Notes under the pieces: model-generated
The model's input: only the letters and a program-made list of their open reading frames with translations
The model's database searches: none
What the model was told of the DNA's origin: nothing
Part shown: positions 1-64,000 of the stretch, piece by piece
Position numbering within the stretch: position 1 is the first letter of the stretch
How the letters are laid out: every line of letters begins with the position of its first letter
Assembly: GCA_020052415.1 (NCBI GenBank)
Contig: JAGVPB010000091.1
Coordinates: 1 to 64,000, forward strand
Origin: Bacteroidales bacterium
GTDB taxonomy: Bacteria > Bacteroidota > Bacteroidia > Bacteroidales > JAADJA01
Direction: 5' to 3'
DNA length: 64,000 bases
Position numbers and translations under genes: made by a program

Positions 1-273
1 CTGCTGTAAATTTTCGTCTTTTTGCTTTCATTTTTCCACTGTTAAAATTACTCTTTTTTTATCCTTAACCAGTGGTCGGAATTTTGGGGAGTATTATATC
101 TTTCTTTATATCTTTATGCTCGCTACTTATGTGTTTAATGAACTTTATTATGTCAAATTTCAAACTTTTGCCTTTACAATAGGGGCAAATTATTTTTTTC
201 TCTTTTAGCATTATTTCATTTTTTTGTAAGTGAATAGTAGCAGCATTTTTTAAATTTATTAATAATTATTTTA
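1..273. other. Gene-free AT-rich left edge
   Basis: No coding frame with recognisable content, RNA gene or clear terminator is seen here. The stretch is AT-rich with T-runs. It may belong to an intergenic region that starts outside the window. Confidence 0.5.
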
Positions 274-550
274 CACCCCTTCACCCTGTAAACAAAGATA
301 AGCGTCATAAATTTTTTTAGCAAGAAAAAAGAAAATTATTTTTATTTATTATTAATTGATTTTCAAAGGTATAAAAATAATTTGGCTTACCCTTTGGCCT
401 ACCTATCGTCTTTTTTCTTGCTAAGCATAAATCCAAAATAAGCATTTGCATTGTACGGTTAGCCTGGCTATGTCCCAATTTCGCCATGCTTATTTTAGAT
501 TTATTAAAAATTCATGACCGGCTAAAAGAGATGTTTACAGGGTAAAGGTG
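274..550. repeat. Nested fold-back element (MITE-like)
   Basis: Three nested inverted-repeat pairs are visible. The outer pair is ACCCTGTAAACA (283-294) against TGTTTACAGGGT (532-543); its flanks continue as an imperfect match of roughly 45 nt that includes CACC at one edge and GGTG at the other. The middle pair is 317-332 against 409-424 (16 nt, perfect). The inner pair is 427-445 against 486-504 (19 nt, one mismatch). No ORF lies inside. The layout resembles a miniature inverted-repeat element or a long hairpin RNA; no transposase is nearby to name a parent family. Confidence 0.6.
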
Positions 551-869
551 TCTTTTGTGCAGGTTTATAGATTTGATCGGAAACTTTCGCCGTTGTGCGC
601 TGCAATTTATTCTTATATGCTTTAATTGGGGGACAGGACGTCATCGCCTGGCAATGAATCCTATTTAATGAAGGTGAAGAATCAATATTTATTTAAATGA
701 ATAGCTTTAAAAACTGGATTAAAAAATATTCAATTTTTGTCCTTGTAACTCATTGTTATATTGTTACTTACGAGCTTGTTTTAATTTCATTTGTTGTACC
801 TATGTTGTACCTATCCTATAAAAAATGCCCGTATATATTTATTATACAGGCATTTACATTTTATATATG
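551..869. other. Gene-free stretch between fold-back element and tRNA-Arg
   Basis: About 320 nt without a credible gene. The short open frame that runs through the right end continues across the tRNA-Arg on the opposite strand and has no protein-like features. Nothing else recognisable is seen. Confidence 0.5.
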
Positions 870-943
870 CGATCCCAGAAGGAGTCGAACCCTCAACCTC
901 CTGATCCGTAGTCAGACGCTCTATCCAATTGAGCTATGGGACC
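870..943 (-). tRNA. tRNA-Arg (anticodon ACG)
   Basis: The minus strand folds as a cloverleaf. The acceptor stem pairs GGTCCCA (943-937) with TGGGATC (877-871), with discriminator G at 870. The anticodon loop is CTACGGA, giving anticodon ACG, whose A34 is expected to be edited to inosine. The T arm contains GGTTCGACTCC-type sequence. No CCA is encoded. Confidence 0.95.
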
Positions 944-1267
944 TGTTGATTTAAGATTTCAGATTTTTGATATATGATTTTTGATGTATGATGGAATATT
1001 TTATCCCTCCTTTTCTAAAATCATTAATCTGCATCTGATTACGGCGGCAAAATTATAAAATATTATCGTTTCAAAAATATTGATGTAAATATTCATATTG
1101 AACATTGTAATAGAAATAAATCATAAACATCATACTTTTGTAAATTCAGTTGTGATAAACACGGAATTATAAAGTTTATCAGCAATCTAATTCTTACAAC
1201 GAGAGTTTAAGGGTAAATAGAATTTATAAAAATCGCCTGATCAAGGTATAAATTGTTAAGAATAAAT
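944..1267. other. Intergenic region upstream of the HD-domain gene
   Basis: AT-rich spacer of 324 nt. Its left part has imperfectly repeated gatttttgat-like words. A perfect Bacteroidota -7 box, TACTTTTG, lies at 1133-1140, but the nearest TTG (1105-1107) is 25 nt upstream, longer than the usual 19-21. It could drive the HD gene with a leader of about 120 nt. Confidence 0.35.
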
Positions 1268-1855
1268 ATGATAAAACCTGATTTTACAGTTTCTGATAAA
1301 GTGTTTGAAATTATACTTAAAAATTATACTGAAGGCACCCTTGCCTTTAAGTATTATTATACGCATTGTGTAAAAGTAGCAGAGCTGGCGGTAAAAATAG
1401 CACAACATAACGCACATTTGAATCCTGACATTGACTTTGTAATATCGGGAGCAATGCTTCATGATATTGGTATAATAAAAACGAACGCTCCTGAAATTGG
1501 TTGTTTTGGTGAGTTCCCTTATATTTCACATACTTACCTCGGACGGGAAATGCTTGAACAGGAAGGTTTATTTGACCTTGCACCCGTGTGTGAAAGGCAT
1601 GTCGGTACAGGGCTTTCAAAAGAGGATATCATTAACTCGGGGTTTCCTCTTCCCTTGCGGGATATGATCCCACTTTCAATTGAAGAAAAGCTGATCTGCT
1701 ATGCAGATAAATTCTATTCCAAATCAGATAAACACCTCACTGTTCCAAGGTCACCTGAAAAAATAAGGAAGAAGATCGGGAAATACGGGGGAAATAAACT
1801 ACGGCAGTTTGAGGAATTGGTGGATTTGTTTGGTATAGACTACATATATGAATAA
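1268..1855 (+). CDS. HD-domain phosphohydrolase
   Basis: A 195-residue soluble protein of the HD superfamily, metal-dependent phosphohydrolases acting on nucleotides or phosphoesters. Likely metal ligands are H33, the doublet H65-D66 in MLHDIG, H88 and H111 in the middle, and D147 in YADKF. This order (H...HD...H...H...D) is the classic HD layout, and length and pattern fit stand-alone bacterial HDIG-type hydrolases. An upstream TTG at 1253 would add five residues; the ATG at 1268 is preferred because the family normally begins near this point. It is monocistronic, between a tRNA and the structured RNA region. The substrate cannot be read from sequence. Confidence 0.85.
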   Translation: MIKPDFTVSDKVFEIILKNYTEGTLAFKYYYTHCVKVAELAVKIAQHNAHLNPDIDFVISGAMLHDIGIIKTNAPEIGCFGEFPYISHTYLGREMLEQEGLFDLAPVCERHVGTGLSKEDIINSGFPLPLRDMIPLSIEEKLICYADKFYSKSDKHLTVPRSPEKIRKKIGKYGGNKLRQFEELVDLFGIDYIYE

Positions 1856-2057
1856 ACTGATAGTGTTCGCTGGAATTATAAAATGACAAGATATAAATAT
1901 ACATTCTTCCTCAGAAATAATGAAAAATAAAAAACACAAAATAAAAAACGCTTAAGTGCTGAAATGCACTGGACAAAACTTTTACATTGTTCATTGATTA
2001 TTATGTGTTATTCATTCTTGATATTTCGAAAGGGAAAAATTTTCCTTACCATAAATA
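1856..2057. other. Spacer downstream of the HD gene
   Basis: AT-rich spacer between the HD gene stop and the terminator end of the minus-strand structured RNA. No gene and no clear terminator for the HD gene are seen. Confidence 0.4.
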
Positions 2058-2594
2058 TAAAAAACCAGGCGGGAATCCCGTCTGGCCGACAAGATTCCCG
2101 CCCACTAAGCCATCACCGTAGTGATTGATTCGTGCCAGGTTACGGTTATTGTGGCGTGCTCATTACAGTTTTCACCTTGCGGATCTGCCTTATTTGAGTT
2201 GAGTTTAGTCAGAGTTAACCGTTGCCGGTATTCCCTGATTCAACCGTAACTTTTCACGTTCCCTGTGAATTGATTTCCGTGCGGATTTCGCTTCGCAGTT
2301 CGAACCCGGTCAGTTAAACCTTGCGGCTTAAGTTTTCCGAATTCCCGGCCTTCTCAAGCTGTCGTGCTCATGCCTGGTTCCTAAAAACCTTACATCTGCC
2401 GTGCTTAATCTTAGGAATAGCTTTCTTGCGATCACTTTTCCAAGAACCACCTGATTTTAAGGCTGAATTATATCGGGCCGACAACCTAATGCCCGTCCCT
2501 CAATGAATTCCGGATAACGTTGCTGTTTACTGTTTCCAATATTTAGCTTTTTTACCCCTGACGATCCAAGCCTGCCTTTTATCCCTTGCCTGGT
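2058..2594 (-). ncRNA. Putative large structured non-coding RNA, about 535 nt
   Basis: The minus strand has a Bacteroidota promoter just upstream (TTG 2630-2628, 21 nt, TACTTTTG 2606-2599), so transcription should start near 2594. It has an intrinsic terminator at its end. Hairpins seen on the minus strand are CGGGC 2495-2491 with GCCCG 2478-2474 inside GAATT 2510-2506 with AATTC 2469-2465; CTTGAG 2358-2353 with CTTAAG 2332-2327; TTCAC 2269-2265 with GTGAA 2257-2253; and ATCAC 2125-2121 with GTGAT 2116-2112, closed by a UACG tetraloop. The 5' end ACCAGGC (2594-2588) is complementary to GCCTGGT (2070-2064) at the 3' end, as in closed structured RNAs. GGCAGAT followed by a purine-rich AAGG occurs twice (from 2400 and from 2189). 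No credible ORF occurs on either strand. RNase P RNA is elsewhere (12.6 kb) and tmRNA hallmarks (GGGGCTG start, tag ending ALAA) are absent. Class unknown. Confidence 0.7.
2059..2102 (-). terminator. Intrinsic terminator of the structured RNA
   Basis: On the minus strand GGCGGGAATC (2102-2093) pairs perfectly over 10 bp with GATTCCCGCC (2077-2068), with a small inner GTC/GAC helix, and is followed by TGGTTTTTT. This is a strong rho-independent terminator with no adjacent protein gene to serve except the RNA itself. Confidence 0.8.
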
Positions 2595-2598
2595 GAAA

Positions 2599-2630
2599 CA
2601 AAAGTAGTTTAATCATATTACCGAAGTCAA
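2599..2630 (-). promoter_or_regulatory. Promoter of the structured RNA (Bacteroidota -33/-7)
   Basis: On the minus strand TTG at 2630-2628 is followed after 21 nt by TACTTTTG at 2606-2599, a perfect TAnnTTTG -7 element. The predicted start falls about 5 nt downstream, exactly where the sequence complementary to the RNA's 3' end begins. Confidence 0.7.
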
Positions 2631-2722
2631 GTTTTTAAACCTTTAGATATTCACAGGTTTTACACACGAGTTATTAACAATTGTTTATAAAGTTGATCAG
2701 GAAATATACCGATTAAAATAGA

Positions 2723-5122
2723 TTATTTTTTTACAGACTGCAGAATTTCTATATCTTTCGAAACAGACCTGCCCGACTCATCAATTACTGTTACCCGGTG
2801 TTTACCGAATGAAGGCTGAACTGATATTTGATGAATACCGCCGGTCATTCCGATAAATTCATTGTCAATATGCCAGTATATTGTTGAATTTGAATTTCGA
2901 TGTGCTACTTCCAAAATAATTGATCCTAATGTTCCATCAAGATCGACTGGTAGGTATAATCTATTATTCTCACCCGGATAAATAAACTCCATTGGATTAA
3001 CTGAACTTCCGGTTCCGCATCCGGCATAAAGGGGCGGGAGGCTCAGGTATAATGGATTACCCCTTTTATAAAACCATTCCATAACCGGTGGTAAAATAAA
3101 CCATGACTGATGGGTCATCTCCAAAGGGTCGTAACAATCATCAGTAACTCTGAATTGCCTTGTCTTATCGAGATGAATCAAATGATGATACGGGCAGGGC
3201 GGAGTTTTTATTCCGGAAACCGGAATCCAAACCGTATCAACAGTTTCACAATACTGGTTTACTCTGTGTCCGCTTTGCCGGCAGACGGCAATTCTGGTCA
3301 TGTGGTCATAAGGGGGTTCGAACCAGGAAGTTTCCGGCAAAACATTAAATATATCGAATAGAATTGGTGCTGCCGCGGAAATACCAGTGATTCCGCTCCT
3401 TCCCTCTCCATCGGCATTTCCAACCCAGACAGCTACAATGAATTCAGGTGTGGTTCCCAAAGCCCATGCATCCCTGAAACCAAAACTGGTCCCGGTTTTC
3501 CAGGCAATTTTATTTGAGGATGAATAAGTTCTCCATCCCGTATAATCCTGCGGCCTCGAAACTTCAATCATTGCCTTAAAAGTGAACCAGACCGAAGCTG
3601 TACTGATAATTCCGTGTTTTTCTAATGATTTTTTTTTATGTGCGGAATCATCTGACTCTTGCTTTTTATTTACATAAACCGCCTGATGCCAGTCTTCCAG
3701 ATCGTACAAACCGCTGTTGCCTGCGAAATGATTCAAGGTCCTGGTCAATCCTGAATAGGCTGTAACCAAATCCCAGAGTGTGGTCTCTGCACCTCCTAGA
3801 ATCAGGGATAAACCATAGTGATCGGGTGGCTTTGTTAGTGTTGTAAATCCACAATCAATCAGCTTATCGTAGAAATGCTGGACACCAAATTGCTGAAGCA
3901 TCCTGACCGCCGGAACATTCAATGACCGGTAAAGTGCCTTACCTGCCGGAACCGCCCCTGAAAATGTCCGGTCAAAATTATTGGGAGTCAACCCGGTAAA
4001 CTGAGTCGGAATATCAGGAATAAGTGTATTTGGGAGAATTTCACACGCATTCAGCATTGCTGAATATAAGAGAGGTTTCAGAATGCTACCTGAACTGCGG
4101 GATGCAATTATAATATCAACATCATTTCCGTGGGAGGTTTCACCAGATTTTTTCGTATTGCCGACATAAGCCAGAACATTACCGGTTTCAACTTCAATGA
4201 CAATCGCTGCTGCATTATGAATTTCGTTAAATTTCAATTCCTGGTGATGAATTTCAACAATCTCAGAAATGGTTTTCTGGAGATTATAGTCAATGGTTGT
4301 TTTAACCCGCCGACCCGGCATTTCCTTACAAATCCTTTCTAACAGATGAGGTGCGGGTTGCTCAAGTGGAAGGGGTTTCCCAGGCAAATCTTCCATTTTT
4401 GCAAGACTACTGCTAACAGGATCAATAATTCCCTTTCCCGACAACCTGTCAATTAAGTGATTTCTCTTGACAACAAGTTTTTCCTGATTCTTACCCGGGT
4501 ATATTAATGAAGGTGCATTGGGCAATACTGCCAGCGTTGCTGCTTCCGCCCAGGAAAGCTCATCGGGTGGCCGGCCATAATAACGCCATGATGCAGCATC
4601 CAGTCCCACCACATTTCCTCCGAAAGGTGCATTGGCAGCGTAAAGTGCAAGGATGGTGCTTTTTGAGTATTTGATTTCAAGCCGGGTAGCAAGTACCATT
4701 TCAATCATTTTTTCAAATATGGTCCTTGGTTTGCCTTTGCGGGAAAGTCTTATCACCTGCATGGTAAGGGTACTTCCTCCTCTGACAATTTCCCCGGATT
4801 TAATATTCGTAATGGCAGCCCTGAATAAAGACACCAGGTTTACACCGGGATGATAAAAAAAATATCGGTCTTCAAATTGCAAAATAGCATCTTTGAATTT
4901 TCCCGGAACATGATCATTGTAAGGGAATCGCCATTGTCCGTCAGTAGCTATTTTTGCACCGATCAGCACTCCATCCTTATCCTCTATGACGGTACTGGCA
5001 GGATCAGTGAACAGCCTCTCAGGCAAACAGAAAATATATTCAATAACTAAAATCAGAGAGAGTAGCAGTACCGTTATTTTTAGCATCCTTCTGAATTTTA
5101 TCTTACCTGAACCAATAGCCAT
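2723..5122 (-). CDS. pbpC: Penicillin-binding protein 1C
   Basis: Bifunctional class A PBP, 799 residues, anchored by one N-terminal membrane helix (about 12-32) and acting on peptidoglycan in the periplasm. The GT51 glycosyltransferase domain spans roughly 45-230, with catalytic E84 in EDRYFFYHPG and the RGGSTLTMQ motif at 114-122. The transpeptidase domain shows SxxK at S346/K349, SLN at 400-402 and KTGT from 542. The PBP1C-type C-terminal domain follows after about residue 700. It lies 64 nt downstream of the alpha-2-macroglobulin gene on the same strand, a pairing conserved in many bacteria where the macroglobulin is thought to guard the periplasm when the wall is breached. The two are probably one operon. 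A structured RNA with its own promoter follows. Confidence 0.95.
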   Translation of the reverse strand: MAIGSGKIKFRRMLKITVLLLSLILVIEYIFCLPERLFTDPASTVIEDKDGVLIGAKIATDGQWRFPYNDHVPGKFKDAILQFEDRYFFYHPGVNLVSLFRAAITNIKSGEIVRGGSTLTMQVIRLSRKGKPRTIFEKMIEMVLATRLEIKYSKSTILALYAANAPFGGNVVGLDAASWRYYGRPPDELSWAEAATLAVLPNAPSLIYPGKNQEKLVVKRNHLIDRLSGKGIIDPVSSSLAKMEDLPGKPLPLEQPAPHLLERICKEMPGRRVKTTIDYNLQKTISEIVEIHHQELKFNEIHNAAAIVIEVETGNVLAYVGNTKKSGETSHGNDVDIIIASRSSGSILKPLLYSAMLNACEILPNTLIPDIPTQFTGLTPNNFDRTFSGAVPAGKALYRSLNVPAVRMLQQFGVQHFYDKLIDCGFTTLTKPPDHYGLSLILGGAETTLWDLVTAYSGLTRTLNHFAGNSGLYDLEDWHQAVYVNKKQESDDSAHKKKSLEKHGIISTASVWFTFKAMIEVSRPQDYTGWRTYSSSNKIAWKTGTSFGFRDAWALGTTPEFIVAVWVGNADGEGRSGITGISAAAPILFDIFNVLPETSWFEPPYDHMTRIAVCRQSGHRVNQYCETVDTVWIPVSGIKTPPCPYHHLIHLDKTRQFRVTDDCYDPLEMTHQSWFILPPVMEWFYKRGNPLYLSLPPLYAGCGTGSSVNPMEFIYPGENNRLYLPVDLDGTLGSIILEVAHRNSNSTIYWHIDNEFIGMTGGIHQISVQPSFGKHRVTVIDESGRSVSKDIEILQSVKK

Positions 5123-5186
5123 TGTCGGATTCTTTATCTGAATACGCGGATATTAAATTGATTTATCAGAATTTTAATCCTATCCT

Positions 5187-8100
5187 TTAAGGATTTCCAG
5201 TCTTGACTACTTCGACCCACCTGCCTGGAATCCTTGCGTTGATTGAGTTATCGTACATCGCCTCACAGGAAACTGCCGGCAAGTAATACCTGCCAATATA
5301 GGCAGCATTCAATACGACAGTGAATATCTTCTTTTCACTACCAATTCCAAAAAAAGTATTCACCCGGTCATCCCGGATATCAAGATATTCCGGCTTGCTG
5401 ATCTCATGTACAGAATTAATATCTGCAATTCTCGTATTTATTATTTCCCAACCCGATGGTAAGATTTGAGTCAAAGCCATATCGGAATAATAACCATAAA
5501 GCCCTGGATTTGTAATTTCAACTTCAGCAATAAAATCAGTTCCCTGGGGTATTTTATCAGGTTGAATATCTGCGCCTTTAAGAGTTTTATAACTGACCTT
5601 CATTTTCAATTTATTCTCGGCAAAAGTCTCCTGGCCGGCGACCGGAATTCCTGTCAGAATTATCCTTGCATAGATAATTGATTTTCCATTATTCACGAGA
5701 GATACAGTTCCATCTTCTTTTCCCTTTATATTAAGCTTAATTTGCGAAAGCGGTAATTGAGTTCTCGTGGTTGTCTTTCCCTTGTTTTGGATATTGTAAT
5801 CAAAAATCAACTCCTTACCAACCAGATTCTCATTCCCGGCAAATTTTGCCAAAGCCATCAGACAAAATGCAGTTGTTTGTGTACTATACCACGCCGGGCT
5901 GCTTATTTTTTTTGAAATATCGAGAACAAGAGACGCAGCTTTTTCTTTTTCACCCATCAGAACAAGTGTTTCAAGAATTATGGCTTTATCCCTTAGAGCT
6001 GAACCATAACTCATATTGATCAAATCGTAATCACCAACGCTCAGCGAAAGGTTTGCAATGAGTTCCTTTGCTGCTTCAGTTTGACCGGCAAGCGCATAAG
6101 CCGAAGCCAAATGCCATTTTGCCATAGAAGTAAGGCCGGGCAATTCTCTGAGACGGTTCATACTGCCAAGATCAGGCTCACTGGCAAGAGCCAGTGTGTA
6201 AAGGCGGTATGCCTGAGTGAGATGGTAATGGTAATAATAACCCGGGTATTTTTCACTGGACTGTTTCCAGCTCCTGGCAGCATTTTGCTGGTATCTGATC
6301 CATTTATCCTTTAATCCGGCTGGTAATGAATATCCTTTCGATTCTGCTTCTATCAGAAAATGTCCGGCATAACTTGAAACCCAATCGTTGGCTGTTATGG
6401 CATCCGGCCAATATTTAAATCCGCCGTTTGACGCCATCATCAGGTTTAATTTTTGAATTCCCTCTTTCACATTTCTGCTTGTATAATCCTTTAATTTCTC
6501 ATCCATTTCCATGACATTTTGAAGAAAGAGCTGCGGGAAAACCGCCGATGTCGTCTGTTCGGAACAACCATACGGATAGCCGATCAGATATTTTAACCTT
6601 CTTCCAAAATCAATGGGTGGAATATTTGAAACTTCAATTGTTCCTTCGTTAGTACCGGCCATTCCTACCGGCGTATAACCGGTCGTCCATGATTCGCCGG
6701 GCTGAAGTATTTTTTCAATGTAATCGGTAACCGGTGGATTGGGATTCCTGACGTCAAGCTCAATATCGTAGGTTGCCTTTTCATTTCCGCTGGTTGCAAC
6801 GATCGTAACCTTTCCAACTCCAAGATTTTCCGCCACCTGAAGCTGGAAATTGATAACCTGATCTCCTGTTTCATTAAACTGAAGTTGTTTTACAGATTCT
6901 CCTGCAATTTTAAGCAGGCTATTTGAGCTTACCTCAATACTTACATTTTTCACATTTTTATCCATTGCAAAAACAGTCACCGGAAGAGTAACAGTCTCAG
7001 CCGGAGCAAGGACTCTCGGCAAAGTACCAAGAATCATCAGCGGATTTTTTACGGGGACCGATTTATCGGCAAAACCATAGGCTCCATTATTTCCGGCAAT
7101 GACCATGGTTCGAACCGCTCCGACATACCGCGGCATTATCAGCGTATGAGTCTGTGAGCCGCCGTTAAGTTCAAAAGGGCCGAGAAACATTACAACCGGT
7201 TTAAATCTGTTTGCCTTTTCATTTGGTTTGTTCAGGCTTCCGGCGTCTCCGCCGATGGCAAATAACTTTTCCATTTTTCCGCCATAAGCTCCCAGGATCA
7301 GATCAAATAAATCCCATGTTTTAACACCCAATGCCTCTTTCGCATAAAATACCGACCATGGATCAGGAGTTTTAAACCTTGTGAGGTCGAGCAAACCCTC
7401 ATCCACAACCGCAAGAGTATATGTCATCGGCTTATTTTGAGCTTCAGATACTTTTACGGTAAATTCCATCTCCGGCTTCAACTCATTATTCATTGAAATG
7501 ACAGGTTTTAAAATGGTTGACGGATCTTCAACATTTACGGGAACAATGCCATACAACCTGACAGGCAGATCGTTGGCCGTTTGAGCATGAGGCTGGATAT
7601 AGGTAACATGGATATAAATATTGGGAGACATTTTTTCGGTGATCCTGAAACTTGCCCTTGTTTCTTTCTCTTTTTTATCGGGGATAATCCAGTAAGCATC
7701 CAGTACCTCTGAACCGGTCTCGATGCTAAGCAATGCTCTTCCTTCGCCACTTGTGGGAATGGTTATGGTTGCTGTTTCACCGACTTTATAAGTTTCCTTG
7801 TCGGCTGAGAACGAAAGCAATTTAGCGCCTTCAGGTTGTTTTCTATTATCCCGGCTTACCCACGATGGCCAGTCGGCATAAAAGACCTGTGTTGCAGAAT
7901 GTCCTCCGTTTGGATCTGCGATCCGGATCATAAAACGTCCCCAGTCGGGATATTCGATTTTAAAGTTGTAATAACCCTTTCCGTTCTTTATATCAATTAT
8001 TTTTGTGCTGATCAAATCTTCATAATTCCTCCCAATGTAGTTACCTAAATTTTCGTACGAAACGTCCCACCACCAGCGCCATCTGAGTTTGTAAAGCTTA

Positions 8101-10775
8101 ACTTCTACACCGTCCAGAGAAACAGGATTACCTACATAATCAACTGCGGCCAATTGAACAGTATATGTTGAATCCGTTAAAAGCATATCATAATTATTCT
8201 TTGTTTCGGGCATCCTGATACCAATGAACTTTTTATAGGGAGCATAAGGAATTGTAAAAAAATCAGTACTGAAATCACCACCATCTTCAAAGGCTCTTAT
8301 CATAAAACCTGCCTTTAACATTCCAGGCACTTGTGTATAAGAACCGAGATCAGCTTTTACTTTTGCCTCGCCAAGGTTGTTAATGCGCTCATCAAAAATC
8401 AGTTGTTCCTCCGGATAAAACGACCTGGTATGGTCATCAAAACAATATCCTTTGTAATTCTTAAATTCAGTTGGAACCGAATTCAATGTAACTGTCACAT
8501 TAGCTTTCAGGTTTTTCGCAACGGCACCATGAAGCCACTTTATATTCAGGTTTCCCTGGAGGTTCTTGTTATCAGCAGAAATGACATCCACACCATAATC
8601 AAGTTTGATCTTTAACCTGTTGGGTTTTACGGTCTCGATTCTAAGGTTTTTCCTGAAATCGGTTCCTCCAACTCTGATATGGGCTGTCCAGATTCCGGTT
8701 GCTGCATCAGTTTCAGTTTTGGTTGTGAAATTATAAAATCCGTTCGTTCCCTTTGTTTTCATAAAAGTATTAACTACCTGCCCCAACGGATTTATCAATT
8801 CAAAATTCACCGGATGATTTTCGGGCAGCACATTATTTTTGTCTTCAAGAATAAAAGTGAGAAACAGGGTATCACCTGGTCTCCAAACGCCTCTCTCTCC
8901 ATATAAGAAACCCTTTATTCCTTTTTGGACCACATCTCCTGAAACGTCAAACATGCTTACCGACAAAGAGGATCCGTCATCAAGACGCAGATAACCTTTT
9001 TCATTTCCTTTATTTGCGATCAGTAGGAATGGCTTATCGGCAAGCTGAATATCTGCAAATCCTTCTGTATTTGTTGAGGTCCCTCCTATTTTCTGTTGCT
9101 GAAAATCATAAATTTCGAGTTTTACATTACTTAAAGATTCTGTCGTCCTGATGTCAGTAACTGCGACTTTCAGTATTTTTTCGTTGATTCCTTTTGCGAT
9201 GATCCCAAGATTCGATGCAAAGACATTTCGTTTTACCCATCTTGAACTGTTATAATATGAAATGTGGCAGGGATTATCCCGTTCCTGCCAGTCATACCCC
9301 GGTGGATAGTAGTAGTAGTAATCATAATAGTATTCCGAATAGTCGCCTTCATAACCCTCATCATAATATTCATCTTCAAAATCGCCGAGATTGTGATCTT
9401 TAGCAGTGGTACCTTCGCAATTAAATAATGAGTACTCCTTCTGAAATGACAACTGAACCCAATATATCGCACCCTGGTCATTTCCGACTATTTCGGTAAG
9501 GTCAATCGAATAGGCGTTCCATTTGCCGCCATCCATACCCGCATTGACATTTAACGGAACTTTTTTCTTTATGATCTGTTTCCCGACACGGTAGAGTTCC
9601 GACATTCCGTCAAGCTGGTTAACCTGCAGGAACTGGGTTATATTGTTTTCAAATATTTTAATTATTTTTAAATCAATAGCATTAAGATTTACCGCCTCAA
9701 ATGGGAAGATAAGGCCCTCAGAATTTGGGACGATCACGCCCTGCCCGATGAGTCTGACTTCAGGTTTAAGCTCTTCAAAAGAAACCTCCATGTTATAGGG
9801 ATTCTTCATTTTGTAGCCCATCACATTTTTTATTCCTGCTTCGATAAATACCGTTCTTGCTCCGGAAAGACGCACGGTGGGATAGGCTTTTACCAGGTTG
9901 GTTTCGATCTCAAATTTAAAATCCCCGCCTTTATCCAGTCTTATCATTCCATCAAGATTTTGGCCATCTTCAAGTGGATCTGAGAATTGAATAACCACCG
10001 ACTGGGCGGGTTGCTGAACAACGGTAATTTCCATGACCTTAAAATCACCCAGCGCCGGAACAGTCAACGTGTCAGAGCCTTTTAAATCAATATTCAATGC
10101 GTCTCCGTTCCATTCGAGAATCACTTTACTCTCCACTGTCTTTCTTGCAATACTGTCAATAATAAACGGGTATTTATTTGCCACACCTTCATATTCCCAG
10201 CTTATGGGTAATTCGCTTCCATCCTGTCTTGCCGTTAACAACTTTCGAACATCCTCCTCACTCATAAAATCGGCGGTCAGAAGGTAACCGTTGAGTTTAT
10301 TCTTTTCAAGGATTTTATAATTATAAGGATTAAAACCAAGCCGTGTTACCTGGAAAGATTGCTTAATGACGCTGAACTGAAAATTAAAATATTTCAGCGA
10401 TTCAGGAACATCGAAAAGTTTATAGAGGGTAAATTTAACGTCATAAATAGCCTCCGACTGCAAAGGCTCATCTGGCCGGAAGCTAAGCAAATGCTTATCT
10501 TCATAATAAACTTTTCCTTTTATTTTTGGAGTGAATTCAAACAAATCCATGTCCAAAACTTTTCCAGCTTCCATACCGGGAATGTTCAATTCCTGCAGGA
10601 GCTTAATCCTTATATCGGATTTTGAAGAGATCACACCTGTAGTAAATGCGCTGATATAGGTTCCGAACTCAGGATTAATTTCGGGAATTCTTTTAGTTTT
10701 ACCTGTATTGCACGAACTTACAAATACCAATACTGCCAGTGCAGTATAAATTACCGGATTGCTTTTCCTTTTCAT
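5187..10775 (-). CDS. Bacterial alpha-2-macroglobulin lipoprotein
   Basis: Very large (1862 residues) envelope lipoprotein; the signal peptide ends in a lipobox with acceptor C22 (FVSSC). The body reads as serial MG-type beta domains, then the A2M region around residues 1100-1350, then the thioester motif GCSEQ with C1404 and Q1407, followed by an alpha-helical TED-like barrel to about 1680 and a receptor-binding-like C-terminus. The intact CxEQ implies a reactive thioester that can covalently trap proteases, as in E. coli YfhM-type proteins. It sits upstream of pbpC, its usual partner. Odd feature: a tyrosine- and acid-rich insertion around residues 462-495 with thirteen Tyr, between MG domains. 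Function is inferred from family and context. Confidence 0.93.
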   Translation of the reverse strand: MKRKSNPVIYTALAVLVFVSSCNTGKTKRIPEINPEFGTYISAFTTGVISSKSDIRIKLLQELNIPGMEAGKVLDMDLFEFTPKIKGKVYYEDKHLLSFRPDEPLQSEAIYDVKFTLYKLFDVPESLKYFNFQFSVIKQSFQVTRLGFNPYNYKILEKNKLNGYLLTADFMSEEDVRKLLTARQDGSELPISWEYEGVANKYPFIIDSIARKTVESKVILEWNGDALNIDLKGSDTLTVPALGDFKVMEITVVQQPAQSVVIQFSDPLEDGQNLDGMIRLDKGGDFKFEIETNLVKAYPTVRLSGARTVFIEAGIKNVMGYKMKNPYNMEVSFEELKPEVRLIGQGVIVPNSEGLIFPFEAVNLNAIDLKIIKIFENNITQFLQVNQLDGMSELYRVGKQIIKKKVPLNVNAGMDGGKWNAYSIDLTEIVGNDQGAIYWVQLSFQKEYSLFNCEGTTAKDHNLGDFEDEYYDEGYEGDYSEYYYDYYYYYPPGYDWQERDNPCHISYYNSSRWVKRNVFASNLGIIAKGINEKILKVAVTDIRTTESLSNVKLEIYDFQQQKIGGTSTNTEGFADIQLADKPFLLIANKGNEKGYLRLDDGSSLSVSMFDVSGDVVQKGIKGFLYGERGVWRPGDTLFLTFILEDKNNVLPENHPVNFELINPLGQVVNTFMKTKGTNGFYNFTTKTETDAATGIWTAHIRVGGTDFRKNLRIETVKPNRLKIKLDYGVDVISADNKNLQGNLNIKWLHGAVAKNLKANVTVTLNSVPTEFKNYKGYCFDDHTRSFYPEEQLIFDERINNLGEAKVKADLGSYTQVPGMLKAGFMIRAFEDGGDFSTDFFTIPYAPYKKFIGIRMPETKNNYDMLLTDSTYTVQLAAVDYVGNPVSLDGVEVKLYKLRWRWWWDVSYENLGNYIGRNYEDLISTKIIDIKNGKGYYNFKIEYPDWGRFMIRIADPNGGHSATQVFYADWPSWVSRDNRKQPEGAKLLSFSADKETYKVGETATITIPTSGEGRALLSIETGSEVLDAYWIIPDKKEKETRASFRITEKMSPNIYIHVTYIQPHAQTANDLPVRLYGIVPVNVEDPSTILKPVISMNNELKPEMEFTVKVSEAQNKPMTYTLAVVDEGLLDLTRFKTPDPWSVFYAKEALGVKTWDLFDLILGAYGGKMEKLFAIGGDAGSLNKPNEKANRFKPVVMFLGPFELNGGSQTHTLIMPRYVGAVRTMVIAGNNGAYGFADKSVPVKNPLMILGTLPRVLAPAETVTLPVTVFAMDKNVKNVSIEVSSNSLLKIAGESVKQLQFNETGDQVINFQLQVAENLGVGKVTIVATSGNEKATYDIELDVRNPNPPVTDYIEKILQPGESWTTGYTPVGMAGTNEGTIEVSNIPPIDFGRRLKYLIGYPYGCSEQTTSAVFPQLFLQNVMEMDEKLKDYTSRNVKEGIQKLNLMMASNGGFKYWPDAITANDWVSSYAGHFLIEAESKGYSLPAGLKDKWIRYQQNAARSWKQSSEKYPGYYYHYHLTQAYRLYTLALASEPDLGSMNRLRELPGLTSMAKWHLASAYALAGQTEAAKELIANLSLSVGDYDLINMSYGSALRDKAIILETLVLMGEKEKAASLVLDISKKISSPAWYSTQTTAFCLMALAKFAGNENLVGKELIFDYNIQNKGKTTTRTQLPLSQIKLNIKGKEDGTVSLVNNGKSIIYARIILTGIPVAGQETFAENKLKMKVSYKTLKGADIQPDKIPQGTDFIAEVEITNPGLYGYYSDMALTQILPSGWEIINTRIADINSVHEISKPEYLDIRDDRVNTFFGIGSEKKIFTVVLNAAYIGRYYLPAVSCEAMYDNSINARIPGRWVEVVKTGNP

Positions 10776-10931
10776 ATTGTTAAAATTTGATGTGGGTAAA
10801 GGCTTCTTGTTTCATGACAGTAAAAATATAAAAGGTTCTGCAAAAAATACCTATTTCTGCAAGATTATTATGCAACCAATTTCAGGAAATTTTGAGGTCA
10901 GGGAAATTATAAGAAAAGTTCAGACCGGAAA

Positions 10932-12572
10932 TTATCGGGAATCATAAATCTTATGACCGCCGGACCAGGTTGACAACACCTGGATAAAAGGAACAGAATC
11001 AAGCTTAACCGACATTATATCTTTATCGAGAATGACAAAATCGGCAAATTTTCCTACCTCGATACTGCCTTTGATATTTTCTTCAAATGCAGATTTGGCC
11101 GCCCAGATGGTCATTCCGCGCAAAGCTTCTTCACGCGTCAGGGCATTTTCAATCTGAAATCCGCTTTCAGGTTTGCCATTAAGATCCATGCGTGCAACAG
11201 CAGCATAAAAGGTATTAAGAGGATTAATGCTCTCAACCGGAAAATCAGTCCCCAACGGAATCCATCCATTTTGATTGAGGAGCTTTTTATAAGCATAAGC
11301 CCCCTTTAGCCGGTCTGAACCAATCCTGTCTTCAGCCCAATACATATCGGAAGTGGCATGTGTCGGTTGAACCGAAGGTATGACCGAAAGCTCACCGAAC
11401 AATTTAAAATCTTCCGGATGTACAACCTGAGCGTGTTCGATACGCCACCTCAAATCGTTCTTACCCTTAAGAAACTTGGAATAAAGTTCCAAAACAAATC
11501 TATTTCCCGCATCTCCAATAGCGTGAGTATTTACCTGGAAACCATTTTCCAGCGCCAGCTCACATATCTTTTGATAATATTCCGGTTGAAACATAAACAG
11601 TCCGGTATTCTCCGGATGGTCCGAGTAAGGTTCCAGCATTTTTGCACCTCTTGAACCTAATGCACCGTCAGCATAAAGTTTAACCGAACGTACGGTTAAA
11701 TATCCGGTAGAATAAACTCCTTTTTTAAGATAAGAATTTATGCCTGACTCTGTTGGATTGACCATCGCATAAATACGCATATTCAATGAACCTTCCTGTT
11801 GCATTTTATCAATCAGATCTATGGTATCTTTTCCTAATCCGGCATCCTGTACGGAGGTTAAACCAACAGAAAAGCAATTTTTTTCCGCTTCCTGAAGAGC
11901 GCGCCGTTGCATACTCACCGTTGGTGCAGGAATAATTTTTGCAATAATTTCCAATGCGTTATCAATCAGCAATCCCGTTGGTTCGCCTTCTTCGAGTTGA
12001 ATTTCACCGCCATAGATTTTGGTTTGTGCAGTAATACCAGCCCTTTTCAGCGCTTCCGAATTTACAATTGCAGCATGGCCATCAATCCTTGTCAGAAAAA
12101 CCGGCTTATCAGGAAATGCAATGTCAAGTAACTCCTTTGTCGGAAATTCTTTTAAGTTCCAGTCATTCTGATCCCAGCCCCTGCCCTCAATCCATTCGGA
12201 AGGAAATTCTTCTATATGTCTTTGAACTCTTGTGATCACCTCTTCAAATGATAAAGTACCGGTAAGATCAGCTGATTTGATCTGATCCATTGCATAGCCG
12301 TAAAAATGGCAATGCGCATCTATAAAACCAGGATAAACAGGTTTTCTGTCAGCATCAACTATGATGTCGGATTCGTAATTATTCAGAATTAAGGAATCGG
12401 AACCAACTGCTTTAATTTTCCCATCTATGATAGCAAAAGCCTGACTGATATCAAAATTATCATTGACTGTATAGACTACTGCATTATGTACGATCAGGTC
12501 AACTTTTTCTTTTTGGTTACAAGCATTCATCATCAAAACAGAAATAAGTAAAATGAAAAGCGTTTTGTTCAT
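10932..12572 (-). CDS. Amidohydrolase family lipoprotein (YtcJ-like)
   Basis: A 546-residue member of the Amidohydro_3 group of metal-dependent TIM-barrel hydrolases. A lipoprotein signal peptide ends at C18 (MMNAC), so the enzyme is probably tethered in the envelope. The metal-binding H-x-H is H87/H89 in DAHCH; further conserved pieces are a GWDQN segment, HAIGDAGN, a RIEHAQ segment and the C-terminal GTDFPVE. The N-terminal and C-terminal ends form the small beta-sandwich typical of the superfamily (IDGKIKAVG; GKFADFVILD). The substrate is unknown; relatives act on formamides or other N-acyl compounds. It is monocistronic, 156 nt upstream of the macroglobulin gene on the same strand. Confidence 0.88.
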   Translation of the reverse strand: MNKTLFILLISVLMMNACNQKEKVDLIVHNAVVYTVNDNFDISQAFAIIDGKIKAVGSDSLILNNYESDIIVDADRKPVYPGFIDAHCHFYGYAMDQIKSADLTGTLSFEEVITRVQRHIEEFPSEWIEGRGWDQNDWNLKEFPTKELLDIAFPDKPVFLTRIDGHAAIVNSEALKRAGITAQTKIYGGEIQLEEGEPTGLLIDNALEIIAKIIPAPTVSMQRRALQEAEKNCFSVGLTSVQDAGLGKDTIDLIDKMQQEGSLNMRIYAMVNPTESGINSYLKKGVYSTGYLTVRSVKLYADGALGSRGAKMLEPYSDHPENTGLFMFQPEYYQKICELALENGFQVNTHAIGDAGNRFVLELYSKFLKGKNDLRWRIEHAQVVHPEDFKLFGELSVIPSVQPTHATSDMYWAEDRIGSDRLKGAYAYKKLLNQNGWIPLGTDFPVESINPLNTFYAAVARMDLNGKPESGFQIENALTREEALRGMTIWAAKSAFEENIKGSIEVGKFADFVILDKDIMSVKLDSVPFIQVLSTWSGGHKIYDSR

Positions 12573-12630
12573 TATCCAAGGATTTAGGCAAAAATAAGTA
12601 TTATTTAGTAATTTTGCCGGCCTGTATCAG

Positions 12631-12987
12631 TAGCCTGTCCTATCGCTTTTTTTCGCCACAAGCGGAGAGAGGAGGAAAGTCGGGACAACACAGGGCGCCG
12701 TACTTCCTAACGGGAAGGTTCCGTCAACTGACGGAAACAGAGAGTGCCACAGAAAATAACCGTCCCGCCGTCGGCGGGATAAGGGTGAAAATGTGAGGTA
12801 AGAGCTCACGTCGCGGTATGGCGACATACCGGGAGGGTAAACCTTACGGGTTGAAAGGCCAAATATACCAGGGCTTGAGGGCTGCCCGCCCGATCCTGAG
12901 GGGTTGGCCGTTAGAATCCCGCAGTGATGCGGGAACCAGAGAAATGATAGGACACGACAGAATCCCGCTTACAGGGCTGCTGGTACT
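12631..12987 (+). ncRNA. rnpB: RNase P RNA (bacterial type A)
   Basis: Catalytic RNA that matures tRNA 5' ends. Signature segments are GGAGGAAAGTCGGGACA near 12668, GTGCCACAGAAAATAACCG near 12743, GGTGAAAATGTGAGGTAAGAG near 12783, GGTAAACC near 12834, and the 3' ACGACAGAATCCCGCTTACAG near 12956. The terminal helices can be drawn: CCTATC (5') with GATAGG (3'), and AGCCTG near 12633 with CAGGGCT near 12973. A T-run at 12987-12996 ends the gene. Short ORFs overlapping it are not genes. A -7-like TAATTTTG (12610-12617) lies just upstream. Confidence 0.95.
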
Positions 12988-13037
12988 TTTTTTTTTAAGA
13001 AAATTCACAACCGTTCGGATAGAATATCAGGCGCTGG

Positions 13038-13122
13038 CTTCTGGTTGCTGGTTACTTGTAAAAATAAAAAACAGAATAGAAGGAAATATTCACCAGCAAC
13101 AAGTAACCAGTAACAAGTAACC
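13038..13122. repeat. Short CTGGTTGCTGGTTACTTGT inverted repeat
   Basis: CTGGTTGCTGGTTACTTGT at about 13040-13058 is repeated in inverted orientation near 13091-13121 (CAGCAACAAGTAACCAGTAACAAGTAACC). The same CTGGTTGCTGG word recurs near 63507. It appears to be a low-complexity dispersed repeat with no coding content. Confidence 0.6.
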
Positions 13123-13153
13123 AAAAAGTTTTGAAATTTCAGTTTAAAGAACC

Positions 13154-15604
13154 TTATTCTATGTTTACCGGATTCTTCACCTTTTCCTTCAACAGTGCAT
13201 AATCCACTACTTCTATCATCTGATCTACATAATGGAAGGTAAGGCCTTCGCGGTATTTTTCTTTGATATCAATAATGTCCTTTTTATTTTCAACAGATAA
13301 AACAATGTCCGTGATCTTTGCCCGTTTGGCAGCCAGAATTTTTTCCTTAATACCTCCTACCGGCAATACTTTCCCTCTCAAGGTAATTTCTCCGGTCATA
13401 GCCACTTTTGCCCTGACCTTTCTCTGCGTAAAAGCCGAAGCCAGAGTAGTGAACATTGTGATTCCGGCAGACGGGCCATCCTTTGGTGTAGCTCCTTCAG
13501 GAACATGGATGTGTACATTCCATTTCTGAAATACATCAGGATCAAGTTCGAGAAATCCAGCATGTGATTTGAGATACTCAAGGGCAATGGTGGCCGATTC
13601 TTTCATCACATCTCCAAGATTACCGGTTAAGGTAAGAGTTCCTTTGCCTTTGCTGAGGCTTGCCTCAACAAATAATATTTCACCTCCGACAGCCGTCCAT
13701 GCCAGTCCTGTAACTACTCCCGCAACAAGATTCGATAATCCCTTTTCTTTTTGAAAACGCGGAGGCCCAAGTATCTTCAACAGATCAGCATTGGAGATTT
13801 TTCGCTCATAGTCAATATTTTCAACGATGTTGATGACCTTCTTCCTGATGATTGTAGCAATATTTTTTTCAAGTGTTCTGACACCTGCCTCCCGTGTGTA
13901 ATCATCAATTATTTTTTCAATAATACCATTTACGAACAACAACTGATTCTTTTTTACACCGTGTTCTTTAAGCTGTTTCAGGATGAGATGCCGTCTGGCA
14001 ATCTCTACTTTTTCTTCGAGAAGGTAACCGCTGATATCAATCACTTCCATCCTGTCAATCAGCGCCGGATGGATCGTACTCAATGTATTTGCAGTGGCGA
14101 TAAACATCACCTTCGAAAGATCGTATTCTACCTCAAGATAATTATCATGAAAGCTGATGTTTTGTTCCGGATCGAGTATTTCGAGTAATGCGGCTTGCGG
14201 ATCTCCGCTAACATTGGCACCAAGCACCTTATCTACTTCATCCAAAACAAAAACAGGATTCGATGACTTAACTTTTTTCAGATTCTGAATGATCCTTCCC
14301 GGCATGGCGCCGATATAAGTTTTGCGATGGCCGCGCAGTTCTGCCTCATCCCTTACCCCACCAAGCGACATCCGGATGTACTTTCGGTCGAGGGCACGGG
14401 CAATGGATTTTCCAAGCGAAGTTTTTCCAACTCCTGGAGGACCTACAAGGCAAAGGATCGGAGCCTTTAAATCGTTTTTGAGTTTGATCACTGCCAAATG
14501 CTCAACGATCCTTTCTTTAACCTTTTCAAGACCGTAATGATCCTCATCCAGGATTTTCTTAGCCCTTTTTAAATCAAAGTTATCCTTTGAATACTCGTTC
14601 CATGGCAGATCAACATATAATTCAAGATAGTTTAATTGCACAGAATAGTCCGCAGCCTGAGTATTCATACGCTGCAATTTACTCAGCTCCTTCTCGAATA
14701 TCTCGTGAACTTCCTTTAACCATTTCTTTTTTGAAGCCTTTTCGCGCAATTCGTTGATGTCCTGCGTACCCGGGGCATCGCCCAACTCTTCCTGAATGGT
14801 CTTTATCTGCTGATGCAGAAAATAATCCCTTTGTTGCTTATCCAGGTCAACTTTTACTTTGTTTTGAATCTGGTTTTTCAATTCAAGCATTTGAAGCTCC
14901 TTTGTCAGTGAAAAAAGAACTTTTTGTGCGCGCTCGTGAAAATCTGATATTTCAAGTAGTTTTTGTTTTTCAGCAATATCTGTGTTCAGATTGGACGAAA
15001 CAAAATTTACCAGGAAAACCGGACTTTCAATGTTTTTTATTGCAAATGCAGCATCAGAAGGTATATTAGGAGATTGACGTATGATTTGTATCGAAAGATC
15101 CTTTAATGAAGATATCAATGCTTTAAATTCCTTATCCCTGACAAGATTTTCAACTTTATCATATTCCTGAACCCGTGCTTTAAAGTAGGGTTCGGACTGA
15201 ACCATTTCAAGAAGCTGAAATCTTTTTTTTCCCTGTATAATTACAGTAGTGTTGCCGTCAGGCATCTGCAAAATTTTAATAATATTGGCTACTGAGCCTA
15301 TGGTATTCAAATCTGCTGGTTCAGGTTCTTCTATTTCCGCATCTATCTGGGCAACCACACCAATGAGTTTTTTATCCTTGTAAGCCTCTTTTACAAGCTT
15401 GATGGATTTATCCCGTCCGACAGTTATAGGAATAACTACTCCCGGAAAAAGTACTGTGTTTCTTAACGGCAGAATAGGCAATACCTCAGGAATTTTTTCA
15501 GCTTTGATCAGCTCTTCATCCTCAGAAGATAATAACGGAATGAATTCGGTATCGGTGTCGAGCATTTCGGAAATAAGGAATAAATTGTTTTCGCTCACTT
15601 TCAT
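13154..15604 (-). CDS. lon: ATP-dependent protease Lon
   Basis: Cytoplasmic AAA+ serine protease, 816 residues, that degrades misfolded and regulatory proteins. The LonN substrate-binding domain covers about 40-245, a coiled coil about 245-330, and the AAA+ module has Walker A GPPGVGKT at 388-395 and Walker B VFVLDEVDK. The protease domain carries the Ser-Lys dyad S712 (DGPSAG) and K753 (GGIKEK). Length is normal for bacterial LonA. It begins one base after the stop of the nucleotidyltransferase gene (TAA-T-ATG), so translation of the two is probably coupled. No heat-shock promoter was recognised. Confidence 0.97.
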   Translation of the reverse strand: MKVSENNLFLISEMLDTDTEFIPLLSSEDEELIKAEKIPEVLPILPLRNTVLFPGVVIPITVGRDKSIKLVKEAYKDKKLIGVVAQIDAEIEEPEPADLNTIGSVANIIKILQMPDGNTTVIIQGKKRFQLLEMVQSEPYFKARVQEYDKVENLVRDKEFKALISSLKDLSIQIIRQSPNIPSDAAFAIKNIESPVFLVNFVSSNLNTDIAEKQKLLEISDFHERAQKVLFSLTKELQMLELKNQIQNKVKVDLDKQQRDYFLHQQIKTIQEELGDAPGTQDINELREKASKKKWLKEVHEIFEKELSKLQRMNTQAADYSVQLNYLELYVDLPWNEYSKDNFDLKRAKKILDEDHYGLEKVKERIVEHLAVIKLKNDLKAPILCLVGPPGVGKTSLGKSIARALDRKYIRMSLGGVRDEAELRGHRKTYIGAMPGRIIQNLKKVKSSNPVFVLDEVDKVLGANVSGDPQAALLEILDPEQNISFHDNYLEVEYDLSKVMFIATANTLSTIHPALIDRMEVIDISGYLLEEKVEIARRHLILKQLKEHGVKKNQLLFVNGIIEKIIDDYTREAGVRTLEKNIATIIRKKVINIVENIDYERKISNADLLKILGPPRFQKEKGLSNLVAGVVTGLAWTAVGGEILFVEASLSKGKGTLTLTGNLGDVMKESATIALEYLKSHAGFLELDPDVFQKWNVHIHVPEGATPKDGPSAGITMFTTLASAFTQRKVRAKVAMTGEITLRGKVLPVGGIKEKILAAKRAKITDIVLSVENKKDIIDIKEKYREGLTFHYVDQMIEVVDYALLKEKVKNPVNIE

Positions 15605-15605
15605 A

Positions 15606-16796
15606 TTAGAGATTTCTGTTAACGGCGGTTAAATAAAACAAATTATTCAAAATTTCTTTTTCTTTTTCATCAAAAACTTTATTTCTGCGTGCATAAACTT
15701 TTTCTGCTACCTCAGTTGCCTTTTTAATATCATATATTTTAAATCCCTGAGTATTACCACCCCATGAGAAGGATGGTATAAACTGTCGTTGAAAACCGGA
15801 TCCGAAAACATTAACGTTCACACCTACCACAGTTCCTGTATTAAACATAGTGTTTATGCCTGTTTTGGAATGGTCGCCCATAATCAATCCGCAGAATTTT
15901 AATCCGGTTTCGATAAAAGTTTTCTGTGGATAGTTCCACAATTTAACTTCGTCATAAGAATTTTTCAGGTTTGAATTATTGGTATCTGCCCCAAGATTGC
16001 ACCATTCAGCTATAACCGAGTGTCCTAAAAAACCGTCGTGAGCTTTATTGCTGTAGCCAAAAATAACCGAATTATTGATTTCTCCCCCGACCTTTGAATA
16101 AGGGCCAATCGTGGTGGGACCATAAATCTTTGCTCCCATTTTCACAATTGCATGATCACAGAGAGCAAATGGGCCTCGGATAATTGCACCTTCCATTATT
16201 TCAGCATCTTTTCCAATATAAATCGGCCCGGTGGAGGCGTTCAATATTGCAAACTCAACTTTGGCTCCTTTTTCTACAAAAATATTTTCCCCGCCCAAAA
16301 TTCTGTTTGTCGAACTCAGCTTTTCACTCTTTCTTTTCTTTGTAAGAAGTTCAAAATCCTTAATCAGTGCCTCGCCATTCTTACTGAATATTTCCCATGT
16401 TTCGTTTATTTTCATGGGTTCATGCGACATTTCAATTTCTTCAATTCCTGAAATATCCATCTCTCCTGATTCATCCAGATCTTGAGCTCCCAGGTGCAGG
16501 GCAATAATTGTTTCTTTAGTGACCAGAGCCTGGTTAGTTTTTAATTTTTTAATTTCACTAACCAGGCGGGTGCCCGGGCAAACAGAGCCGTTGATAAGTA
16601 TATTTTCATCATTCTTCACGATTGGAAACTTAGGGCTTAAATATGCTTCCGTCAATGACGATGTCTTTGATTTCAGATAAGTTTCCCATTTTTCTCTGAT
16701 GGTAAGGATACCGATACGGATATCGGCGATGGGTCTCATAAATGTCAGCGGAAGCAAATTATTTCTTCCCTGATCATCAAACATGATGTAGTTCAT
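15606..16796 (-). CDS. GlmU-like sugar nucleotidyltransferase / left-handed beta-helix protein
   Basis: A 396-residue protein with an N-terminal region of the NTP_transf_4 type (FDDQGRNNLLPLTFMRP) followed by hexapeptide repeats of a left-handed beta helix (about 190-350; for example GAIIRGPFALCDHAIV and GAKIYGPTTIG). Bacteroidota relatives are annotated as putative sugar nucleotidyltransferases or N-acetylglucosamine-1-phosphate uridyltransferase-like proteins. The classical GxGTRMxP loop of GlmU is not present, so the exact nucleotide chemistry is uncertain. It is joined to lon with a one-base gap; the association is positional only. Confidence 0.75.
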   Translation of the reverse strand: MNYIMFDDQGRNNLLPLTFMRPIADIRIGILTIREKWETYLKSKTSSLTEAYLSPKFPIVKNDENILINGSVCPGTRLVSEIKKLKTNQALVTKETIIALHLGAQDLDESGEMDISGIEEIEMSHEPMKINETWEIFSKNGEALIKDFELLTKKRKSEKLSSTNRILGGENIFVEKGAKVEFAILNASTGPIYIGKDAEIMEGAIIRGPFALCDHAIVKMGAKIYGPTTIGPYSKVGGEINNSVIFGYSNKAHDGFLGHSVIAEWCNLGADTNNSNLKNSYDEVKLWNYPQKTFIETGLKFCGLIMGDHSKTGINTMFNTGTVVGVNVNVFGSGFQRQFIPSFSWGGNTQGFKIYDIKKATEVAEKVYARRNKVFDEKEKEILNNLFYLTAVNRNL

Positions 16797-16883
16797 ATAA
16801 TAGTTTTGGTATTTTTAAAACAGATCATTATGTGTCATTTAATCATATTACAAATTTAGATAAAAATTGTAATCCACTAATAT

Positions 16884-16919
16884 TAAAACAAAAAAAGCCC
16901 TTATTCAGCAATAAGGGCC
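16884..16919 (-). terminator. Intrinsic terminator after rpmE
   Basis: On the minus strand GCCCTTATT (16918-16910) pairs with AATAAGGGC (16905-16897), followed by a run of seven T residues. It lies 22 nt past the rpmE stop codon. Confidence 0.8.
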
Positions 16920-16940
16920 TGTAATAAAGCTCATTTCGGA

Positions 16941-17216
16941 TTAAGACTGGTTGCCGGCCTTTTTGTCAAAATGCTTCTGGTACCTGTTCTTGAACTTATC
17001 AACACGCCCTGCTGTATCAACCAGTTTCATTTTACCTGTAAAGAACGGATGTGAAGTATGTGATATTTCCAGCTTGATGAGCGGATATTCGTTGCCATCT
17101 TCCCATACGATTTTTTCTTTTGATTTTGCCGTTGATTTTGTGATGAATGTATAATCATTCGACATATCTTTAAAAACCACGAACCTGTAATCCTTCGGAT
17201 GAATATCTTTTTTCAT
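16941..17216 (-). CDS. rpmE: 50S ribosomal protein L31 type B
   Basis: A 91-residue ribosomal protein starting [11 protein letters not shown], with the family's [11 protein letters not shown] segment. The CxxC zinc-binding pair of type A L31 is absent, and an insertion after the N-terminal strand marks the zinc-independent type B form common in Bacteroidota. It is monocistronic, followed by a strong terminator. A comparable L31B gene is often Zur-regulated when a zinc-binding paralogue exists elsewhere; no such site was seen here. Confidence 0.95.
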
Positions 17217-17291
17217 TATATTTTCCTTTTATTTTCGGGCTGCAAAAGTATAGTTTATCCTCTAAAAAAAAAAATATTTCTTTGAAAAATT

Positions 17292-17777
17292 TTAATTGAT
17301 GAAATAATGGAAGTAGAGGATTCCAAGCAGAGAAATTAAAATAATGGCAAAAATTACAATGATCTGAAAACGGATTATTGATCTGCTTTTAGCCTTTCTG
17401 TCGTTTTCTTCGGATATTTTTTTCAGTAAATGCCTGATACGGATAAAGGCTGTATCTCCCTTAACGATATAATCGTAAGCTCCGTTTCGCATCGTATCCA
17501 CTGCAATATTCACGTCATCCGAAGCAGTTAAAAAAATTGCCTGGGTATCAGGATACCTCTGTTTTAATTTCTTTAAAATATCCATCCCGGTAAAATCCTT
17601 TTCGAGGAAATAGTCGAGCAGTGCAATATCAGGCCTGATATTTATATTGTGCATAGCTTCTTTTCCTGTGGTATATGATTTTACATTTTCATACCCCATC
17701 TTTTCAAGTTCTTTATTAATCAGATTCAAGTAGAGAATATCATCTTCAACGACAAAAATTTTTTCAGGTCTTGGCAT
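17292..17777 (-). CDS. Receiver-domain protein with a C-terminal membrane anchor
   Basis: A 161-residue protein. Residues 5-125 form a CheY-like receiver: acidic pocket E11-D12-D13, phosphoacceptor D55 (ALLDY), T84 in FLTAS, and K106 in YIVKGD. After a short basic linker (about 125-136, RKAKSRSIIR) a single hydrophobic helix spans about 137-158 and ends the protein. There is no DNA-binding or enzymatic output domain. A receiver held at the inner membrane could act as a phosphate sink or scaffold for a membrane kinase; this is inference. No histidine kinase gene is adjacent. Start choice is clear from the MPRPEKIFVVEDD opening. Confidence 0.85.
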   Translation of the reverse strand: MPRPEKIFVVEDDILYLNLINKELEKMGYENVKSYTTGKEAMHNINIRPDIALLDYFLEKDFTGMDILKKLKQRYPDTQAIFLTASDDVNIAVDTMRNGAYDYIVKGDTAFIRIRHLLKKISEENDRKAKSRSIIRFQIIVIFAIILISLLGILYFHYFIN

Positions 17778-17850
17778 TTTTTTTCTTTTTAATACTTATT
17801 TATTTCGCAAAAATTTTATCATCTGTTTACGCAAACCAAAAAACACAAAA

Positions 17851-19536
17851 TTACATTTTAACAAATTTTTTCAATATCCTCTTTTGCTTATTATTAATGC
17901 CTGCCATATAAACACCGGCAGGGAGGTCGCTTATATCGAGTTTCATTTGTTCCGACGGATTTTCGTATGTACCTGTCATAATTGTTCTGCCCAGGATATC
18001 AATTATTTCGACCTTTTCAATTGATGGTTCAAAGTTAATAAAATTAATGTTAATTATATCCTGAGCAGGATTTGGAAAAAGAAATATTTCATCCGAACAG
18101 GCTTCGGAATTTTCTGTAACTCCTACATAAAGCCCATCAATAAAGGAAATGTCGGTATTATCAGGATCAAGCCAGGGTTTAAGTTGGGTAGTATCTTCAC
18201 TCCCATTTGATTCCCAGTGATAGGAAAACTTTCCATAGTAATCAGGTTTATCGGGACCGTAAACTCCGGAGGATTCGCAAGCAGAATACCCTCCGGTAAG
18301 CGTACCGATTATTCTTCCGGAATTGTTGAAAAGTGGTGAACCTGAAGAACCGGGTTCCGTAACACCCCATCCGTTTTGTGTTTCCAGCCAAAACACCTTC
18401 CAGTGCGATTGAACACCATTGCCGAACCAATTGGATGATTCAACCGGTTGGGAATAGGTAGATATTTTCTTTATATCACCTTCGGGATGATGAATTGTAA
18501 CCCCGGAGTTACTGATTTCATTAACCGCAGACCAGCCATGATAATAAGGATGGTACGAATGAGGCACCTGCTGATCGAGCAACACCAAATAAAAATCCGA
18601 GCCTGTATTTCCGCGTTCACCGCCGTTGGCAACTTTAGTAGCACCAACCATCGAATATAATTCAGGCTCCTGAGTAGGATCCTCACAGGCAGGCGATTCA
18701 TAATTGAAATAAAAAAGCCACTGTGCCAAATCGCTGGCAGTCGCATAATGGCCTAACTGAAAGGCACAATGATCGGCAGTTAAAATATAGGGTTTCAAAT
18801 CATTTTTGGCATTATTTAACAGCGATCCCGTGCACCAGAAAGCAGAACCTGAAACCCTTACCTGTATCCGAACAACGCCTGATTTTATAGTTTGCCAGTC
18901 ATTGCTTTCAGGTTCACAACCAATATTGACCTCACAAAAATCGGAACTTCCAAAACCTTTCTCCCGGGCATATCCAGGCACTTCCCTGTAGGCATAACCA
19001 AATCCTGAAATATGTAATCGGGCAGCTTCCTTTTGAGTGTCCGGAATATTTAATTCCAGAATCACTGCATCACCATTAAGCAATTCAGTCGCAAACAACC
19101 TGTCACTTGGATTATTGGCTACAGTATAAGCGCCTTTTACCTGTAAACCCGTTTCATCATATAAATAAAGACCGGCACTTTCCGGCAAATAAAAAGCATC
19201 AAAATAAAGACTGTTTGCCCAGGCTCCATGAGATTTTAAAGTCAGCCTGCAAACCCAAATGTTGTTTGACGAATTTTCCCAGGTTCCGGCGGTTAATACA
19301 TCAATGTCAACAGGAACAATTTCCATAAAACGATGGGGCAAATTCAAACTGTCATTTTTCTTATCCTCTTCACCCAGAGTTTGTAAATCGGGCGAAGGTA
19401 TGGTGTACCGACGGATATATTCCGTTTGAAGGTTATTGATTAAACTCAACGGAACTCCACCCGAACTGATTTGAGATTCAACAATTTGCTGGAATATCAG
19501 GATGAAGGCTAAAGAAAAAATTGTTCCACTTTTCAT
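17851..19536 (-). CDS. Secreted trypsin-like serine protease with T9SS sorting domain
   Basis: A 561-residue exported protease. An N-terminal signal peptide (about 1-22) is followed by a propeptide-like beta domain, then a chymotrypsin-fold peptidase with the triad H256 (LTADHC), D314 (GSDF) and S398 (GSSGSP). Cysteine-rich surroundings and GSSGSPLF resemble lysyl endopeptidase-type enzymes. The last 75 or so residues are a type A T9SS sorting domain (FPNPAQD..., IDILGRTI..., LPAGVYM..., KKFVKM). It therefore crosses the outer membrane through T9SS and is probably surface-anchored. Substrate specificity cannot be fixed from this sequence. It is divergent from prfA. Confidence 0.9.
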   Translation of the reverse strand: MKSGTIFSLAFILIFQQIVESQISSGGVPLSLINNLQTEYIRRYTIPSPDLQTLGEEDKKNDSLNLPHRFMEIVPVDIDVLTAGTWENSSNNIWVCRLTLKSHGAWANSLYFDAFYLPESAGLYLYDETGLQVKGAYTVANNPSDRLFATELLNGDAVILELNIPDTQKEAARLHISGFGYAYREVPGYAREKGFGSSDFCEVNIGCEPESNDWQTIKSGVVRIQVRVSGSAFWCTGSLLNNAKNDLKPYILTADHCAFQLGHYATASDLAQWLFYFNYESPACEDPTQEPELYSMVGATKVANGGERGNTGSDFYLVLLDQQVPHSYHPYYHGWSAVNEISNSGVTIHHPEGDIKKISTYSQPVESSNWFGNGVQSHWKVFWLETQNGWGVTEPGSSGSPLFNNSGRIIGTLTGGYSACESSGVYGPDKPDYYGKFSYHWESNGSEDTTQLKPWLDPDNTDISFIDGLYVGVTENSEACSDEIFLFPNPAQDIININFINFEPSIEKVEIIDILGRTIMTGTYENPSEQMKLDISDLPAGVYMAGINNKQKRILKKFVKM

Positions 19537-19710
19537 TATGTGAAAATTACTGTAAAATAGTGCGTCCCGGATATAAAAACGAAAAACAAAATTGTAATTT
19601 TTGTCAAATATAAAAATAATTTGCGATGTCGAAATTGAAGGTATAACGAATTATAAACGGTTTTGTTAACAACAATTATTGTAATTTTGACTCCTTTAAA
19701 ATATGCTGGA

Positions 19711-20787
19711 ATGTTAGAGAAATTAGAGGCAATATATAAGCGATACAAAGAGATTGAAGAAGAAATGAATAATCCTCTGATCATGGCGGATATGAAAAAA
19801 TACATCCGGCTGAGCAAGGATTATAAGGAGCTACAGCGTGTGGTGAAGGCTTATAAGGATTACAAAAACGTGATGGAAAATATTGTTTCCACCAGGGAAT
19901 TGCTGAAAACCGAGAAGGATGAAGAATTCCGGGAAATGGCAAAACTTGAATTAAGTGAATTGACCAGCCGTAAAGATGTGCTTGAGGAGGAAATCCGGTT
20001 AATGCTTATTCCTGCCGACCCGCAGGATGACAAAAATGCGATCGTTGAAATCAGAGCCGGAACCGGTGGTGATGAAGCAAGCATTTTCGCCGGCGATCTT
20101 TACAGAATGTACGCCAAATATTGCGAGACCAAAAACTGGAAAATCGAACTGGTGGATGTAACCGAAGGAACAGCGGGCGGTTTTAAGGAAATCATCGTTG
20201 AAGTGAAAGGTGATGGTGTTTATGGCCTGATGAAGTATGAATCGGGGGTTCACAGGGTTCAGAGGGTTCCAAAAACGGAAACCCAGGGAAGGGTTCATAC
20301 GTCTGCCGCAACAGTGGTTGTTCTTCCGGAAGCCGATGAATTTGATGTTGTCATCCATGTTAATGATATCAGGAAAGATCTGTTTTGCTCTTCGGGGCCA
20401 GGTGGTCAGTCAGTAAATACAACCTATTCCGCTGTCCGGTTGACTCATATTCCCACAGGAGTAGTTGCCCAATGCCAGGATCAGAAATCACAGATAAAAA
20501 ATTACGAAAAGGCGTTATCGGTCTTGCGTACACGCATTTATGAAATGGAGTACAAAAAATACCTGGATGAAATTTCATCCCGACGGAAAACTATGGTTTC
20601 TACCGGCGATCGTTCCGCCAAGATAAGGACATACAACTGGCCGCAGGGAAGGGTAACGGACCACAGAATAAATCTGACCATGTATAATTTGCAATCTTTT
20701 ATTGACGGTAGCATCCAGGAATTGATAGACCAGTTGCAGCTTGCCGAAAACGCGGAAAGACTTAAGGAGGGGATAAGTCAGTACTAA
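19711..20787 (+). CDS. prfA: Peptide chain release factor 1
   Basis: A 358-residue class I release factor recognising UAA/UAG and triggering peptidyl-tRNA hydrolysis. The GGQ motif is in [11 protein letters not shown], and the codon-recognition PxT tripeptide appears as PKT in [12 protein letters not shown]. The N-terminal helical domain opens [20 protein letters not shown] longer frame opens at a TTG at 19663, but that lies in AT-rich promoter-like sequence, and the ATG at 19711 gives the usual family length. The Gln of GGQ is the normal PrmC methylation site. Confidence 0.97.
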
Positions 20788-20836
20788 TTTTGGGAAACTG
20801 GTTAATTAGGTTAATTGGGTTGATTAGGTGGGGTGC
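20788..20836 (+). repeat. Short GGTTAATTG-type internal repeat
   Basis: Between prfA and pyrF a run of imperfect copies of a 9-10 nt word (GGTTAATTA, GGTTAATTG, GGTTGATTA, GGTGGGGT) forms a short low-complexity stretch. It pushes a spurious TTG-started extension into the pyrF frame. Confidence 0.4.
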
Positions 20837-20849
20837 AAAATCATTTATC

Positions 20850-21686
20850 ATGACAAAAAATGAGTTATTCGGATTGATCAGAAAGAAAAAATCCTTTTTG
20901 TGTATTGGCCTGGATTCGGATTTGGATAAGATACCGGCCCACCTGAAAAAATATGACGACCCTGTTTTTGAATTTAACAAACAGATCATTGACCACACTC
21001 ACAATTATACCATCGCTTATAAACCGAACCTCGCATTTTATGAGTGCAGGGGCGTTGTGGGTTGGCAAAGCCTTGAAAAAACAATAACCTACCTGAAAGA
21101 GTATGATGCATTTACCATAGCCGATGCCAAGCGCGGAGACATTGGTAATACTTCGAAAATGTATGCGAAGGCTTTTTTCGAAAAGCTCGGTTTCGATGCT
21201 GTGACCGTTGCACCTTATATGGGAGTAGATTCAGTGAGTCCTTTCCTCGAATTTACTGATAAATGGGTAATTTTGCTTGGACTTACTTCAAACAAAGGAG
21301 CTTTGGATTTTCAGTTTTCAATCAATAAAGAATCATCCAACCGGCTATTTGAGGATGTCATTTATAAGTCATCGAAATGGGGAACCCCGGATAACATGAT
21401 GTACGTGGTTGGTGCAACCCAGGCTTCTATGCTCACGGATATCCGTAAGATAATCCCCGATCATTTCCTGCTTGTTCCGGGCATCGGCGCACAGGGCGGA
21501 AGTCTTAAAGAGGTAGTTACTTTTGGGATTAACAAACAATGCGGACTGATCGTCAATTCATCGCGCGAGATCATTTTTGCCTCCGGCGATGAGGATTTTG
21601 CTATAAAAAGCCGTGAAAAAGCTATGGAAATGCAAAAACAGATGGAACAGATATTGATCGAAAATAAATTGATCACCAATGACTGA
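20850..21686 (+). CDS. pyrF: Orotidine 5'-phosphate decarboxylase (type 2)
   Basis: Last step of de novo UMP synthesis, 278 residues from the ATG at 20850; an upstream TTG would add 20 residues with no family counterpart. Conserved pieces are [12 protein letters not shown] at the start, the catalytic [11 protein letters not shown] segment, and VPGIGAQGG for phosphate binding. The longer size and [10 protein letters not shown] context fit the mycobacterial-like type 2 group rather than the E. coli type. Its stop overlaps the start of the cupin gene by eight bases, implying translational coupling. It follows prfA by 62 nt. Confidence 0.95.
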
Positions 21687-22185
21687 GAATGCCGGTTACT
21701 GGATTGACCATTTAAAACTGAAAAGGCATCCTGAAGGGGGATATTTCAGAGAGATATACCGGTCGGATGAAATTATCCATAAGAAAAACCTGCCTGACCG
21801 GTACAGCGGATTCAGGAACTTTTCGACTTCAATTTATTTTTTGCTTGAATCCCATGAGTTTTCAGCCTTTCACAGGATAAAATCGGATGAGATATGGCAC
21901 TTTTATGCTGGTTCCCCTTTAACGATCATTTCAATAAACAACAGCGGGCAATTGGCAGAATGTAGTCTGGGAAATAATTCTGAAAACGGAGAGGTATTTC
22001 AGAATATAATTCCAAAAGGAGCGTGGTTCATGACAAGAGTAAATGGCGCAGGTTCGTTTTCGTTGGCGGGATGCACGGTTGCACCGGGATTTGACTTTGA
22101 TGATTTTGAACTGGGGAGGAAGGATGAACTGATAAGTAGGTTTCCGCAATACGAAAAATTATTCCTTGATTACTGTATTCGGTGA
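21679..22185 (+). CDS. Cupin superfamily protein (DUF985 type)
   Basis: A 168-residue single-domain cupin. Family hallmarks are the N-terminal [16 protein letters not shown], then [23 protein letters not shown] and a C-terminal [16 protein letters not shown]. Members resemble yeast Yml079w, a jelly-roll fold with a putative small-molecule pocket but no established reaction. It overlaps pyrF by eight bases and faces the membrane glycosyltransferase gene only six bases away in convergent orientation. Function unknown. Confidence 0.88.
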
Positions 22186-22191
22186 AAAAGT

Positions 22192-24282
22192 TCAACGTGA
22201 AATACTTCTGATTTCTACCGCAAAATCATCCAGAAATGCAACCTTTTTATCTGTATTCCACAGATAGATTTTAAGTACTGATCCTTTCCGGATTTTCTCA
22301 GCAGGGAGTTCGTATTCGTAATTTATTTGCCACCAGTTAGAAAAAGCTTTTAAAAATTTATTGACTTCGAGGCCTTCCCACAAATAGGAGTTGTTGCCTT
22401 CATCAAGTGTAATAACCAGCTTGGAGCTGGTTTTGTCATCAAAATTGCAATAGAAGCTGCTTGTGATCAGGATTTTATCACCGGGTTCAAAAAAAAGTGA
22501 ATCTACCGGATACCAGAAAGTGGCTGAATATTCGACCACCCTATTACACCTGGAACCACGATAGCAAATGCTGTCGGTGATTGACTTTTCACGCAGATAC
22601 CAGTTCGGAACCTCATTTTCGAATTCGATGAAAGTTGAGTAAACGATTTTTTCTGATTTGGCAAGGGCAGATAAATCTTCGACTTCTGAAATACTCATTT
22701 CCAGTTTATCATCCCCGTAAATCAACCGGCTGAAATCATTGCTTTGTCTTGCATAGTAAGGAAGTTCATGATAAGTGAGTCCCGATAAATACATGGTGTA
22801 CCAGTTATTCAGGAGAATGATTTTTCGGTTGGTCAGCGTATCGAAACTGAAGTGGTTATATTTCAGGAATTTGAATTTGCTTTCGTCGAACCTGCAGTAA
22901 TATTCGCAAATACGGCTCTGAGCCTCGTTTGTGATCACATAATATCTATCCTCAAGTGTAAGCAAATGCTCAAAGATTACTTCTTTTTGCTTTTGATATT
23001 TGACTTTCTGAGCATATATCACCATTTCGAAAGGTTCTGCCAGAATAACTACGACTAACAAGGCTACAAACCATTTCTTAATTTGATCACCCGTTTTAAT
23101 TACAAAAAATAATAACAGTAATATAGCGACAGGAAGGTAAGTAGTCCAAAAGGTATTGCCTGGTAAGAACCATGACCAGACCGCAGTGAGCACCGAGGTG
23201 ATGATAAAACCCACCGCATTGGATTTATTATTAATAAATCCTTTAATCAACAACGATGCAGGAACGGCAGCAATCGGTACAAGGAATAAATAATGCCGCG
23301 GATCGAGACAAAGAGGGATATAATCGGAATAGGATATGGACATAAAATTTGATGAAAGAAATAATATTACCGCCGCAGAAACAAAGAAATAATAAGGGGT
23401 TTCCATTATCAGAAATCGCCGAATCCTGTCCCGGAAGAGAGCCGGAATGATAAAAATGAATGCCGTGAATATTCCCTGGTAAACAGTAAGACTAAAAAAC
23501 TCATACGCAATCCGTTTTATGAGAATCAGTTTCGATTGCACATCATAACTGCAAAGATTCAGATAACTGTTGCCGGTTATGGCCTCGAAACGTTTGGTGA
23601 AGCTCCCCGTCAATAAGCGTATGATTATAAAGTATAGGACGAGGATCAAAAACCCGTATAAAAGAACATAACCCCAGAATTTCACATTGCTTTTCTGAGC
23701 CATTTCATTTAGAAAAATAAACAAAAGAAAAGGTATAATAAGAACGATGGTTTCCTTGGCTGTGAAGCCAAACAAGAGTGCACATACGAACAACAGGGCA
23801 AAAAAGCCCGGTCGGTTTTTGTGGGTTTTATATTTGTAATGGTAAAGAACATAAAGTGTAAGTATCATTGCAAATGCAAGATAATTATCGGGCATGATCT
23901 TACCGGAATAATGGATAAGCCAGTTGGAAAAGAGTGTGAGCGAAAGGCCGATGATCAATGTGACATAGCCTTCATCTTTAAGAATTTGATAAACAACGAG
24001 CAGAATCCCTGACGTTATAATGAGAGTTGGCAATGCTGATGAAAAATCGGAAATCCCGAAAAGGAAATAGGAAATCGCCGTAAAAACAATTAGTGGGGTT
24101 CGAAAAACAAAATGGTCATTGTAATCCAAAGACCCGTGCAATAGATCCCATGCAAGGCGGGCATAGTGCATATCGTCGTAGCCGTAAGGTCCGATATTGC
24201 CAAAAGCGTGGTATAAAATCAATGCAAGGATATGTAATATCAGGATAATTCTAGATCCGGCCTTTTGACTCTGTAATTTCAT
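22192..24282 (-). CDS. Polytopic membrane glycosyltransferase (GT-C / ArnT-PMT-like)
   Basis: A 696-residue integral membrane protein. About eleven hydrophobic helices fill residues 10-430, and the first periplasmic loop holds an acidic GYDDMHYARLA motif, the place of the catalytic Asp/Glu in GT-C enzymes that use polyprenyl-phosphate sugars. The C-terminal 260 residues are soluble and probably periplasmic, with a beta-rich region (about 540-690) resembling a carbohydrate-binding jelly roll. It likely transfers a sugar to a lipid, glycan or protein in the inner membrane. Donor and acceptor are unknown. It is convergent with the cupin gene and monocistronic. Confidence 0.75.
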   Translation of the reverse strand: MKLQSQKAGSRIILILHILALILYHAFGNIGPYGYDDMHYARLAWDLLHGSLDYNDHFVFRTPLIVFTAISYFLFGISDFSSALPTLIITSGILLVVYQILKDEGYVTLIIGLSLTLFSNWLIHYSGKIMPDNYLAFAMILTLYVLYHYKYKTHKNRPGFFALLFVCALLFGFTAKETIVLIIPFLLFIFLNEMAQKSNVKFWGYVLLYGFLILVLYFIIIRLLTGSFTKRFEAITGNSYLNLCSYDVQSKLILIKRIAYEFFSLTVYQGIFTAFIFIIPALFRDRIRRFLIMETPYYFFVSAAVILFLSSNFMSISYSDYIPLCLDPRHYLFLVPIAAVPASLLIKGFINNKSNAVGFIITSVLTAVWSWFLPGNTFWTTYLPVAILLLLFFVIKTGDQIKKWFVALLVVVILAEPFEMVIYAQKVKYQKQKEVIFEHLLTLEDRYYVITNEAQSRICEYYCRFDESKFKFLKYNHFSFDTLTNRKIILLNNWYTMYLSGLTYHELPYYARQSNDFSRLIYGDDKLEMSISEVEDLSALAKSEKIVYSTFIEFENEVPNWYLREKSITDSICYRGSRCNRVVEYSATFWYPVDSLFFEPGDKILITSSFYCNFDDKTSSKLVITLDEGNNSYLWEGLEVNKFLKAFSNWWQINYEYELPAEKIRKGSVLKIYLWNTDKKVAFLDDFAVEIRSISR

Positions 24283-24409
24283 TGAATGGGTTTTATCTAT
24301 GAACTACATTTTTCGCGAAACCAAAATTCTTCGCTTTCAAAAGTAACATTTAACTCATAATCCGCAATAACAATTATATTAAGCTGAACAGGCTGGCAAT
24401 AAAGCCGGT

Positions 24410-27400
24410 TTATAATTTTACAAACCTGATAAATGTCGGAGAAGAATCCGGAGTTTTGATAACCAGGTAATACAATCCGACTGATAATCCACCAAGATTA
24501 ATAACGGTTTCAGGCAACTGTTCGCTGAGTTTTCCAGACCTAAAGATCTTCCCCTCAGCATTAGCAATCAGGTAAGAATGACCACGACAGTACCTGCCGG
24601 TCTTATTTATTACTTTTATTGTTTCCTTTGCAGGAGAGGGATATAACACAAACCCGGGAACGGATTCATAATTATTATTAAGGTCTGAGATAACCGAAGA
24701 AAAGTATGCTTTGAATAGAATATTTTCTACCTGGAGTGTATCGTTAAAAACCGGATTTAAAGTATCAGAGATCAAACTATTTTCCTGCCATGAATCGAAT
24801 TCGAATCCGTATTCCGGTATGGCTTCAATCCTGACAGGCAAACCATTAAAGTAAATCCCGGTCCAGGGATAGTCATCAGGAGTAATGGTGCTGATCTTGA
24901 TGAAGCCTGTTCCCGGCGGCTCTACTTCGAAGGTCACATCAACCTGTCCTTGCAATCCGAAATGATTTTGAATATGATTTCGTACTTGTCCGGTACGGCA
25001 AATTAATTCTGATTGAAAAATTAAATGATTATTGTAAAAGGCTTCGAGCTGTGCCTCTATATTATAAGGATCGCCCCAACGGTAATATTCATTCGCCATT
25101 TCATCAACCGTTTGGTTGTAATAATTGTTATCAATTGCCAGAAGCACTGATGTATCATAAACAGTGTTCATCACATCAGCATACCGGTTGATAAAGTAAT
25201 TTTTGAAGCGGTCATTCTCCAGGCTCTGAAGCCAGATGTTTATATACGGATTCCCGGCGCTTTGACCCAGCATATAACCGATCATATCAGTATTACAATC
25301 AGTCCAGCCATTCGGCTGCATGGCAAGTTCGAGATCAACTATGCAAAACCTCCACCTGAAGCCTGTCGTATTTGAACGATATATTTTTATATTGTTATAG
25401 GGCCAGTCAAAATTACCCATCCATGATTCGCCGATAATATAATCAGTATAAAAGGTAAGATCGAAATATTGATCCGCCAGGTTCCAGTAATTTGGGTCGG
25501 CCGGATCGAGAGCATCGAATGCAGAGTATGAATCCCAAAAGGAATCAACGGATCCGGAAATAGCCCGAAGTACACAACCATAGAAATAACTTAAAGACAG
25601 GATTTCGATAGAACCGGGCGCTGGATTTTCCAGGGTCATGAACATTTCATCATTGAATTTCTCCCGCAATTCATACAATCCGAAATACTGTCCGTTAATA
25701 TAAACTGTTGCCGGCCGCCAGGCTGAATAATAATTATTGGTTCCGCTGCACATCATTTTCACCTGTGCTGCATCTTTGTAAGGGAAAGAGAGATACTGAT
25801 TGCTTCCGTTACGCAGATAAAAATCGCTGTAAGTGCTTCTGTTGGGCCTGTCGGGAATAACGACATGATTGATTGGCCCGCCACCCAGAACTCCGTTGTT
25901 CAGTTCAAGCCTGAAGGAATGCTGTGGATTCGATCTGCTGCCGCCTGCACCACCATCCATGATCATACCTGAAGGCTGTGAAAAAATCAGGGGGTGTGAA
26001 GGCATGGAGTCGAAATATTCGACATACGCCGATCTTAGCCAGTCCTTATTGAAATTATCAAAGATCCCTGTGGGGCCGTAAAGATTATCATTATCTGTAA
26101 TCACAGAAATGATGGGTGTAATGTGACTGACATCGAAAAAATATGTAGCTGCCTTTAGATCACCGGGCAAAACTCCTGTAAGATATGCCCGCGCTTTTAA
26201 AACAGTTGATTCATTAACAGGTATCGGCGAATCATTGTATAGTAATGAGGTGGTTGTCGGGTCGCTTCCATCCAGAGTATAATAAACATCAGAAAAAGCT
26301 CCGTTCGGATTGGAGATTGTCAAGGTAAAAGGTAAGCTGTAAAAACCAGAATTCACCGAGAATGAAACCGGCAGGGCAAAAGCTGAATAGGGAATAGAAC
26401 CATTGTTAGTGGCTTTGGGTGTCGGAGGATCAAACAGAGCAGTAAATCCAGATGCGTCAGGAATATTCCCTGTGCTTATATCATACCTGATACAATCCAC
26501 ATCCAGGCTGCTGATCAGAACTTGTGACGGTGAATACAGATATATTGTCTCGCCATCTCCCGAAATACTGAAATTAGCATGAAAACAATATCCGCCCAGT
26601 GGCAAAAAGACAGAAGAAATTTCATCCGGAAAGAAGGAGTTCATGCTGATTTCGATATAATCGTAATTAACGGAATCGGTATAGGCAACATCAAAAGCCA
26701 GAGACTGAATATTTCCGGGCACAACACCTGCACCGAGAAGTTCTTCAGCCCTGATCAGCATCTGATGGCGGGCTCCCCAATACCAATTGCCATAGGGCGC
26801 CGGATAAGATGTAGTTGAGTTCTGAATATTCCCGGTTCCGATCGCAACTTCGTTAAGTTTCATGTTGGGTCTCACATTAGCCGGAGTTCCGTAATTGTTG
26901 TAACAGGCAGCCGGGCTCCCATCTTCAAAGGCATATAGTGTTGAAGCAAAGGGGGTTTCAGTCTGATTAAAAACCGAATTAGTAATGTAACCAGCGGAAC
27001 TGTAAGAACAAACATTAATAAGAATGTTGGAAACCCCATCCCAGAAAAACGGAGTCGAAAAATTATGCGTATTCCATCCTGTAACAGGCATGAAACTACC
27101 TGTATTGACTACAGTTGTAAAAGGCGGCGAAGCATAACGATCTTTTGAACTGCAGAAAACCACCATGAAATCGCCGGGCAACAGACTGATGTGAGGCAAA
27201 GTCCATTTGAACGGATCGGACGAGTCATCTGTCAGTCCGTATCCAAACAGGTCAATTGCTGAAGAGCTCCAATTATATAATTCGATCCAGTCGGAATTTT
27301 CGCCGTCCTCATCAGCAAGGGTAAGGTAGTTTTTATTGCTGCCTTCGTTAATTACAACCTGACCGGTCATTATAGAGGAAAACGCAGTAAAAAGTACAAT

Positions 27401-27445
27401 CAATAAATAAAAGGTAAAAAATTTTGAATTGTCACCTCCGTTCAT
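24410..27445 (-). CDS. Secreted CotH-domain protein with lamin-tail and T9SS sorting domains
   Basis: A 1011-residue exported protein. A signal peptide covers about 1-29. A lamin-tail domain follows (about 30-115; INEGSNKNYL, DWIELYN, LLPGDFMVVF). Near 375-440 lies a chitobiase-type beta domain (YTLDGSDPTT). The CotH kinase-like region covers about 500-780 (QYFGLYELREKFND; WRFCIVDLE). The C-terminal 80 residues form a T9SS type A domain (YPSPAKETIKV... LSVGLYYLVI). CotH proteins include protein kinases of spore coats; activity in Bacteroidota surface proteins is unproven. It is monocistronic, 62 nt downstream of the fabH-like gene on the same strand. Confidence 0.85.
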   Translation of the reverse strand: MNGGDNSKFFTFYLLIVLFTAFSSIMTGQVVINEGSNKNYLTLADEDGENSDWIELYNWSSSAIDLFGYGLTDDSSDPFKWTLPHISLLPGDFMVVFCSSKDRYASPPFTTVVNTGSFMPVTGWNTHNFSTPFFWDGVSNILINVCSYSSAGYITNSVFNQTETPFASTLYAFEDGSPAACYNNYGTPANVRPNMKLNEVAIGTGNIQNSTTSYPAPYGNWYWGARHQMLIRAEELLGAGVVPGNIQSLAFDVAYTDSVNYDYIEISMNSFFPDEISSVFLPLGGYCFHANFSISGDGETIYLYSPSQVLISSLDVDCIRYDISTGNIPDASGFTALFDPPTPKATNNGSIPYSAFALPVSFSVNSGFYSLPFTLTISNPNGAFSDVYYTLDGSDPTTTSLLYNDSPIPVNESTVLKARAYLTGVLPGDLKAATYFFDVSHITPIISVITDNDNLYGPTGIFDNFNKDWLRSAYVEYFDSMPSHPLIFSQPSGMIMDGGAGGSRSNPQHSFRLELNNGVLGGGPINHVVIPDRPNRSTYSDFYLRNGSNQYLSFPYKDAAQVKMMCSGTNNYYSAWRPATVYINGQYFGLYELREKFNDEMFMTLENPAPGSIEILSLSYFYGCVLRAISGSVDSFWDSYSAFDALDPADPNYWNLADQYFDLTFYTDYIIGESWMGNFDWPYNNIKIYRSNTTGFRWRFCIVDLELAMQPNGWTDCNTDMIGYMLGQSAGNPYINIWLQSLENDRFKNYFINRYADVMNTVYDTSVLLAIDNNYYNQTVDEMANEYYRWGDPYNIEAQLEAFYNNHLIFQSELICRTGQVRNHIQNHFGLQGQVDVTFEVEPPGTGFIKISTITPDDYPWTGIYFNGLPVRIEAIPEYGFEFDSWQENSLISDTLNPVFNDTLQVENILFKAYFSSVISDLNNNYESVPGFVLYPSPAKETIKVINKTGRYCRGHSYLIANAEGKIFRSGKLSEQLPETVINLGGLSVGLYYLVIKTPDSSPTFIRFVKL

Positions 27446-27507
27446 TTCCGGGAATTAAAAAATGCAAATCTATTTAAAAATTCACATTAAAAAAATCATT
27501 TCCGGTT

Positions 27508-28584
27508 CTAATAACGGTAAGCTATGGCATTGATATTCATACCGGCACCGACTGAGGCAAACACAATAATATCGCCATCACTGAGCTTATGGCCTTTGAA
27601 CTCTTCTCTTCTCACGAGGTCGAGCAAAGTGGGCACGGTAGCAACAGAATTATTACCGAGTTTCTGAATGCTCATCGGCATGATGTCTTCAGGAACGGAA
27701 TTAAGATTATAGAGTTTGAACAACCGGTTAACAATTTCCTGGTCCATCTTTTCATTGGCCTGGTGAATAAGTATCTTTTTCACATCCGATAGGTCAAGGC
27801 TGGCTTTTTGAAGGCAATTTTGAATTACACCGGGGACATATTTCAAAGAAAATTCATATATTTTCCGTCCGTTCATTTTCAGGTATCTGACTTTGGGATC
27901 GGAACCGATTCGGTTGGATTTGCCAAAATACAGGTAATAGGCTTCATCAAAGGTATAGGATTCAGAAGCATGGGAAAGGATTCCCCTTTTGTTTTCATCG
28001 GTGGATACCTCAAGGATAGAGGCTCCTGCTCCATCGGCATAGATCATTGAATCCCTGTCATGCGGGTCGGATACCCTTGAAAGTGTTTCTGCTCCGATTA
28101 CAAGGCATTTGTTAGCAATTCCGTTATTAATAAAAGCATTTGCATGGATCATGGCCTGTATCCAGCCAGGACAGCCAAAGACCAGGTCATAGGCCACACA
28201 TTTCGGATTGGAGATTCGTAGTTTATGTTTTACGCGTGCTGCGAGACTTGGAACCATATCGGTTTGTATGGTATCCTTGACCACATCACCGAAATCATGG
28301 GCAACAATGATATAATCCAGAGTTTCAGGGTCTGTTTTGGCATTATCAATTGCCTTTTTAGCGGCAATAATTGCAATATCAGATGCCTGCAAATCATCGC
28401 TTACATAGCGTCGTTCGGTAATTCCGGTAATGGCCTCAAATTTTTCGGATATTTCATCGTGGGAAGTATCGAAGGCTACGTTATTAAGATCGTAAAATAT
28501 ATTTGGGGCAAAATCAGGATTGGTAACAATCTCAGTCGGTATATAGCTTCCGGTTCCGGTTATTATTGTATTCAGGTAACTCAT
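27508..28584 (-). CDS. 3-oxoacyl-ACP synthase III family protein
   Basis: A 358-residue FabH-type ketosynthase of the thiolase fold. The catalytic triad is visible as C138 in VFGCPGW, H274 in IHQANEKM and N311 in LGNNSVA. Family members condense an acyl-CoA primer with malonyl-ACP; some relatives serve specialised lipids or pigments. No other fatty acid genes are adjacent, so this could be the housekeeping fabH or a paralogue. The length is about 25-30 residues above E. coli FabH, in line with many Bacteroidota homologues. The symbol is withheld because paralogues are common. Confidence 0.88.
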   Translation of the reverse strand: MSYLNTIITGTGSYIPTEIVTNPDFAPNIFYDLNNVAFDTSHDEISEKFEAITGITERRYVSDDLQASDIAIIAAKKAIDNAKTDPETLDYIIVAHDFGDVVKDTIQTDMVPSLAARVKHKLRISNPKCVAYDLVFGCPGWIQAMIHANAFINNGIANKCLVIGAETLSRVSDPHDRDSMIYADGAGASILEVSTDENKRGILSHASESYTFDEAYYLYFGKSNRIGSDPKVRYLKMNGRKIYEFSLKYVPGVIQNCLQKASLDLSDVKKILIHQANEKMDQEIVNRLFKLYNLNSVPEDIMPMSIQKLGNNSVATVPTLLDLVRREEFKGHKLSDGDIIVFASVGAGMNINAIAYRY

Positions 28585-28771
28585 TTAAATAACAGTACAT
28601 TTAATTATAATATTGAATGAACTTAAAAACTTTTACAAAGATAAAAAATCTATGTGACAGAGTTAAATTCTTTGAAATAACCATTAAAGAAGACAATAGT
28701 TTAAAAATACTCCTGAAAATTTTCTTGTAAGAACTTGTTATCAAATTGGATTTTAATTGTTAACCTATACA

Positions 28772-29710
28772 TTAATGGGCATCAATCCCATGAAGCATAT
28801 AAATCAAATGATTCATTGTCTTAAAAATTTCTTCAAGATATTCTTCAACAGCTTTCACGCTCCCGGGTAAGGTATAAACAAGAGTATCGGAAATAACGCC
28901 GGCCACTCCCCTGCTTAAAAGCGCATTTGGTTTTTCCGAACCGTATTTTATACGGATGGCTTCCATAACTCCCGGTATTTCTTTGTCGAGAAGGTCTTTT
29001 ACAACTTCAGGGGTAAAATCACGGGCGCCGATACCTGTTCCACCGGTAGTAATTACGACATCCACCCTGTCATCTTCAGCTTTTTCGAGCAATATTCTTA
29101 ATGCTTCAGGATCATCAGGTATTATGGTATGCTCAATGTCAACAGGGTATTCATTTTTCCAGAAATATTCATAAGTCAGTTCAATGATCCGGGGCCCGCT
29201 ACGGTCTTTATATTCACCCCGGCTTGCCCTGTCGCTGAGCGTAATTACATGTACTTTGAACATTTTCTTATGGTACTCAACCGTATCACCCGCCCTGATT
29301 ATTCCTTTTTTGATCACTCTGGCAAAAATGCCCTCTTTTGGCATTATGCAGTCTCCAACCTCTTTGAAAATGACACAAGAGGTTCCATGGCATTTTTTCC
29401 CGATCTGGGTAATTTCCAATTCCACATTGCCGATGATCAACCTGTCGAGAGGAGAGGTTTCAAACAGAGTCAACCCTTCGGTTGTAATATTTTCCGCGAA
29501 CTCCCCATATATAATATGGCGCTTAGCATCTTTTTCAAATTTTTCAATACTGTTAGTTCCAAGCAGGCTAACCTGACGGTGCCAATGGCCTGCATGAGCA
29601 TCGTTTTTAACTCCGAGTTCATCGAGTTCGATAAATTCGACCGGCTTTTTTATTGTGCCTTTTTTTTCGGAAATGTTTACCGATACAACTTTAAAAGTAT
29701 TACTTTGCAT
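28772..29710 (-). CDS. MOSC domain fused to Mog/MoaB-type molybdopterin adenylyltransferase
   Basis: A 312-residue two-domain protein. Residues 1-145 form a MOSC domain (GVKNDAHAGHWHRQVSLL; GKKCHGTSC; FARVIKKGIIRAGD), a fold used in sulfur or molybdenum cofactor handling. Residues 150-312 form a MogA/MoaB domain with VITLSDRASRGEYKDRSGP and the MPT-binding TTGGTGIGARDFTPEV loop, which adenylylates molybdopterin before metal insertion by MoeA. The fusion occurs in other bacteria. It ends the moeA-moaA-moaC run, separated from moaC by the truncated four-helix-bundle fragment. Confidence 0.9.
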   Translation of the reverse strand: MQSNTFKVVSVNISEKKGTIKKPVEFIELDELGVKNDAHAGHWHRQVSLLGTNSIEKFEKDAKRHIIYGEFAENITTEGLTLFETSPLDRLIIGNVELEITQIGKKCHGTSCVIFKEVGDCIMPKEGIFARVIKKGIIRAGDTVEYHKKMFKVHVITLSDRASRGEYKDRSGPRIIELTYEYFWKNEYPVDIEHTIIPDDPEALRILLEKAEDDRVDVVITTGGTGIGARDFTPEVVKDLLDKEIPGVMEAIRIKYGSEKPNALLSRGVAGVISDTLVYTLPGSVKAVEEYLEEIFKTMNHLIYMLHGIDAH

Positions 29711-29785
29711 TTGAGTTTAATTTATTAACCATTTGAATAAAGATAAAAGATAAAAGGACAAAGTAAAAAGTTCATATAAAAGCAA

Positions 29786-29959
29786 TTAATTCCTTGTTTT
29801 GGATACAATTGCTCCTAAAATTTTCTTTAACTCCAAAGATTCTCCAATTAACCATTTTAATTCCAAATCTTCAGAATATTCCTGATAAGCTGCTTTAATG
29901 ATTCTGAACCAATAATTTGATTCCCGCATTTCTCTTAGCGAGATTCTTACTTTGTTTTT
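29786..29959 (-). pseudogene. 3' remnant of a four-helix-bundle (23S rRNA intervening-sequence type) gene
   Basis: A 57-codon open frame on the minus strand whose translation (KNKVRISLREMRESNYWFRI at its start, then ELKWLIGESLELKKILGAIV) matches the C-terminal half of the S23/IVP four-helix-bundle family, notably the REMRESNYWF and final ELKKIL...IVSKT pattern. The family is normally near 115-130 residues, so the first half is missing. The frame is closed by a stop at 29962-29960 inside moaC and overlaps the moaC stop region by 13 bases. The only internal ATG (29929) would give 47 residues. It is most likely a deletion remnant. Confidence 0.7.
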
Positions 29960-30396
29960 TCAATCAATTTAATTTCACCTATTTCCATATTCTTATCAAC
30001 CGCCTTGCACATATCGTATATCGTTAGGAGTGCAATGTTTACAGCGGTCAGCGCCTCCATTTCAATCCCTGTTTTGCCTAAGCATTTAGCGAGGCTCGTT
30101 ACAACAACGCCATCATCGGTCAATTCAGCTCTCACTTCCATTTTGGTAATCTGAAGAGGATGACATAAAGGAATGAGTTCGCTTGTTTTTTTCCCACCCT
30201 GAATTCCCGCGATTTCTGCAACCGTAAGTACATCACCTTTCTGTATCTCGTTTTCACGGATAAGTTGGATCGTTTCCGGATTCAGCTTAATTTTTCCTTC
30301 GGCCCTGGCAATCCGAATCTGATCAGGTTTTTCTCCCACGTCAACCATATTGGCTTTTCCTTTATCATCTATATGTGAAAACTTTTCCATCATCAT
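29947..30396 (-). CDS. moaC: Cyclic pyranopterin monophosphate synthase
   Basis: A 149-residue enzyme converting the MoaA product into cyclic pyranopterin monophosphate. Family motifs are FSHIDDKGKANMVDVGEKP at the N-terminus, IPLCHPLQITKMEV in the active site, and a C-terminal TGIEMEALTAVNIALLTIYDMCKAVDK segment. The start has three successive Met codons (MMMEKF); the exact one is uncertain by two residues. It lies between moaA and the MOSC-Mog gene, and its stop overlaps a remnant of another gene. Confidence 0.96.
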   Translation of the reverse strand: MMMEKFSHIDDKGKANMVDVGEKPDQIRIARAEGKIKLNPETIQLIRENEIQKGDVLTVAEIAGIQGGKKTSELIPLCHPLQITKMEVRAELTDDGVVVTSLAKCLGKTGIEMEALTAVNIALLTIYDMCKAVDKNMEIGEIKLIEKTK

Positions 30397-30643
30397 TTTT
30401 CTTTAAAAGTTTTAGAGACTGTTTTGAAATAATTTAAAATCTGATTTTGAACGTTTTACTTTTTGTGAGATTTTTGTGTTTTGGTGTTTTCGTGGCTAAA
30501 TATTCCTGCCACAAAAACACTAAAACACCAAGTTACACGAAAATCCGATTTTTTAATAAGTTTCTTGCAAAAAAATTTTATTTGAACTCAAAACAGCCTC
30601 TTACAGTCTATCATAAATCATAAATCTAATATCATAAATCACT
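30397..30643. other. moaA-moaC spacer with an imperfect palindrome
   Basis: A gap of about 250 nt inside the molybdenum cofactor run. TTGGTGTTTTCGTGGC (30481-30496) is mirrored by GCCAC, A-rich sequence and AAAACACCAA (30508-30530), forming an imperfect hairpin with a loop of about 11 nt. It resembles dispersed GGTGTTTTCGTGGC-type intergenic repeats rather than a terminator, since no T-run follows on either side at the right place. No coding frame is seen. Confidence 0.45.
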
Positions 30644-31450
30644 TCACCCTCCAATATTGCTGAACGAATTTACTGTATTTTCCGTTCCTGATGCCGGTTT
30701 TATTCCAACTGCCCTCATGATTGCATTTTCAATCCCGAGTTCCCTTACATCATATTCAATATTGCTGAACAGGCAGGGTTTGATTTTCCCGTTTGCCGTG
30801 AGCCTTAACCGGTTGCAGGATTTACAATTCCCGCCATCGCCACCGATAACTTTTGAAAACACACCGGATACCAAATCCATCTCCTTTATAAACCGGACTT
30901 TTAGGTTATGCTTTTGACAAAAAGCCTCTACCTCCTGAGCATCACTTTCGAGCGGTGAATCCTTTATTACACAATTGATCTTAACAGGAGCCAGGCCGGC
31001 CTTTAGTGCCGCGCTTATCCCTTCAAAAACATCCTGAATATCCCCGACCCTGGTTATTTTTTTGTAATGTTCAGAGTTCATCGTATCAAGGCTGATATTG
31101 ACCCGGTTTAAACCGGCATCTTTTAATGGTAAAGCAAACTGGTCAAGTAAGGTACCATTTGTCGTCATTGATAAATCTTTGATTCCCGGGATTTGCGATA
31201 TCATTTTCACAAGGTCAACTATTCCCTTACGCACAAGTGGCTCCCCGCCGGTGATCCTTACTTTATCAATACCCAATCCCACAGCAATTACAACGATTTC
31301 CCTGATTTCTTCAAAAGTCAGTATATCCGAATGATTTAGCAATTTAACTCCGCAATCGGGCATACAATAAACACAACGCAAATTACAACGGTCGGTAACT
31401 GATATCCTGAGGTAATTTATTTTTCTTCTAAATCTGTCTAACATGAACAA
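30644..31450 (-). CDS. moaA: GTP 3',8-cyclase, compact form
   Basis: Radical SAM enzyme starting molybdopterin synthesis. The SAM cluster is C22-C26-C29 (RCNLRCVYC). The C-terminal cluster is C209-C212-C226 (GNCKSCNRLR... KPCLF), and the protein ends in the essential GG (SNIGG). It is 268 residues against about 320-340 for standard MoaA: the segment between VRFIKEMDL and the second cluster is shortened by about 50 residues, with all six cysteines kept. It overlaps the end of moeA by 23 bases, so the two are translationally linked. Confidence 0.92.
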   Translation of the reverse strand: MFMLDRFRRKINYLRISVTDRCNLRCVYCMPDCGVKLLNHSDILTFEEIREIVVIAVGLGIDKVRITGGEPLVRKGIVDLVKMISQIPGIKDLSMTTNGTLLDQFALPLKDAGLNRVNISLDTMNSEHYKKITRVGDIQDVFEGISAALKAGLAPVKINCVIKDSPLESDAQEVEAFCQKHNLKVRFIKEMDLVSGVFSKVIGGDGGNCKSCNRLRLTANGKIKPCLFSNIEYDVRELGIENAIMRAVGIKPASGTENTVNSFSNIGG

Positions 31451-32603
31451 GTTCTCCTTTTCTTAAAGTGGTTTGTCCAACCGGAACCGCAATAAGCCCA
31501 TCAGCTTCTGTTAAAGCATTAAGGTGAGCTGATCCGTGATATTCTAGTGGTAACACTTCGCCTTTATTATCAATCTTTACCGGAAGCCATGACAACCGGT
31601 CGGATCGCTTTCGGCTGTAATCATTTCCCATCGGCAAAACGATATTGAGAGGATGATAATTGTATCCTGATAATTTGTAGATCAATGGTTTTACGAGTAA
31701 TTCAAACTGGACAAAGGAGGAGACCGGGTTACCGGGCAGGCCAAAAATGTACTGCTCTCCTTTCACTCCAAATATCGTAGGCCGTCCAGGCTGAACGGCA
31801 ACACTACTGAACTTAATTTCGACACCAAGTTCGGAAAGAACCTTTGGAACATAGTCGAAATCACCCATTGAAACGCCGCCGGTCAATAATACTATATCGC
31901 CTGTTGCAAAAGCCGATTCAATCATTCTTCTAGTGGAAACCTCATTATCAGGAACGATTCCTGCATAATCAACCCGGACTCCTACATTTTCAGCCTGGGC
32001 AACCAACTGGTAAGCATTGCTGTTCCTAATCTGAGATAAGCCGGGTTTTATGTCAGGTTCAACAAGTTCATCACCCGTTGAAATAATTGAAACAACAACT
32101 TTTTTACTAACAAGCGGTTTTACGGCGCCGGATGTGGCAAGAAGGGCAATATGTTGTGGTTTGATCAAAGTTCCTTTTTCCAGAAGGATAGTATTCACGC
32201 GGATATCCTCACCTTTATAGCAAATGTTGTTTCTTACTTTTTCCCTGGCATACCTGATTTTGCTTTTGTCAAATTCTTCCACATCCTCCACCATGATTAT
32301 TGTATCTGCACCTGAAGGAACGGGTGCTCCAGTCATAATTTTTGAACATTGATTTTTGCCGATCTTTTTCACAGGCATTTTACCGGCAGGAATTATTTCA
32401 ATAACATCGAGTAAATTGGCGATATCTTCCTTTCGGCAGGCGTAGCCATCCACAGCCGACTTATCGAATGGCGGCATTTCAATGTCGGAAATAATATCTT
32501 CGGCGAGGATACGGTTGAGAGATTCTATAAAATTTATCCTTTCGGTTCCCACTTTTTGAGCTGATTGCTCAACTATTTCCAATGCTTCTTTGAATTGAAT
32601 CAT
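31428..32603 (-). CDS. moeA: Molybdopterin molybdenumtransferase
   Basis: A 391-residue enzyme inserting molybdate into adenylylated molybdopterin. Conserved pieces are PPFDKSAVDGYA near residue 45, KIMTGAPVPSGADTIIMVED near 90, ISTGDELVEP near 175, LLTGGVSMGDFDYVP near 245 and GLPGNPVSSFV near 290. It is the first gene of the minus-strand Moco run and overlaps moaA by 23 bases. The divergent ECF sigma factor gene begins about 140 nt away. Genes for MPT synthase (moaD, moaE) are not in the window. Confidence 0.96.
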   Translation of the reverse strand: MIQFKEALEIVEQSAQKVGTERINFIESLNRILAEDIISDIEMPPFDKSAVDGYACRKEDIANLLDVIEIIPAGKMPVKKIGKNQCSKIMTGAPVPSGADTIIMVEDVEEFDKSKIRYAREKVRNNICYKGEDIRVNTILLEKGTLIKPQHIALLATSGAVKPLVSKKVVVSIISTGDELVEPDIKPGLSQIRNSNAYQLVAQAENVGVRVDYAGIVPDNEVSTRRMIESAFATGDIVLLTGGVSMGDFDYVPKVLSELGVEIKFSSVAVQPGRPTIFGVKGEQYIFGLPGNPVSSFVQFELLVKPLIYKLSGYNYHPLNIVLPMGNDYSRKRSDRLSWLPVKIDNKGEVLPLEYHGSAHLNALTEADGLIAVPVGQTTLRKGELVHVRQI

Positions 32604-32645
32604 CCATTTTTATTAACAAGCGGCAAAGGTATAGATAAATACAAA

Positions 32646-32678
32646 TTTGGTTTCTTTTATTAATATTTTTATAGTTTG
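32646..32678 (+). promoter_or_regulatory. Candidate promoter of the ECF sigma operon
   Basis: TTTG (32646-32649) is followed after 20 nt by TATAGTTTG (32670-32678), one base off the TAnnTTTG consensus because it has three bases between TA and TTTG. The spacing and the distance to the ATG at 32742 suit a Bacteroidota housekeeping promoter. Confidence 0.4.
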
Positions 32679-32741
32679 TTATAGGATTATATTTTTCAGA
32701 CAACCGATTGATAGAAAATTTCGTCACCCGGATATAGGGAA

Positions 32742-33305
32742 ATGTACAAGAATCAGGAGGATATCATCAGGGATTGCGCTAAGGGAAAGCATAAAGCTCA
32801 AAAAATGCTTTATGAAAAATATTACCGTAAGATGCTGGGAATCTGTCAGCGATACTGTTCTTCAAATGATGAAGCCGAAGATGTAATGCTTACCGGATTC
32901 ATGAATATTTTTACTAAAATCAAAACGTACAGAGGTTCCGGTTCCTTTGAGGGATGGATGAAAAAAACAATGGTAAATGCAGCTGTAGATAATTTCAGAA
33001 AACAAAAAAAACACAAGGATATTTTCAACATTGCCGATTATCAGGAGGAGCTAACTTCGGATATCAGTGTACCACATAATATCGAAAAGGAAGATATACT
33101 GAATATGTTAAGGAATCTGCCTCCAGGTTACAAGATCGTCTTTAATTTATACGCCATCGAAGGATATAACCACCAGGAAATTGCGAAAATGTTAGGTGTT
33201 TCGGTAAATACATCTAAGACTCAATTATTTAAGGCAAGAAAAATATTAAAGGAGTTAATTATCAAATGGAACAACGGAGTTATAGCAACTGTTAAAAATG
33301 AGTGA
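32742..33305 (+). CDS. ECF-type RNA polymerase sigma factor
   Basis: A 187-residue sigma-70 family factor. Region 2 lies near 20-90 (KMLYEKYYRKMLGICQRYC, DEAEDVMLTGFMNIF, FEGWMKKTMVNAAVDNFRK) and region 4 near 120-178 (LPPGYKIVFNLYAIEGYNHQEIAKMLG, VSVNTSKTQLFKARKIL). Region 3 is absent, as in ECF factors. Its stop overlaps the next gene by eight bases; the product of that gene starts with a short cytoplasmic segment and a membrane helix and is the likely anti-sigma partner. The factor probably controls envelope or T9SS cargo genes, including those downstream, but this is inference. Confidence 0.93.
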   Translation: MYKNQEDIIRDCAKGKHKAQKMLYEKYYRKMLGICQRYCSSNDEAEDVMLTGFMNIFTKIKTYRGSGSFEGWMKKTMVNAAVDNFRKQKKHKDIFNIADYQEELTSDISVPHNIEKEDILNMLRNLPPGYKIVFNLYAIEGYNHQEIAKMLGVSVNTSKTQLFKARKILKELIIKWNNGVIATVKNE

Positions 33306-34650
33306 CAATTTGAAACATATTGATGAATTTTTCAAAGAGCAATTGAAAGATATCAGCTCTGAAACTACAAAGGTTAGCTGGATAATTCTTTATCGAAGGC
33401 TTTTCTGGAAAAAATGGGGTCTATTGTTCAGCATCACAATCGTTTCAATATTAACTCTGACCGGAATATTTTTGATAAATGGATCAGAAAATTCAAAAGA
33501 GAATATTTTAAGAAATGATCAAATAGAAGAAACTCATGATTCAGATGATTCAATAAAAATATCGGATTCCGGTAGCCTGAATTTTACAAACATTCCACGT
33601 GAAAGATTGAATATTTACACTGACACGAACAGTATCGGACAAAAATTGCTTACGTCAAAGGATTCGGAAACTCATGAAGAGCTTCCAACGCAAGAAGCCA
33701 CTCCGGTAAACAGGACTGATTTAATTTTCAAGTCTGTGGAGGAATTCACTTTATATGAAAATTTTGCTTTCACACTTACCTATATGAATTCCATTCCATC
33801 GAAGGGTTTTATTATGAACGATCAGCTTTATAGGAAAACAATCCCGGCAGAAGAGTTATCAAATGTCGTACATGATTCAATACCTTCAAAACCACCGGGG
33901 ACCATCATAAATAAAAATATTTCTCTTGGCATCTACATGTCGCCCTCCTATATTGATAGGACTTTGCAAAGTGTAAGACCTCAAAATGGTTATATTAATT
34001 TGCGCAATGGCAGCGAGAATGAAATTCTGGGTACCGGATTGGGTGCTGAAATAAAATTTACTTTTAATAAAGTTTTTTTCCAAACCGGTATTGAATATGC
34101 CATATATGGAGAGAATGCAAAATATAATTTCACTACCCAAAATGTTGACTTTGAGAATAGCTATTATGATTATGATACAACCTGGGTATGGGTCTATGAT
34201 CCCCCGTTTTATGGCGAACCTCATGTTTCTGCAATTGATTCCTCATGGATACCTGCGTTTGAAAAAATAACCATGACATCTTGGGTAAAAAATCGTTACC
34301 ACTATATTGAAATACCCTTACTTATTGGAATTAGTGCTGATTTCAAAAAGTTCAACTTAGAAGCCGGAACTGGAATTTCAGTGGGCTGTTTAATATCGTG
34401 CAAGGGCTATTTACCGGATTTTGAAACAAATTCACTGATTGATTTGAATGCTTCTGCAAACTTTCTTGAAAAGATATCTTTCAATTATATCCTCAATGCT
34501 GGGATCGATTACAAGCTGAATGAAAAATGGAGTATTATTCTGAAACCGAATTACAAACGAAATTTAACATCAGTGTTTGATAAAACTAACGGAATTACAC
34601 AAAAATATTCTACATTTGGAGTCATAACTGGAATTAGGATAAAATTTTAG
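33298..34650 (+). CDS. Putative trans-envelope anti-sigma protein with an outer-membrane barrel
   Basis: A 450-residue protein. Residues 1-38 are hydrophilic and probably cytoplasmic; 41-61 form one membrane helix; about 62-200 is a Ser/Glu/Asp-rich periplasmic stretch. From about 205 to the C-terminus, alternating strands (SLGIYMSPSYI; GLGAEIKFTF; FFQTGIEYAIYG; YHYIEIPLLIGI; and a last strand ending IRIKF) read as a PorT-like outer-membrane barrel with a terminal Phe. The eight-base overlap with the sigma gene suggests it sequesters that factor. A single chain would link cytoplasm, periplasm and outer membrane. No standard anti-sigma domain is recognised, so the role is inferred. Confidence 0.65.
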   Translation: MSDNLKHIDEFFKEQLKDISSETTKVSWIILYRRLFWKKWGLLFSITIVSILTLTGIFLINGSENSKENILRNDQIEETHDSDDSIKISDSGSLNFTNIPRERLNIYTDTNSIGQKLLTSKDSETHEELPTQEATPVNRTDLIFKSVEEFTLYENFAFTLTYMNSIPSKGFIMNDQLYRKTIPAEELSNVVHDSIPSKPPGTIINKNISLGIYMSPSYIDRTLQSVRPQNGYINLRNGSENEILGTGLGAEIKFTFNKVFFQTGIEYAIYGENAKYNFTTQNVDFENSYYDYDTTWVWVYDPPFYGEPHVSAIDSSWIPAFEKITMTSWVKNRYHYIEIPLLIGISADFKKFNLEAGTGISVGCLISCKGYLPDFETNSLIDLNASANFLEKISFNYILNAGIDYKLNEKWSIILKPNYKRNLTSVFDKTNGITQKYSTFGVITGIRIKF

Positions 34651-34654
34651 AGCG

Positions 34655-36469
34655 TTGAAATCCTTTGCCTTTATATTGATCCCTTTGTTTATCTTTATTT
34701 CAACCCTTGCAATTTCACAAAAACAGGCAAACATCTGGTATTTTGGCGAGAATGCCGGGCTCGATTTTACTTACCAAAATCCTGAAGTGATTACTAATAG
34801 TAATATGATAGCAGAAGCGGGCTGCTCGTCAATTTCAGATTCACTCGGTAATCTACTTTTTTATACTAATGGAAATAAAATATGGAACAGATTGCATCAG
34901 GTGATGCCGAATGGTGACAGCATTAAAGGCACTTACGGTATAAATCAGAATTGCATAATTATTCCAATGCCAAATTATGACTCCCTCTATTACCTTTTCT
35001 CAATTGATTCTACTGGTTTTTATTATTCTTTAATAAACATAAGACTTGATAACGGATTTGGAGATGTTCCCATTAAGAATTCGAAAATCAGCGAAGCAGT
35101 AACTGATAAAATTACAGCTTGTCAGCATTGCAACTCAACTGATACGTGGGTAATTGCACATTTAAAGGAATCCTCTACATTTCGCTCCTGCTTAATTACA
35201 GAAAATGGGATTAGCCATGATCCGGTTTTCAGTACATGCGGAAATTCCATCCTTGCCGAACTTGGATATATGAAAGTTTCGCCATCAGGAGACAAACTGG
35301 TTCTTCCGATAAATTCATATTCGACCTTATTTGAGGTTTTTAACTTTGATAATTTGACAGGTATTGTTTCCAATCCCATCCTAATACCCAAATCAGACCT
35401 CAGTTACATCTATGGTGCAGAGTTCTCAGCAGATAGTAAAGTACTGTATATTTCGACCGGTGGGGAACATTTTCGCCTTATTCAATATGATCTTTCGAAG
35501 GATATTCAAACAGAGTTCATTAATTCATCTGTTATAATTGCAAATGGTAACCAGTATGCACTTCAATTGGCAACAGATGGAAAAATTTATGTTGCACAGG
35601 TTAATGAACCTTACCTTGGAGTAATTAACCATCCATCAATTTTAGGTGAAACCTGCATTTTCGAAAATAATGCTATTTATTTAAATGGCAACAATTGCAA
35701 GATGGGACTGCCAAATTTCAATCAAAGTTACTTTAACAAACCTGCAATTTCATGCACAAACGCCTGTGCTGGGAAACCCACCAATTTTAGTTTTGATTAC
35801 AATTCAAATATTGATTCTGTAAAATGGGTTTTTGGAAACGATCAATCCTCGGTAACCGAAATCTACCCGTATATTGTAGATTGTAATTATAACGAACCCG
35901 GTTCGTATGATATTGGAATGTATTACTACCACTGCGGTATAACCGATTCGATTATCCAGTTTGTTACGATCTATGAACCTCCGTGGATTGATTTGGGTAA
36001 TGACACAACTATTTTTACCGGTAACACTGTTACACTCGATGCCGGAGAAGACATGAGCCAATATTTATGGAACAATGGCAGCGAATCTCAGTATTTGACG
36101 ACTTCCTCCGAAGGAATTTATTTTGCAGAAGTAACTAAAAATAATTGTAAATCAAGCGACACGATTTACATACAAGTAATTTCGACTATCGTAGCCTTAC
36201 CGAATGCTTTTAGCCCAAATGCAGACAATTTAAACGATGTTTTCAAGGCAATACGTGCAGGTAAATTAAATGATTTTCAATTTGCTGTTTTTAACCGTTA
36301 CGGGGAACGCATATTTTACTCAACCGACATTGAAAAAGGATGGGATGGTAAATTTAAAGGATTGGATTGCCCAATGGAAAGCTATGTCTGGGAAATTTCA
36401 TATAGCATACCAGAACTGGGAGAACCAATCATAAAGAAGCTAAGTGGAGTTGTTCATTTACTCCGATAA
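34655..36469 (+). CDS. T9SS type B sorting-domain surface protein
   Basis: A 604-residue secreted protein. The frame starts at TTG (34655); a signal peptide immediately follows (KSFAFILIPLFIFISTLAIS), supporting the unusual start, and no in-frame ATG precedes the mature region. Residues 25-360 contain repeated short blades (NIWYFGENAGLDF..., GNLLFYTNGNKIWN..., SPSGDKLVLPI..., FSADSKVLYIST), reading as a beta-propeller. A PKD-like segment follows, and the C-terminal 90 residues are the gliding motility-associated type B domain (LPNAFSPNADNLNDVFK... RYGERIFYS... WDGKFKG). It starts four bases after the barrel gene stop. Confidence 0.85.
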   Translation: MKSFAFILIPLFIFISTLAISQKQANIWYFGENAGLDFTYQNPEVITNSNMIAEAGCSSISDSLGNLLFYTNGNKIWNRLHQVMPNGDSIKGTYGINQNCIIIPMPNYDSLYYLFSIDSTGFYYSLINIRLDNGFGDVPIKNSKISEAVTDKITACQHCNSTDTWVIAHLKESSTFRSCLITENGISHDPVFSTCGNSILAELGYMKVSPSGDKLVLPINSYSTLFEVFNFDNLTGIVSNPILIPKSDLSYIYGAEFSADSKVLYISTGGEHFRLIQYDLSKDIQTEFINSSVIIANGNQYALQLATDGKIYVAQVNEPYLGVINHPSILGETCIFENNAIYLNGNNCKMGLPNFNQSYFNKPAISCTNACAGKPTNFSFDYNSNIDSVKWVFGNDQSSVTEIYPYIVDCNYNEPGSYDIGMYYYHCGITDSIIQFVTIYEPPWIDLGNDTTIFTGNTVTLDAGEDMSQYLWNNGSESQYLTTSSEGIYFAEVTKNNCKSSDTIYIQVISTIVALPNAFSPNADNLNDVFKAIRAGKLNDFQFAVFNRYGERIFYSTDIEKGWDGKFKGLDCPMESYVWEISYSIPELGEPIIKKLSGVVHLLR

Positions 36470-36571
36470 TGATAGATAAAATTTTCCCAAACAACCCATA
36501 TTCAAATTCTTTCGTCTGGATTTATATAAGCAGTTTTATAATTCATTCGTGTTAATCTAAAAATTATCATT

Positions 36572-38620
36572 ATGAAAAATTTACTTTTAATTGTTTCGGC
36601 ATTATTGGTTTCGACCCTTTTCGGTCAAAACAATCCCCCGGTGGCAGTAAACGATACCGTTTATGAACCGGTTAAAATTGGCGAATTTTTTACCGTAAAT
36701 GTAACTTCAAATGATTATGATCCGGATGGAGATAGCATTTCAGTAAAAATAGCCTGGGATAGTTACTCCTACACTGATTCCACCATTACTTATTTCTTTG
36801 ACTTTTCCCTTTTCGGTGGGTCATCGGGAATAATAGAAATTAATTATAAAATTGAGGATGAATCTGGTGCATCAGGGACAAGTTCTGTGGCAAAAGTCGT
36901 TTTTATGGACTTCATAAATAATGGATTTTCATTCCTTGATGTCAACAACATCAGCGCTCGTTTTAATGCTTACGGCAACCACTTTTGGGACATGATAGGA
37001 GGAGAAGGAGCGCAATATTTCTATCCGAAAGGTGGCGAACTCCATACGATTTTTAATTTTACACTATGGCTTGGTGGTATAGATGAAAATAATCAGTTAA
37101 GAGTTGCTGCTGAAAGGTATCAGCAAATTGGTGTGGATTACTGGACAGGACCACTTTCGTTTAATATAAACAATGCCTGGATAGATTCTACTGTGGTCGC
37201 TAATTGGTTTAAAATATGGAAACTAAGCAAGGAAGAAGTAGAATATCATGTTCTGCATTGGAACGACCCAGGATATGAACCCATTGAAAATATACTTAAC
37301 TGGCCGGCACATGGTGATCCGGAGATTGGTCAGAGTTTTTATCTTGCACCATTTATTGATACGAATAGTGATTCCATTTATGAACCTTTGCAGGGTGACT
37401 ATCCGCTTATCCGTGGTGATCAAACTCTATTTTTTATCTTCAACGATCAAAGGTTACATACAGAATCTGGAAGCCAACCCATCGGTATCGAGGTTCACGG
37501 CTTTGCATATGCTTTTAATGCACCTGAGTATCCACAATTGAATAATACTACATTTTTGAGCTATAAAATTTTCAATCGCTCACAGCATACGATCGCTGAT
37601 GCTTATACCGGTCTCTTTAGTGATCTTGATATAGGCTATTCTTGGGACGATTTTGTGGGATGTGATGTAACAAGGGGTGCATATTACTGCTATAACAGTG
37701 ATGATTTTGACGAAGATTTCATTATGAATTACGATACACTATTTGGCTATGGCGAATACCCTCCTGCACAAGGGATAGTTGTATTGGGAGGTCCATACAT
37801 GGACGCCGACAGTCAGGATAATCCTTTCGGTGGATGCGACGAAAGCATTAATGGAGTGGGTTTTGGCGATGGAGTCGTAGATAATGAAAGGCTTGGTATG
37901 AACAACTTCATCTATTTCAACAATACAGGTTCATATCAGGGCGATCCACAGTATGACTATCAGTATTACAATTATTTAAAAGGAATTTGGAAAGACAGCC
38001 TTGTCATGCAATATGGGGGTAACGGACATCCATCTTCAGGCGCTTATGGCCCTGCCGCACATTTTATGTTTCCGGGATTAAGTGATCCATGTTATTGGGG
38101 TACCGAAGGAATTCCACCCTATGGTCCGGTTGATTGGACAGAAGTGACAGCAGGAAATACACCGGATGACAGGCGAGGCTTATCCTCAATGGGACCCTTT
38201 ACACTTGAGCCGGGAGCATTTCATAAAATTGACATTGCTTTTGTTACGGCAAGAGGTGATAGTCTAATTAATTCAGTCGATTTGTTAATGTCATACATTG
38301 ATTCTGTTAAAACTTTTTATTATCAGGACCCGGATCATTTCGGATTTAATTATCTTGGGGAAAATGAAATCAGCCTGGAAAAAACAAAGGTAGAATTATT
38401 CCCCAATCCTGCTTCAACATTTATTACGATTAACTATTCACCAGCATCAAAATCTCCTTGTTGTACCTTTTATGACAACTTCGGGAAAGAAGTTTATTCC
38501 GAAATACTTTCAAATGCCAAACAGCATGTTATCCCGATAATTTCTTTGGTTAATGGATTGTACATAGTAAAAATAATTGATGGAGACTTAGCCCTTACTC
38601 AAAAGTTTATAAAAAGATAG
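36572..38620 (+). CDS. T9SS type A sorting-domain surface protein
   Basis: A 682-residue secreted protein with a clear signal peptide (MKNLLLIVSALLVSTLFG), a cadherin/Ig-like first domain (about 20-115; NNPPVAVNDTVYEP, SNDYDPDGDS), a long middle region rich in Asp, Gly and aromatic residues, and a C-terminal T9SS type A domain (LFPNPASTFITINY... ENGLYIVKI-type ending, here VNGLYIVKI... FIKR). The middle region is conserved in many Bacteroidota surface proteins but has no catalytic motif I can name. It is the last gene of the sigma-led run and is followed by an intrinsic terminator. Confidence 0.82.
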   Translation: MKNLLLIVSALLVSTLFGQNNPPVAVNDTVYEPVKIGEFFTVNVTSNDYDPDGDSISVKIAWDSYSYTDSTITYFFDFSLFGGSSGIIEINYKIEDESGASGTSSVAKVVFMDFINNGFSFLDVNNISARFNAYGNHFWDMIGGEGAQYFYPKGGELHTIFNFTLWLGGIDENNQLRVAAERYQQIGVDYWTGPLSFNINNAWIDSTVVANWFKIWKLSKEEVEYHVLHWNDPGYEPIENILNWPAHGDPEIGQSFYLAPFIDTNSDSIYEPLQGDYPLIRGDQTLFFIFNDQRLHTESGSQPIGIEVHGFAYAFNAPEYPQLNNTTFLSYKIFNRSQHTIADAYTGLFSDLDIGYSWDDFVGCDVTRGAYYCYNSDDFDEDFIMNYDTLFGYGEYPPAQGIVVLGGPYMDADSQDNPFGGCDESINGVGFGDGVVDNERLGMNNFIYFNNTGSYQGDPQYDYQYYNYLKGIWKDSLVMQYGGNGHPSSGAYGPAAHFMFPGLSDPCYWGTEGIPPYGPVDWTEVTAGNTPDDRRGLSSMGPFTLEPGAFHKIDIAFVTARGDSLINSVDLLMSYIDSVKTFYYQDPDHFGFNYLGENEISLEKTKVELFPNPASTFITINYSPASKSPCCTFYDNFGKEVYSEILSNAKQHVIPIISLVNGLYIVKIIDGDLALTQKFIKR

Positions 38621-38650
38621 ACCCTAAATAATAATACTCCTGATTCTTTT

Positions 38651-38682
38651 AAAGACCGGAAATGCAATCACCGGTCTTTTTT
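38651..38682 (+). terminator. Intrinsic terminator after the T9SS cargo gene
   Basis: AAAGACCGG (38651-38659) pairs with CCGGTCTTT (38671-38679) around an 11-nt loop and runs into a T-stretch. It closes the sigma-led gene run. Confidence 0.8.
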
Positions 38683-38765
38683 GTTTTTATCCCTCCATTG
38701 AATGTAAAAAAACTTAATTTCGTACAAGAAAAACAAACTCGTATCGAGTTAAAATTTAAATAACT

Positions 38766-39623
38766 ATGCTTGGCAAAGAATACACCTTTCAGCAAAAAAT
38801 CGAAGAGTTGAAGGAGCGTGAAAAGGAACTGAAATGCCTCTATAAGGTAGAGGAGGTTATCCATCAGAATTTACCATTGGAAGAATTTTTTATGCAAATT
38901 ATCAAACGGATACCGTCTGGATGGCAATACTCAGGAATATGCAGGATAAAAATATCTTTCGAAGGAAAAGAATTCAGAGAGAGCTATTGGGATGAAACAG
39001 AATGGGTACAATCATCTGATATTGTTATTGATGATAATATTTTGGGAAAGATTGAAGTGTTTTATACGGCCTTTAGAAAAATGGTTTCTGACAGCCAGTT
39101 CCTTCCCGAAGAACAAAAACTGCTCAATACAATTGCCAACAGGATCAGTACCTATATTTTCAATAAAAGACTCGAAAAATCAATTGAAATTCTCCGGAAA
39201 CAAAAAGACGAACCTGATGAAACAGATCATACGATACTCACAGCTTCCTATAACAGTCATTGGATATGGCGAAAGAAAATGGTGGATACCATTGCCGAAA
39301 AACTCGATCTTGACAGGTTTTGTGTTAAAGGTATTTACCTTATCGGAAGTACAAAAAACGCCGATGCCGGTCCTGCAAGCGATATTGACCTTTTAATCCA
39401 CGTCGGTGAGGAACCGGTTAAAATCAGTGAACTAAAAGCCTGGATTGAAGGCTGGAGCCTTTGTCTCTCCGAAATGAATTTTCTGAAAACCGGTTACAAA
39501 ACCAAAGGACTCATTGACCTTCATTTAGTGACAGATGATGATATTCGAAAAAAGACCAGTTTTGGAGTAATGATCGGCAATCATACCAATCCGGCCAAAC
39601 CAATTAAATTAAGGGACAATTAA
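38766..39623 (+). CDS. GAF domain plus nucleotidyltransferase protein
   Basis: A 285-residue protein. A coiled N-terminus (about 5-30) leads into a GAF-like domain (about 45-135; PSGWQYSGICRIKI, ILGKIEVFY, FLPEEQKLLNTIANRIS). A minimal nucleotidyltransferase domain follows (about 165-270), with the GS signature G194-S195, D206/D208 in SDIDLLIH and a third acid D251 in LIDLHLV. The catalytic triad of the Pol-beta superfamily is complete. A metallophosphoesterase gene follows two bases after its stop. The nucleotide transferred and the target are unknown; a sensor-controlled modifying enzyme is plausible. Confidence 0.75.
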   Translation: MLGKEYTFQQKIEELKEREKELKCLYKVEEVIHQNLPLEEFFMQIIKRIPSGWQYSGICRIKISFEGKEFRESYWDETEWVQSSDIVIDDNILGKIEVFYTAFRKMVSDSQFLPEEQKLLNTIANRISTYIFNKRLEKSIEILRKQKDEPDETDHTILTASYNSHWIWRKKMVDTIAEKLDLDRFCVKGIYLIGSTKNADAGPASDIDLLIHVGEEPVKISELKAWIEGWSLCLSEMNFLKTGYKTKGLIDLHLVTDDDIRKKTSFGVMIGNHTNPAKPIKLRDN

Positions 39624-39625
39624 TT

Positions 39626-40474
39626 ATGACCAACTGCTTTTTTGTAACGGACTTACACGGAAAACCCGACAGGTACAGAAAACTTTTTGAAGTGATGATA
39701 AACGAAAAGCCCGATGCGGTATTTTTTGGCGGTGAACTTCTTCCCCACAGGATGAAAATGGTGGAGGGCTTTGATGATTTTATCCTGGATTTTTTGTTTC
39801 CTAATCTAAGAAAAATAAAGGAGATTCTGAAGGAACAATCACCGGAATTATTTATTATTCTGGGAAATGATGATGCACGAAGCGAGGAAAATAAATTCAT
39901 CAATGAAAATACCCGTGGGCTTATCCGATATATCAGCCAGGCTAAAATAAATTGGAAAGGCTTTAACATTTATGGATACCCGTTTGTTCCACCTTCACCT
40001 TTTCAGTTAAAGGATTGGGAAAAATATGACGTTTCGCGCTACGTTGATCCGGGGTGCATTCCGCCAACCGAAGGATTCAGGACAACGGAAACAAAAGAAG
40101 ATATTGAATACGCTACAATACAAAAGGATTTATTGGAACTCGCAGGCGATGATGAACTTTCTAAAGCAATTTTCCTTTTCCATACGCCACCCTATCAAAC
40201 CGTTCTTGACAGAGCAGGACTTGATGGTAAAATGATTGATCATGTTCCGATGGACCTACATGTTGGCAGTATTGCCGTTAAGCGATTCATTGAAGAAAGG
40301 CAGCCATTGATCACGCTTCATGGCCACATTCATGAATCTACAAGGCTTACCGGCTTGTGGAAGGAAAAAGCCGGCAGAACTTTAATGGTTAACGGGGCCC
40401 ACGACGGTTTTGAACTCTGCATTGTAAAATTCGATCCGGAAAATCCGCATGAATGCATTCGGCAATTTTATTGA
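39626..40474 (+). CDS. Calcineurin-like metallophosphoesterase
   Basis: A 282-residue phosphoesterase. Metal and active-site motifs in order: D9 and H11 (VTDLHG), GGE at 35-37 where most families have GD, N81-D82 (GNDDAR), H186 (FHTPPY), and H232/H234/H236 (HGHIH). Substituting Glu for the bridging Asp is unusual but keeps a carboxylate. It begins two bases after the GAF-nucleotidyltransferase gene, so the two are co-translated, and its 3' end overlaps the convergent beta-lactamase gene by seven bases. The substrate is unknown. Confidence 0.85.
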   Translation: MTNCFFVTDLHGKPDRYRKLFEVMINEKPDAVFFGGELLPHRMKMVEGFDDFILDFLFPNLRKIKEILKEQSPELFIILGNDDARSEENKFINENTRGLIRYISQAKINWKGFNIYGYPFVPPSPFQLKDWEKYDVSRYVDPGCIPPTEGFRTTETKEDIEYATIQKDLLELAGDDELSKAIFLFHTPPYQTVLDRAGLDGKMIDHVPMDLHVGSIAVKRFIEERQPLITLHGHIHESTRLTGLWKEKAGRTLMVNGAHDGFELCIVKFDPENPHECIRQFY

Positions 40475-41406
40475 GAACCCTGATAGCCTTTTTTTTTGCC
40501 AGTAGTATAAAAGTCCCATGCAGCCCTTGAAATTTCTGCGATAATTTTTTCGCGGGCTTCATCATCTGCAGAAGAGTTTGAAACAAAAACAACGATCGTG
40601 AAATGATTGCCATCCGGAAGGGTTACAATTCCCACATCATTTGTTGCTGCGGCTATTCCGTTTTCATTTGTGCCGGAAGAACCCGTTTTATGGGCAACGA
40701 TCGTACCTTCAGGTAAAAGACCTTTTATCCTCATCGGGCCTGTTGATGTTTTAGCCATAAATTTCCATAGCAGGTTGGAGCTCTTTTCGGTAAGAGCATT
40801 TTTTTGCCAGAAAATTTTCAACAATTGCAACATTGCTGATGGCCTGCACCAATTAGTAAACTGGACATCCCAACTGCTGTGCATTTCTTCTTCTGTCGCT
40901 GCAATCATGATTTCCTTTACTCCAAGGTCATGGACATGTTTGTTGACATTTGTTGTTCCTTCAAGCAGACGAAATAAAATATCACAGCAGTTATTGTCAC
41001 TCTGTGAAACTGTAAAACTTAATAATTCTGAGACAGTCAGATCAATGTTACCTTCAGGATATTTATCTCTGACCGGACTCCAGGTATTCGGTAAGAGATC
41101 CTCTTTATTTATATGTATGTTTTGTTCAAGTGATAAATTGCCTTTATCAACCTCTGACAGGACGGCCATTGCCAGTGGAAACTTGTAAACACTTTGCATC
41201 GGATAATGATGATCATCATTAAAAATCAACGAATCGTCAGATTCCAGGTGAAGTAATGCCACACCAATTTCGCCATCCGCATTCTTTATTATATTTTCAA
41301 TTGTGATTCTGAGTGAATCATTTTGAGCCGGTAAGTTATTAAAGAAAATAAAAATCGCAGATACCAGCAGCGAAAAATACATGAGTAAGGGTGAATACTT
41401 TTTCAT
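40468..41406 (-). CDS. Class A beta-lactamase (subclass A2-like)
   Basis: A 312-residue exported serine beta-lactamase with an N-terminal signal peptide (about 1-28). Active-site motifs are S72-x-x-K75 (SVYK), S136-D-N, the omega-loop acid near E172 (TEEEMH) and K240-T-G (HKTGSSGT). The TEEEMH...NWCRPS segment and overall layout resemble the A2 group that includes the CfxA and PER lineages. It would hydrolyse beta-lactams in the periplasm. No insertion sequence or transposon flanks it, so it looks chromosomal and resident. Which drugs it acts on cannot be read here. Confidence 0.92.
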   Translation of the reverse strand: MKKYSPLLMYFSLLVSAIFIFFNNLPAQNDSLRITIENIIKNADGEIGVALLHLESDDSLIFNDDHHYPMQSVYKFPLAMAVLSEVDKGNLSLEQNIHINKEDLLPNTWSPVRDKYPEGNIDLTVSELLSFTVSQSDNNCCDILFRLLEGTTNVNKHVHDLGVKEIMIAATEEEMHSSWDVQFTNWCRPSAMLQLLKIFWQKNALTEKSSNLLWKFMAKTSTGPMRIKGLLPEGTIVAHKTGSSGTNENGIAAATNDVGIVTLPDGNHFTIVVFVSNSSADDEAREKIIAEISRAAWDFYTTGKKKGYQGSQ

Positions 41407-41431
41407 AACGCAAATCTACGTTTTACTATTA

Positions 41432-41457
41432 ACAAAAAACGGGGAGTTAACCCCGTT
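41432..41457 (-). terminator. Intrinsic terminator of the TPR-protein gene
   Basis: On the minus strand AACGGGG (41457-41451) pairs with CCCCGTT (41444-41438), followed by a T-rich run. It lies about 30 nt beyond the TPR gene stop and just upstream of the beta-lactamase start. Confidence 0.7.
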
Positions 41458-41485
41458 TCATATATCTTTATTAATTGTGCAGGAT

Positions 41486-42151
41486 TTACAATGATGCTGC
41501 TTTATCTTTCATTTCCAACAATTCATAAGCCTGTTTAAGAGCCTTTTTACAATTTTCATCCGTCGGAATCAGTTTATTGGCTTTTTCAAGCATCGGGAGT
41601 GATTTTGTAAATTCAGCTTTTACTTTTTCCATTTCAGCTTTATATTTTTCTGCATCTGTCTTGGCCAGCGGCGTGACATCAGCCTGCATCTTAGCTGCAT
41701 TATTGAAAATGTCTAATCCTGATTTGAGATAATACTGGAAAAGCAGTTCGTTGAATTTATCGGCATTTTCCTTACAATTGGTAATGCCGTAATTGCATAC
41801 CTTTTCCATTTCAATATTGTTATCCATTTTCTTTAAGGCATTGGCTTTATACAGCAATGCGGTGCAAGCTTTATAACCCAATTGAGCAGACCGGTCGAAA
41901 TAGGTAATGGATTTTTCATAACTTTCAATTTTAAGGGCGCAAACTCCGGCGTTAAAGTATAATGTAGTATCAATTTTACCTTCCGCCTCGTACATTTTTA
42001 TGGCTTGCTCAAAAGAAGCAAAGCCTTTTTGGAAATCTTTGGCTTTGTATGCCTCCGCTCCTTCAATTTTATAATCCTTGGCCGATTTTTCCTGGGCATA
42101 AATAAATGTTATACCGCTTAATAATACTATTGTAATGAATAATTTTTTCAT
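41486..42151 (-). CDS. Exported TPR-repeat protein
   Basis: A 221-residue protein with a signal peptide (MKKLFITIVLLSGITFIYA) and helical tetratricopeptide-like repeats from about 25 to the end (KDFQKGFASFEQAIKMYEA; TLYFNAGVCALKIESYEKSI; KSLPMLEKANKLIPTDENCK). TPR arrays mediate protein-protein contacts, here in the periplasm or on the envelope. No enzymatic motif is present. It is monocistronic with its own terminator. Confidence 0.8.
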   Translation of the reverse strand: MKKLFITIVLLSGITFIYAQEKSAKDYKIEGAEAYKAKDFQKGFASFEQAIKMYEAEGKIDTTLYFNAGVCALKIESYEKSITYFDRSAQLGYKACTALLYKANALKKMDNNIEMEKVCNYGITNCKENADKFNELLFQYYLKSGLDIFNNAAKMQADVTPLAKTDAEKYKAEMEKVKAEFTKSLPMLEKANKLIPTDENCKKALKQAYELLEMKDKAASL

Positions 42152-42382
42152 TTTATTTAATTGATTTATTTAAAAACTTAAAACGACACAAAATTAAAAA
42201 TAATATTCAACAGATGCTTTTCTCTTATTTTTGTAAAAAACATTATCACATTGAAACAGGTTAAACAAGCAGGACTTATCTTTTGTTTCATTTTTCTTGT
42301 TTTACATAATTTTTTCCCAAACTGATGAGGATTTAAAAAGGCTTTATAGGCAATAAAGGATCTATTCAAAAATATTGGATAC

Positions 42383-43084
42383 ATGCATCTGTTTTACAGC
42401 GAAAGCATTACCGGTAAGTCGCACATACTTCCTCAGGAGGAATCAAAACACTGTATCAGGGTACTGCGACTGAAAAAAGGGGACCTGGTTCATTTAACCG
42501 ATGGGAAAGGAAATTTATTCGAAACAAGGGTAATTAATGATAACGATAAGCATTGCAGCCTCGAGATAGTGAACGTTTTGCCTGAATTTGGAAAAAGGAA
42601 TTTCGCCCTGCATCTGGCAGTTGCTCCGACAAAGAATATCAGCAGGTTCGAATGGTTTCTTGAAAAAGCTGCTGAAATAGGGATTGATTCAATCAGTCCG
42701 TTAATTTGTGAGAATTCTGAAAGACGAACTGTTAATTTTGAAAGATTAAATAAAGTACTTATTGCAGCTATGAAGCAATCGTTAAAAGCCTATCTGCCCA
42801 GACTAACTAAACCTGTAGATTTCAAACAGTTTATTCGTACAGAAACTAATTTCGACAGGTATATTGCATATTGCAGCCAAAATTACCGGGATGAATTAAA
42901 AGCTATAGGTAAACCTGGCCATGAAACTTTGATTTTTATAGGCCCGGAGGGTGATTTCAGCCTCGCAGAAATAGATTTAGCCATCAGTTGTGGAGTTAAA
43001 CCAGTAAGTCTTGGCCCTTCGAGGTTAAGGACAGAAACAGCAGCAGTGGTTGCTTGTGTTACAATTAATTTGTTAAATCAATAA
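42383..43084 (+). CDS. rsmE: 16S rRNA m3U1498 methyltransferase
   Basis: A 233-residue SPOUT-class RNA methyltransferase. The N-terminal PUA-like domain (ESKHCIRVLRLKKGDLVHLTDGKG) is followed by the trefoil-knot domain with FEWFLEKAAEIGIDSISPL, AAMKQSLKAYLPRL, the IFIGPEGDFSLAEI SAM-binding loop and a final LGPSRLRTETAAV. Length and all signature blocks match the family. The DUF4159 gene follows about 75 nt downstream. Confidence 0.95.
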   Translation: MHLFYSESITGKSHILPQEESKHCIRVLRLKKGDLVHLTDGKGNLFETRVINDNDKHCSLEIVNVLPEFGKRNFALHLAVAPTKNISRFEWFLEKAAEIGIDSISPLICENSERRTVNFERLNKVLIAAMKQSLKAYLPRLTKPVDFKQFIRTETNFDRYIAYCSQNYRDELKAIGKPGHETLIFIGPEGDFSLAEIDLAISCGVKPVSLGPSRLRTETAAVVACVTINLLNQ

Positions 43085-43160
43085 TTTTATTATCCGGTAA
43101 AGGTTTATAGAATATGATTTACTGAATTTGTGGTATTGTATAATATTAATGTAAGGACTT

Positions 43161-43811
43161 ATGAAATTTATAATATATAGTATTTTGTTACTTTTTGAAT
43201 TGCAAGGCTTTTCGCAGAATTCGATACAGATTGCATTGCTTAAATATTCGGGCGGCGGGGATTGGTATGCGAACCCAACCTCACTTACTAACCTAATCAA
43301 ATTTTGTAATGAAAAACTTGGCACGGACCTGAATCCTGATCCTGCCACAATTGATGTTGGGAGTGCAGAGATATTTAATTATCCCTTTGTTCACATGACC
43401 GGTCATGGTAACGTTGTTTTTTCCAACGAGGATATTAAGAACCTGAGAGATTATCTGGTTGCCGGCGGATTTTTACATATTTCCGATAATTACGGCCTGG
43501 ATCAGTTTATCAGGAGGGAAATGAAGCGTATTTTTCCAGGGGAAGATTTTGTTGAACTACCTTTCAATCACCCTATTTACCATCAAAAATACAATTTTGA
43601 ACAGGGGCCACCCAAGATCCACGAACATGACGATAATCCTGCTCAGGGCTTTGGAATTTTTTATGAAGGCAGGCTGGTTTGTTATTATGATTATGAGTGT
43701 GATCTCGGCGACGGCTGGGAAGATCAGGCGGTTCATAAGGACTCAGAAGCTACCCGTACAAAGGCACTGAAAATGGGAGCGAATATCATTCAATACGTAT
43801 TCACACAATAA
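43161..43811 (+). CDS. DUF4159 family exported protein
   Basis: A 216-residue protein with a signal peptide ending near residue 19 (LLLFELQGFS). The DUF4159 pattern is clear: ALLKYSGGGDWYANPTSLTNLI, a FVHMTGHGNVVFSNED core, LRDYLVAGGFLHISDNYGLD, and RREMKRIFPGEDFVELPFNHPIYH. The fold resembles class I glutamine amidotransferase-like domains without its catalytic Cys. In other bacteria such domains sit with MoxR-type ATPase genes; none is present here. Function unknown. Confidence 0.85.
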   Translation: MKFIIYSILLLFELQGFSQNSIQIALLKYSGGGDWYANPTSLTNLIKFCNEKLGTDLNPDPATIDVGSAEIFNYPFVHMTGHGNVVFSNEDIKNLRDYLVAGGFLHISDNYGLDQFIRREMKRIFPGEDFVELPFNHPIYHQKYNFEQGPPKIHEHDDNPAQGFGIFYEGRLVCYYDYECDLGDGWEDQAVHKDSEATRTKALKMGANIIQYVFTQ

Positions 43812-43887
43812 AACTCTGCAATTTTTTGCGGGAAAACAGGAAATTTCCGAAAGAAGCCTCAATCAGGGTAAATGGATTCAATTTATG

Positions 43888-43962
43888 TGGGATGTACTGG
43901 ATTCGAACCAGTGACCCCCGCCCTGTCAAGGCGATGCTCTAAACCAGCTGAGCTAACATCCC
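43888..43962 (-). tRNA. tRNA-Val (anticodon GAC)
   Basis: On the minus strand the acceptor stem GGGATGT (43962-43956) pairs with ACATCCC (43895-43889), with discriminator A at 43888. The anticodon loop TTGACAG gives GAC, reading GUC/GUU. The T loop reads TTCGAATC. No CCA is encoded. Confidence 0.93.
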
Positions 43963-44007
43963 GATGCTGCGCAAAAATAATAAAGATTATAATTTTTGGT
44001 AAATTAT

Positions 44008-44038
44008 TTTGATTATATTTTATTACTTACTACTTTTG
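44008..44038 (+). promoter_or_regulatory. Promoter of rpsU
   Basis: TTTG (44008-44011), exactly 19 nt, then TACTTTTG (44031-44038): a textbook Bacteroidota -33/-7 promoter, 47 nt upstream of the rpsU ATG. Confidence 0.75.
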
Positions 44039-44084
44039 CGCCCCGATTCAAACATATATTATATTAATTAACAAAAGGAGTAAA

Positions 44085-44279
44085 ATGATCATAGTACCTG
44101 TTAAAGAAGGCGAAAGCATTGATAGAGCTTTAAAAAAATACAAACGCAAATTTGAAAAAACCGGAGTTGTAAAAGAACTTAGGGAAAGACAAAAATTCAC
44201 AAAACCTTCAATAATAAAGCGTGAAGAAAAATTAAAAGCGATTTATATCCAGCAATTAAGGCAGCAGGAAGAAGGTTAA
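44085..44279 (+). CDS. rpsU: 30S ribosomal protein S21
   Basis: A 64-residue small-subunit protein starting MIIVPVKEGESIDRALKKYK, with the usual basic helical C-terminal half. S21 sits near the anti-Shine-Dalgarno region of 16S rRNA and in Bacteroidota takes part in sequestering it. This gene has an unusually good Shine-Dalgarno-like AAAGGAG 5 bases before ATG (44074-44080), which fits the proposed autoregulation of rpsU by anti-SD availability in this phylum. Confidence 0.96.
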   Translation: MIIVPVKEGESIDRALKKYKRKFEKTGVVKELRERQKFTKPSIIKREEKLKAIYIQQLRQQEEG

Positions 44280-44320
44280 ATAATAAAGATATTTAAATTA
44301 GTTTTCAACAAAAAGAAATT

Positions 44321-44350
44321 TTTGTTTCATTATAAAGTTTATTACTTTTG
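44321..44350 (+). promoter_or_regulatory. Promoter of the Xer recombinase-hpf pair
   Basis: TTTG (44321-44324), 18 nt, TACTTTTG (44343-44350). It places transcription start near 44356, which excludes the TTG at 44348 as a start codon and supports the ATG at 44375. Confidence 0.7.
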
Positions 44351-44374
44351 AAACATAGATTTCTTTTTTTGTTT

Positions 44375-45262
44375 ATGTATATAGACAGGTTCATACAATT
44401 CCTCCGGTTCGAAAAAAGGTACTCCCACAACACAATAATAGCCTACGAAAAAGACCTGGCCCAATTTCAGTCATACCTTATAACTGAATACAATATTAAT
44501 AATATTGACCAGGTAAATTACCACATGATACGCTCATGGCTGGTCAGTTTATCCAATGAAAAAATCGGTAACCGTTCGATCAACCGGAAACTTTCAACAT
44601 TGAAAACTTATTATAAATTTTTAATTAGAGAAAATTTGATTTCTGAAAATCCCCTGTTTAAAATTCTCTCCCCAAAAACAAGTAAAAGATTACCGGAATT
44701 TGTGAGAGAAGAAAATATGAATCAGCTTTTGGATGATATAGATTTTGGTGATGGATTTCAGGGTATAAGAGATAAACTCATCATCGAAATGTTCTATTTT
44801 ACAGGGATGAGGTTATCGGAGCTTGTTAATTTAAAGGATGCGGATATTAATATATCAGGAAGGCAAATAAAAGTTCTTGGCAAAAGGAATAAAGAAAGAA
44901 TTATTCCCATAACCGACCTATTGGTGAACTCTGTTGAAGCATATCTTTCAGGCAGAAAAAATTTAGTAAATTTTAATGAACCAAATAACTATTTTTTCGT
45001 TACAGATAAAGGAAAAAGAATTTATAAAGAACTCGTGTACCGTTGTATAAATTCATATCTTGGAATGGTTTCAACCCTGAGAAAAAAAAGTCCTCATATC
45101 CTACGTCATACTTTTGCCACACATATGCTTAACAACGGAGCCGATCTCAATGCAATCAAGGAATTATTGGGTCACAGCAATTTGTCTGCTACCCAGGTTT
45201 ATACCCATAATACGATCGAAAAGCTCAAATCTATATATAAACTAGCCCATCCCAGGGCATAA
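44375..45262 (+). CDS. Tyrosine recombinase XerC/XerD family
   Basis: A 295-residue recombinase that resolves chromosome dimers at dif sites. The N-terminal SAM-like domain covers about 1-85. The catalytic domain shows Arg in YFTGMRLSELVNL, H-x-x-R in HILRHTFATHML, His in LLGHSNLSATQ and nucleophile Tyr in VYTHNTIEKLK. The start at the ATG 44375 (MYIDRFIQFLRFEK) fits the family and the promoter position. It is followed by hpf 17 nt downstream, an arrangement common in Bacteroidota next to tuf. XerC versus XerD cannot be settled here. Confidence 0.93.
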   Translation: MYIDRFIQFLRFEKRYSHNTIIAYEKDLAQFQSYLITEYNINNIDQVNYHMIRSWLVSLSNEKIGNRSINRKLSTLKTYYKFLIRENLISENPLFKILSPKTSKRLPEFVREENMNQLLDDIDFGDGFQGIRDKLIIEMFYFTGMRLSELVNLKDADINISGRQIKVLGKRNKERIIPITDLLVNSVEAYLSGRKNLVNFNEPNNYFFVTDKGKRIYKELVYRCINSYLGMVSTLRKKSPHILRHTFATHMLNNGADLNAIKELLGHSNLSATQVYTHNTIEKLKSIYKLAHPRA

Positions 45263-45279
45263 AATGAAAGGAGATAAAA

Positions 45280-45579
45280 ATGAAAGTAAACATCAATTCT
45301 GTTCATTTCAAGGCAGACAAGAAGCTTTTGGACTTTATAAGTGAAAAGGTTGAGAAATTATCCAGCATGTATGATGGGGTAATTGGAAGTGATGTAACCT
45401 TAAAAGTTGAAAACACGGATACTCCGGATAATAAAATAGCGGAGATTCGCTTACTGATCCGGGGAAATGATCTGTATGCAAAGAAACATTCGAAGACTTT
45501 TGAAGAAGCTACCGACACCGCAGTAGAGGCACTCAGGCATCAACTTACGAAGCGTAAAGACAAAATCCGGAAGCATTAA
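45280..45579 (+). CDS. hpf: Ribosome hibernation promoting factor (short)
   Basis: A 99-residue protein of the HPF/YfiA family that binds the 30S decoding region and helps form inactive ribosomes in slow growth. Family features are VHFKADKKLLDFISEKVEKL at the N-terminus, a central RLLIRGNDLYAKK strand pair, and a basic C-terminal helix (EALRHQLTKRKDKIRKH). The short form lacks the C-terminal dimerisation domain. A Shine-Dalgarno-like AAAGGAG lies at 45267-45273. It ends directly upstream of the terminator and tRNA promoter. Confidence 0.93.
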   Translation: MKVNINSVHFKADKKLLDFISEKVEKLSSMYDGVIGSDVTLKVENTDTPDNKIAEIRLLIRGNDLYAKKHSKTFEEATDTAVEALRHQLTKRKDKIRKH

Positions 45580-45598
45580 AAAATTATTTATTTTTTTC

Positions 45599-45630
45599 TT
45601 TGATAATTGATAATATGTTTTATACTTTTG
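45599..45630 (+). promoter_or_regulatory. Promoter of the tRNA-tuf-secE operon
   Basis: TTTG (45599-45602), 20 nt, TACTTTTG (45623-45630). It would drive tRNA-Thr through tuf and possibly further. Its start site lies inside the hairpin that follows at once. Confidence 0.75.
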
Positions 45631-45658
45631 CAGTCCTTTTTTCGAGGACTGTTTTTTT
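45631..45658 (+). terminator. Terminator of the Xer-hpf pair, abutting the tRNA promoter
   Basis: CAGTCC (45631-45636) pairs with GGACTG (45646-45651) around a T-rich loop, then seven T residues. Transcripts arriving from hpf should stop here. Those starting at the promoter above begin within the left arm and so cannot form the full hairpin. Confidence 0.65.
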
Positions 45659-45675
45659 ATGTAAAAAATTGACCT

Positions 45676-45749
45676 GCCAATGTAGCTCAGCTGGCCAGAG
45701 CTGCTGATTTGTAATCAGCCGGTCGGGGGTTCGAATCCCTCCATTGGCT
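45676..45749 (+). tRNA. tRNA-Thr (anticodon TGT)
   Basis: Acceptor GCCAATG (45676-45682) pairs with CATTGGC (45742-45748), discriminator T at 45749. The anticodon loop TTTGTAA gives TGT. First of four tRNAs ahead of tuf. Confidence 0.96.
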
Positions 45750-45778
45750 CAGTTCTTTAGATATTGGGAATTAAAGTC

Positions 45779-45860
45779 GGGGAGATTCCAGAGTGGTTAA
45801 ATGGGGCAGACTGTAAATCTGTTGGCGCAGCCTTCGGAGGTTCGAATCCTTCTCTCCCCA
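45779..45860 (+). tRNA. tRNA-Tyr (anticodon GTA)
   Basis: Acceptor GGGGAGA (45779-45785) pairs with TCTCCCC (45853-45859), discriminator A. The anticodon loop CTGTAAA gives GTA. The long variable arm (TTGGCGCAGCCTTC) marks a class II tRNA, as expected for bacterial tRNA-Tyr. Confidence 0.96.
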
Positions 45861-45951
45861 CAACAAAGTTGTGAGTTTGAGTAAGGACTTGGTACTAACT
45901 GCCAAAAACTGTTATAAGGGTGATATTAGAAATAAAACTTAAATTCAATAA

Positions 45952-46024
45952 GCGGGAGTAGCTCATATGGTAGAGCGACAGCCTTCCAAGCTGTAGGTGG
46001 CCGGTTCGAGCCCGGTTTCCCGCT
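45952..46024 (+). tRNA. tRNA-Gly (anticodon TCC)
   Basis: Acceptor GCGGGAG (45952-45958) pairs with TTCCCGC (46017-46023), discriminator T. The anticodon loop CTTCCAA gives TCC, reading GGA/GGG. Confidence 0.96.
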
Positions 46025-46029
46025 CAAAA

Positions 46030-46101
46030 GCCATTGTAGCTCAGGGGTAGAGCACTTCCTTGGTAAGGAAGGGGTCGCGAGTTCAATTCTCGCCAATGGC
46101 T
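46030..46101 (+). tRNA. tRNA-Thr (anticodon GGT)
   Basis: Acceptor GCCATTG (46030-46036) pairs with CAATGGC (46094-46100), discriminator T. The anticodon loop TTGGTAA gives GGT. It is only five bases after tRNA-Gly and 59 nt before tuf. Confidence 0.96.
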
Positions 46102-46160
46102 CGATGACTCAAATTAACCGCAAAATATTATTTTGTAAATACTTTTAAACAATAATTGAC

Positions 46161-47348
46161 ATGGCAAAAGAAACATTTGATCGTTCGAAACCGCACGTTA
46201 ATATTGGCACCATTGGTCATGTTGACCACGGTAAAACAACTTTAACCGCTGCTATTACATTAAACCTTCAGGATAAAGGTTTAGCTACTTTTAAATCTTT
46301 TGATGAAATTGACAATGCACCAGAAGAAAAAGAAAGAGGTATTACCATTAATACCGCTCACGTTGAGTATTCAACAGCTAACAGGCATTATGCGCACGTT
46401 GACTGTCCGGGTCATGCCGACTATGTAAAAAACATGGTTACAGGGGCAGCTCAAATGGACGGGGCTATCGTGGTTGTAGCAGCAACAGATGGACCTATGC
46501 CTCAAACCCGCGAACACATATTGCTTGCACGCCAGGTAGGTGTTCCTAAAATTGTCATATTCATGAATAAAGTTGACATGGTGGAGGATGAAGAATTGCT
46601 GGAAATCGTCGAAATGGAAATTCGTGAATTACTCAGTTTCTATGAATTTGATGGTGAAAATACTCCGGTTATTCGTGGATCCGCTTTAGGAGCCTTAAAC
46701 AAGGAAGAAAAATGGATACCCAAAATATGGGAATTAATGGATGCTTGTGACAGCTGGATTCCTTTACCTGTTCGTGATATAGAAAAGCCATTCCTTATGC
46801 CTGTTGAAGATGTATTTTCCATTACAGGAAGAGGAACTGTAGCTACCGGAAGAATAGAATCTGGTGTTATTAAAATCGGCGATGCAGTTGATATTATTGG
46901 ATTAGGTGCAGAAAAACTTAAATCAGTATGTACCGGAGTTGAGATGTTCAGGAAAATTCTTGACAGAGGCGAAGCCGGAGATAATGCAGGATTATTACTC
47001 AGAGGTATTGATAAAAAAGATATTTGCAGGGGTATGGTAATTGCACATCCCGGTTCAATCACACCTCATAAGAAGTTCAAAGCTGAGGTGTACGTTTTGA
47101 AAAAAGAAGAAGGTGGAAGACACACTCCTTTTCATAATAAGTATCGTCCACAGTTTTACTTCAGAACAACTGATGTTACTGGTGAAATGTTGTTACCCGA
47201 AGGTGTTGAAATGGTGATGCCGGGCGATAACCTTAATGTTGAGGTTCATCTGATTGCTGAAATAGCTATGAATAAAAACCTGCGTTTTGCAATCCGTGAA
47301 GGAGGAAGAACAGTCGGTGCCGGTCAGGTAATTGAAATTCTTGAATAA
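46161..47348 (+). CDS. tuf: Translation elongation factor Tu
   Basis: A 395-residue GTPase delivering aminoacyl-tRNA to the ribosome. G1 is GHVDHGKT at 19-26; effector-region RGITI follows; G3 is DCPGHADY; G4 is NKVD; and the C-terminal beta barrels end [17 protein letters not shown]. Full normal length. It lies between four tRNA genes and tRNA-Trp, the standard Bacteroidota order; the tRNAs are probably processed from the same transcript. Confidence 0.98.
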
Positions 47349-47438
47349 CTTTTTCAGTTAAACAATATGATATAAAGGTATCCCAGAAATTTCGGGGTAC
47401 CTTTATATACAATAATAACGTTCTTTAAATAGTTAAAT

Positions 47439-47511
47439 ACGGGTGTAGCTCAGCTGGTAGAGCTCTGGTCTCCAAAACCAGGAGTCGTGGGTTCAAGTCC
47501 TACCACCCGTG
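47439..47511 (+). tRNA. tRNA-Trp (anticodon CCA)
   Basis: Acceptor ACGGGTG (47439-47445) pairs with CACCCGT (47504-47510), discriminator G. The anticodon loop CTCCAAA gives CCA. It sits between tuf and secE as in many bacteria. Confidence 0.96.
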
Positions 47512-47529
47512 CATAATAATTGATTTTAA

Positions 47530-47727
47530 ATGGCAAAATTAAAAATACAAAATTACGTCAGTGAAAGCTATGACGAACTGGTTCATAAAGTTTCCTGGCC
47601 TACATGGAATGAGCTTCAAAACAGTGCAATCGTTGTGTCAATTGCTTCCCTCATCATTGCACTTATAGTATATTTAATGGATTTTTCTTTTCAAAATCTT
47701 TTACAGTTGTTTTATAAAAATTTCTAA
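47530..47727 (+). CDS. secE: Preprotein translocase subunit SecE
   Basis: A 65-residue essential component of the SecYEG channel. An amphipathic helix with the family's ESYDELVHKVSWPTWNELQNS segment precedes a single membrane helix (about 32-53, IVVSIASLIIALIVYLMD). The short single-helix form is typical outside gamma-proteobacteria. It starts 18 nt after tRNA-Trp and precedes nusG, the conserved order. Confidence 0.95.
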   Translation: MAKLKIQNYVSESYDELVHKVSWPTWNELQNSAIVVSIASLIIALIVYLMDFSFQNLLQLFYKNF

Positions 47728-47783
47728 GAAAGTTTTAGTGTCTGTCATTATTCATCAGAGAATTAAAAATTTACATTTCAGGG

Positions 47784-48326
47784 ATGACTGAACAAGTTAA
47801 AAAGTGGTATGTAGTTCGTACAATTAGCGGGACTGAGAAAAAAGTTAAGGGATACATCGAAAGCGAGATCAACCGGCTTAATTTGGGCGATTACATTTCA
47901 AAAATCCTGATCCCGATCGAAAAAGTGTACCAGGTAAGGAATGGTAAAAAAATCAGCAAGGAGCGAAATCTTTACCCTGGTTACATACTCATTGAAGCGG
48001 TATTGATTGGAGAAATACCCCACACAATAAAAAACATTCCTGGTGTAATTGGATTTTTAGGAACAAAGGGAGAGCCAAATCCGATCCGTCAATCGGAAGT
48101 TAACCGGATTTTGGGGAAAGTTGATGAACTTGCCGAGCAGGGTGAAGAAGTAAATGTTCCTTACATTGTTGGTGAGACAGTAACTGTAGTTGATGGCCCA
48201 TTCAATAGTTTCAGCGGTATCATCGAAGAAATTAACGAGGAAAAAAAGAAGTTGAAGGTGATGGTTAAGATCTTCGGTCGTAAAACGCCACTTGAATTAG
48301 GATTCATGCAGGTAGAGAAAGAATAA
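47784..48326 (+). CDS. nusG: Transcription termination/antitermination factor NusG
   Basis: A 180-residue RNA polymerase-associated factor. The NGN domain opens [16 protein letters not shown], with [11 protein letters not shown]; a C-terminal KOW domain has [16 protein letters not shown] and ends [16 protein letters not shown]. It links transcription to translation or Rho. It lies between secE and rplK. Confidence 0.96.
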
Positions 48327-48385
48327 TCTAAGAATTGAGCTGTTACGCAAAGCAAATATTTATCTTAATGTAGTAATTAAACAAA

Positions 48386-48832
48386 ATGGCTAAAGAAGTA
48401 AGTGGATTAATCAAATTGCAGATCAAAGGCGGTGCAGCAAATCCATCACCACCCGTAGGACCGGCATTAGGTGCAAAAGGTGTTAATATTATGGAGTTTT
48501 GCAAGCAATTTAACGCCCGTACTCAGGATAAAGCAGGACAAATACTTCCTGTAATTATAACTGTTTACAGGGATAAGTCTTTTGATTTTATTATAAAAAC
48601 TCCACCGGTCGCAGTACAACTATTGCAGGCTGCTAAAGTACAGAAAGGGTCGCCGGAATCCAACAGGACAAAAATTGCTACAATCAGTTGGGAACAGGTA
48701 AAGGCAATCGCTGAAGCAAAAATGCCTGATTTAAATGCTTTTACAATGGAATCAGCAATGAAGATGGTTGCCGGTACTGCAAGAAGCATGGGCATTAATG
48801 TAAAAGGGAATGCACCTTTCAAGGAAAATTAA
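48386..48832 (+). CDS. rplK: 50S ribosomal protein L11
   Basis: A 148-residue protein of the GTPase-associated centre. N-terminal [20 protein letters not shown] carries the Pro-rich motif contacting factors; the C-terminal RNA-binding domain ends [10 protein letters not shown]. First of the rplKAJL set. Confidence 0.97.
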
Positions 48833-48875
48833 CAGGAGTTTTAATAATTGCAGAGTTAAATAATAAATTGGTAAA

Positions 48876-49574
48876 ATGGCCAAAACAAGTAGAAAAAGGA
48901 AAGAAGTTTTAGCAAAATTCGATAAGAGTACACCTTATCCTATTTCAGATGCGGTAAATATTATCAAAAATATTACCTATACCAAGTTTGATGCATCGGT
49001 TGATTTGGATATTCGACTGGGAGTTGATCCCAGAAAAGCGAACCAAATGGTGCGCGGTACAGTAGCCCTGCCTCATGGTACGGGTAAAACCATCAGAGTT
49101 TTGGTATTATGCACACCTGATAAGGAGGAGGAAGCTAAAGCTGCAGGAGCTGATTATGTTGGTCTTGATGAATATGTCCAGAAAATTAAGGGAGGATGGA
49201 CCGATATTGACGTAGTAATTACGATGCCAAGTGTGATGCCAAAAGTAGGAGCACTTGGTAAGATTTTAGGTCCAAGGGGATTGATGCCCAATCCAAAAAG
49301 CGGCACAGTCACTATGGAAATCGGTAAAGCCGTTCTGGATGTAAAAGCCGGAAAAATTGATTTTAAGGTTGACAAAACGGGAATAATTCATGCATCGGTG
49401 GCAAAAGTTTCATTTACAAGTGAAAAGATAATTGACAATGCAAAAGAATTGATTCAAACGATTGTGAAGCTTAAACCACCTGCTGCAAAAGGTACTTACA
49501 TAAAAAGTATATACCTGTCAAGTACAATGAGTCCTGGCGTTCAAATTGAACCTAAATCAGTTACAGTTATTTAA
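48876..49574 (+). CDS. rplA: 50S ribosomal protein L1
   Basis: A 232-residue protein of the L1 stalk near the E site. Signature blocks are [31 protein letters not shown], and [20 protein letters not shown]. In many bacteria L1 represses its own operon by binding the rplK leader; no matching mRNA site was identified here. Confidence 0.97.
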
Positions 49575-49603
49575 TAACAGATTAAAAGGTAAAACATTTT
49601 ACA

Positions 49604-50125
49604 ATGAGAAAAGATGAAAAAAATCAACTTATTGATGTTATCACTGAACAGCTCAATAATAACAGAACGATTTATCTTGCCGACATTTCAGAATTAAATG
49701 CAGAAGATACGAGTAGTTTGAGAAGGCTGTGCTTTAAGAAGGATATCAAGTTGATGGTTGTTAAAAATACATTGCTCAAAAGAGCGATGGAGAAATCGGA
49801 AAAGAACCTCGATGAACTTTATGCCGTGCTTAACGGTCCTACTTCATTAATGTTTTCTGAAGCCGGAAATGCTCCGGCGAAGCTTATTAAAGAGTTCAGA
49901 AAAAAATCTGAAAGGCCGTATTTAAAAGGCGCTTATGTTGAAGAGGTTTCATACCTTGGTAATGATCAACTGGAAATGTTAATCAACATTAAGTCCAAAA
50001 ATGAATTGATAGCAGATGTGATTGCATTACTCCAATCGCCTGCGAAACAAGTCATTTCAGGATTACAATCAGGAGGTCAGAAACTTACAGGAATACTTAA
50101 AGCTTTATCGGAAAAAGCTGCTTAA
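49604..50125 (+). CDS. rplJ: 50S ribosomal protein L10
   Basis: A 173-residue base of the L7/L12 stalk. RNA-binding N-terminal domain (KNQLIDVITEQLNNNRTIYLADISELNAE; MVVKNTLLKRAMEK; LNGPTSLMF) followed by a long C-terminal helix for L12 dimers. Only 29 nt separate it from rplA, so there is no room for a long L10 leader. Confidence 0.96.
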   Translation: MRKDEKNQLIDVITEQLNNNRTIYLADISELNAEDTSSLRRLCFKKDIKLMVVKNTLLKRAMEKSEKNLDELYAVLNGPTSLMFSEAGNAPAKLIKEFRKKSERPYLKGAYVEEVSYLGNDQLEMLINIKSKNELIADVIALLQSPAKQVISGLQSGGQKLTGILKALSEKAA

Positions 50126-50170
50126 TATTAAAATCAAAATTGAATTAATAAATTTTTAAAATTAGATAAA

Positions 50171-50548
50171 ATGGCTGATTTAAAAGAATTTGCAGAAAAG
50201 TTAGTAAATTTAAGTGTTAAGGAAGTCAATCAATTAGCACAAATATTAAAAGAAGAATATGGGATTGAACCAGCAGCTGCTGCAATTGCAGTTGCCGGTC
50301 CTGCTGCTGCTGCTGAAGGAAGCGCTGCTCAGGAAAAAACCTCATTTGATGTTATACTTAAAGCTGCCGGACAATCAAAACTTGCAGTTGTAAAACTTGT
50401 CAAAGAATTGACAAGTCTTGGACTTAAAGAGGCAAAAGAATTGGTTGACGCGGCGCCCAAAGCTATAAAAGAAGGGGTTTCGAAAGACGAAGCAGATGCA
50501 TTACAAAAACAATTAGAAGAAGCCGGAGCAGAGGTTGAAGTTAAATAA
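50171..50548 (+). CDS. rplL: 50S ribosomal protein L7/L12
   Basis: A 125-residue stalk protein. N-terminal dimerisation helix, Ala/Gly-rich hinge ([20 protein letters not shown]), and the conserved C-terminal factor-binding domain ([34 protein letters not shown]). Its stop codon lies inside the left arm of a hairpin ahead of rpoB. Confidence 0.97.
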
Positions 50549-50617
50549 GGATTTTAGACTGTAATGCGGGAATTAGGCTGCCTTGCTCCAAAGGATGGAA
50601 GGTGGTCTATTTCCTTA
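50546..50617 (+). promoter_or_regulatory. rplL-rpoB intergenic hairpin (possible attenuator or processing site)
   Basis: TAAGGA (50546-50551, including the rplL stop) and TAGAC (50555-50559) pair with GTCTA (50605-50609) and TCCTTA (50612-50617), an 11-bp stem with one small internal loop. An inner CCTT/AAGG helix sits at 50581-50594. No T-run follows, so it is not a simple terminator. Confidence 0.5.
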
Positions 50618-50669
50618 TTTATAATTTCATGTTTAATACAATTTATTTAAACCTAAAAAACTTATCACC

Positions 50670-53600
50670 TTGGCTACTACCAATGAATATAACCGTATAG
50701 ATTTCGGTTCGACAAAAATAAAATTTCCGTACCCGGATTTTCTGGATATTCAGCTTAAATCATTTCAGGATTTTTTCCAGCTTGAGACAAATCCCGAAAA
50801 CAGGGCCGGGGAAGGCTTATACAAAGTTTTCAGTGAAAATTTCCCGATCACTGATGCCAGGAATAATTTTATACTTGAATTCCTGGATTATTTTATTGAT
50901 CCTCCAAGATATTCAATAGACGAATGTATTGACAGAGGACTTTCGTACAGCGTACCGTTAAAAGCAAAATTAAAGCTGTACTGTACCGATCCTGAACACG
51001 AAGATTTTGAAACCATTATCCAGGATGTTTATCTTGGGATGATTCCTTATATGACACCCAAAGGAACCTTTATTATTAATGGTGCTGAACGCGTTGTGGT
51101 TTCCCAGTTGCACAGATCGCCGGGAGTGTTTTTCGGTCAACACATGCATGCTAACGGAACTACTTTGTATTCGGCCAGAATCATACCATTCAAAGGATCA
51201 TGGATGGAGTTCACAACCGACATAAATAATGTGATGTATGCTTACATTGACAGGAAGAAAAAACTTCCGGTCACAACATTATTAAGAGCAATCGGGTACG
51301 AAAGCGACAGGGATATTCTTGAGATATTCAACCTTGCTGAAGAAATAAAAGTCAGCAAGAGCGGACTTAAGAAAGTAATTGGCAGAAGATTGGCCGCCAG
51401 GGTTGTACGAACATGGATTGAAGATTTTGTGGATGAGGATACCGGTGAGGTGGTTTCCATCGAAAGGACAGAGGTTATCATTGACCGGGAAACACTTTTG
51501 GAAAATCAGCATATTGATGAAATTGTTGATTCAGGTGTAAAATCAATTTTATTGCACAGGGATGAATCTACAGCCACTGATTATTCCATTATCTTTAATA
51601 CCTTACAAAAAGATACGGCGAACTCAGAAAAAGAAGCTGTGGAGTTCATTTATCGTCAGTTGCGCAATGCAGAACCACCCGACGAGGAAACAGCCCGCGG
51701 AATTATTGACAAATTATTTTTCTCAGACAAACGATATGATTTGGGTGATGTTGGCCGTTACAGAATCAATAAAAAATTAGGGCTGCAGGTTGATCCGGAA
51801 ATAAAGGTACTCACAAAGGAAGATATCATCATCATCATCAAATATCTGATTGAATTAGTTAATTCAAAAACCGATGTTGATGATATTGATCACTTAAGCA
51901 ACAGGAGAGTTAGGACCGTAGGTGAACAACTTTACTCACAGTTTGGAGTTGGCCTTGCACGTATGGCAAGAACCATCCGCGAGAGGATGAATGTCAGAGA
52001 TAATGAAGTATTTACACCTACCGACCTGATCAATGCTAAAACCTTATCATCGGTCATCAATTCATTTTTTGGTACAAATCAATTGTCACAATTTATGGAT
52101 CAGACCAATCCGCTGTCGGAAATTACGCATAAAAGAAGGATTTCGGCATTAGGACCAGGCGGATTATCAAGAGAAAGGGCGGGTTTTGAAGTGAGGGATG
52201 TACATTATACACATTACGGAAGGCTATGTACGATTGAAACACCTGAAGGTCCCAATATCGGCCTAATATCTTCACTTTGTGTTTATGCTACCATCAACCG
52301 GCTGGGATTTATTGAAACTCCGTATAAACCTGTTATTGAAGGAAAAGTAAACCTTGCTGAGCCTCCCATTTACCTTAGCGCTGAAGAAGAAGAAGACAAG
52401 ATCATCGCTCAGGCAAGCACAATGCTACTGGAGGATGGCACCTTTGCTGAAGACAGAATAAAAGTGAGGTATCATGCAGATTATCCCATTACCCCCAAGG
52501 AAAAGGTTGATCTTATTGATATTGCACCTAACCAGATAGCTTCAATAGCTGCTTCACTGATCCCATTCCTGGAGCATGATGATGCCAACAGGGCACTGAT
52601 GGGTTCAAACATGATGCGACAGGCAGTTCCTTTGTTAAATTCTGACAGTCCGATTGTCGGAACCGGGATCGAGGGTAATGTTGCCAAGGATTCCAGAGTA
52701 CTGATAAATTCAGAAGGTAACGGTGTGGTGGAATATGTTGACGCTGATGAAATCAGGATAAGATATGATCGTCAGGATGAAGAGAAATTGGTTAGCTTCG
52801 AGGAGGATCTGCGAATATATCAGTTGACAAAATTCAAAAGGACGAACCAAAATACTTCGGTCAATCTCCGTCCAATCGTTCGGAAAGGCGATAAGGTTAA
52901 AAAAGGACAGGTGCTCTGCGAAGGTTACGCAACTAAAAATGGCGAGCTTGCACTTGGAAGGAACCTGATGGTAGCTTTTATGCCCTGGAAGGGTTATAAC
53001 TTTGAAGATGCAATTGTAGTATCGGAGAGGGTTGTAAAGGAAGATGTTTTTACTTCCGTACACATCGAGGAATTTACCCTTGAAGTCCGGGATACAAAAA
53101 GAGGTATTGAAGAGCTTACGGCTGATATTCCAAACATCAGTTCCGAAGCGACAAAAGATCTGGACGATAATGGAATAATCCGTATCGGAGCCGAAGTGAA
53201 TGAAGGGGATATCCTGATAGGAAAGATTACACCAAAAGGTGAATCCGATCCGACACCTGAAGAAAAATTATTAAGGGCAATCTTTGGGGATAAAGCAGGC
53301 GATGTTAAAGATGCCTCTCTTAAAGCACCACCTTCTATGAAGGGCGTTGTTATTGATAAAAAACTTTTTTCCCGTGCAATTAAAGACAGAAAAGCTAAAA
53401 GCAAGGAAAAAGATATTATTAAAATCCTTGATAACGAATACAATAAAAATTCGGAAGAACTTAAAACTAAATTAGTTGATAAGCTGAATATCATTGTAAA
53501 CGGGAAAACTTCTCAGGGTGTTTATAATAAATTTAAGGAAGAGATCATCCCTAAAAAGGCCAAGTTCACACAGAAGATGCTCCAGGGTATTGATTACCTC

Positions 53601-54482
53601 AATGTTAATCCGGGTAAATGGACGACAGATAAGGATAAAAATGAACTGATCAAGGAACTGGTCAATAATTACACCATAAAGTACAAGGAAATACTTGGAG
53701 TTTATAACCGTAAAAAGTTTGTTGCAAGCGTCGGTGATGATTTGCCGAATGGGATAGTACAAATGGCTAAAGTATTTATAGCAAAAAAAAGGAAACTGAC
53801 AGTCGGGGATAAAATGGCCGGTCGTCACGGAAATAAAGGTATCGTTGCTAAAATTGTTCGTGAAGAAGACATGCCGTTTCTCGAAGATGGCACTCCGGTA
53901 GATATTGTTTTAAATCCGCTGGGAGTTCCGTCACGTATGAACCTTGGACAGATCTATGAAACCATTCTGGGTTGGGCCGGTCATAAATTGGGATTAAGAT
54001 TTTCTTCACCTATTTTTGACGGAGCCACTACGCAGGAGATCAATGATTATTTGAAAAAAGCAGGTTTGCCTGAAAATGGCACTGTATATCTTTACGACGG
54101 TGGTACGGGTGAACGATTCGACCAACCCGCAACAGTCGGATTTATATATATGCTTAAGCTTCATCACATGGTTGATGACAAGATGCATGCTCGCTCGATA
54201 GGGCCGTATTCACTTATTACACAACAGCCACTTGGAGGTAAAGCACAATTCGGAGGCCAGCGATTTGGCGAAATGGAAGTCTGGGCACTGGAAGCATTTG
54301 GAGCAGCAAGTGTTCTGCAGGAAGTACTTACAGTCAAATCGGATGACGTTATTGGCCGTGCTAAAGCATACGAATCAATTGTAAAAGGCGAAAATATGCC
54401 TAAACCTAACGTTCCTGAATCATTCAATGTATTGGTTCATGAACTGAGAGGACTTGGATTGAATATTACTTTCGATAAGTAA
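50670..54482 (+). CDS. rpoB: DNA-directed RNA polymerase subunit beta
   Basis: A 1270-residue catalytic subunit. Recognisable regions are [25 protein letters not shown] (rifampicin pocket), the [17 protein letters not shown] fork loop, [30 protein letters not shown] and the C-terminal [18 protein letters not shown]. The start is TTG (50670), giving [13 protein letters not shown]; no in-frame ATG occurs upstream or in the first hundred codons, and this opening resembles Bacteroidota RpoB. The residues normally mutated in rifampicin resistance look wild type ([16 protein letters not shown]). It is followed 57 nt later by rpoC. Confidence 0.98.
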
Positions 54483-54539
54483 TAATTAAATCACTACATT
54501 TTATTATTTACCATTCAACTGATATAACATAATTATAAA

Positions 54540-57500
54540 ATGGGATTCAGAAAAGAAGAAAAAATTCCCGGTGATTTTTCAAAGATCACTATAAGTTTGG
54601 CTTCCCCTGAAATGATCCTTGAAAGGTCACATGGAGAAGTAACCAAACCAGAAACCATCAACTACAGGACATATAAACCTGAACGTGACGGATTGTTCTG
54701 CGAAAGGATTTTCGGTCCGGTAAAGGATTGGGAATGTCATTGCGGAAAATATAAAAGGATCAGGTACAAGGGTATTGTTTGCGACCGTTGTGGTGTTGAA
54801 GTTACTGAAAAGAAAGTAAGAAGGGAAAGAATGGGCCATATACAACTGGTGGTGCCGGTTGCACACATCTGGTTTTTCAGGTCGTTGCCAAATAAAATAG
54901 GCGCTCTTCTGGGACTTCAGACAAAAAAACTCGATACTGTTATATATTACGAACGTTATGTTGTAATAAATCCTGGTATAAAAAGTAAAGATGGTATTAA
55001 TTACCTTGATTTTCTGACAGAGGAAGAATACTTCAACATCATCGAAAACCTTCCTGCTGATAATCAGTACCTCGATGACAGTGATCCGCAGAAGTTCATT
55101 GCAAAAATGGGCGCCGAAGCCATTCATGATCTTTTGGCACGACTTGACTTGGACAAGGAATCTTTCGATCTGCGTCACCAGGCCAACACTGAAACCTCAC
55201 AGCAAAGAAAACAGGAAGCTTTAAAAAGACTACAGGTATTTGAGGCATTCCGCGACGGGCAAACAAGGATAGAAAACAGGCCGGAATGGATGATCGTAAA
55301 AGTCGTCCCGATTATACCGCCTGAGCTCAGGCCGCTTGTGCCATTGGATGGCGGCAGATTTGCGACTTCCGACCTGAACGACTTGTACAGGAGAGTGATC
55401 ATCCGCAACAACCGTTTGAAAAGGCTTATTGAGATAAAAGCTCCCGATGTCATCATGCGTAATGAAAAGCGAATGTTACAGGAAGCTGTTGATTCATTAT
55501 TTGATAATTCAAGGAAATCAAATGCCGTTAAGACAGAATCCAACCGTGCATTAAAATCCTTAAGTGACAGCCTGAAAGGAAAACAGGGACGTTTTCGTCA
55601 GAACCTGTTAGGAAAGAGGGTGGATTATTCAGGAAGGTCCGTTATCGTTGTCGGACCGGAGCTAAAGCTTAATGAATGCGGAATTCCCAAGGAAATGGCT
55701 TCAGAACTTTTCAAGCCTTTTATAATTCGAAAAATGCTTGAAAGAGGGATTGTAAAGACAGTTAAATCGGCAAAGAAGATCGTTGACAGAAAGGACCCGG
55801 TAGTATGGGATATCCTTGAGAATATTTTAAAGGGACATCCGGTCATGCTGAACCGTGCCCCTACCCTGCACCGTTTAGGTATCCAGGCATTCCAGCCAAA
55901 GTTGGTTGAAGGTAAAGCAATTCAGCTTCATCCTTTGGTTTGTACAGCTTTTAATGCCGACTTTGATGGTGACCAGATGGCTGTTCATGTTCCTCTCGGA
56001 AATGCCGCTATTATTGAAACCCAAATGTTGATGCTTGCTTCGCACAATATCCTTAATCCGGCCAATGGCGCTCCTATTACCGTTCCTTCGCAGGACATGG
56101 TTTTGGGACTTTACTATATGACAAAAGCGAGGAAAAGTGTACCGGGTGAACCCATAAAAGGTGAGGGATTTACTTTCTATGGTCCTGAAGAGGTAATCAT
56201 TGCTTACAATGAGAAAAGGGCAGATCTTCATGCGATTATTAATTGCAGGCTTAAGCTAATAGAGGATGGTGTTTCCGTAACGAAAACCATAGAGACGACA
56301 GTCGGACGGATTCTTTTTAACCAGGTAGTACCTGAAGAAATTGGATTTCTGAATCAGCTAATGACCAAAAAGGCTTTGAGAGATATCATCGGAGACGTTC
56401 TTAAAGTGACCGGAACAGCTAAAACAGCCAAATTTCTTGATGATATAAAGGACCTTGGATTCAGTAAAGCATTCGCCGGGGGACTGTCATTCAACCTCGG
56501 TGATATTGTAATTCCCGAAATAAAAGAAGAACTTATACATCAGGCAAACGGAGAGGTTGAAGAAGTAATGAACAACTACAATATGGGGTTCATCACCAAC
56601 AACGAAAGGTATAATCAGATCATTGATATATGGACACATACCAACTCAAGGCTGACTCAGACGCTGATGTTAAAGTTGACAAATGATAAACAGGGCTTTA
56701 ATCCCATTTACATGATGCTCGATTCAGGAGCTAGGGGATCAAAAGAACAGATTCGTCAGTTGTCGGGAATGAGGGGATTGATGGCCAAGCCGCAGAAGTC
56801 CGGTGCTACAGGCGGAGAAATTATTGAAAACCCAATCCTTTCAAATTTCAAGGAAGGGTTATCGGTTCTTGAATACTTTATTTCAACACATGGCGCCCGT
56901 AAAGGTCTTGCTGATACCGCCTTAAAAACCGCTGATGCCGGTTATCTTACACGGCGTCTTGTTGATGTTGCACAGGATGTGGTCATCGCTGAAAAAGACT
57001 GCGGAACTCTGAGGGGATTACGTACTACATCATTGAAGAAAAATGAAGAAATTGTTGAAACACTATACGACAGGATACTTGGAAGAACTACTCTTCATGA
57101 TATTTATCATCCTCAAACAGGGGCTTTAATTGTTTCGGCCGGAGATGAATTAACTGAAGAAATTTGCCGGATCATTGAAGAATCTCCGATTGAAGAGGTT
57201 GAAATCAGGTCGGTGTTAACATGTGAAGCCAAGCGGGGAGTTTGCTCATTATGCTACGGCCGTAATCTTGCTACAGGACGAATGGTTCAGAGAGGAGAAG
57301 CGGTAGGTGTTATTGCAGCTCAGTCCATTGGAGAGCCGGGTACTCAGCTTACATTGAGAACATTCCACGTTGGAGGTACGGCTTCTAATATTGCCATTTC
57401 CTCAAAAATTGAGGCTAAATACGGTGGCAGGATAGAAATCGAAGAGCTGAGAACGGTTGACTATGTGGATTCAGACAAGAAAAAGTATGAAATTGTTATC

Positions 57501-58820
57501 GGCCGTTCAGCCGAAATGAGAGTGATAGATGAGAATACGGGTATCATTCTGATGTCAGGCAATATCCCTTATGGAGCAAAATTGTATTACAAACACAATG
57601 CAACTTTGAAAAAGGGAGATACCATCGCCGAATGGGATCCATACAATGCAGTGATTTTATCTGAAGTTGGCGGAACTATTAAATACGACAGCATAATCGA
57701 GGGTGTTACCTTCAGGATAGAGTCGGATGAACAGACAGGATATCATGATAAAGTAATCATCGAATCGCGACAGAAACAGAAAAATCCGGTCATAAAGATC
57801 CACGATAAAAATAATGAAGAGATCAAATCATACGATATACCGGTCGGTTCACATATTATTGTCAGTGATAGTGATAAGATCAGGGCAGGAGATATTCTTG
57901 TTAAGATTCCGCGTGCAATTGGAAAATCGGGTGACATCACAGGCGGATTGCCTAGAGTAACCGAGCTTTTCGAAGCGCGTAATCCTTCCGATCCGGCTAA
58001 AGTATCAGAAATTGATGGAGTGGTTTCGTTTGGTAAAAAACTTAAACGTGGGAACCGTGAAGTTATCATTACCTCCAAGACAGGTGAAGAAAAAAGATAT
58101 CTTATTCCTACTTCAAAGCAAATCCTTGCACAGGAAAACGACTACGTTAAAGCCGGTACTCCTTTGTCAGAAGGCGCTATGACACCTTCCGACATACTTG
58201 CCATCAAAGGCCCGATGAAGGTGCAGGAATATATTGTCAATGAAATCCAGGAAGTTTATCGTTTGCAGGGTGTTAAAATCAATGATAAGCATTTTGAAGT
58301 CATTGTCAGGCAAATGATGCGTAAAGTTGAAGTTGACGATCCGGGAGATACTAAATTTCTGGAAGGTGAACTTGCAAACAAAAACGATTTTCAGGATGAA
58401 AATGATGAAATCTTTGGTAAAAAAGTCGTTGTTGATAGTGGCGATTCAGTTGTTTACCGTTCCGGAATGATTGTAAGCGCAAGGAAGATGAGAGAAGAAA
58501 ATTCACAATTAAAAAGGAAGGATAAAGCTTTGATTGAGTCGAGGGATGCCAAACCGGCTACCGCACGCCAGGTGCTGCAGGGAATTACCAAGGCCTCACT
58601 TCAGACATACAGCTGGATTTCGGCTGCTTCATTCCAGGAAACAACGAAAGTTCTTACCCAGGCTGCCATCAATGCAAAAACAGATGATCTGAATGGATTA
58701 AAGGAAAATGTGATCGTCGGTCATTTAATTCCGGCAGGTACAGGGCTCAGGGACTATGAAAACCTGATCGTTGGTTCGAAGGAAGAATATGAAGCATTAA
58801 TGGCGTCTAAAGAAAATTAA
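54540..58820 (+). CDS. rpoC: DNA-directed RNA polymerase subunit beta'
   Basis: A 1426-residue catalytic subunit. The N-terminal zinc ribbon has C66, C68, C81 and C84 (CHCGKY... CDRCG). The catalytic magnesium loop NADFDGD is at 472-478. The bridge and trigger region includes [21 protein letters not shown] second zinc site uses [14 protein letters not shown], and the C-terminal LVHLI-type domain ends with [11 protein letters not shown]. Full length, no insertions out of the ordinary for Bacteroidota. Confidence 0.98.
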
Positions 58821-58840
58821 TTGAATTAAAATTGAATAAT

Positions 58841-59152
58841 ATGGCAGATCCAAATCCTAAAAATCAGATCAATATTGAATTGAGTGATGAGATAGCCGAA
58901 GGGATATATTCAAACCTCGCAATTATCACACACTCTCATTCTGAATTCATTGTTGATTTTGTAAAGATGATGCCCGGAACTACGAAGGCTAAGGTCAAAT
59001 CGAGAATCATACTCACACCTCAACATGCAAAGCGTTTATTTAAGGCTTTACAGGATAACATAAATAAGTTTGAGAGGCTGCACGGAGAAATTAAGGTGCC
59101 GGAAATCGAGAACCTGCCGCTTAATTTTGGCGGGCCAAAGGCCGAGGCATGA
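58841..59152 (+). CDS. DUF3467 family protein
   Basis: A 103-residue small soluble protein that follows rpoC by 20 nt. Conserved text is INIELSDEIAEGIYSNLAIITHSHSEFIVDFVKMMPG and SRIILTPQHAKRLFKAL. The ATG at 58841 is chosen over a TTG three codons earlier. The family is widespread and often linked to rpoBC in Bacteroidota, but no function is established. A strong terminator follows, marking the end of the ribosomal protein-RNA polymerase transcript. Confidence 0.9.
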   Translation: MADPNPKNQINIELSDEIAEGIYSNLAIITHSHSEFIVDFVKMMPGTTKAKVKSRIILTPQHAKRLFKALQDNINKFERLHGEIKVPEIENLPLNFGGPKAEA

Positions 59153-59168
59153 CAAATCTATGATTTTG

Positions 59169-59206
59169 TTAAAAAAGCAACGACTTTGAATGTCGTTGCT
59201 TTTTTT
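59169..59206 (+). terminator. Terminator of the tuf-rpoBC region
   Basis: AAAAGCAACGAC pairs with GTCGTTGCTTTT around a short loop (TTTGAAT) and is followed by T residues. It is about 17 nt after the DUF3467 stop and is nearly symmetrical, so it may work in both directions. Confidence 0.88.
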
Positions 59207-59427
59207 TCTGATTATATTTCTATTCTTCCGGGATATATATCTCAGTTTTCAGGTTTTGAGGTTTGGTTTTCTGAGGTGTATTCAGATACATTTCGAAACA
59301 TTCAGCATTTCTGATTTCAATTCCGGTTTTAAATATCACACTTTTCCAGGCTTACTATTTTAACAGGGTTTATCAAATCACAATAAATTTATACAATTAA
59401 CGTATTTTTGGAGCGTCAAAATTTTTC

Positions 59428-60963
59428 ATGCAATTAAATTCAATATCTGGCTATTTGAGGTTACTTTTTGTGAACCTCGTGTTATTTATAATTTCCTCCG
59501 AAGGATATTCACAAAAACCAGCCTTAATTGAAATCAAAAAAGCCGACTTTCTGAAATACGATAAAAACCTTGGCGAAAAAGTCCAGCGTTTAATCGGGCA
59601 TGTCATACTGAAACACGACAGCACTCTACTTTTTTGCGACAGCGCTTACTGGCATGAACTAACCAATAGTTTTGAAGGGTTCGGAAACATTCATATAAAA
59701 GCATCCGATACCTTAAACATTTACAGCGATTTATTGAACTATGACGGAAATACAAGAATTGCTGAACTCAAAAACAATGTGAGGCTTGTAGAAGCAAAGG
59801 CTATCCTTTTCACCGAACATTTATGGTATGACCGGCTTCATAAAATAGCCTATTATCTTACCGGAGGTAAAATAGTAGATACGGCTAATGTATTGACCAG
59901 CAGAAAAGGTTATTATTATACTGATCTGCGACAGGCATATTTCAGAGACAGCGTTGTTCTCGTCAATGATAACTACACCATGAAGTCGGATACTCTGAAA
60001 TATCAAACCGATACGGAAGTAGCCTGGTTTTTAGGCCCGACAATCATTGTGAGCGATGAAAACCTGATTTATTGTGAAAATGGCTGGTACGATACCAAAA
60101 ATGACAAGTCGCAATTCAGGAAAAATGCTTATATGGTTACCAAAGAGCAAAAACTCAGCGGCGATAGCTTGTTTTACGACAGACAACGCGATTATGGCGA
60201 AGCCCGAAGTAATGTTGCGCTTAAAGATACGATCCAGGATATTGTGATCTATGGCCAATATGCCGAATTCAGAAAAAAGGCCGGCTATTCCTTTGTGACG
60301 GACAGTGCGGTTGCAGTGATGATAGACAAAAAAGACTCGCTTTTTCTGCATTCGGATACACTTTGGATTCTGTTCGATACTGCTCAGAATGCAGAATACA
60401 TGCTCAGCTACCATCACACAAAATTTTTTCGCAATGATTTGCAGGGGATGTGCGATTCCCTGGTTTATAATTTTGGAGATTCAACGATATTCTTATATAA
60501 ATCGCCTGTTTTGTGGTCGGGCAAGAATCAGATGACAGCCGATTCGGTGCATCTTGCCATCAGTAATAAGCAAATGGATACACTTGCGCTGATCAATTCC
60601 TGCTTTATCATTTCGATGGATGATACCATTCATAAAAACACCTTCAACCAGGTGAAAGGGAAAATAATGACAGGGTATTTTGAAAATAACAACCTCATTG
60701 CGATCCGTGTTTACGGCAATGCAGAATCCATTTTTTTTGTCAGGGAGGACAACGGGGATCTGATTGGTATAAATAAGACGACTTCAAACAATATGAATAT
60801 TTATCTCTCCGAAAATGAAGTCAGGATGATCACTCCGGTTAAAAATGTGGATGCGCACATGTTTCCTGATAACGAAGTGCCAGCGGAAGAAAGGCTTTTA
60901 AAGGGCTTTAAGTGGATTGAAGATAAACGACCGATTAGAATTGAAGATATTTTCGTTTGGTAA
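59428..60963 (+). CDS. OstA-like (LptA/LptD N-terminal type) envelope protein
   Basis: A 511-residue exported protein; signal peptide to about residue 29. It has many beta-jellyroll repeats of the OstA type, with recurring phrases such as RLIGHVILKHDSTLLFCDSAYW, DTLNIYSDLLNYDGNTRIAEL, NYTMKSDTLKYQTDTEVAWF and KLSGDSLFYDRQRDYGEA. This architecture is used in lipopolysaccharide transport across the periplasm, and Bacteroidota carry long OstA-like versions of it. It lacks the LptD barrel. It is monocistronic; the S9 peptidase gene follows 73 nt later. Confidence 0.85.
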   Translation: MQLNSISGYLRLLFVNLVLFIISSEGYSQKPALIEIKKADFLKYDKNLGEKVQRLIGHVILKHDSTLLFCDSAYWHELTNSFEGFGNIHIKASDTLNIYSDLLNYDGNTRIAELKNNVRLVEAKAILFTEHLWYDRLHKIAYYLTGGKIVDTANVLTSRKGYYYTDLRQAYFRDSVVLVNDNYTMKSDTLKYQTDTEVAWFLGPTIIVSDENLIYCENGWYDTKNDKSQFRKNAYMVTKEQKLSGDSLFYDRQRDYGEARSNVALKDTIQDIVIYGQYAEFRKKAGYSFVTDSAVAVMIDKKDSLFLHSDTLWILFDTAQNAEYMLSYHHTKFFRNDLQGMCDSLVYNFGDSTIFLYKSPVLWSGKNQMTADSVHLAISNKQMDTLALINSCFIISMDDTIHKNTFNQVKGKIMTGYFENNNLIAIRVYGNAESIFFVREDNGDLIGINKTTSNNMNIYLSENEVRMITPVKNVDAHMFPDNEVPAEERLLKGFKWIEDKRPIRIEDIFVW

Positions 60964-61036
60964 GAACTACCAAAGGAAACAAACCTTAATCTGTTTAATT
61001 TGTTATAAATTTGTGAAGCTTTAATTTGTACTAATC

Positions 61037-62950
61037 ATGAAAAGGATCATCTGCTTTTTGATTAGCATTGCAGTTTGCGGGTGTGATATGCAAATCAAAC
61101 AACCTGAGGATAAGGCTCCCGGAAAAGTAAAAAAATATTCCATTGAACAATTCTTTAAAAACACAGATATTTATGCCGCCGGTTTTTCGCATGATGAGTC
61201 GAAATTGCTTGTGACCAGCAATGAAACCGGGATATTTAATCTGTTTACCCTACCCGTATATGGCAGCAAAGCTGATCAACTGACCAAATCAACCACAGAA
61301 TCATTTTTTGCAATTTCTTATTTCCCGGAGGATGACCGTATCTTATATTCGGCAGATGAGGGCGGCAATGAACTTGACCATATTTATCTGCTGAATGAAA
61401 ACGGCACTATCCGGGATTTAACCCCCTGGGAACAGGCAAAATCAGAATTTTTTGGGTGGACAAGGGATAAAAAAAGTTTCTTTTTTATTTCGAATAAGCG
61501 TGACCAGAAATTTTTCGACCTATACGAAACAAATTTACAGGACTTCCAATCAAATTTGATTTATCTGAACGAAAGTGGCCTTGATGTAGAGGCTATATCA
61601 TCAGATAAGCGATACCTCGCCCTCTCAAAAAGCATCACGAGTTCAAACAATGAATTGTACATTTTCGATATTGTAAGAAAGGAGACAACTCACATTTCCA
61701 AACATGAAGGAGATGCTCAGTATGATGCTCAGTTTTTCGATGTCAGGGGCAGAAATTTATTTTATCTGACAAACGAAAACAACGAGTTTCAATACCTTGT
61801 TAAATATAACCTTGAGACCGGCGCAAAGGAAAAAGCCTGGGGAACCAATTGGGATGTATGGTATGCATATGATTCATATAACGAAAAATACAGGATCATC
61901 GGATTGAATGAAGATGCCCGGACAATCGTTATCGTTGTTGACCTTTCAACGGGAGATATTGTCAGTATGCCTGATTTTGGAGATAGCGATATAAAAAGGA
62001 TTTCTGTTTCAAAGAGTGAAAATTTGCTTTTCATGGCAGTAGGCAGTAGTATCTATCCCAATGATATTTACATTTATGATTTTCGCACCAATGACCTGAA
62101 AAAACTGACAAATACCCTGAATCCGGAAATTGATCCGGAAGACCTTGTCCCGGGTGTTATAGTGCATTATTCGTCATTTGATGGATTGAGAATCCCGGCT
62201 ATTTATTATCAACCTCATAATGCATCTGTTGGAAATACGGTACCTGCTCTGATTTGGGTACATGGTGGTCCGGGCGGGCAATCACGGCTTTCCTATTCTG
62301 CTCTTATACAATACCTGGTCAACCATGATTATGCCATACTCGCGGTAAACAACCGTGGAAGCGACGGATACGGAAAATCATTCAACAAAATGGATGACAG
62401 GAAACATGGCGACGTTGACCTTAAGGATTGCATTTATGGTAAGTCGTTTCTTGCATCAACAGGTGTGGTTGATCAGGAAAATATTGGGATTATCGGCGGA
62501 TCGTACGGCGGATACATGACAATGGCAGCGCTTGCATTTGCACCTCAGGAGTTTGCAGTGGGTGTAAATATTTTCGGGGTCACTAACTGGCTAAGAACAT
62601 TAAAGTCAATTCCTCCCTATTGGGAATCATTCAGAAAAGCTTTGTATGCTGAGATGGGTGATCCGGAAACCGAAGATTCCGTGATGCTTTACAACAGCTC
62701 CCCCCTTTTTCATGCTAAGAATATTGTAAAACCGTTGATCGTTCTTCAGGGGAAAAATGATCCCAGGGTTTTGCAGGCAGAATCGGATGAAATAGTTGAA
62801 GCTGTGAGGAAAAAGGGAGTTCCTGTTGAATATATCCTGTTTGAGGACGAGGGCCATGGCTTCGTGAAGAAAGAAAATGAGATTGAAGGTTACGGCAAAA
62901 TCCTCACATTTCTGGACAAATATTTGAAAAGAAAAGTGAAAAAAGATTAA
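61037..62950 (+). CDS. S9 family prolyl oligopeptidase-like lipoprotein
   Basis: A 637-residue peptidase. A lipoprotein signal peptide ends at C16 (VCGC). The N-terminal half (about 40-370) is a beta-propeller with repeating blades (SHDESKLLVTSNETGIF; FPEDDRILYSADEGGNE). The C-terminal alpha/beta hydrolase has Ser in GGSYGGYMTM, Asp in QGKNDPRV and His in EGHGFVKK, a complete triad, with an oxyanion-loop HGGPGG segment upstream. It probably cleaves peptides in the envelope. Family relatives include dipeptidyl peptidases and acylaminoacyl peptidases; which one cannot be told here. Confidence 0.92.
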   Translation: MKRIICFLISIAVCGCDMQIKQPEDKAPGKVKKYSIEQFFKNTDIYAAGFSHDESKLLVTSNETGIFNLFTLPVYGSKADQLTKSTTESFFAISYFPEDDRILYSADEGGNELDHIYLLNENGTIRDLTPWEQAKSEFFGWTRDKKSFFFISNKRDQKFFDLYETNLQDFQSNLIYLNESGLDVEAISSDKRYLALSKSITSSNNELYIFDIVRKETTHISKHEGDAQYDAQFFDVRGRNLFYLTNENNEFQYLVKYNLETGAKEKAWGTNWDVWYAYDSYNEKYRIIGLNEDARTIVIVVDLSTGDIVSMPDFGDSDIKRISVSKSENLLFMAVGSSIYPNDIYIYDFRTNDLKKLTNTLNPEIDPEDLVPGVIVHYSSFDGLRIPAIYYQPHNASVGNTVPALIWVHGGPGGQSRLSYSALIQYLVNHDYAILAVNNRGSDGYGKSFNKMDDRKHGDVDLKDCIYGKSFLASTGVVDQENIGIIGGSYGGYMTMAALAFAPQEFAVGVNIFGVTNWLRTLKSIPPYWESFRKALYAEMGDPETEDSVMLYNSSPLFHAKNIVKPLIVLQGKNDPRVLQAESDEIVEAVRKKGVPVEYILFEDEGHGFVKKENEIEGYGKILTFLDKYLKRKVKKD

Positions 62951-63068
62951 CTGATTCTTTATTTCTGATCAAACCTGGTTATTCGTGGTAACTGCCATAT
63001 AATGTTCATTGAATTTTCTTTCAGTTTAATTTGTGATTGTGCTTTCTACAGCACTATTTTTTACCAAC

Positions 63069-63494
63069 ATGAATAATAAACCTCTAAACGATATTTCGGC
63101 AATACCCTTTGAACGCGAACTGATATTTACCTCTTCACGCAGCAGCGGGCCGGGCGGACAGCATGTGAACAAGGTCAGCAGTAAAGTGGAACTCAGGTTC
63201 AACATCCCTGCATCCGGATTGCTTACCGATGATCAGAAGCAAATTCTACTCGGCAGGTTAAAGAACAGAATTACTGCGGATGGAGATTTAATCCTCGTTT
63301 CGCAGGAGAGCCGTTCACAACTTAAAAATAAACAGATAGTACTTGAGAAATTTTATAATATCATTGAAAAAGCACTTAAACCGGTTAAAAAGAGAATTTC
63401 GACCAGGCCAACACGTTCTGCGAAAGAAAAAAGGCTTGAAATGAAAAGAAAACTCGCTGACAAAAAGGATAAACGGAAGTCGCCGGAAATTTAA
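63069..63494 (+). CDS. arfB: Alternative ribosome-rescue factor ArfB (peptidyl-tRNA hydrolase)
   Basis: A 141-residue factor freeing ribosomes stalled on messages without a stop codon. It has the catalytic GGQ in SSGPGGQHVNKVSSKVELRF, no codon-recognition domain, and a strongly basic C-terminal tail (KKRISTRPTRSAKEKRLEMKRK) that enters the empty mRNA channel. The ATG at 63069 is preferred to a GTG 12 codons earlier, since the family begins close to ISAIPFERELIFTSSRS. It stands alone and is followed by a tandem repeat. Confidence 0.9.
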   Translation: MNNKPLNDISAIPFERELIFTSSRSSGPGGQHVNKVSSKVELRFNIPASGLLTDDQKQILLGRLKNRITADGDLILVSQESRSQLKNKQIVLEKFYNIIEKALKPVKKRISTRPTRSAKEKRLEMKRKLADKKDKRKSPEI

Positions 63495-63499
63495 GAGCT

Positions 63500-63569
63500 A
63501 CTGGTTGCTGGGTACTGGTTGCTGGTTCTGAGTTCTGAGTTCTGAGTTCTGAGTTCCGGGTTCTGAGTT
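63500..63569. repeat. CTGGTTGCTGG and TTCTGAG tandem repeats
   Basis: ACTGGTTGCTGG occurs twice in succession (from 63504), then five or so copies of a 7-nt TTCTGAG unit with one degenerate copy (TTCCGGG). It shares the CTGGTTGCTGG word with the repeat at 13038-13122. No gene is present between arfB and the sdhB end. Confidence 0.65.
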
Positions 63570-63643
63570 ATCAACAATCAACGAGCAGGGTGCAACCAAA
63601 AACAATTTGATAACGAAAAATACTGAAAAGAAATGATGCCTTA

Positions 63644-64000
63644 CTATGTAGTTTTCTGGCTAACAACCTTTGCGGTAAAGAACTCCCTGTTCATGCGGGC
63701 GATATTGATCACTTTAATTCCTTTCGGACATTCGGCTTCGCAGGCATAAGTGTTGGTACAATTTCCGAAACCAAGTTCGTCCATTTTAGCCACCATCGCC
63801 TGAACGCGCTGAGCCGCTTCAACTTTACCCTGTGGCAGGATTGCCAGTTGAGAAATTTTGGCCGAAACAAACAACATGGCCGAAGCATTTTTACAGGCAG
63901 CCACGCAAGCTCCGCATCCGATGCAGGTGGCTACGTCGAAAGCTTCTTCGGAAACCTCCTTATTCACCAGGATTGAATTCGCTTCCGGGGCTGCACCGGC
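63644..64000 (-). CDS. sdhB: Succinate dehydrogenase/fumarate reductase iron-sulfur subunit, C-terminal part
   Basis: The visible 118 residues run off the right edge, so the gene's 5' end is outside the window. They contain [19 protein letters not shown] and, later, [22 protein letters not shown], the ligands of the [4Fe-4S] and [3Fe-4S] clusters, which carry electrons from the flavoprotein to the quinone site at the inner membrane. The frame continues upstream to 64000 ([15 protein letters not shown]). The text closely follows Bacteroidota SdhB/FrdB; the companion genes should lie to the right on the minus strand. Confidence 0.93.

Follow-up and report, generated by a model that had tools for sequence, protein, structure and literature searches.

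The window, by which we mean the whole stretch of 64,000 nucleotides that was analysed (Bacteroidales bacterium, contig JAGVPB010000091.1), carries on its minus strand the gene of a large structured RNA, and this RNA belongs to a family about whose reality there is hardly any doubt. As judged from sequence, the RNA class is well supported, its control by DnaA is likely and a function can be proposed. Taken as a whole, it is somewhat probable that the RNA is a stand-alone, trans-acting large non-coding RNA of a family outside Rfam, which would act as a ribonucleoprotein scaffold and whose synthesis would be coupled to DnaA; the scaffold function, considered by itself, is possible but doubtful. 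An earlier note on this DNA had suggested that a large structured RNA stands here alone, between a promoter and a terminator of its own, and this suggestion passes the sequence tests that the note named. The DnaA-type boxes, a boxA-like motif, the variation in size and the breadth of the family were missed there.

The signals of the gene show it to be bounded by a predicted promoter of Bacteroidota type and a predicted intrinsic terminator, with the following positions.

2057..2595, minus strand: RNA gene, with a full-length alignment of 11 species from the genus that takes in promoter and terminator, supported by structure and covariation, with both ends conserved beyond the genus; the predicted transcript of about 540 nt runs from CACCAGG (predicted 5' end, near 2595) to the T-run of the terminator
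2621..2631, minus strand: -33 element (CTTGAC..), which contains TTG and is conserved in the 11-species alignment
2599..2606, minus strand: -7 box TACTTTTG
2057..2102, minus strand: intrinsic terminator, 14 pairs followed by a T-run (helix 22 of the 11-species consensus structure)

In the window copy the TTG lies 21 nt upstream of the -7 box, in agreement with the promoter as it had first been read. Among 115 homologues, 108 have a -7 box of the form TAnnTTTG, where TTTG belonged to the search pattern that yielded most of them, and in at least 98 of these 108 a TTG is found 19-21 nt further upstream. The terminator had been described as a 10-bp stem with a T-run; in the 11 species 98.7% of the cells of its stem are paired, and 7 pairs have changed on both sides. 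The gene is flanked by a penicillin-binding-protein gene at 2723-5122 (Pfam Transgly, BiPBP_C) and an HD-domain gene at 1253-1855. A tRNA-Arg (acg) gene is located at 869-943, 1.1 kb from the 3' end of the RNA gene. No open reading frame is kept across the 11 aligned species, in which the longest stop-free stretches shift frame from one species to another, and a coding gene is for this reason rejected, as expected from the original statement that no plausible frame lies inside.

The folding energy of positions 2056-2597 is -172.3 kcal/mol, which corresponds to a z value of -5.0, and none of 100 dinucleotide shuffles folds as well; the heavy folding ascribed to this stretch is thereby borne out. 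When a consensus structure is placed on the 11-species alignment, 93.7% of its cells are paired and 55 of its 109 pairs have changed on both sides, so that compensatory changes are present; none of 500 shuffles equals the alignment, in a control that does not keep the relatedness of the sequences. When the partners are slid by one column, the pairing falls to 43-47%, and this control leans toward the consensus structure, because that alignment also served to derive the structure. From the 5' end to the 3' end, the RNA is organized as follows.

2589..2593, minus strand: 5' strand of P1 (CCAGG), which pairs with 2135-2139 (helix 1) and covaries over the family
2577..2588, minus strand: 5' strand of the core internal loop, CAAGGGAUAAAA (family consensus GUGAGnGAUAAAA), almost without variation in the 47 sequences obtained with the 3' model and not with the 5' motif
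2570..2576, minus strand: 5' strand of P2 (GGCA..GC), helix 2 of the consensus structure
2160..2569, minus strand: variable middle domain with many hairpins, several of GNRA type (helices 3-19)
2153..2159, minus strand: 3' strand of P2, helix 2 of the consensus structure
2140..2152, minus strand: 3' strand of the core internal loop, consensus AYAAUAACnGUA, from alignments of genus and family
2135..2139, minus strand: 3' strand of P1 (CCTGG), partner of 2589-2593
2103..2134, minus strand: conserved hairpin with a UACG loop (CAC..GUG stem; loop hairpin at 2114-2123), helices 20 and 21, two pairs of which exceed every simulation

Covariation was compared with a tree-based null in which the same substitutions are replayed at random sites, our own approximation of R-scape, applied to 101 sequences with 100 simulations. 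Six pairs lie beyond every one of the simulations. Three of them belong to the terminator stem and two to the UACG hairpin, which is the tetraloop noticed at the outset; the remaining one is in P1 and connects the two ends of the RNA. By this approximated measure the RNA has the covariation beyond phylogeny by which a structured non-coding RNA class is recognized. The P1 pair in question (7-60) is long-range and is AU in 55 sequences, GC in 42, GU in three and unpaired in one. Another P1 pair is UG in 20 of the 101 sequences. The other P1 pair tested and the P2 pairs are well paired but not significant against the null (E values of 3.4, 2.5 and 21); the P2 pairs 22-44 and 23-43 are formed in 95 and 96 of the 101 sequences, respectively.

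The earlier note had let the 5' ACCAGGC pair with the GCCTGGT just before the T-run. This pairing is wrong: the GCCTGGT is a part of the terminator region that is not kept (GCTGTG stands there in four of the 11 species), and the true, covarying partner is the CCTGG at 2135-2139. In the 11-species alignment 100% of the P1 cells are paired, with one pair being GC in six species and AU in five. Over the family, P1 is formed by [A]YCARGY at the 5' end and RYYUGRC in the 3' segment, as can be seen in 47 sequences that were found without use of the 5' motif. These are what remains of 58 loci when L277-L280 (no 5' motif) and L257 and L260 (genomes already represented) are taken away, leaving 52, and when a further five, in which a motif was not located by the script, are dropped. 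Here, P1 pair 1 is CG in 21, UA in 19 and UG in seven sequences, and pair 4 is AU in 29, GC in 15 and GU in three, so that both are paired in all 47; three more pairs are standard in every sequence, whereas a sixth is standard in 38 of the 47 only. Enclosed between P1 and P2 is the near-invariant two-strand internal loop GAGnGAUAAAA / AYAAUAACnGUA, and the middle domain beyond P2 differs between families in both length and content.

The distribution of the RNA was followed with searches that address its two ends separately. At the DNA level, 13 of 60 relatives searched gave a match, and 12 of these, including the genome of the window itself, belong to the genus; a 36-bp match in G018 from this search was not supported by model R1, a covariance model that was built from genus sequences and covers the 3' domain alone. 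R1 matches 11 of 17 genomes of the genus, and five of the six with a completeness of 90% or more and a contamination of 5% or less. In the order it matches 53 of 247 genomes, 47 of which have the 5' motif upstream as well. Not counted among these 47 are G180, G210, G166, G222 and G175, where there is no 5' motif, and G172, which ends at a contig edge; four that are counted are weak, namely G042, G236 and G247, with the 5' motif at two substitutions and a 3' motif that looks poor by an eye-level pattern, and G260 (L030), with the 5' motif at three. The remaining 194 of the 247 sampled genomes gave no R1 match, which means either that the RNA is not universal or that R1 misses many copies. Two matches occur in nine of the 53 matched genomes, two of these cases being antisense overlaps, and most genomes thus have one copy. 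Two copies lie close together in G171 (C1, 208861 and 209345), in G054 and in G087 (C28). At L165, two nearby copies each have a box array upstream.

Model R3, a covariance model from diverse copies, matches 14 of 395 genomes of the phylum, where the clear members with both ends, apart from the genome of the window, are L069, L070, L071 and L079, all from the same class as the window and another order. L075 may be a divergent member, L072, L073 and L076 are ambiguous, and the R3 matches in the phylum other than L069-L073, L075, L076 and L079 look like terminators matched by chance. L072 and L073, from one genus of the same class and another order, are weak R3 matches with TGTGSATAAC boxes upstream, a possible CTAAG/CTTAG pairing of the ends and a CUACGG hairpin, and are possibly far-diverged members.

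A search with the 5'-end pattern, one genome per species, returned at least 118 stretches. Among the matches listed, 77 of 80 titles name Bacteroidota groups, two Chlorobiota and one Delongbacteria. The two Chlorobiota labels are taken as wrong, the contigs having the lengths of contigs of G226 and G011, two genomes that are placed in the order of the window. At L152 the 5' end of the RNA is found on a contig titled Candidatus Delongbacteria, by contamination of the assembled genome or by transfer. The 3' domain is present at 73 of the same 80 listed loci; at the remaining seven the sequence ends 29-433 nt past the start of the motif. Since these 80 were selected with the pattern, their 5' motif is conserved by construction. 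In total, 118 of 120 matches to the 3' domain are accompanied by the 5' motif, but 75 of the 120 lie in loci that were found by this motif, so that only 45 test the linkage. Of these 45, among which are the 11 genus sequences behind R1, 44 are preceded by the 5' motif, in the case of L030 only when three substitutions are allowed. The separate searches for each end converge, and the two ends hence predict each other. The family analyses include 115 of the 118 complete sequences (L023 and L030, with more than one substitution, and L161, with 888 nt, were dropped); 112 of the 115 have enough upstream DNA for a count of boxes, and 101 are left for covariation after removal of near-duplicates.

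Carriers include Draconibacterium (Prolixibacteraceae), Maribellus, Sunxiuqinia and Lentimicrobium and, on the Cytophagales side, Mariniradius (Cyclobacteriaceae), Cecembia, Aquiflexum, Pleomorphovibrio and Rhodonellum. The family thus appears to be one of the Bacteroidota, among them many environmental ones, with lineages of both Bacteroidales and Cytophagales type. Conservation across genera, which had been named as a check, is found in many families and with differing flanking genes.

Upstream of the promoter in the window there are four sites that resemble DnaA boxes, with orientations given relative to the RNA gene and positions in the homologues counted from the A of the 5' motif.

2682..2690, minus strand: DnaA-box-like site TTATAAACA, forward, at about -93 in homologues
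2671..2679, minus strand: DnaA-box-like site TGTTAATAA, reverse, at about -85 in homologues
2658..2666, minus strand: degenerate box TGTGTAAAA, reverse, at about -72 in homologues
2647..2655, minus strand: degenerate box TGTGAATAT, reverse, at about -61 in homologues

When upstream regions of 120 bp are searched on both strands, the relaxed form TTATNMACA occurs at 159 sites in 96 of 112 regions, compared with a mean of 5.0 sites in 4.9 regions after dinucleotide shuffling. The phasing is fixed, with one forward box at about -93 and three reverse boxes at about -85, -72 and -61. The DnaA box consensus of E. coli, TTATNCACA, occurs in exact form at 26 sites in 18 of the 112 regions, compared with 1.6 in shuffles, mostly at loci of Cyclobacteriaceae type and their relatives and also at L094, a locus from a metagenome-assembled genome with three perfect TGTGGATAA boxes and a fourth near-box. 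The exact consensus being present in 18 of 112 regions only, DnaA is inferred for the others, among them the window, whose array has the relaxed form only, with two of four boxes degenerate and the exact E. coli consensus absent. In the DnaA protein encoded by the genome the DNA-binding domain is complete and bears the signature KDHATVLHA; the corresponding signature in E. coli is DHTTVLHA. The upstream boxes are, then, probably DnaA sites through which the RNA gene is regulated.

A second recurring motif is internal to the RNA. Of 115 RNAs, 37 contain the boxA-like GTTCTTT in their middle part, compared with 2.4 in shuffles; in the other 78 it was not found, and the window copy has a near match only, GGUUCUUGG. 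In the same genome GTTCTTTGA stands about 100 nt before the 16S gene, which is the usual place of boxA. For RNA copies that carry GUUCUUU, this suggests an antitermination like that of rRNA.

These elements can be combined in a simple scheme, in which the DnaA and boxA steps rest on sequence patterns and the step of core and arm goes beyond them. The level or state of DnaA would set the transcription of the RNA via the four upstream box-like sites, and the RNA would in this way be coupled to replication initiation. Where GUUCUUU is present, antitermination of the NusB/S10 type, as on rRNA, would protect the untranslated transcript. The RNA would then fold into a closed core, made up of P1, P2 and the invariant loop, which would carry a protein or RNA partner. 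The invariant loop would be the working core and most likely a binding site for protein, the variable arm would be a multivalent scaffold and the RNA as a whole would be the frame of a ribonucleoprotein.

An alternative that is unlikely, though the least so of those considered, is a multivalent sponge of the CsrB type, where repeated hairpin modules titrate an RNA-binding protein and where control by DnaA would make the sponge replication-dependent. RNAs of the CsrB type are sponges with repeated hairpin modules, and some members of the present family have such modules: a module with the motif UGAGACGGGYAACCGCAGAA occurs in three to four copies at three loci (L069-L071, about 620 nt; spacing 102-112 nt in L069), and once, at the same offset of about 97-100, in eight shorter forms with lengths near 300 nt. 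The copy number of this module accounts for part of the variation in size within the family, whose members are mostly 290-630 nt long with extremes of 248 nt (L113) and 888 nt (L161; a value of 142 nt for L030 is an artefact of a misplaced motif). However, the module is recognizable in only 11 of 118 RNAs, mostly as a single copy, and direct repeats of at least 14 nt are absent from the window copy. The highest conservation is in the closed core, which sets the family apart from CsrB, and not in the modules.

Less likely still is a ribozyme or another machine made from RNA only, e.g., a homo-oligomer like OLE, ROOL or GOLLD. The large closed fold, the hairpins of GNRA type and the invariant two-strand internal loop are what such a machine could have, and assemblies of large RNAs without protein are described (PMC12286853). 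Against this, no known catalytic RNA family matches the window RNA or 60 homologous loci in Rfam. Rfam holds models of OLE, GOLLD, ROOL, HEARO and raiA, and none of these matches in the window or at the 60 loci. OLE, ROOL and GOLLD resemble the window RNA in that they are hundreds of nucleotides long with an elaborate, covarying secondary structure, but GOLLD, and similarly ROOL, is encoded by phages and prophages according to PMC12286853, whereas the window RNA is without viral, phage or plasmid match. The raiA-motif RNA (ModT) is likewise structured and conserved in very many species, but in other phyla, with Bacillota named in PMC11706538. OLE, ROOL, GOLLD and raiA are thus closest in kind, and none of them is related to the window RNA by any test that was run.

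It is improbable that the working part of the locus is DNA, i.e., an origin or a titration site like datA or DARS that binds DnaA, with the transcript as an incidental product. The phased array before most copies (96 of 112 regions) is what such a locus would display, and so is the palindrome TTATTAACAATTGTTAATAAC: with at most two mismatches allowed, and with the two strands of a site counted once, it occurs 20 times among 24 genomes, in 14 of them, and 16 of these occurrences precede the RNA. The chromosomal sites datA and DARS are bound by DnaA, and sites of this kind share the cluster of DnaA-type boxes; here, however, the distance between the boxes and the promoter of a structured RNA is constant. 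The promoter and the terminator are both conserved, which indicates RNA, and the pairing of the RNA is conserved with G-U intermediates, such as the UG found at one P1 pair in 20 of 101 sequences; such intermediates in the long-range P1 argue for the RNA as the working part. In the closed chromosome CP070687.1 the RNA is at 1.09 Mb and the skew minimum near 2.06-2.2 Mb, weak evidence in that the skew curve, from 20 sampled stretches, is noisy, and in the window the GC skew changes sign 16-40 kb from the RNA. A replication origin at the RNA was rejected on the same noisy curve, the RNA not being at the skew minimum of CP070687.1.

The same material holds some observations on origins as such. 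In CP070687.1, at about 2146790-2146831 (L237), four boxes of the TTATTAACA type lie near the coarse GC-skew minimum and upstream of an open reading frame, a possible oriC; at 636361 and 916032 of the same chromosome (L238, L239) two stretches that resemble each other lie in inverse orientation and carry two DnaA-type boxes apiece, and one of them adjoins a reading frame that by eye resembles an insertion-sequence gene. In the window, the GC skew goes from mostly negative to positive over 18000-44000, with rpoB and rpoC pointing away at 50670-58820, and a replication origin may be close to this interval.

That the RNA is a divergent housekeeping RNA (RNase P, tmRNA, SRP or 6S) is highly improbable: it resembles RNase P RNA and tmRNA in standing alone and in length, and these have ends that pair with each other, but the genome has its own RNase P RNA at 12627-12987 of the window and a full-length tmRNA on another contig (C55), which refutes both identities; ARAGORN finds no tmRNA in the window, and the early statements that the RNA is not RNase P and lacks tmRNA hallmarks hold. 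The 6S and 6S-Flavo models do not match the window RNA, whose family is mostly 290-630 nt long; 6S RNA is about 110-200 nt. In Rfam 15 (4227 families, a match being a score above the gathering threshold of the family), no family overlaps the RNA in the window or at two times 20 homologous loci. A permissive search gave nothing on the strand of the RNA up to E 10 in the window stretch, where the only match is a Plasmodium RNase P on the opposite strand (E 2.1, far below gathering), and at 20 further loci only RNAI in L265 (E 0.81) and sR10 in L103 (E 0.97), both far below gathering. The 60 homologous loci in these tests overlap in part, and the proposed comparison with Rfam gave no family for any of them.

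Just as improbable is that the RNA serves a neighbouring gene as leader or trailer, or that it is a mobile element. The RNA lies about 130 bp from the penicillin-binding-protein gene and heads away from it in the same direction, but it has a promoter and a terminator of its own, and its neighbours are others in other families. In a census of 105 sites, some of which are the same contig reached twice, ubiD is downstream at 15 sites, and upstream are eno at 12 and rplQ at 11, often along with ubiD; further neighbours are SRAP (9), dnaG facing the RNA (8), biotin carboxylase (6) and a poly(A)-polymerase-like gene (5), with HD (7) and amidohydrolase (6) in the genus of the window and its kin, and RelA/SpoT and ThiF at single sites. 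The commonest neighbour groups thus each account for at most 15 of 105 sites, and a fixed partner gene is rejected. When the neighbours change and the form of the RNA stays constant, the RNA is not the leader of any one of them, and when no gene co-occurs with it consistently, the identity of a protein partner is a guess. Own promoter, own terminator and varied neighbours are together what distinguishes a stand-alone non-coding RNA class. The RNA is mostly present in one copy, and no match was obtained to plasmids or phages by DNA similarity or to viral contigs by the 5' pattern, on which grounds the mobile element is rejected.

The preferred reading is therefore that of a stand-alone RNA of a new class, with the reservation that large structured non-coding RNAs of unknown function already form a known heap. 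No description of it was found in the titles and abstract starts listed from the open literature, and with no match in Rfam 15 the claim that the RNA is undescribed stands within these sources. The 2017 set of candidates has 224 members, and the human-microbiome candidate set from 2021 (PMC8040213) has thousands of supplementary models, among which an unlabelled model of the RNA could be included.

Broadly conserved large structured RNAs of bacteria are, to our knowledge, few. RNase P and tmRNA are large structured RNA classes that are central to the cell. The present RNA is found in dozens of Bacteroidota families, and since cultured genera are among the carriers, with harmless species such as Draconibacterium sediminis, Mariniradius saccharolyticus and Cecembia lonarensis, it can be tested. 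A covariance model with both ends would let annotators label a gene that is outside the coverage of Rfam 15. The box array gives the first concrete hypothesis for the RNA, namely a coupling to replication initiation. Our tentative view, which we put below an even chance, is that Bacteroidota have here a new RNA class under direct control of DnaA, which would link replication initiation to another process of the cell via a ribonucleoprotein formed on the invariant core that closes the ends. If this is true, the DnaA circuit would gain its first known large structured RNA, as far as titles and abstracts of the DnaA literature show.
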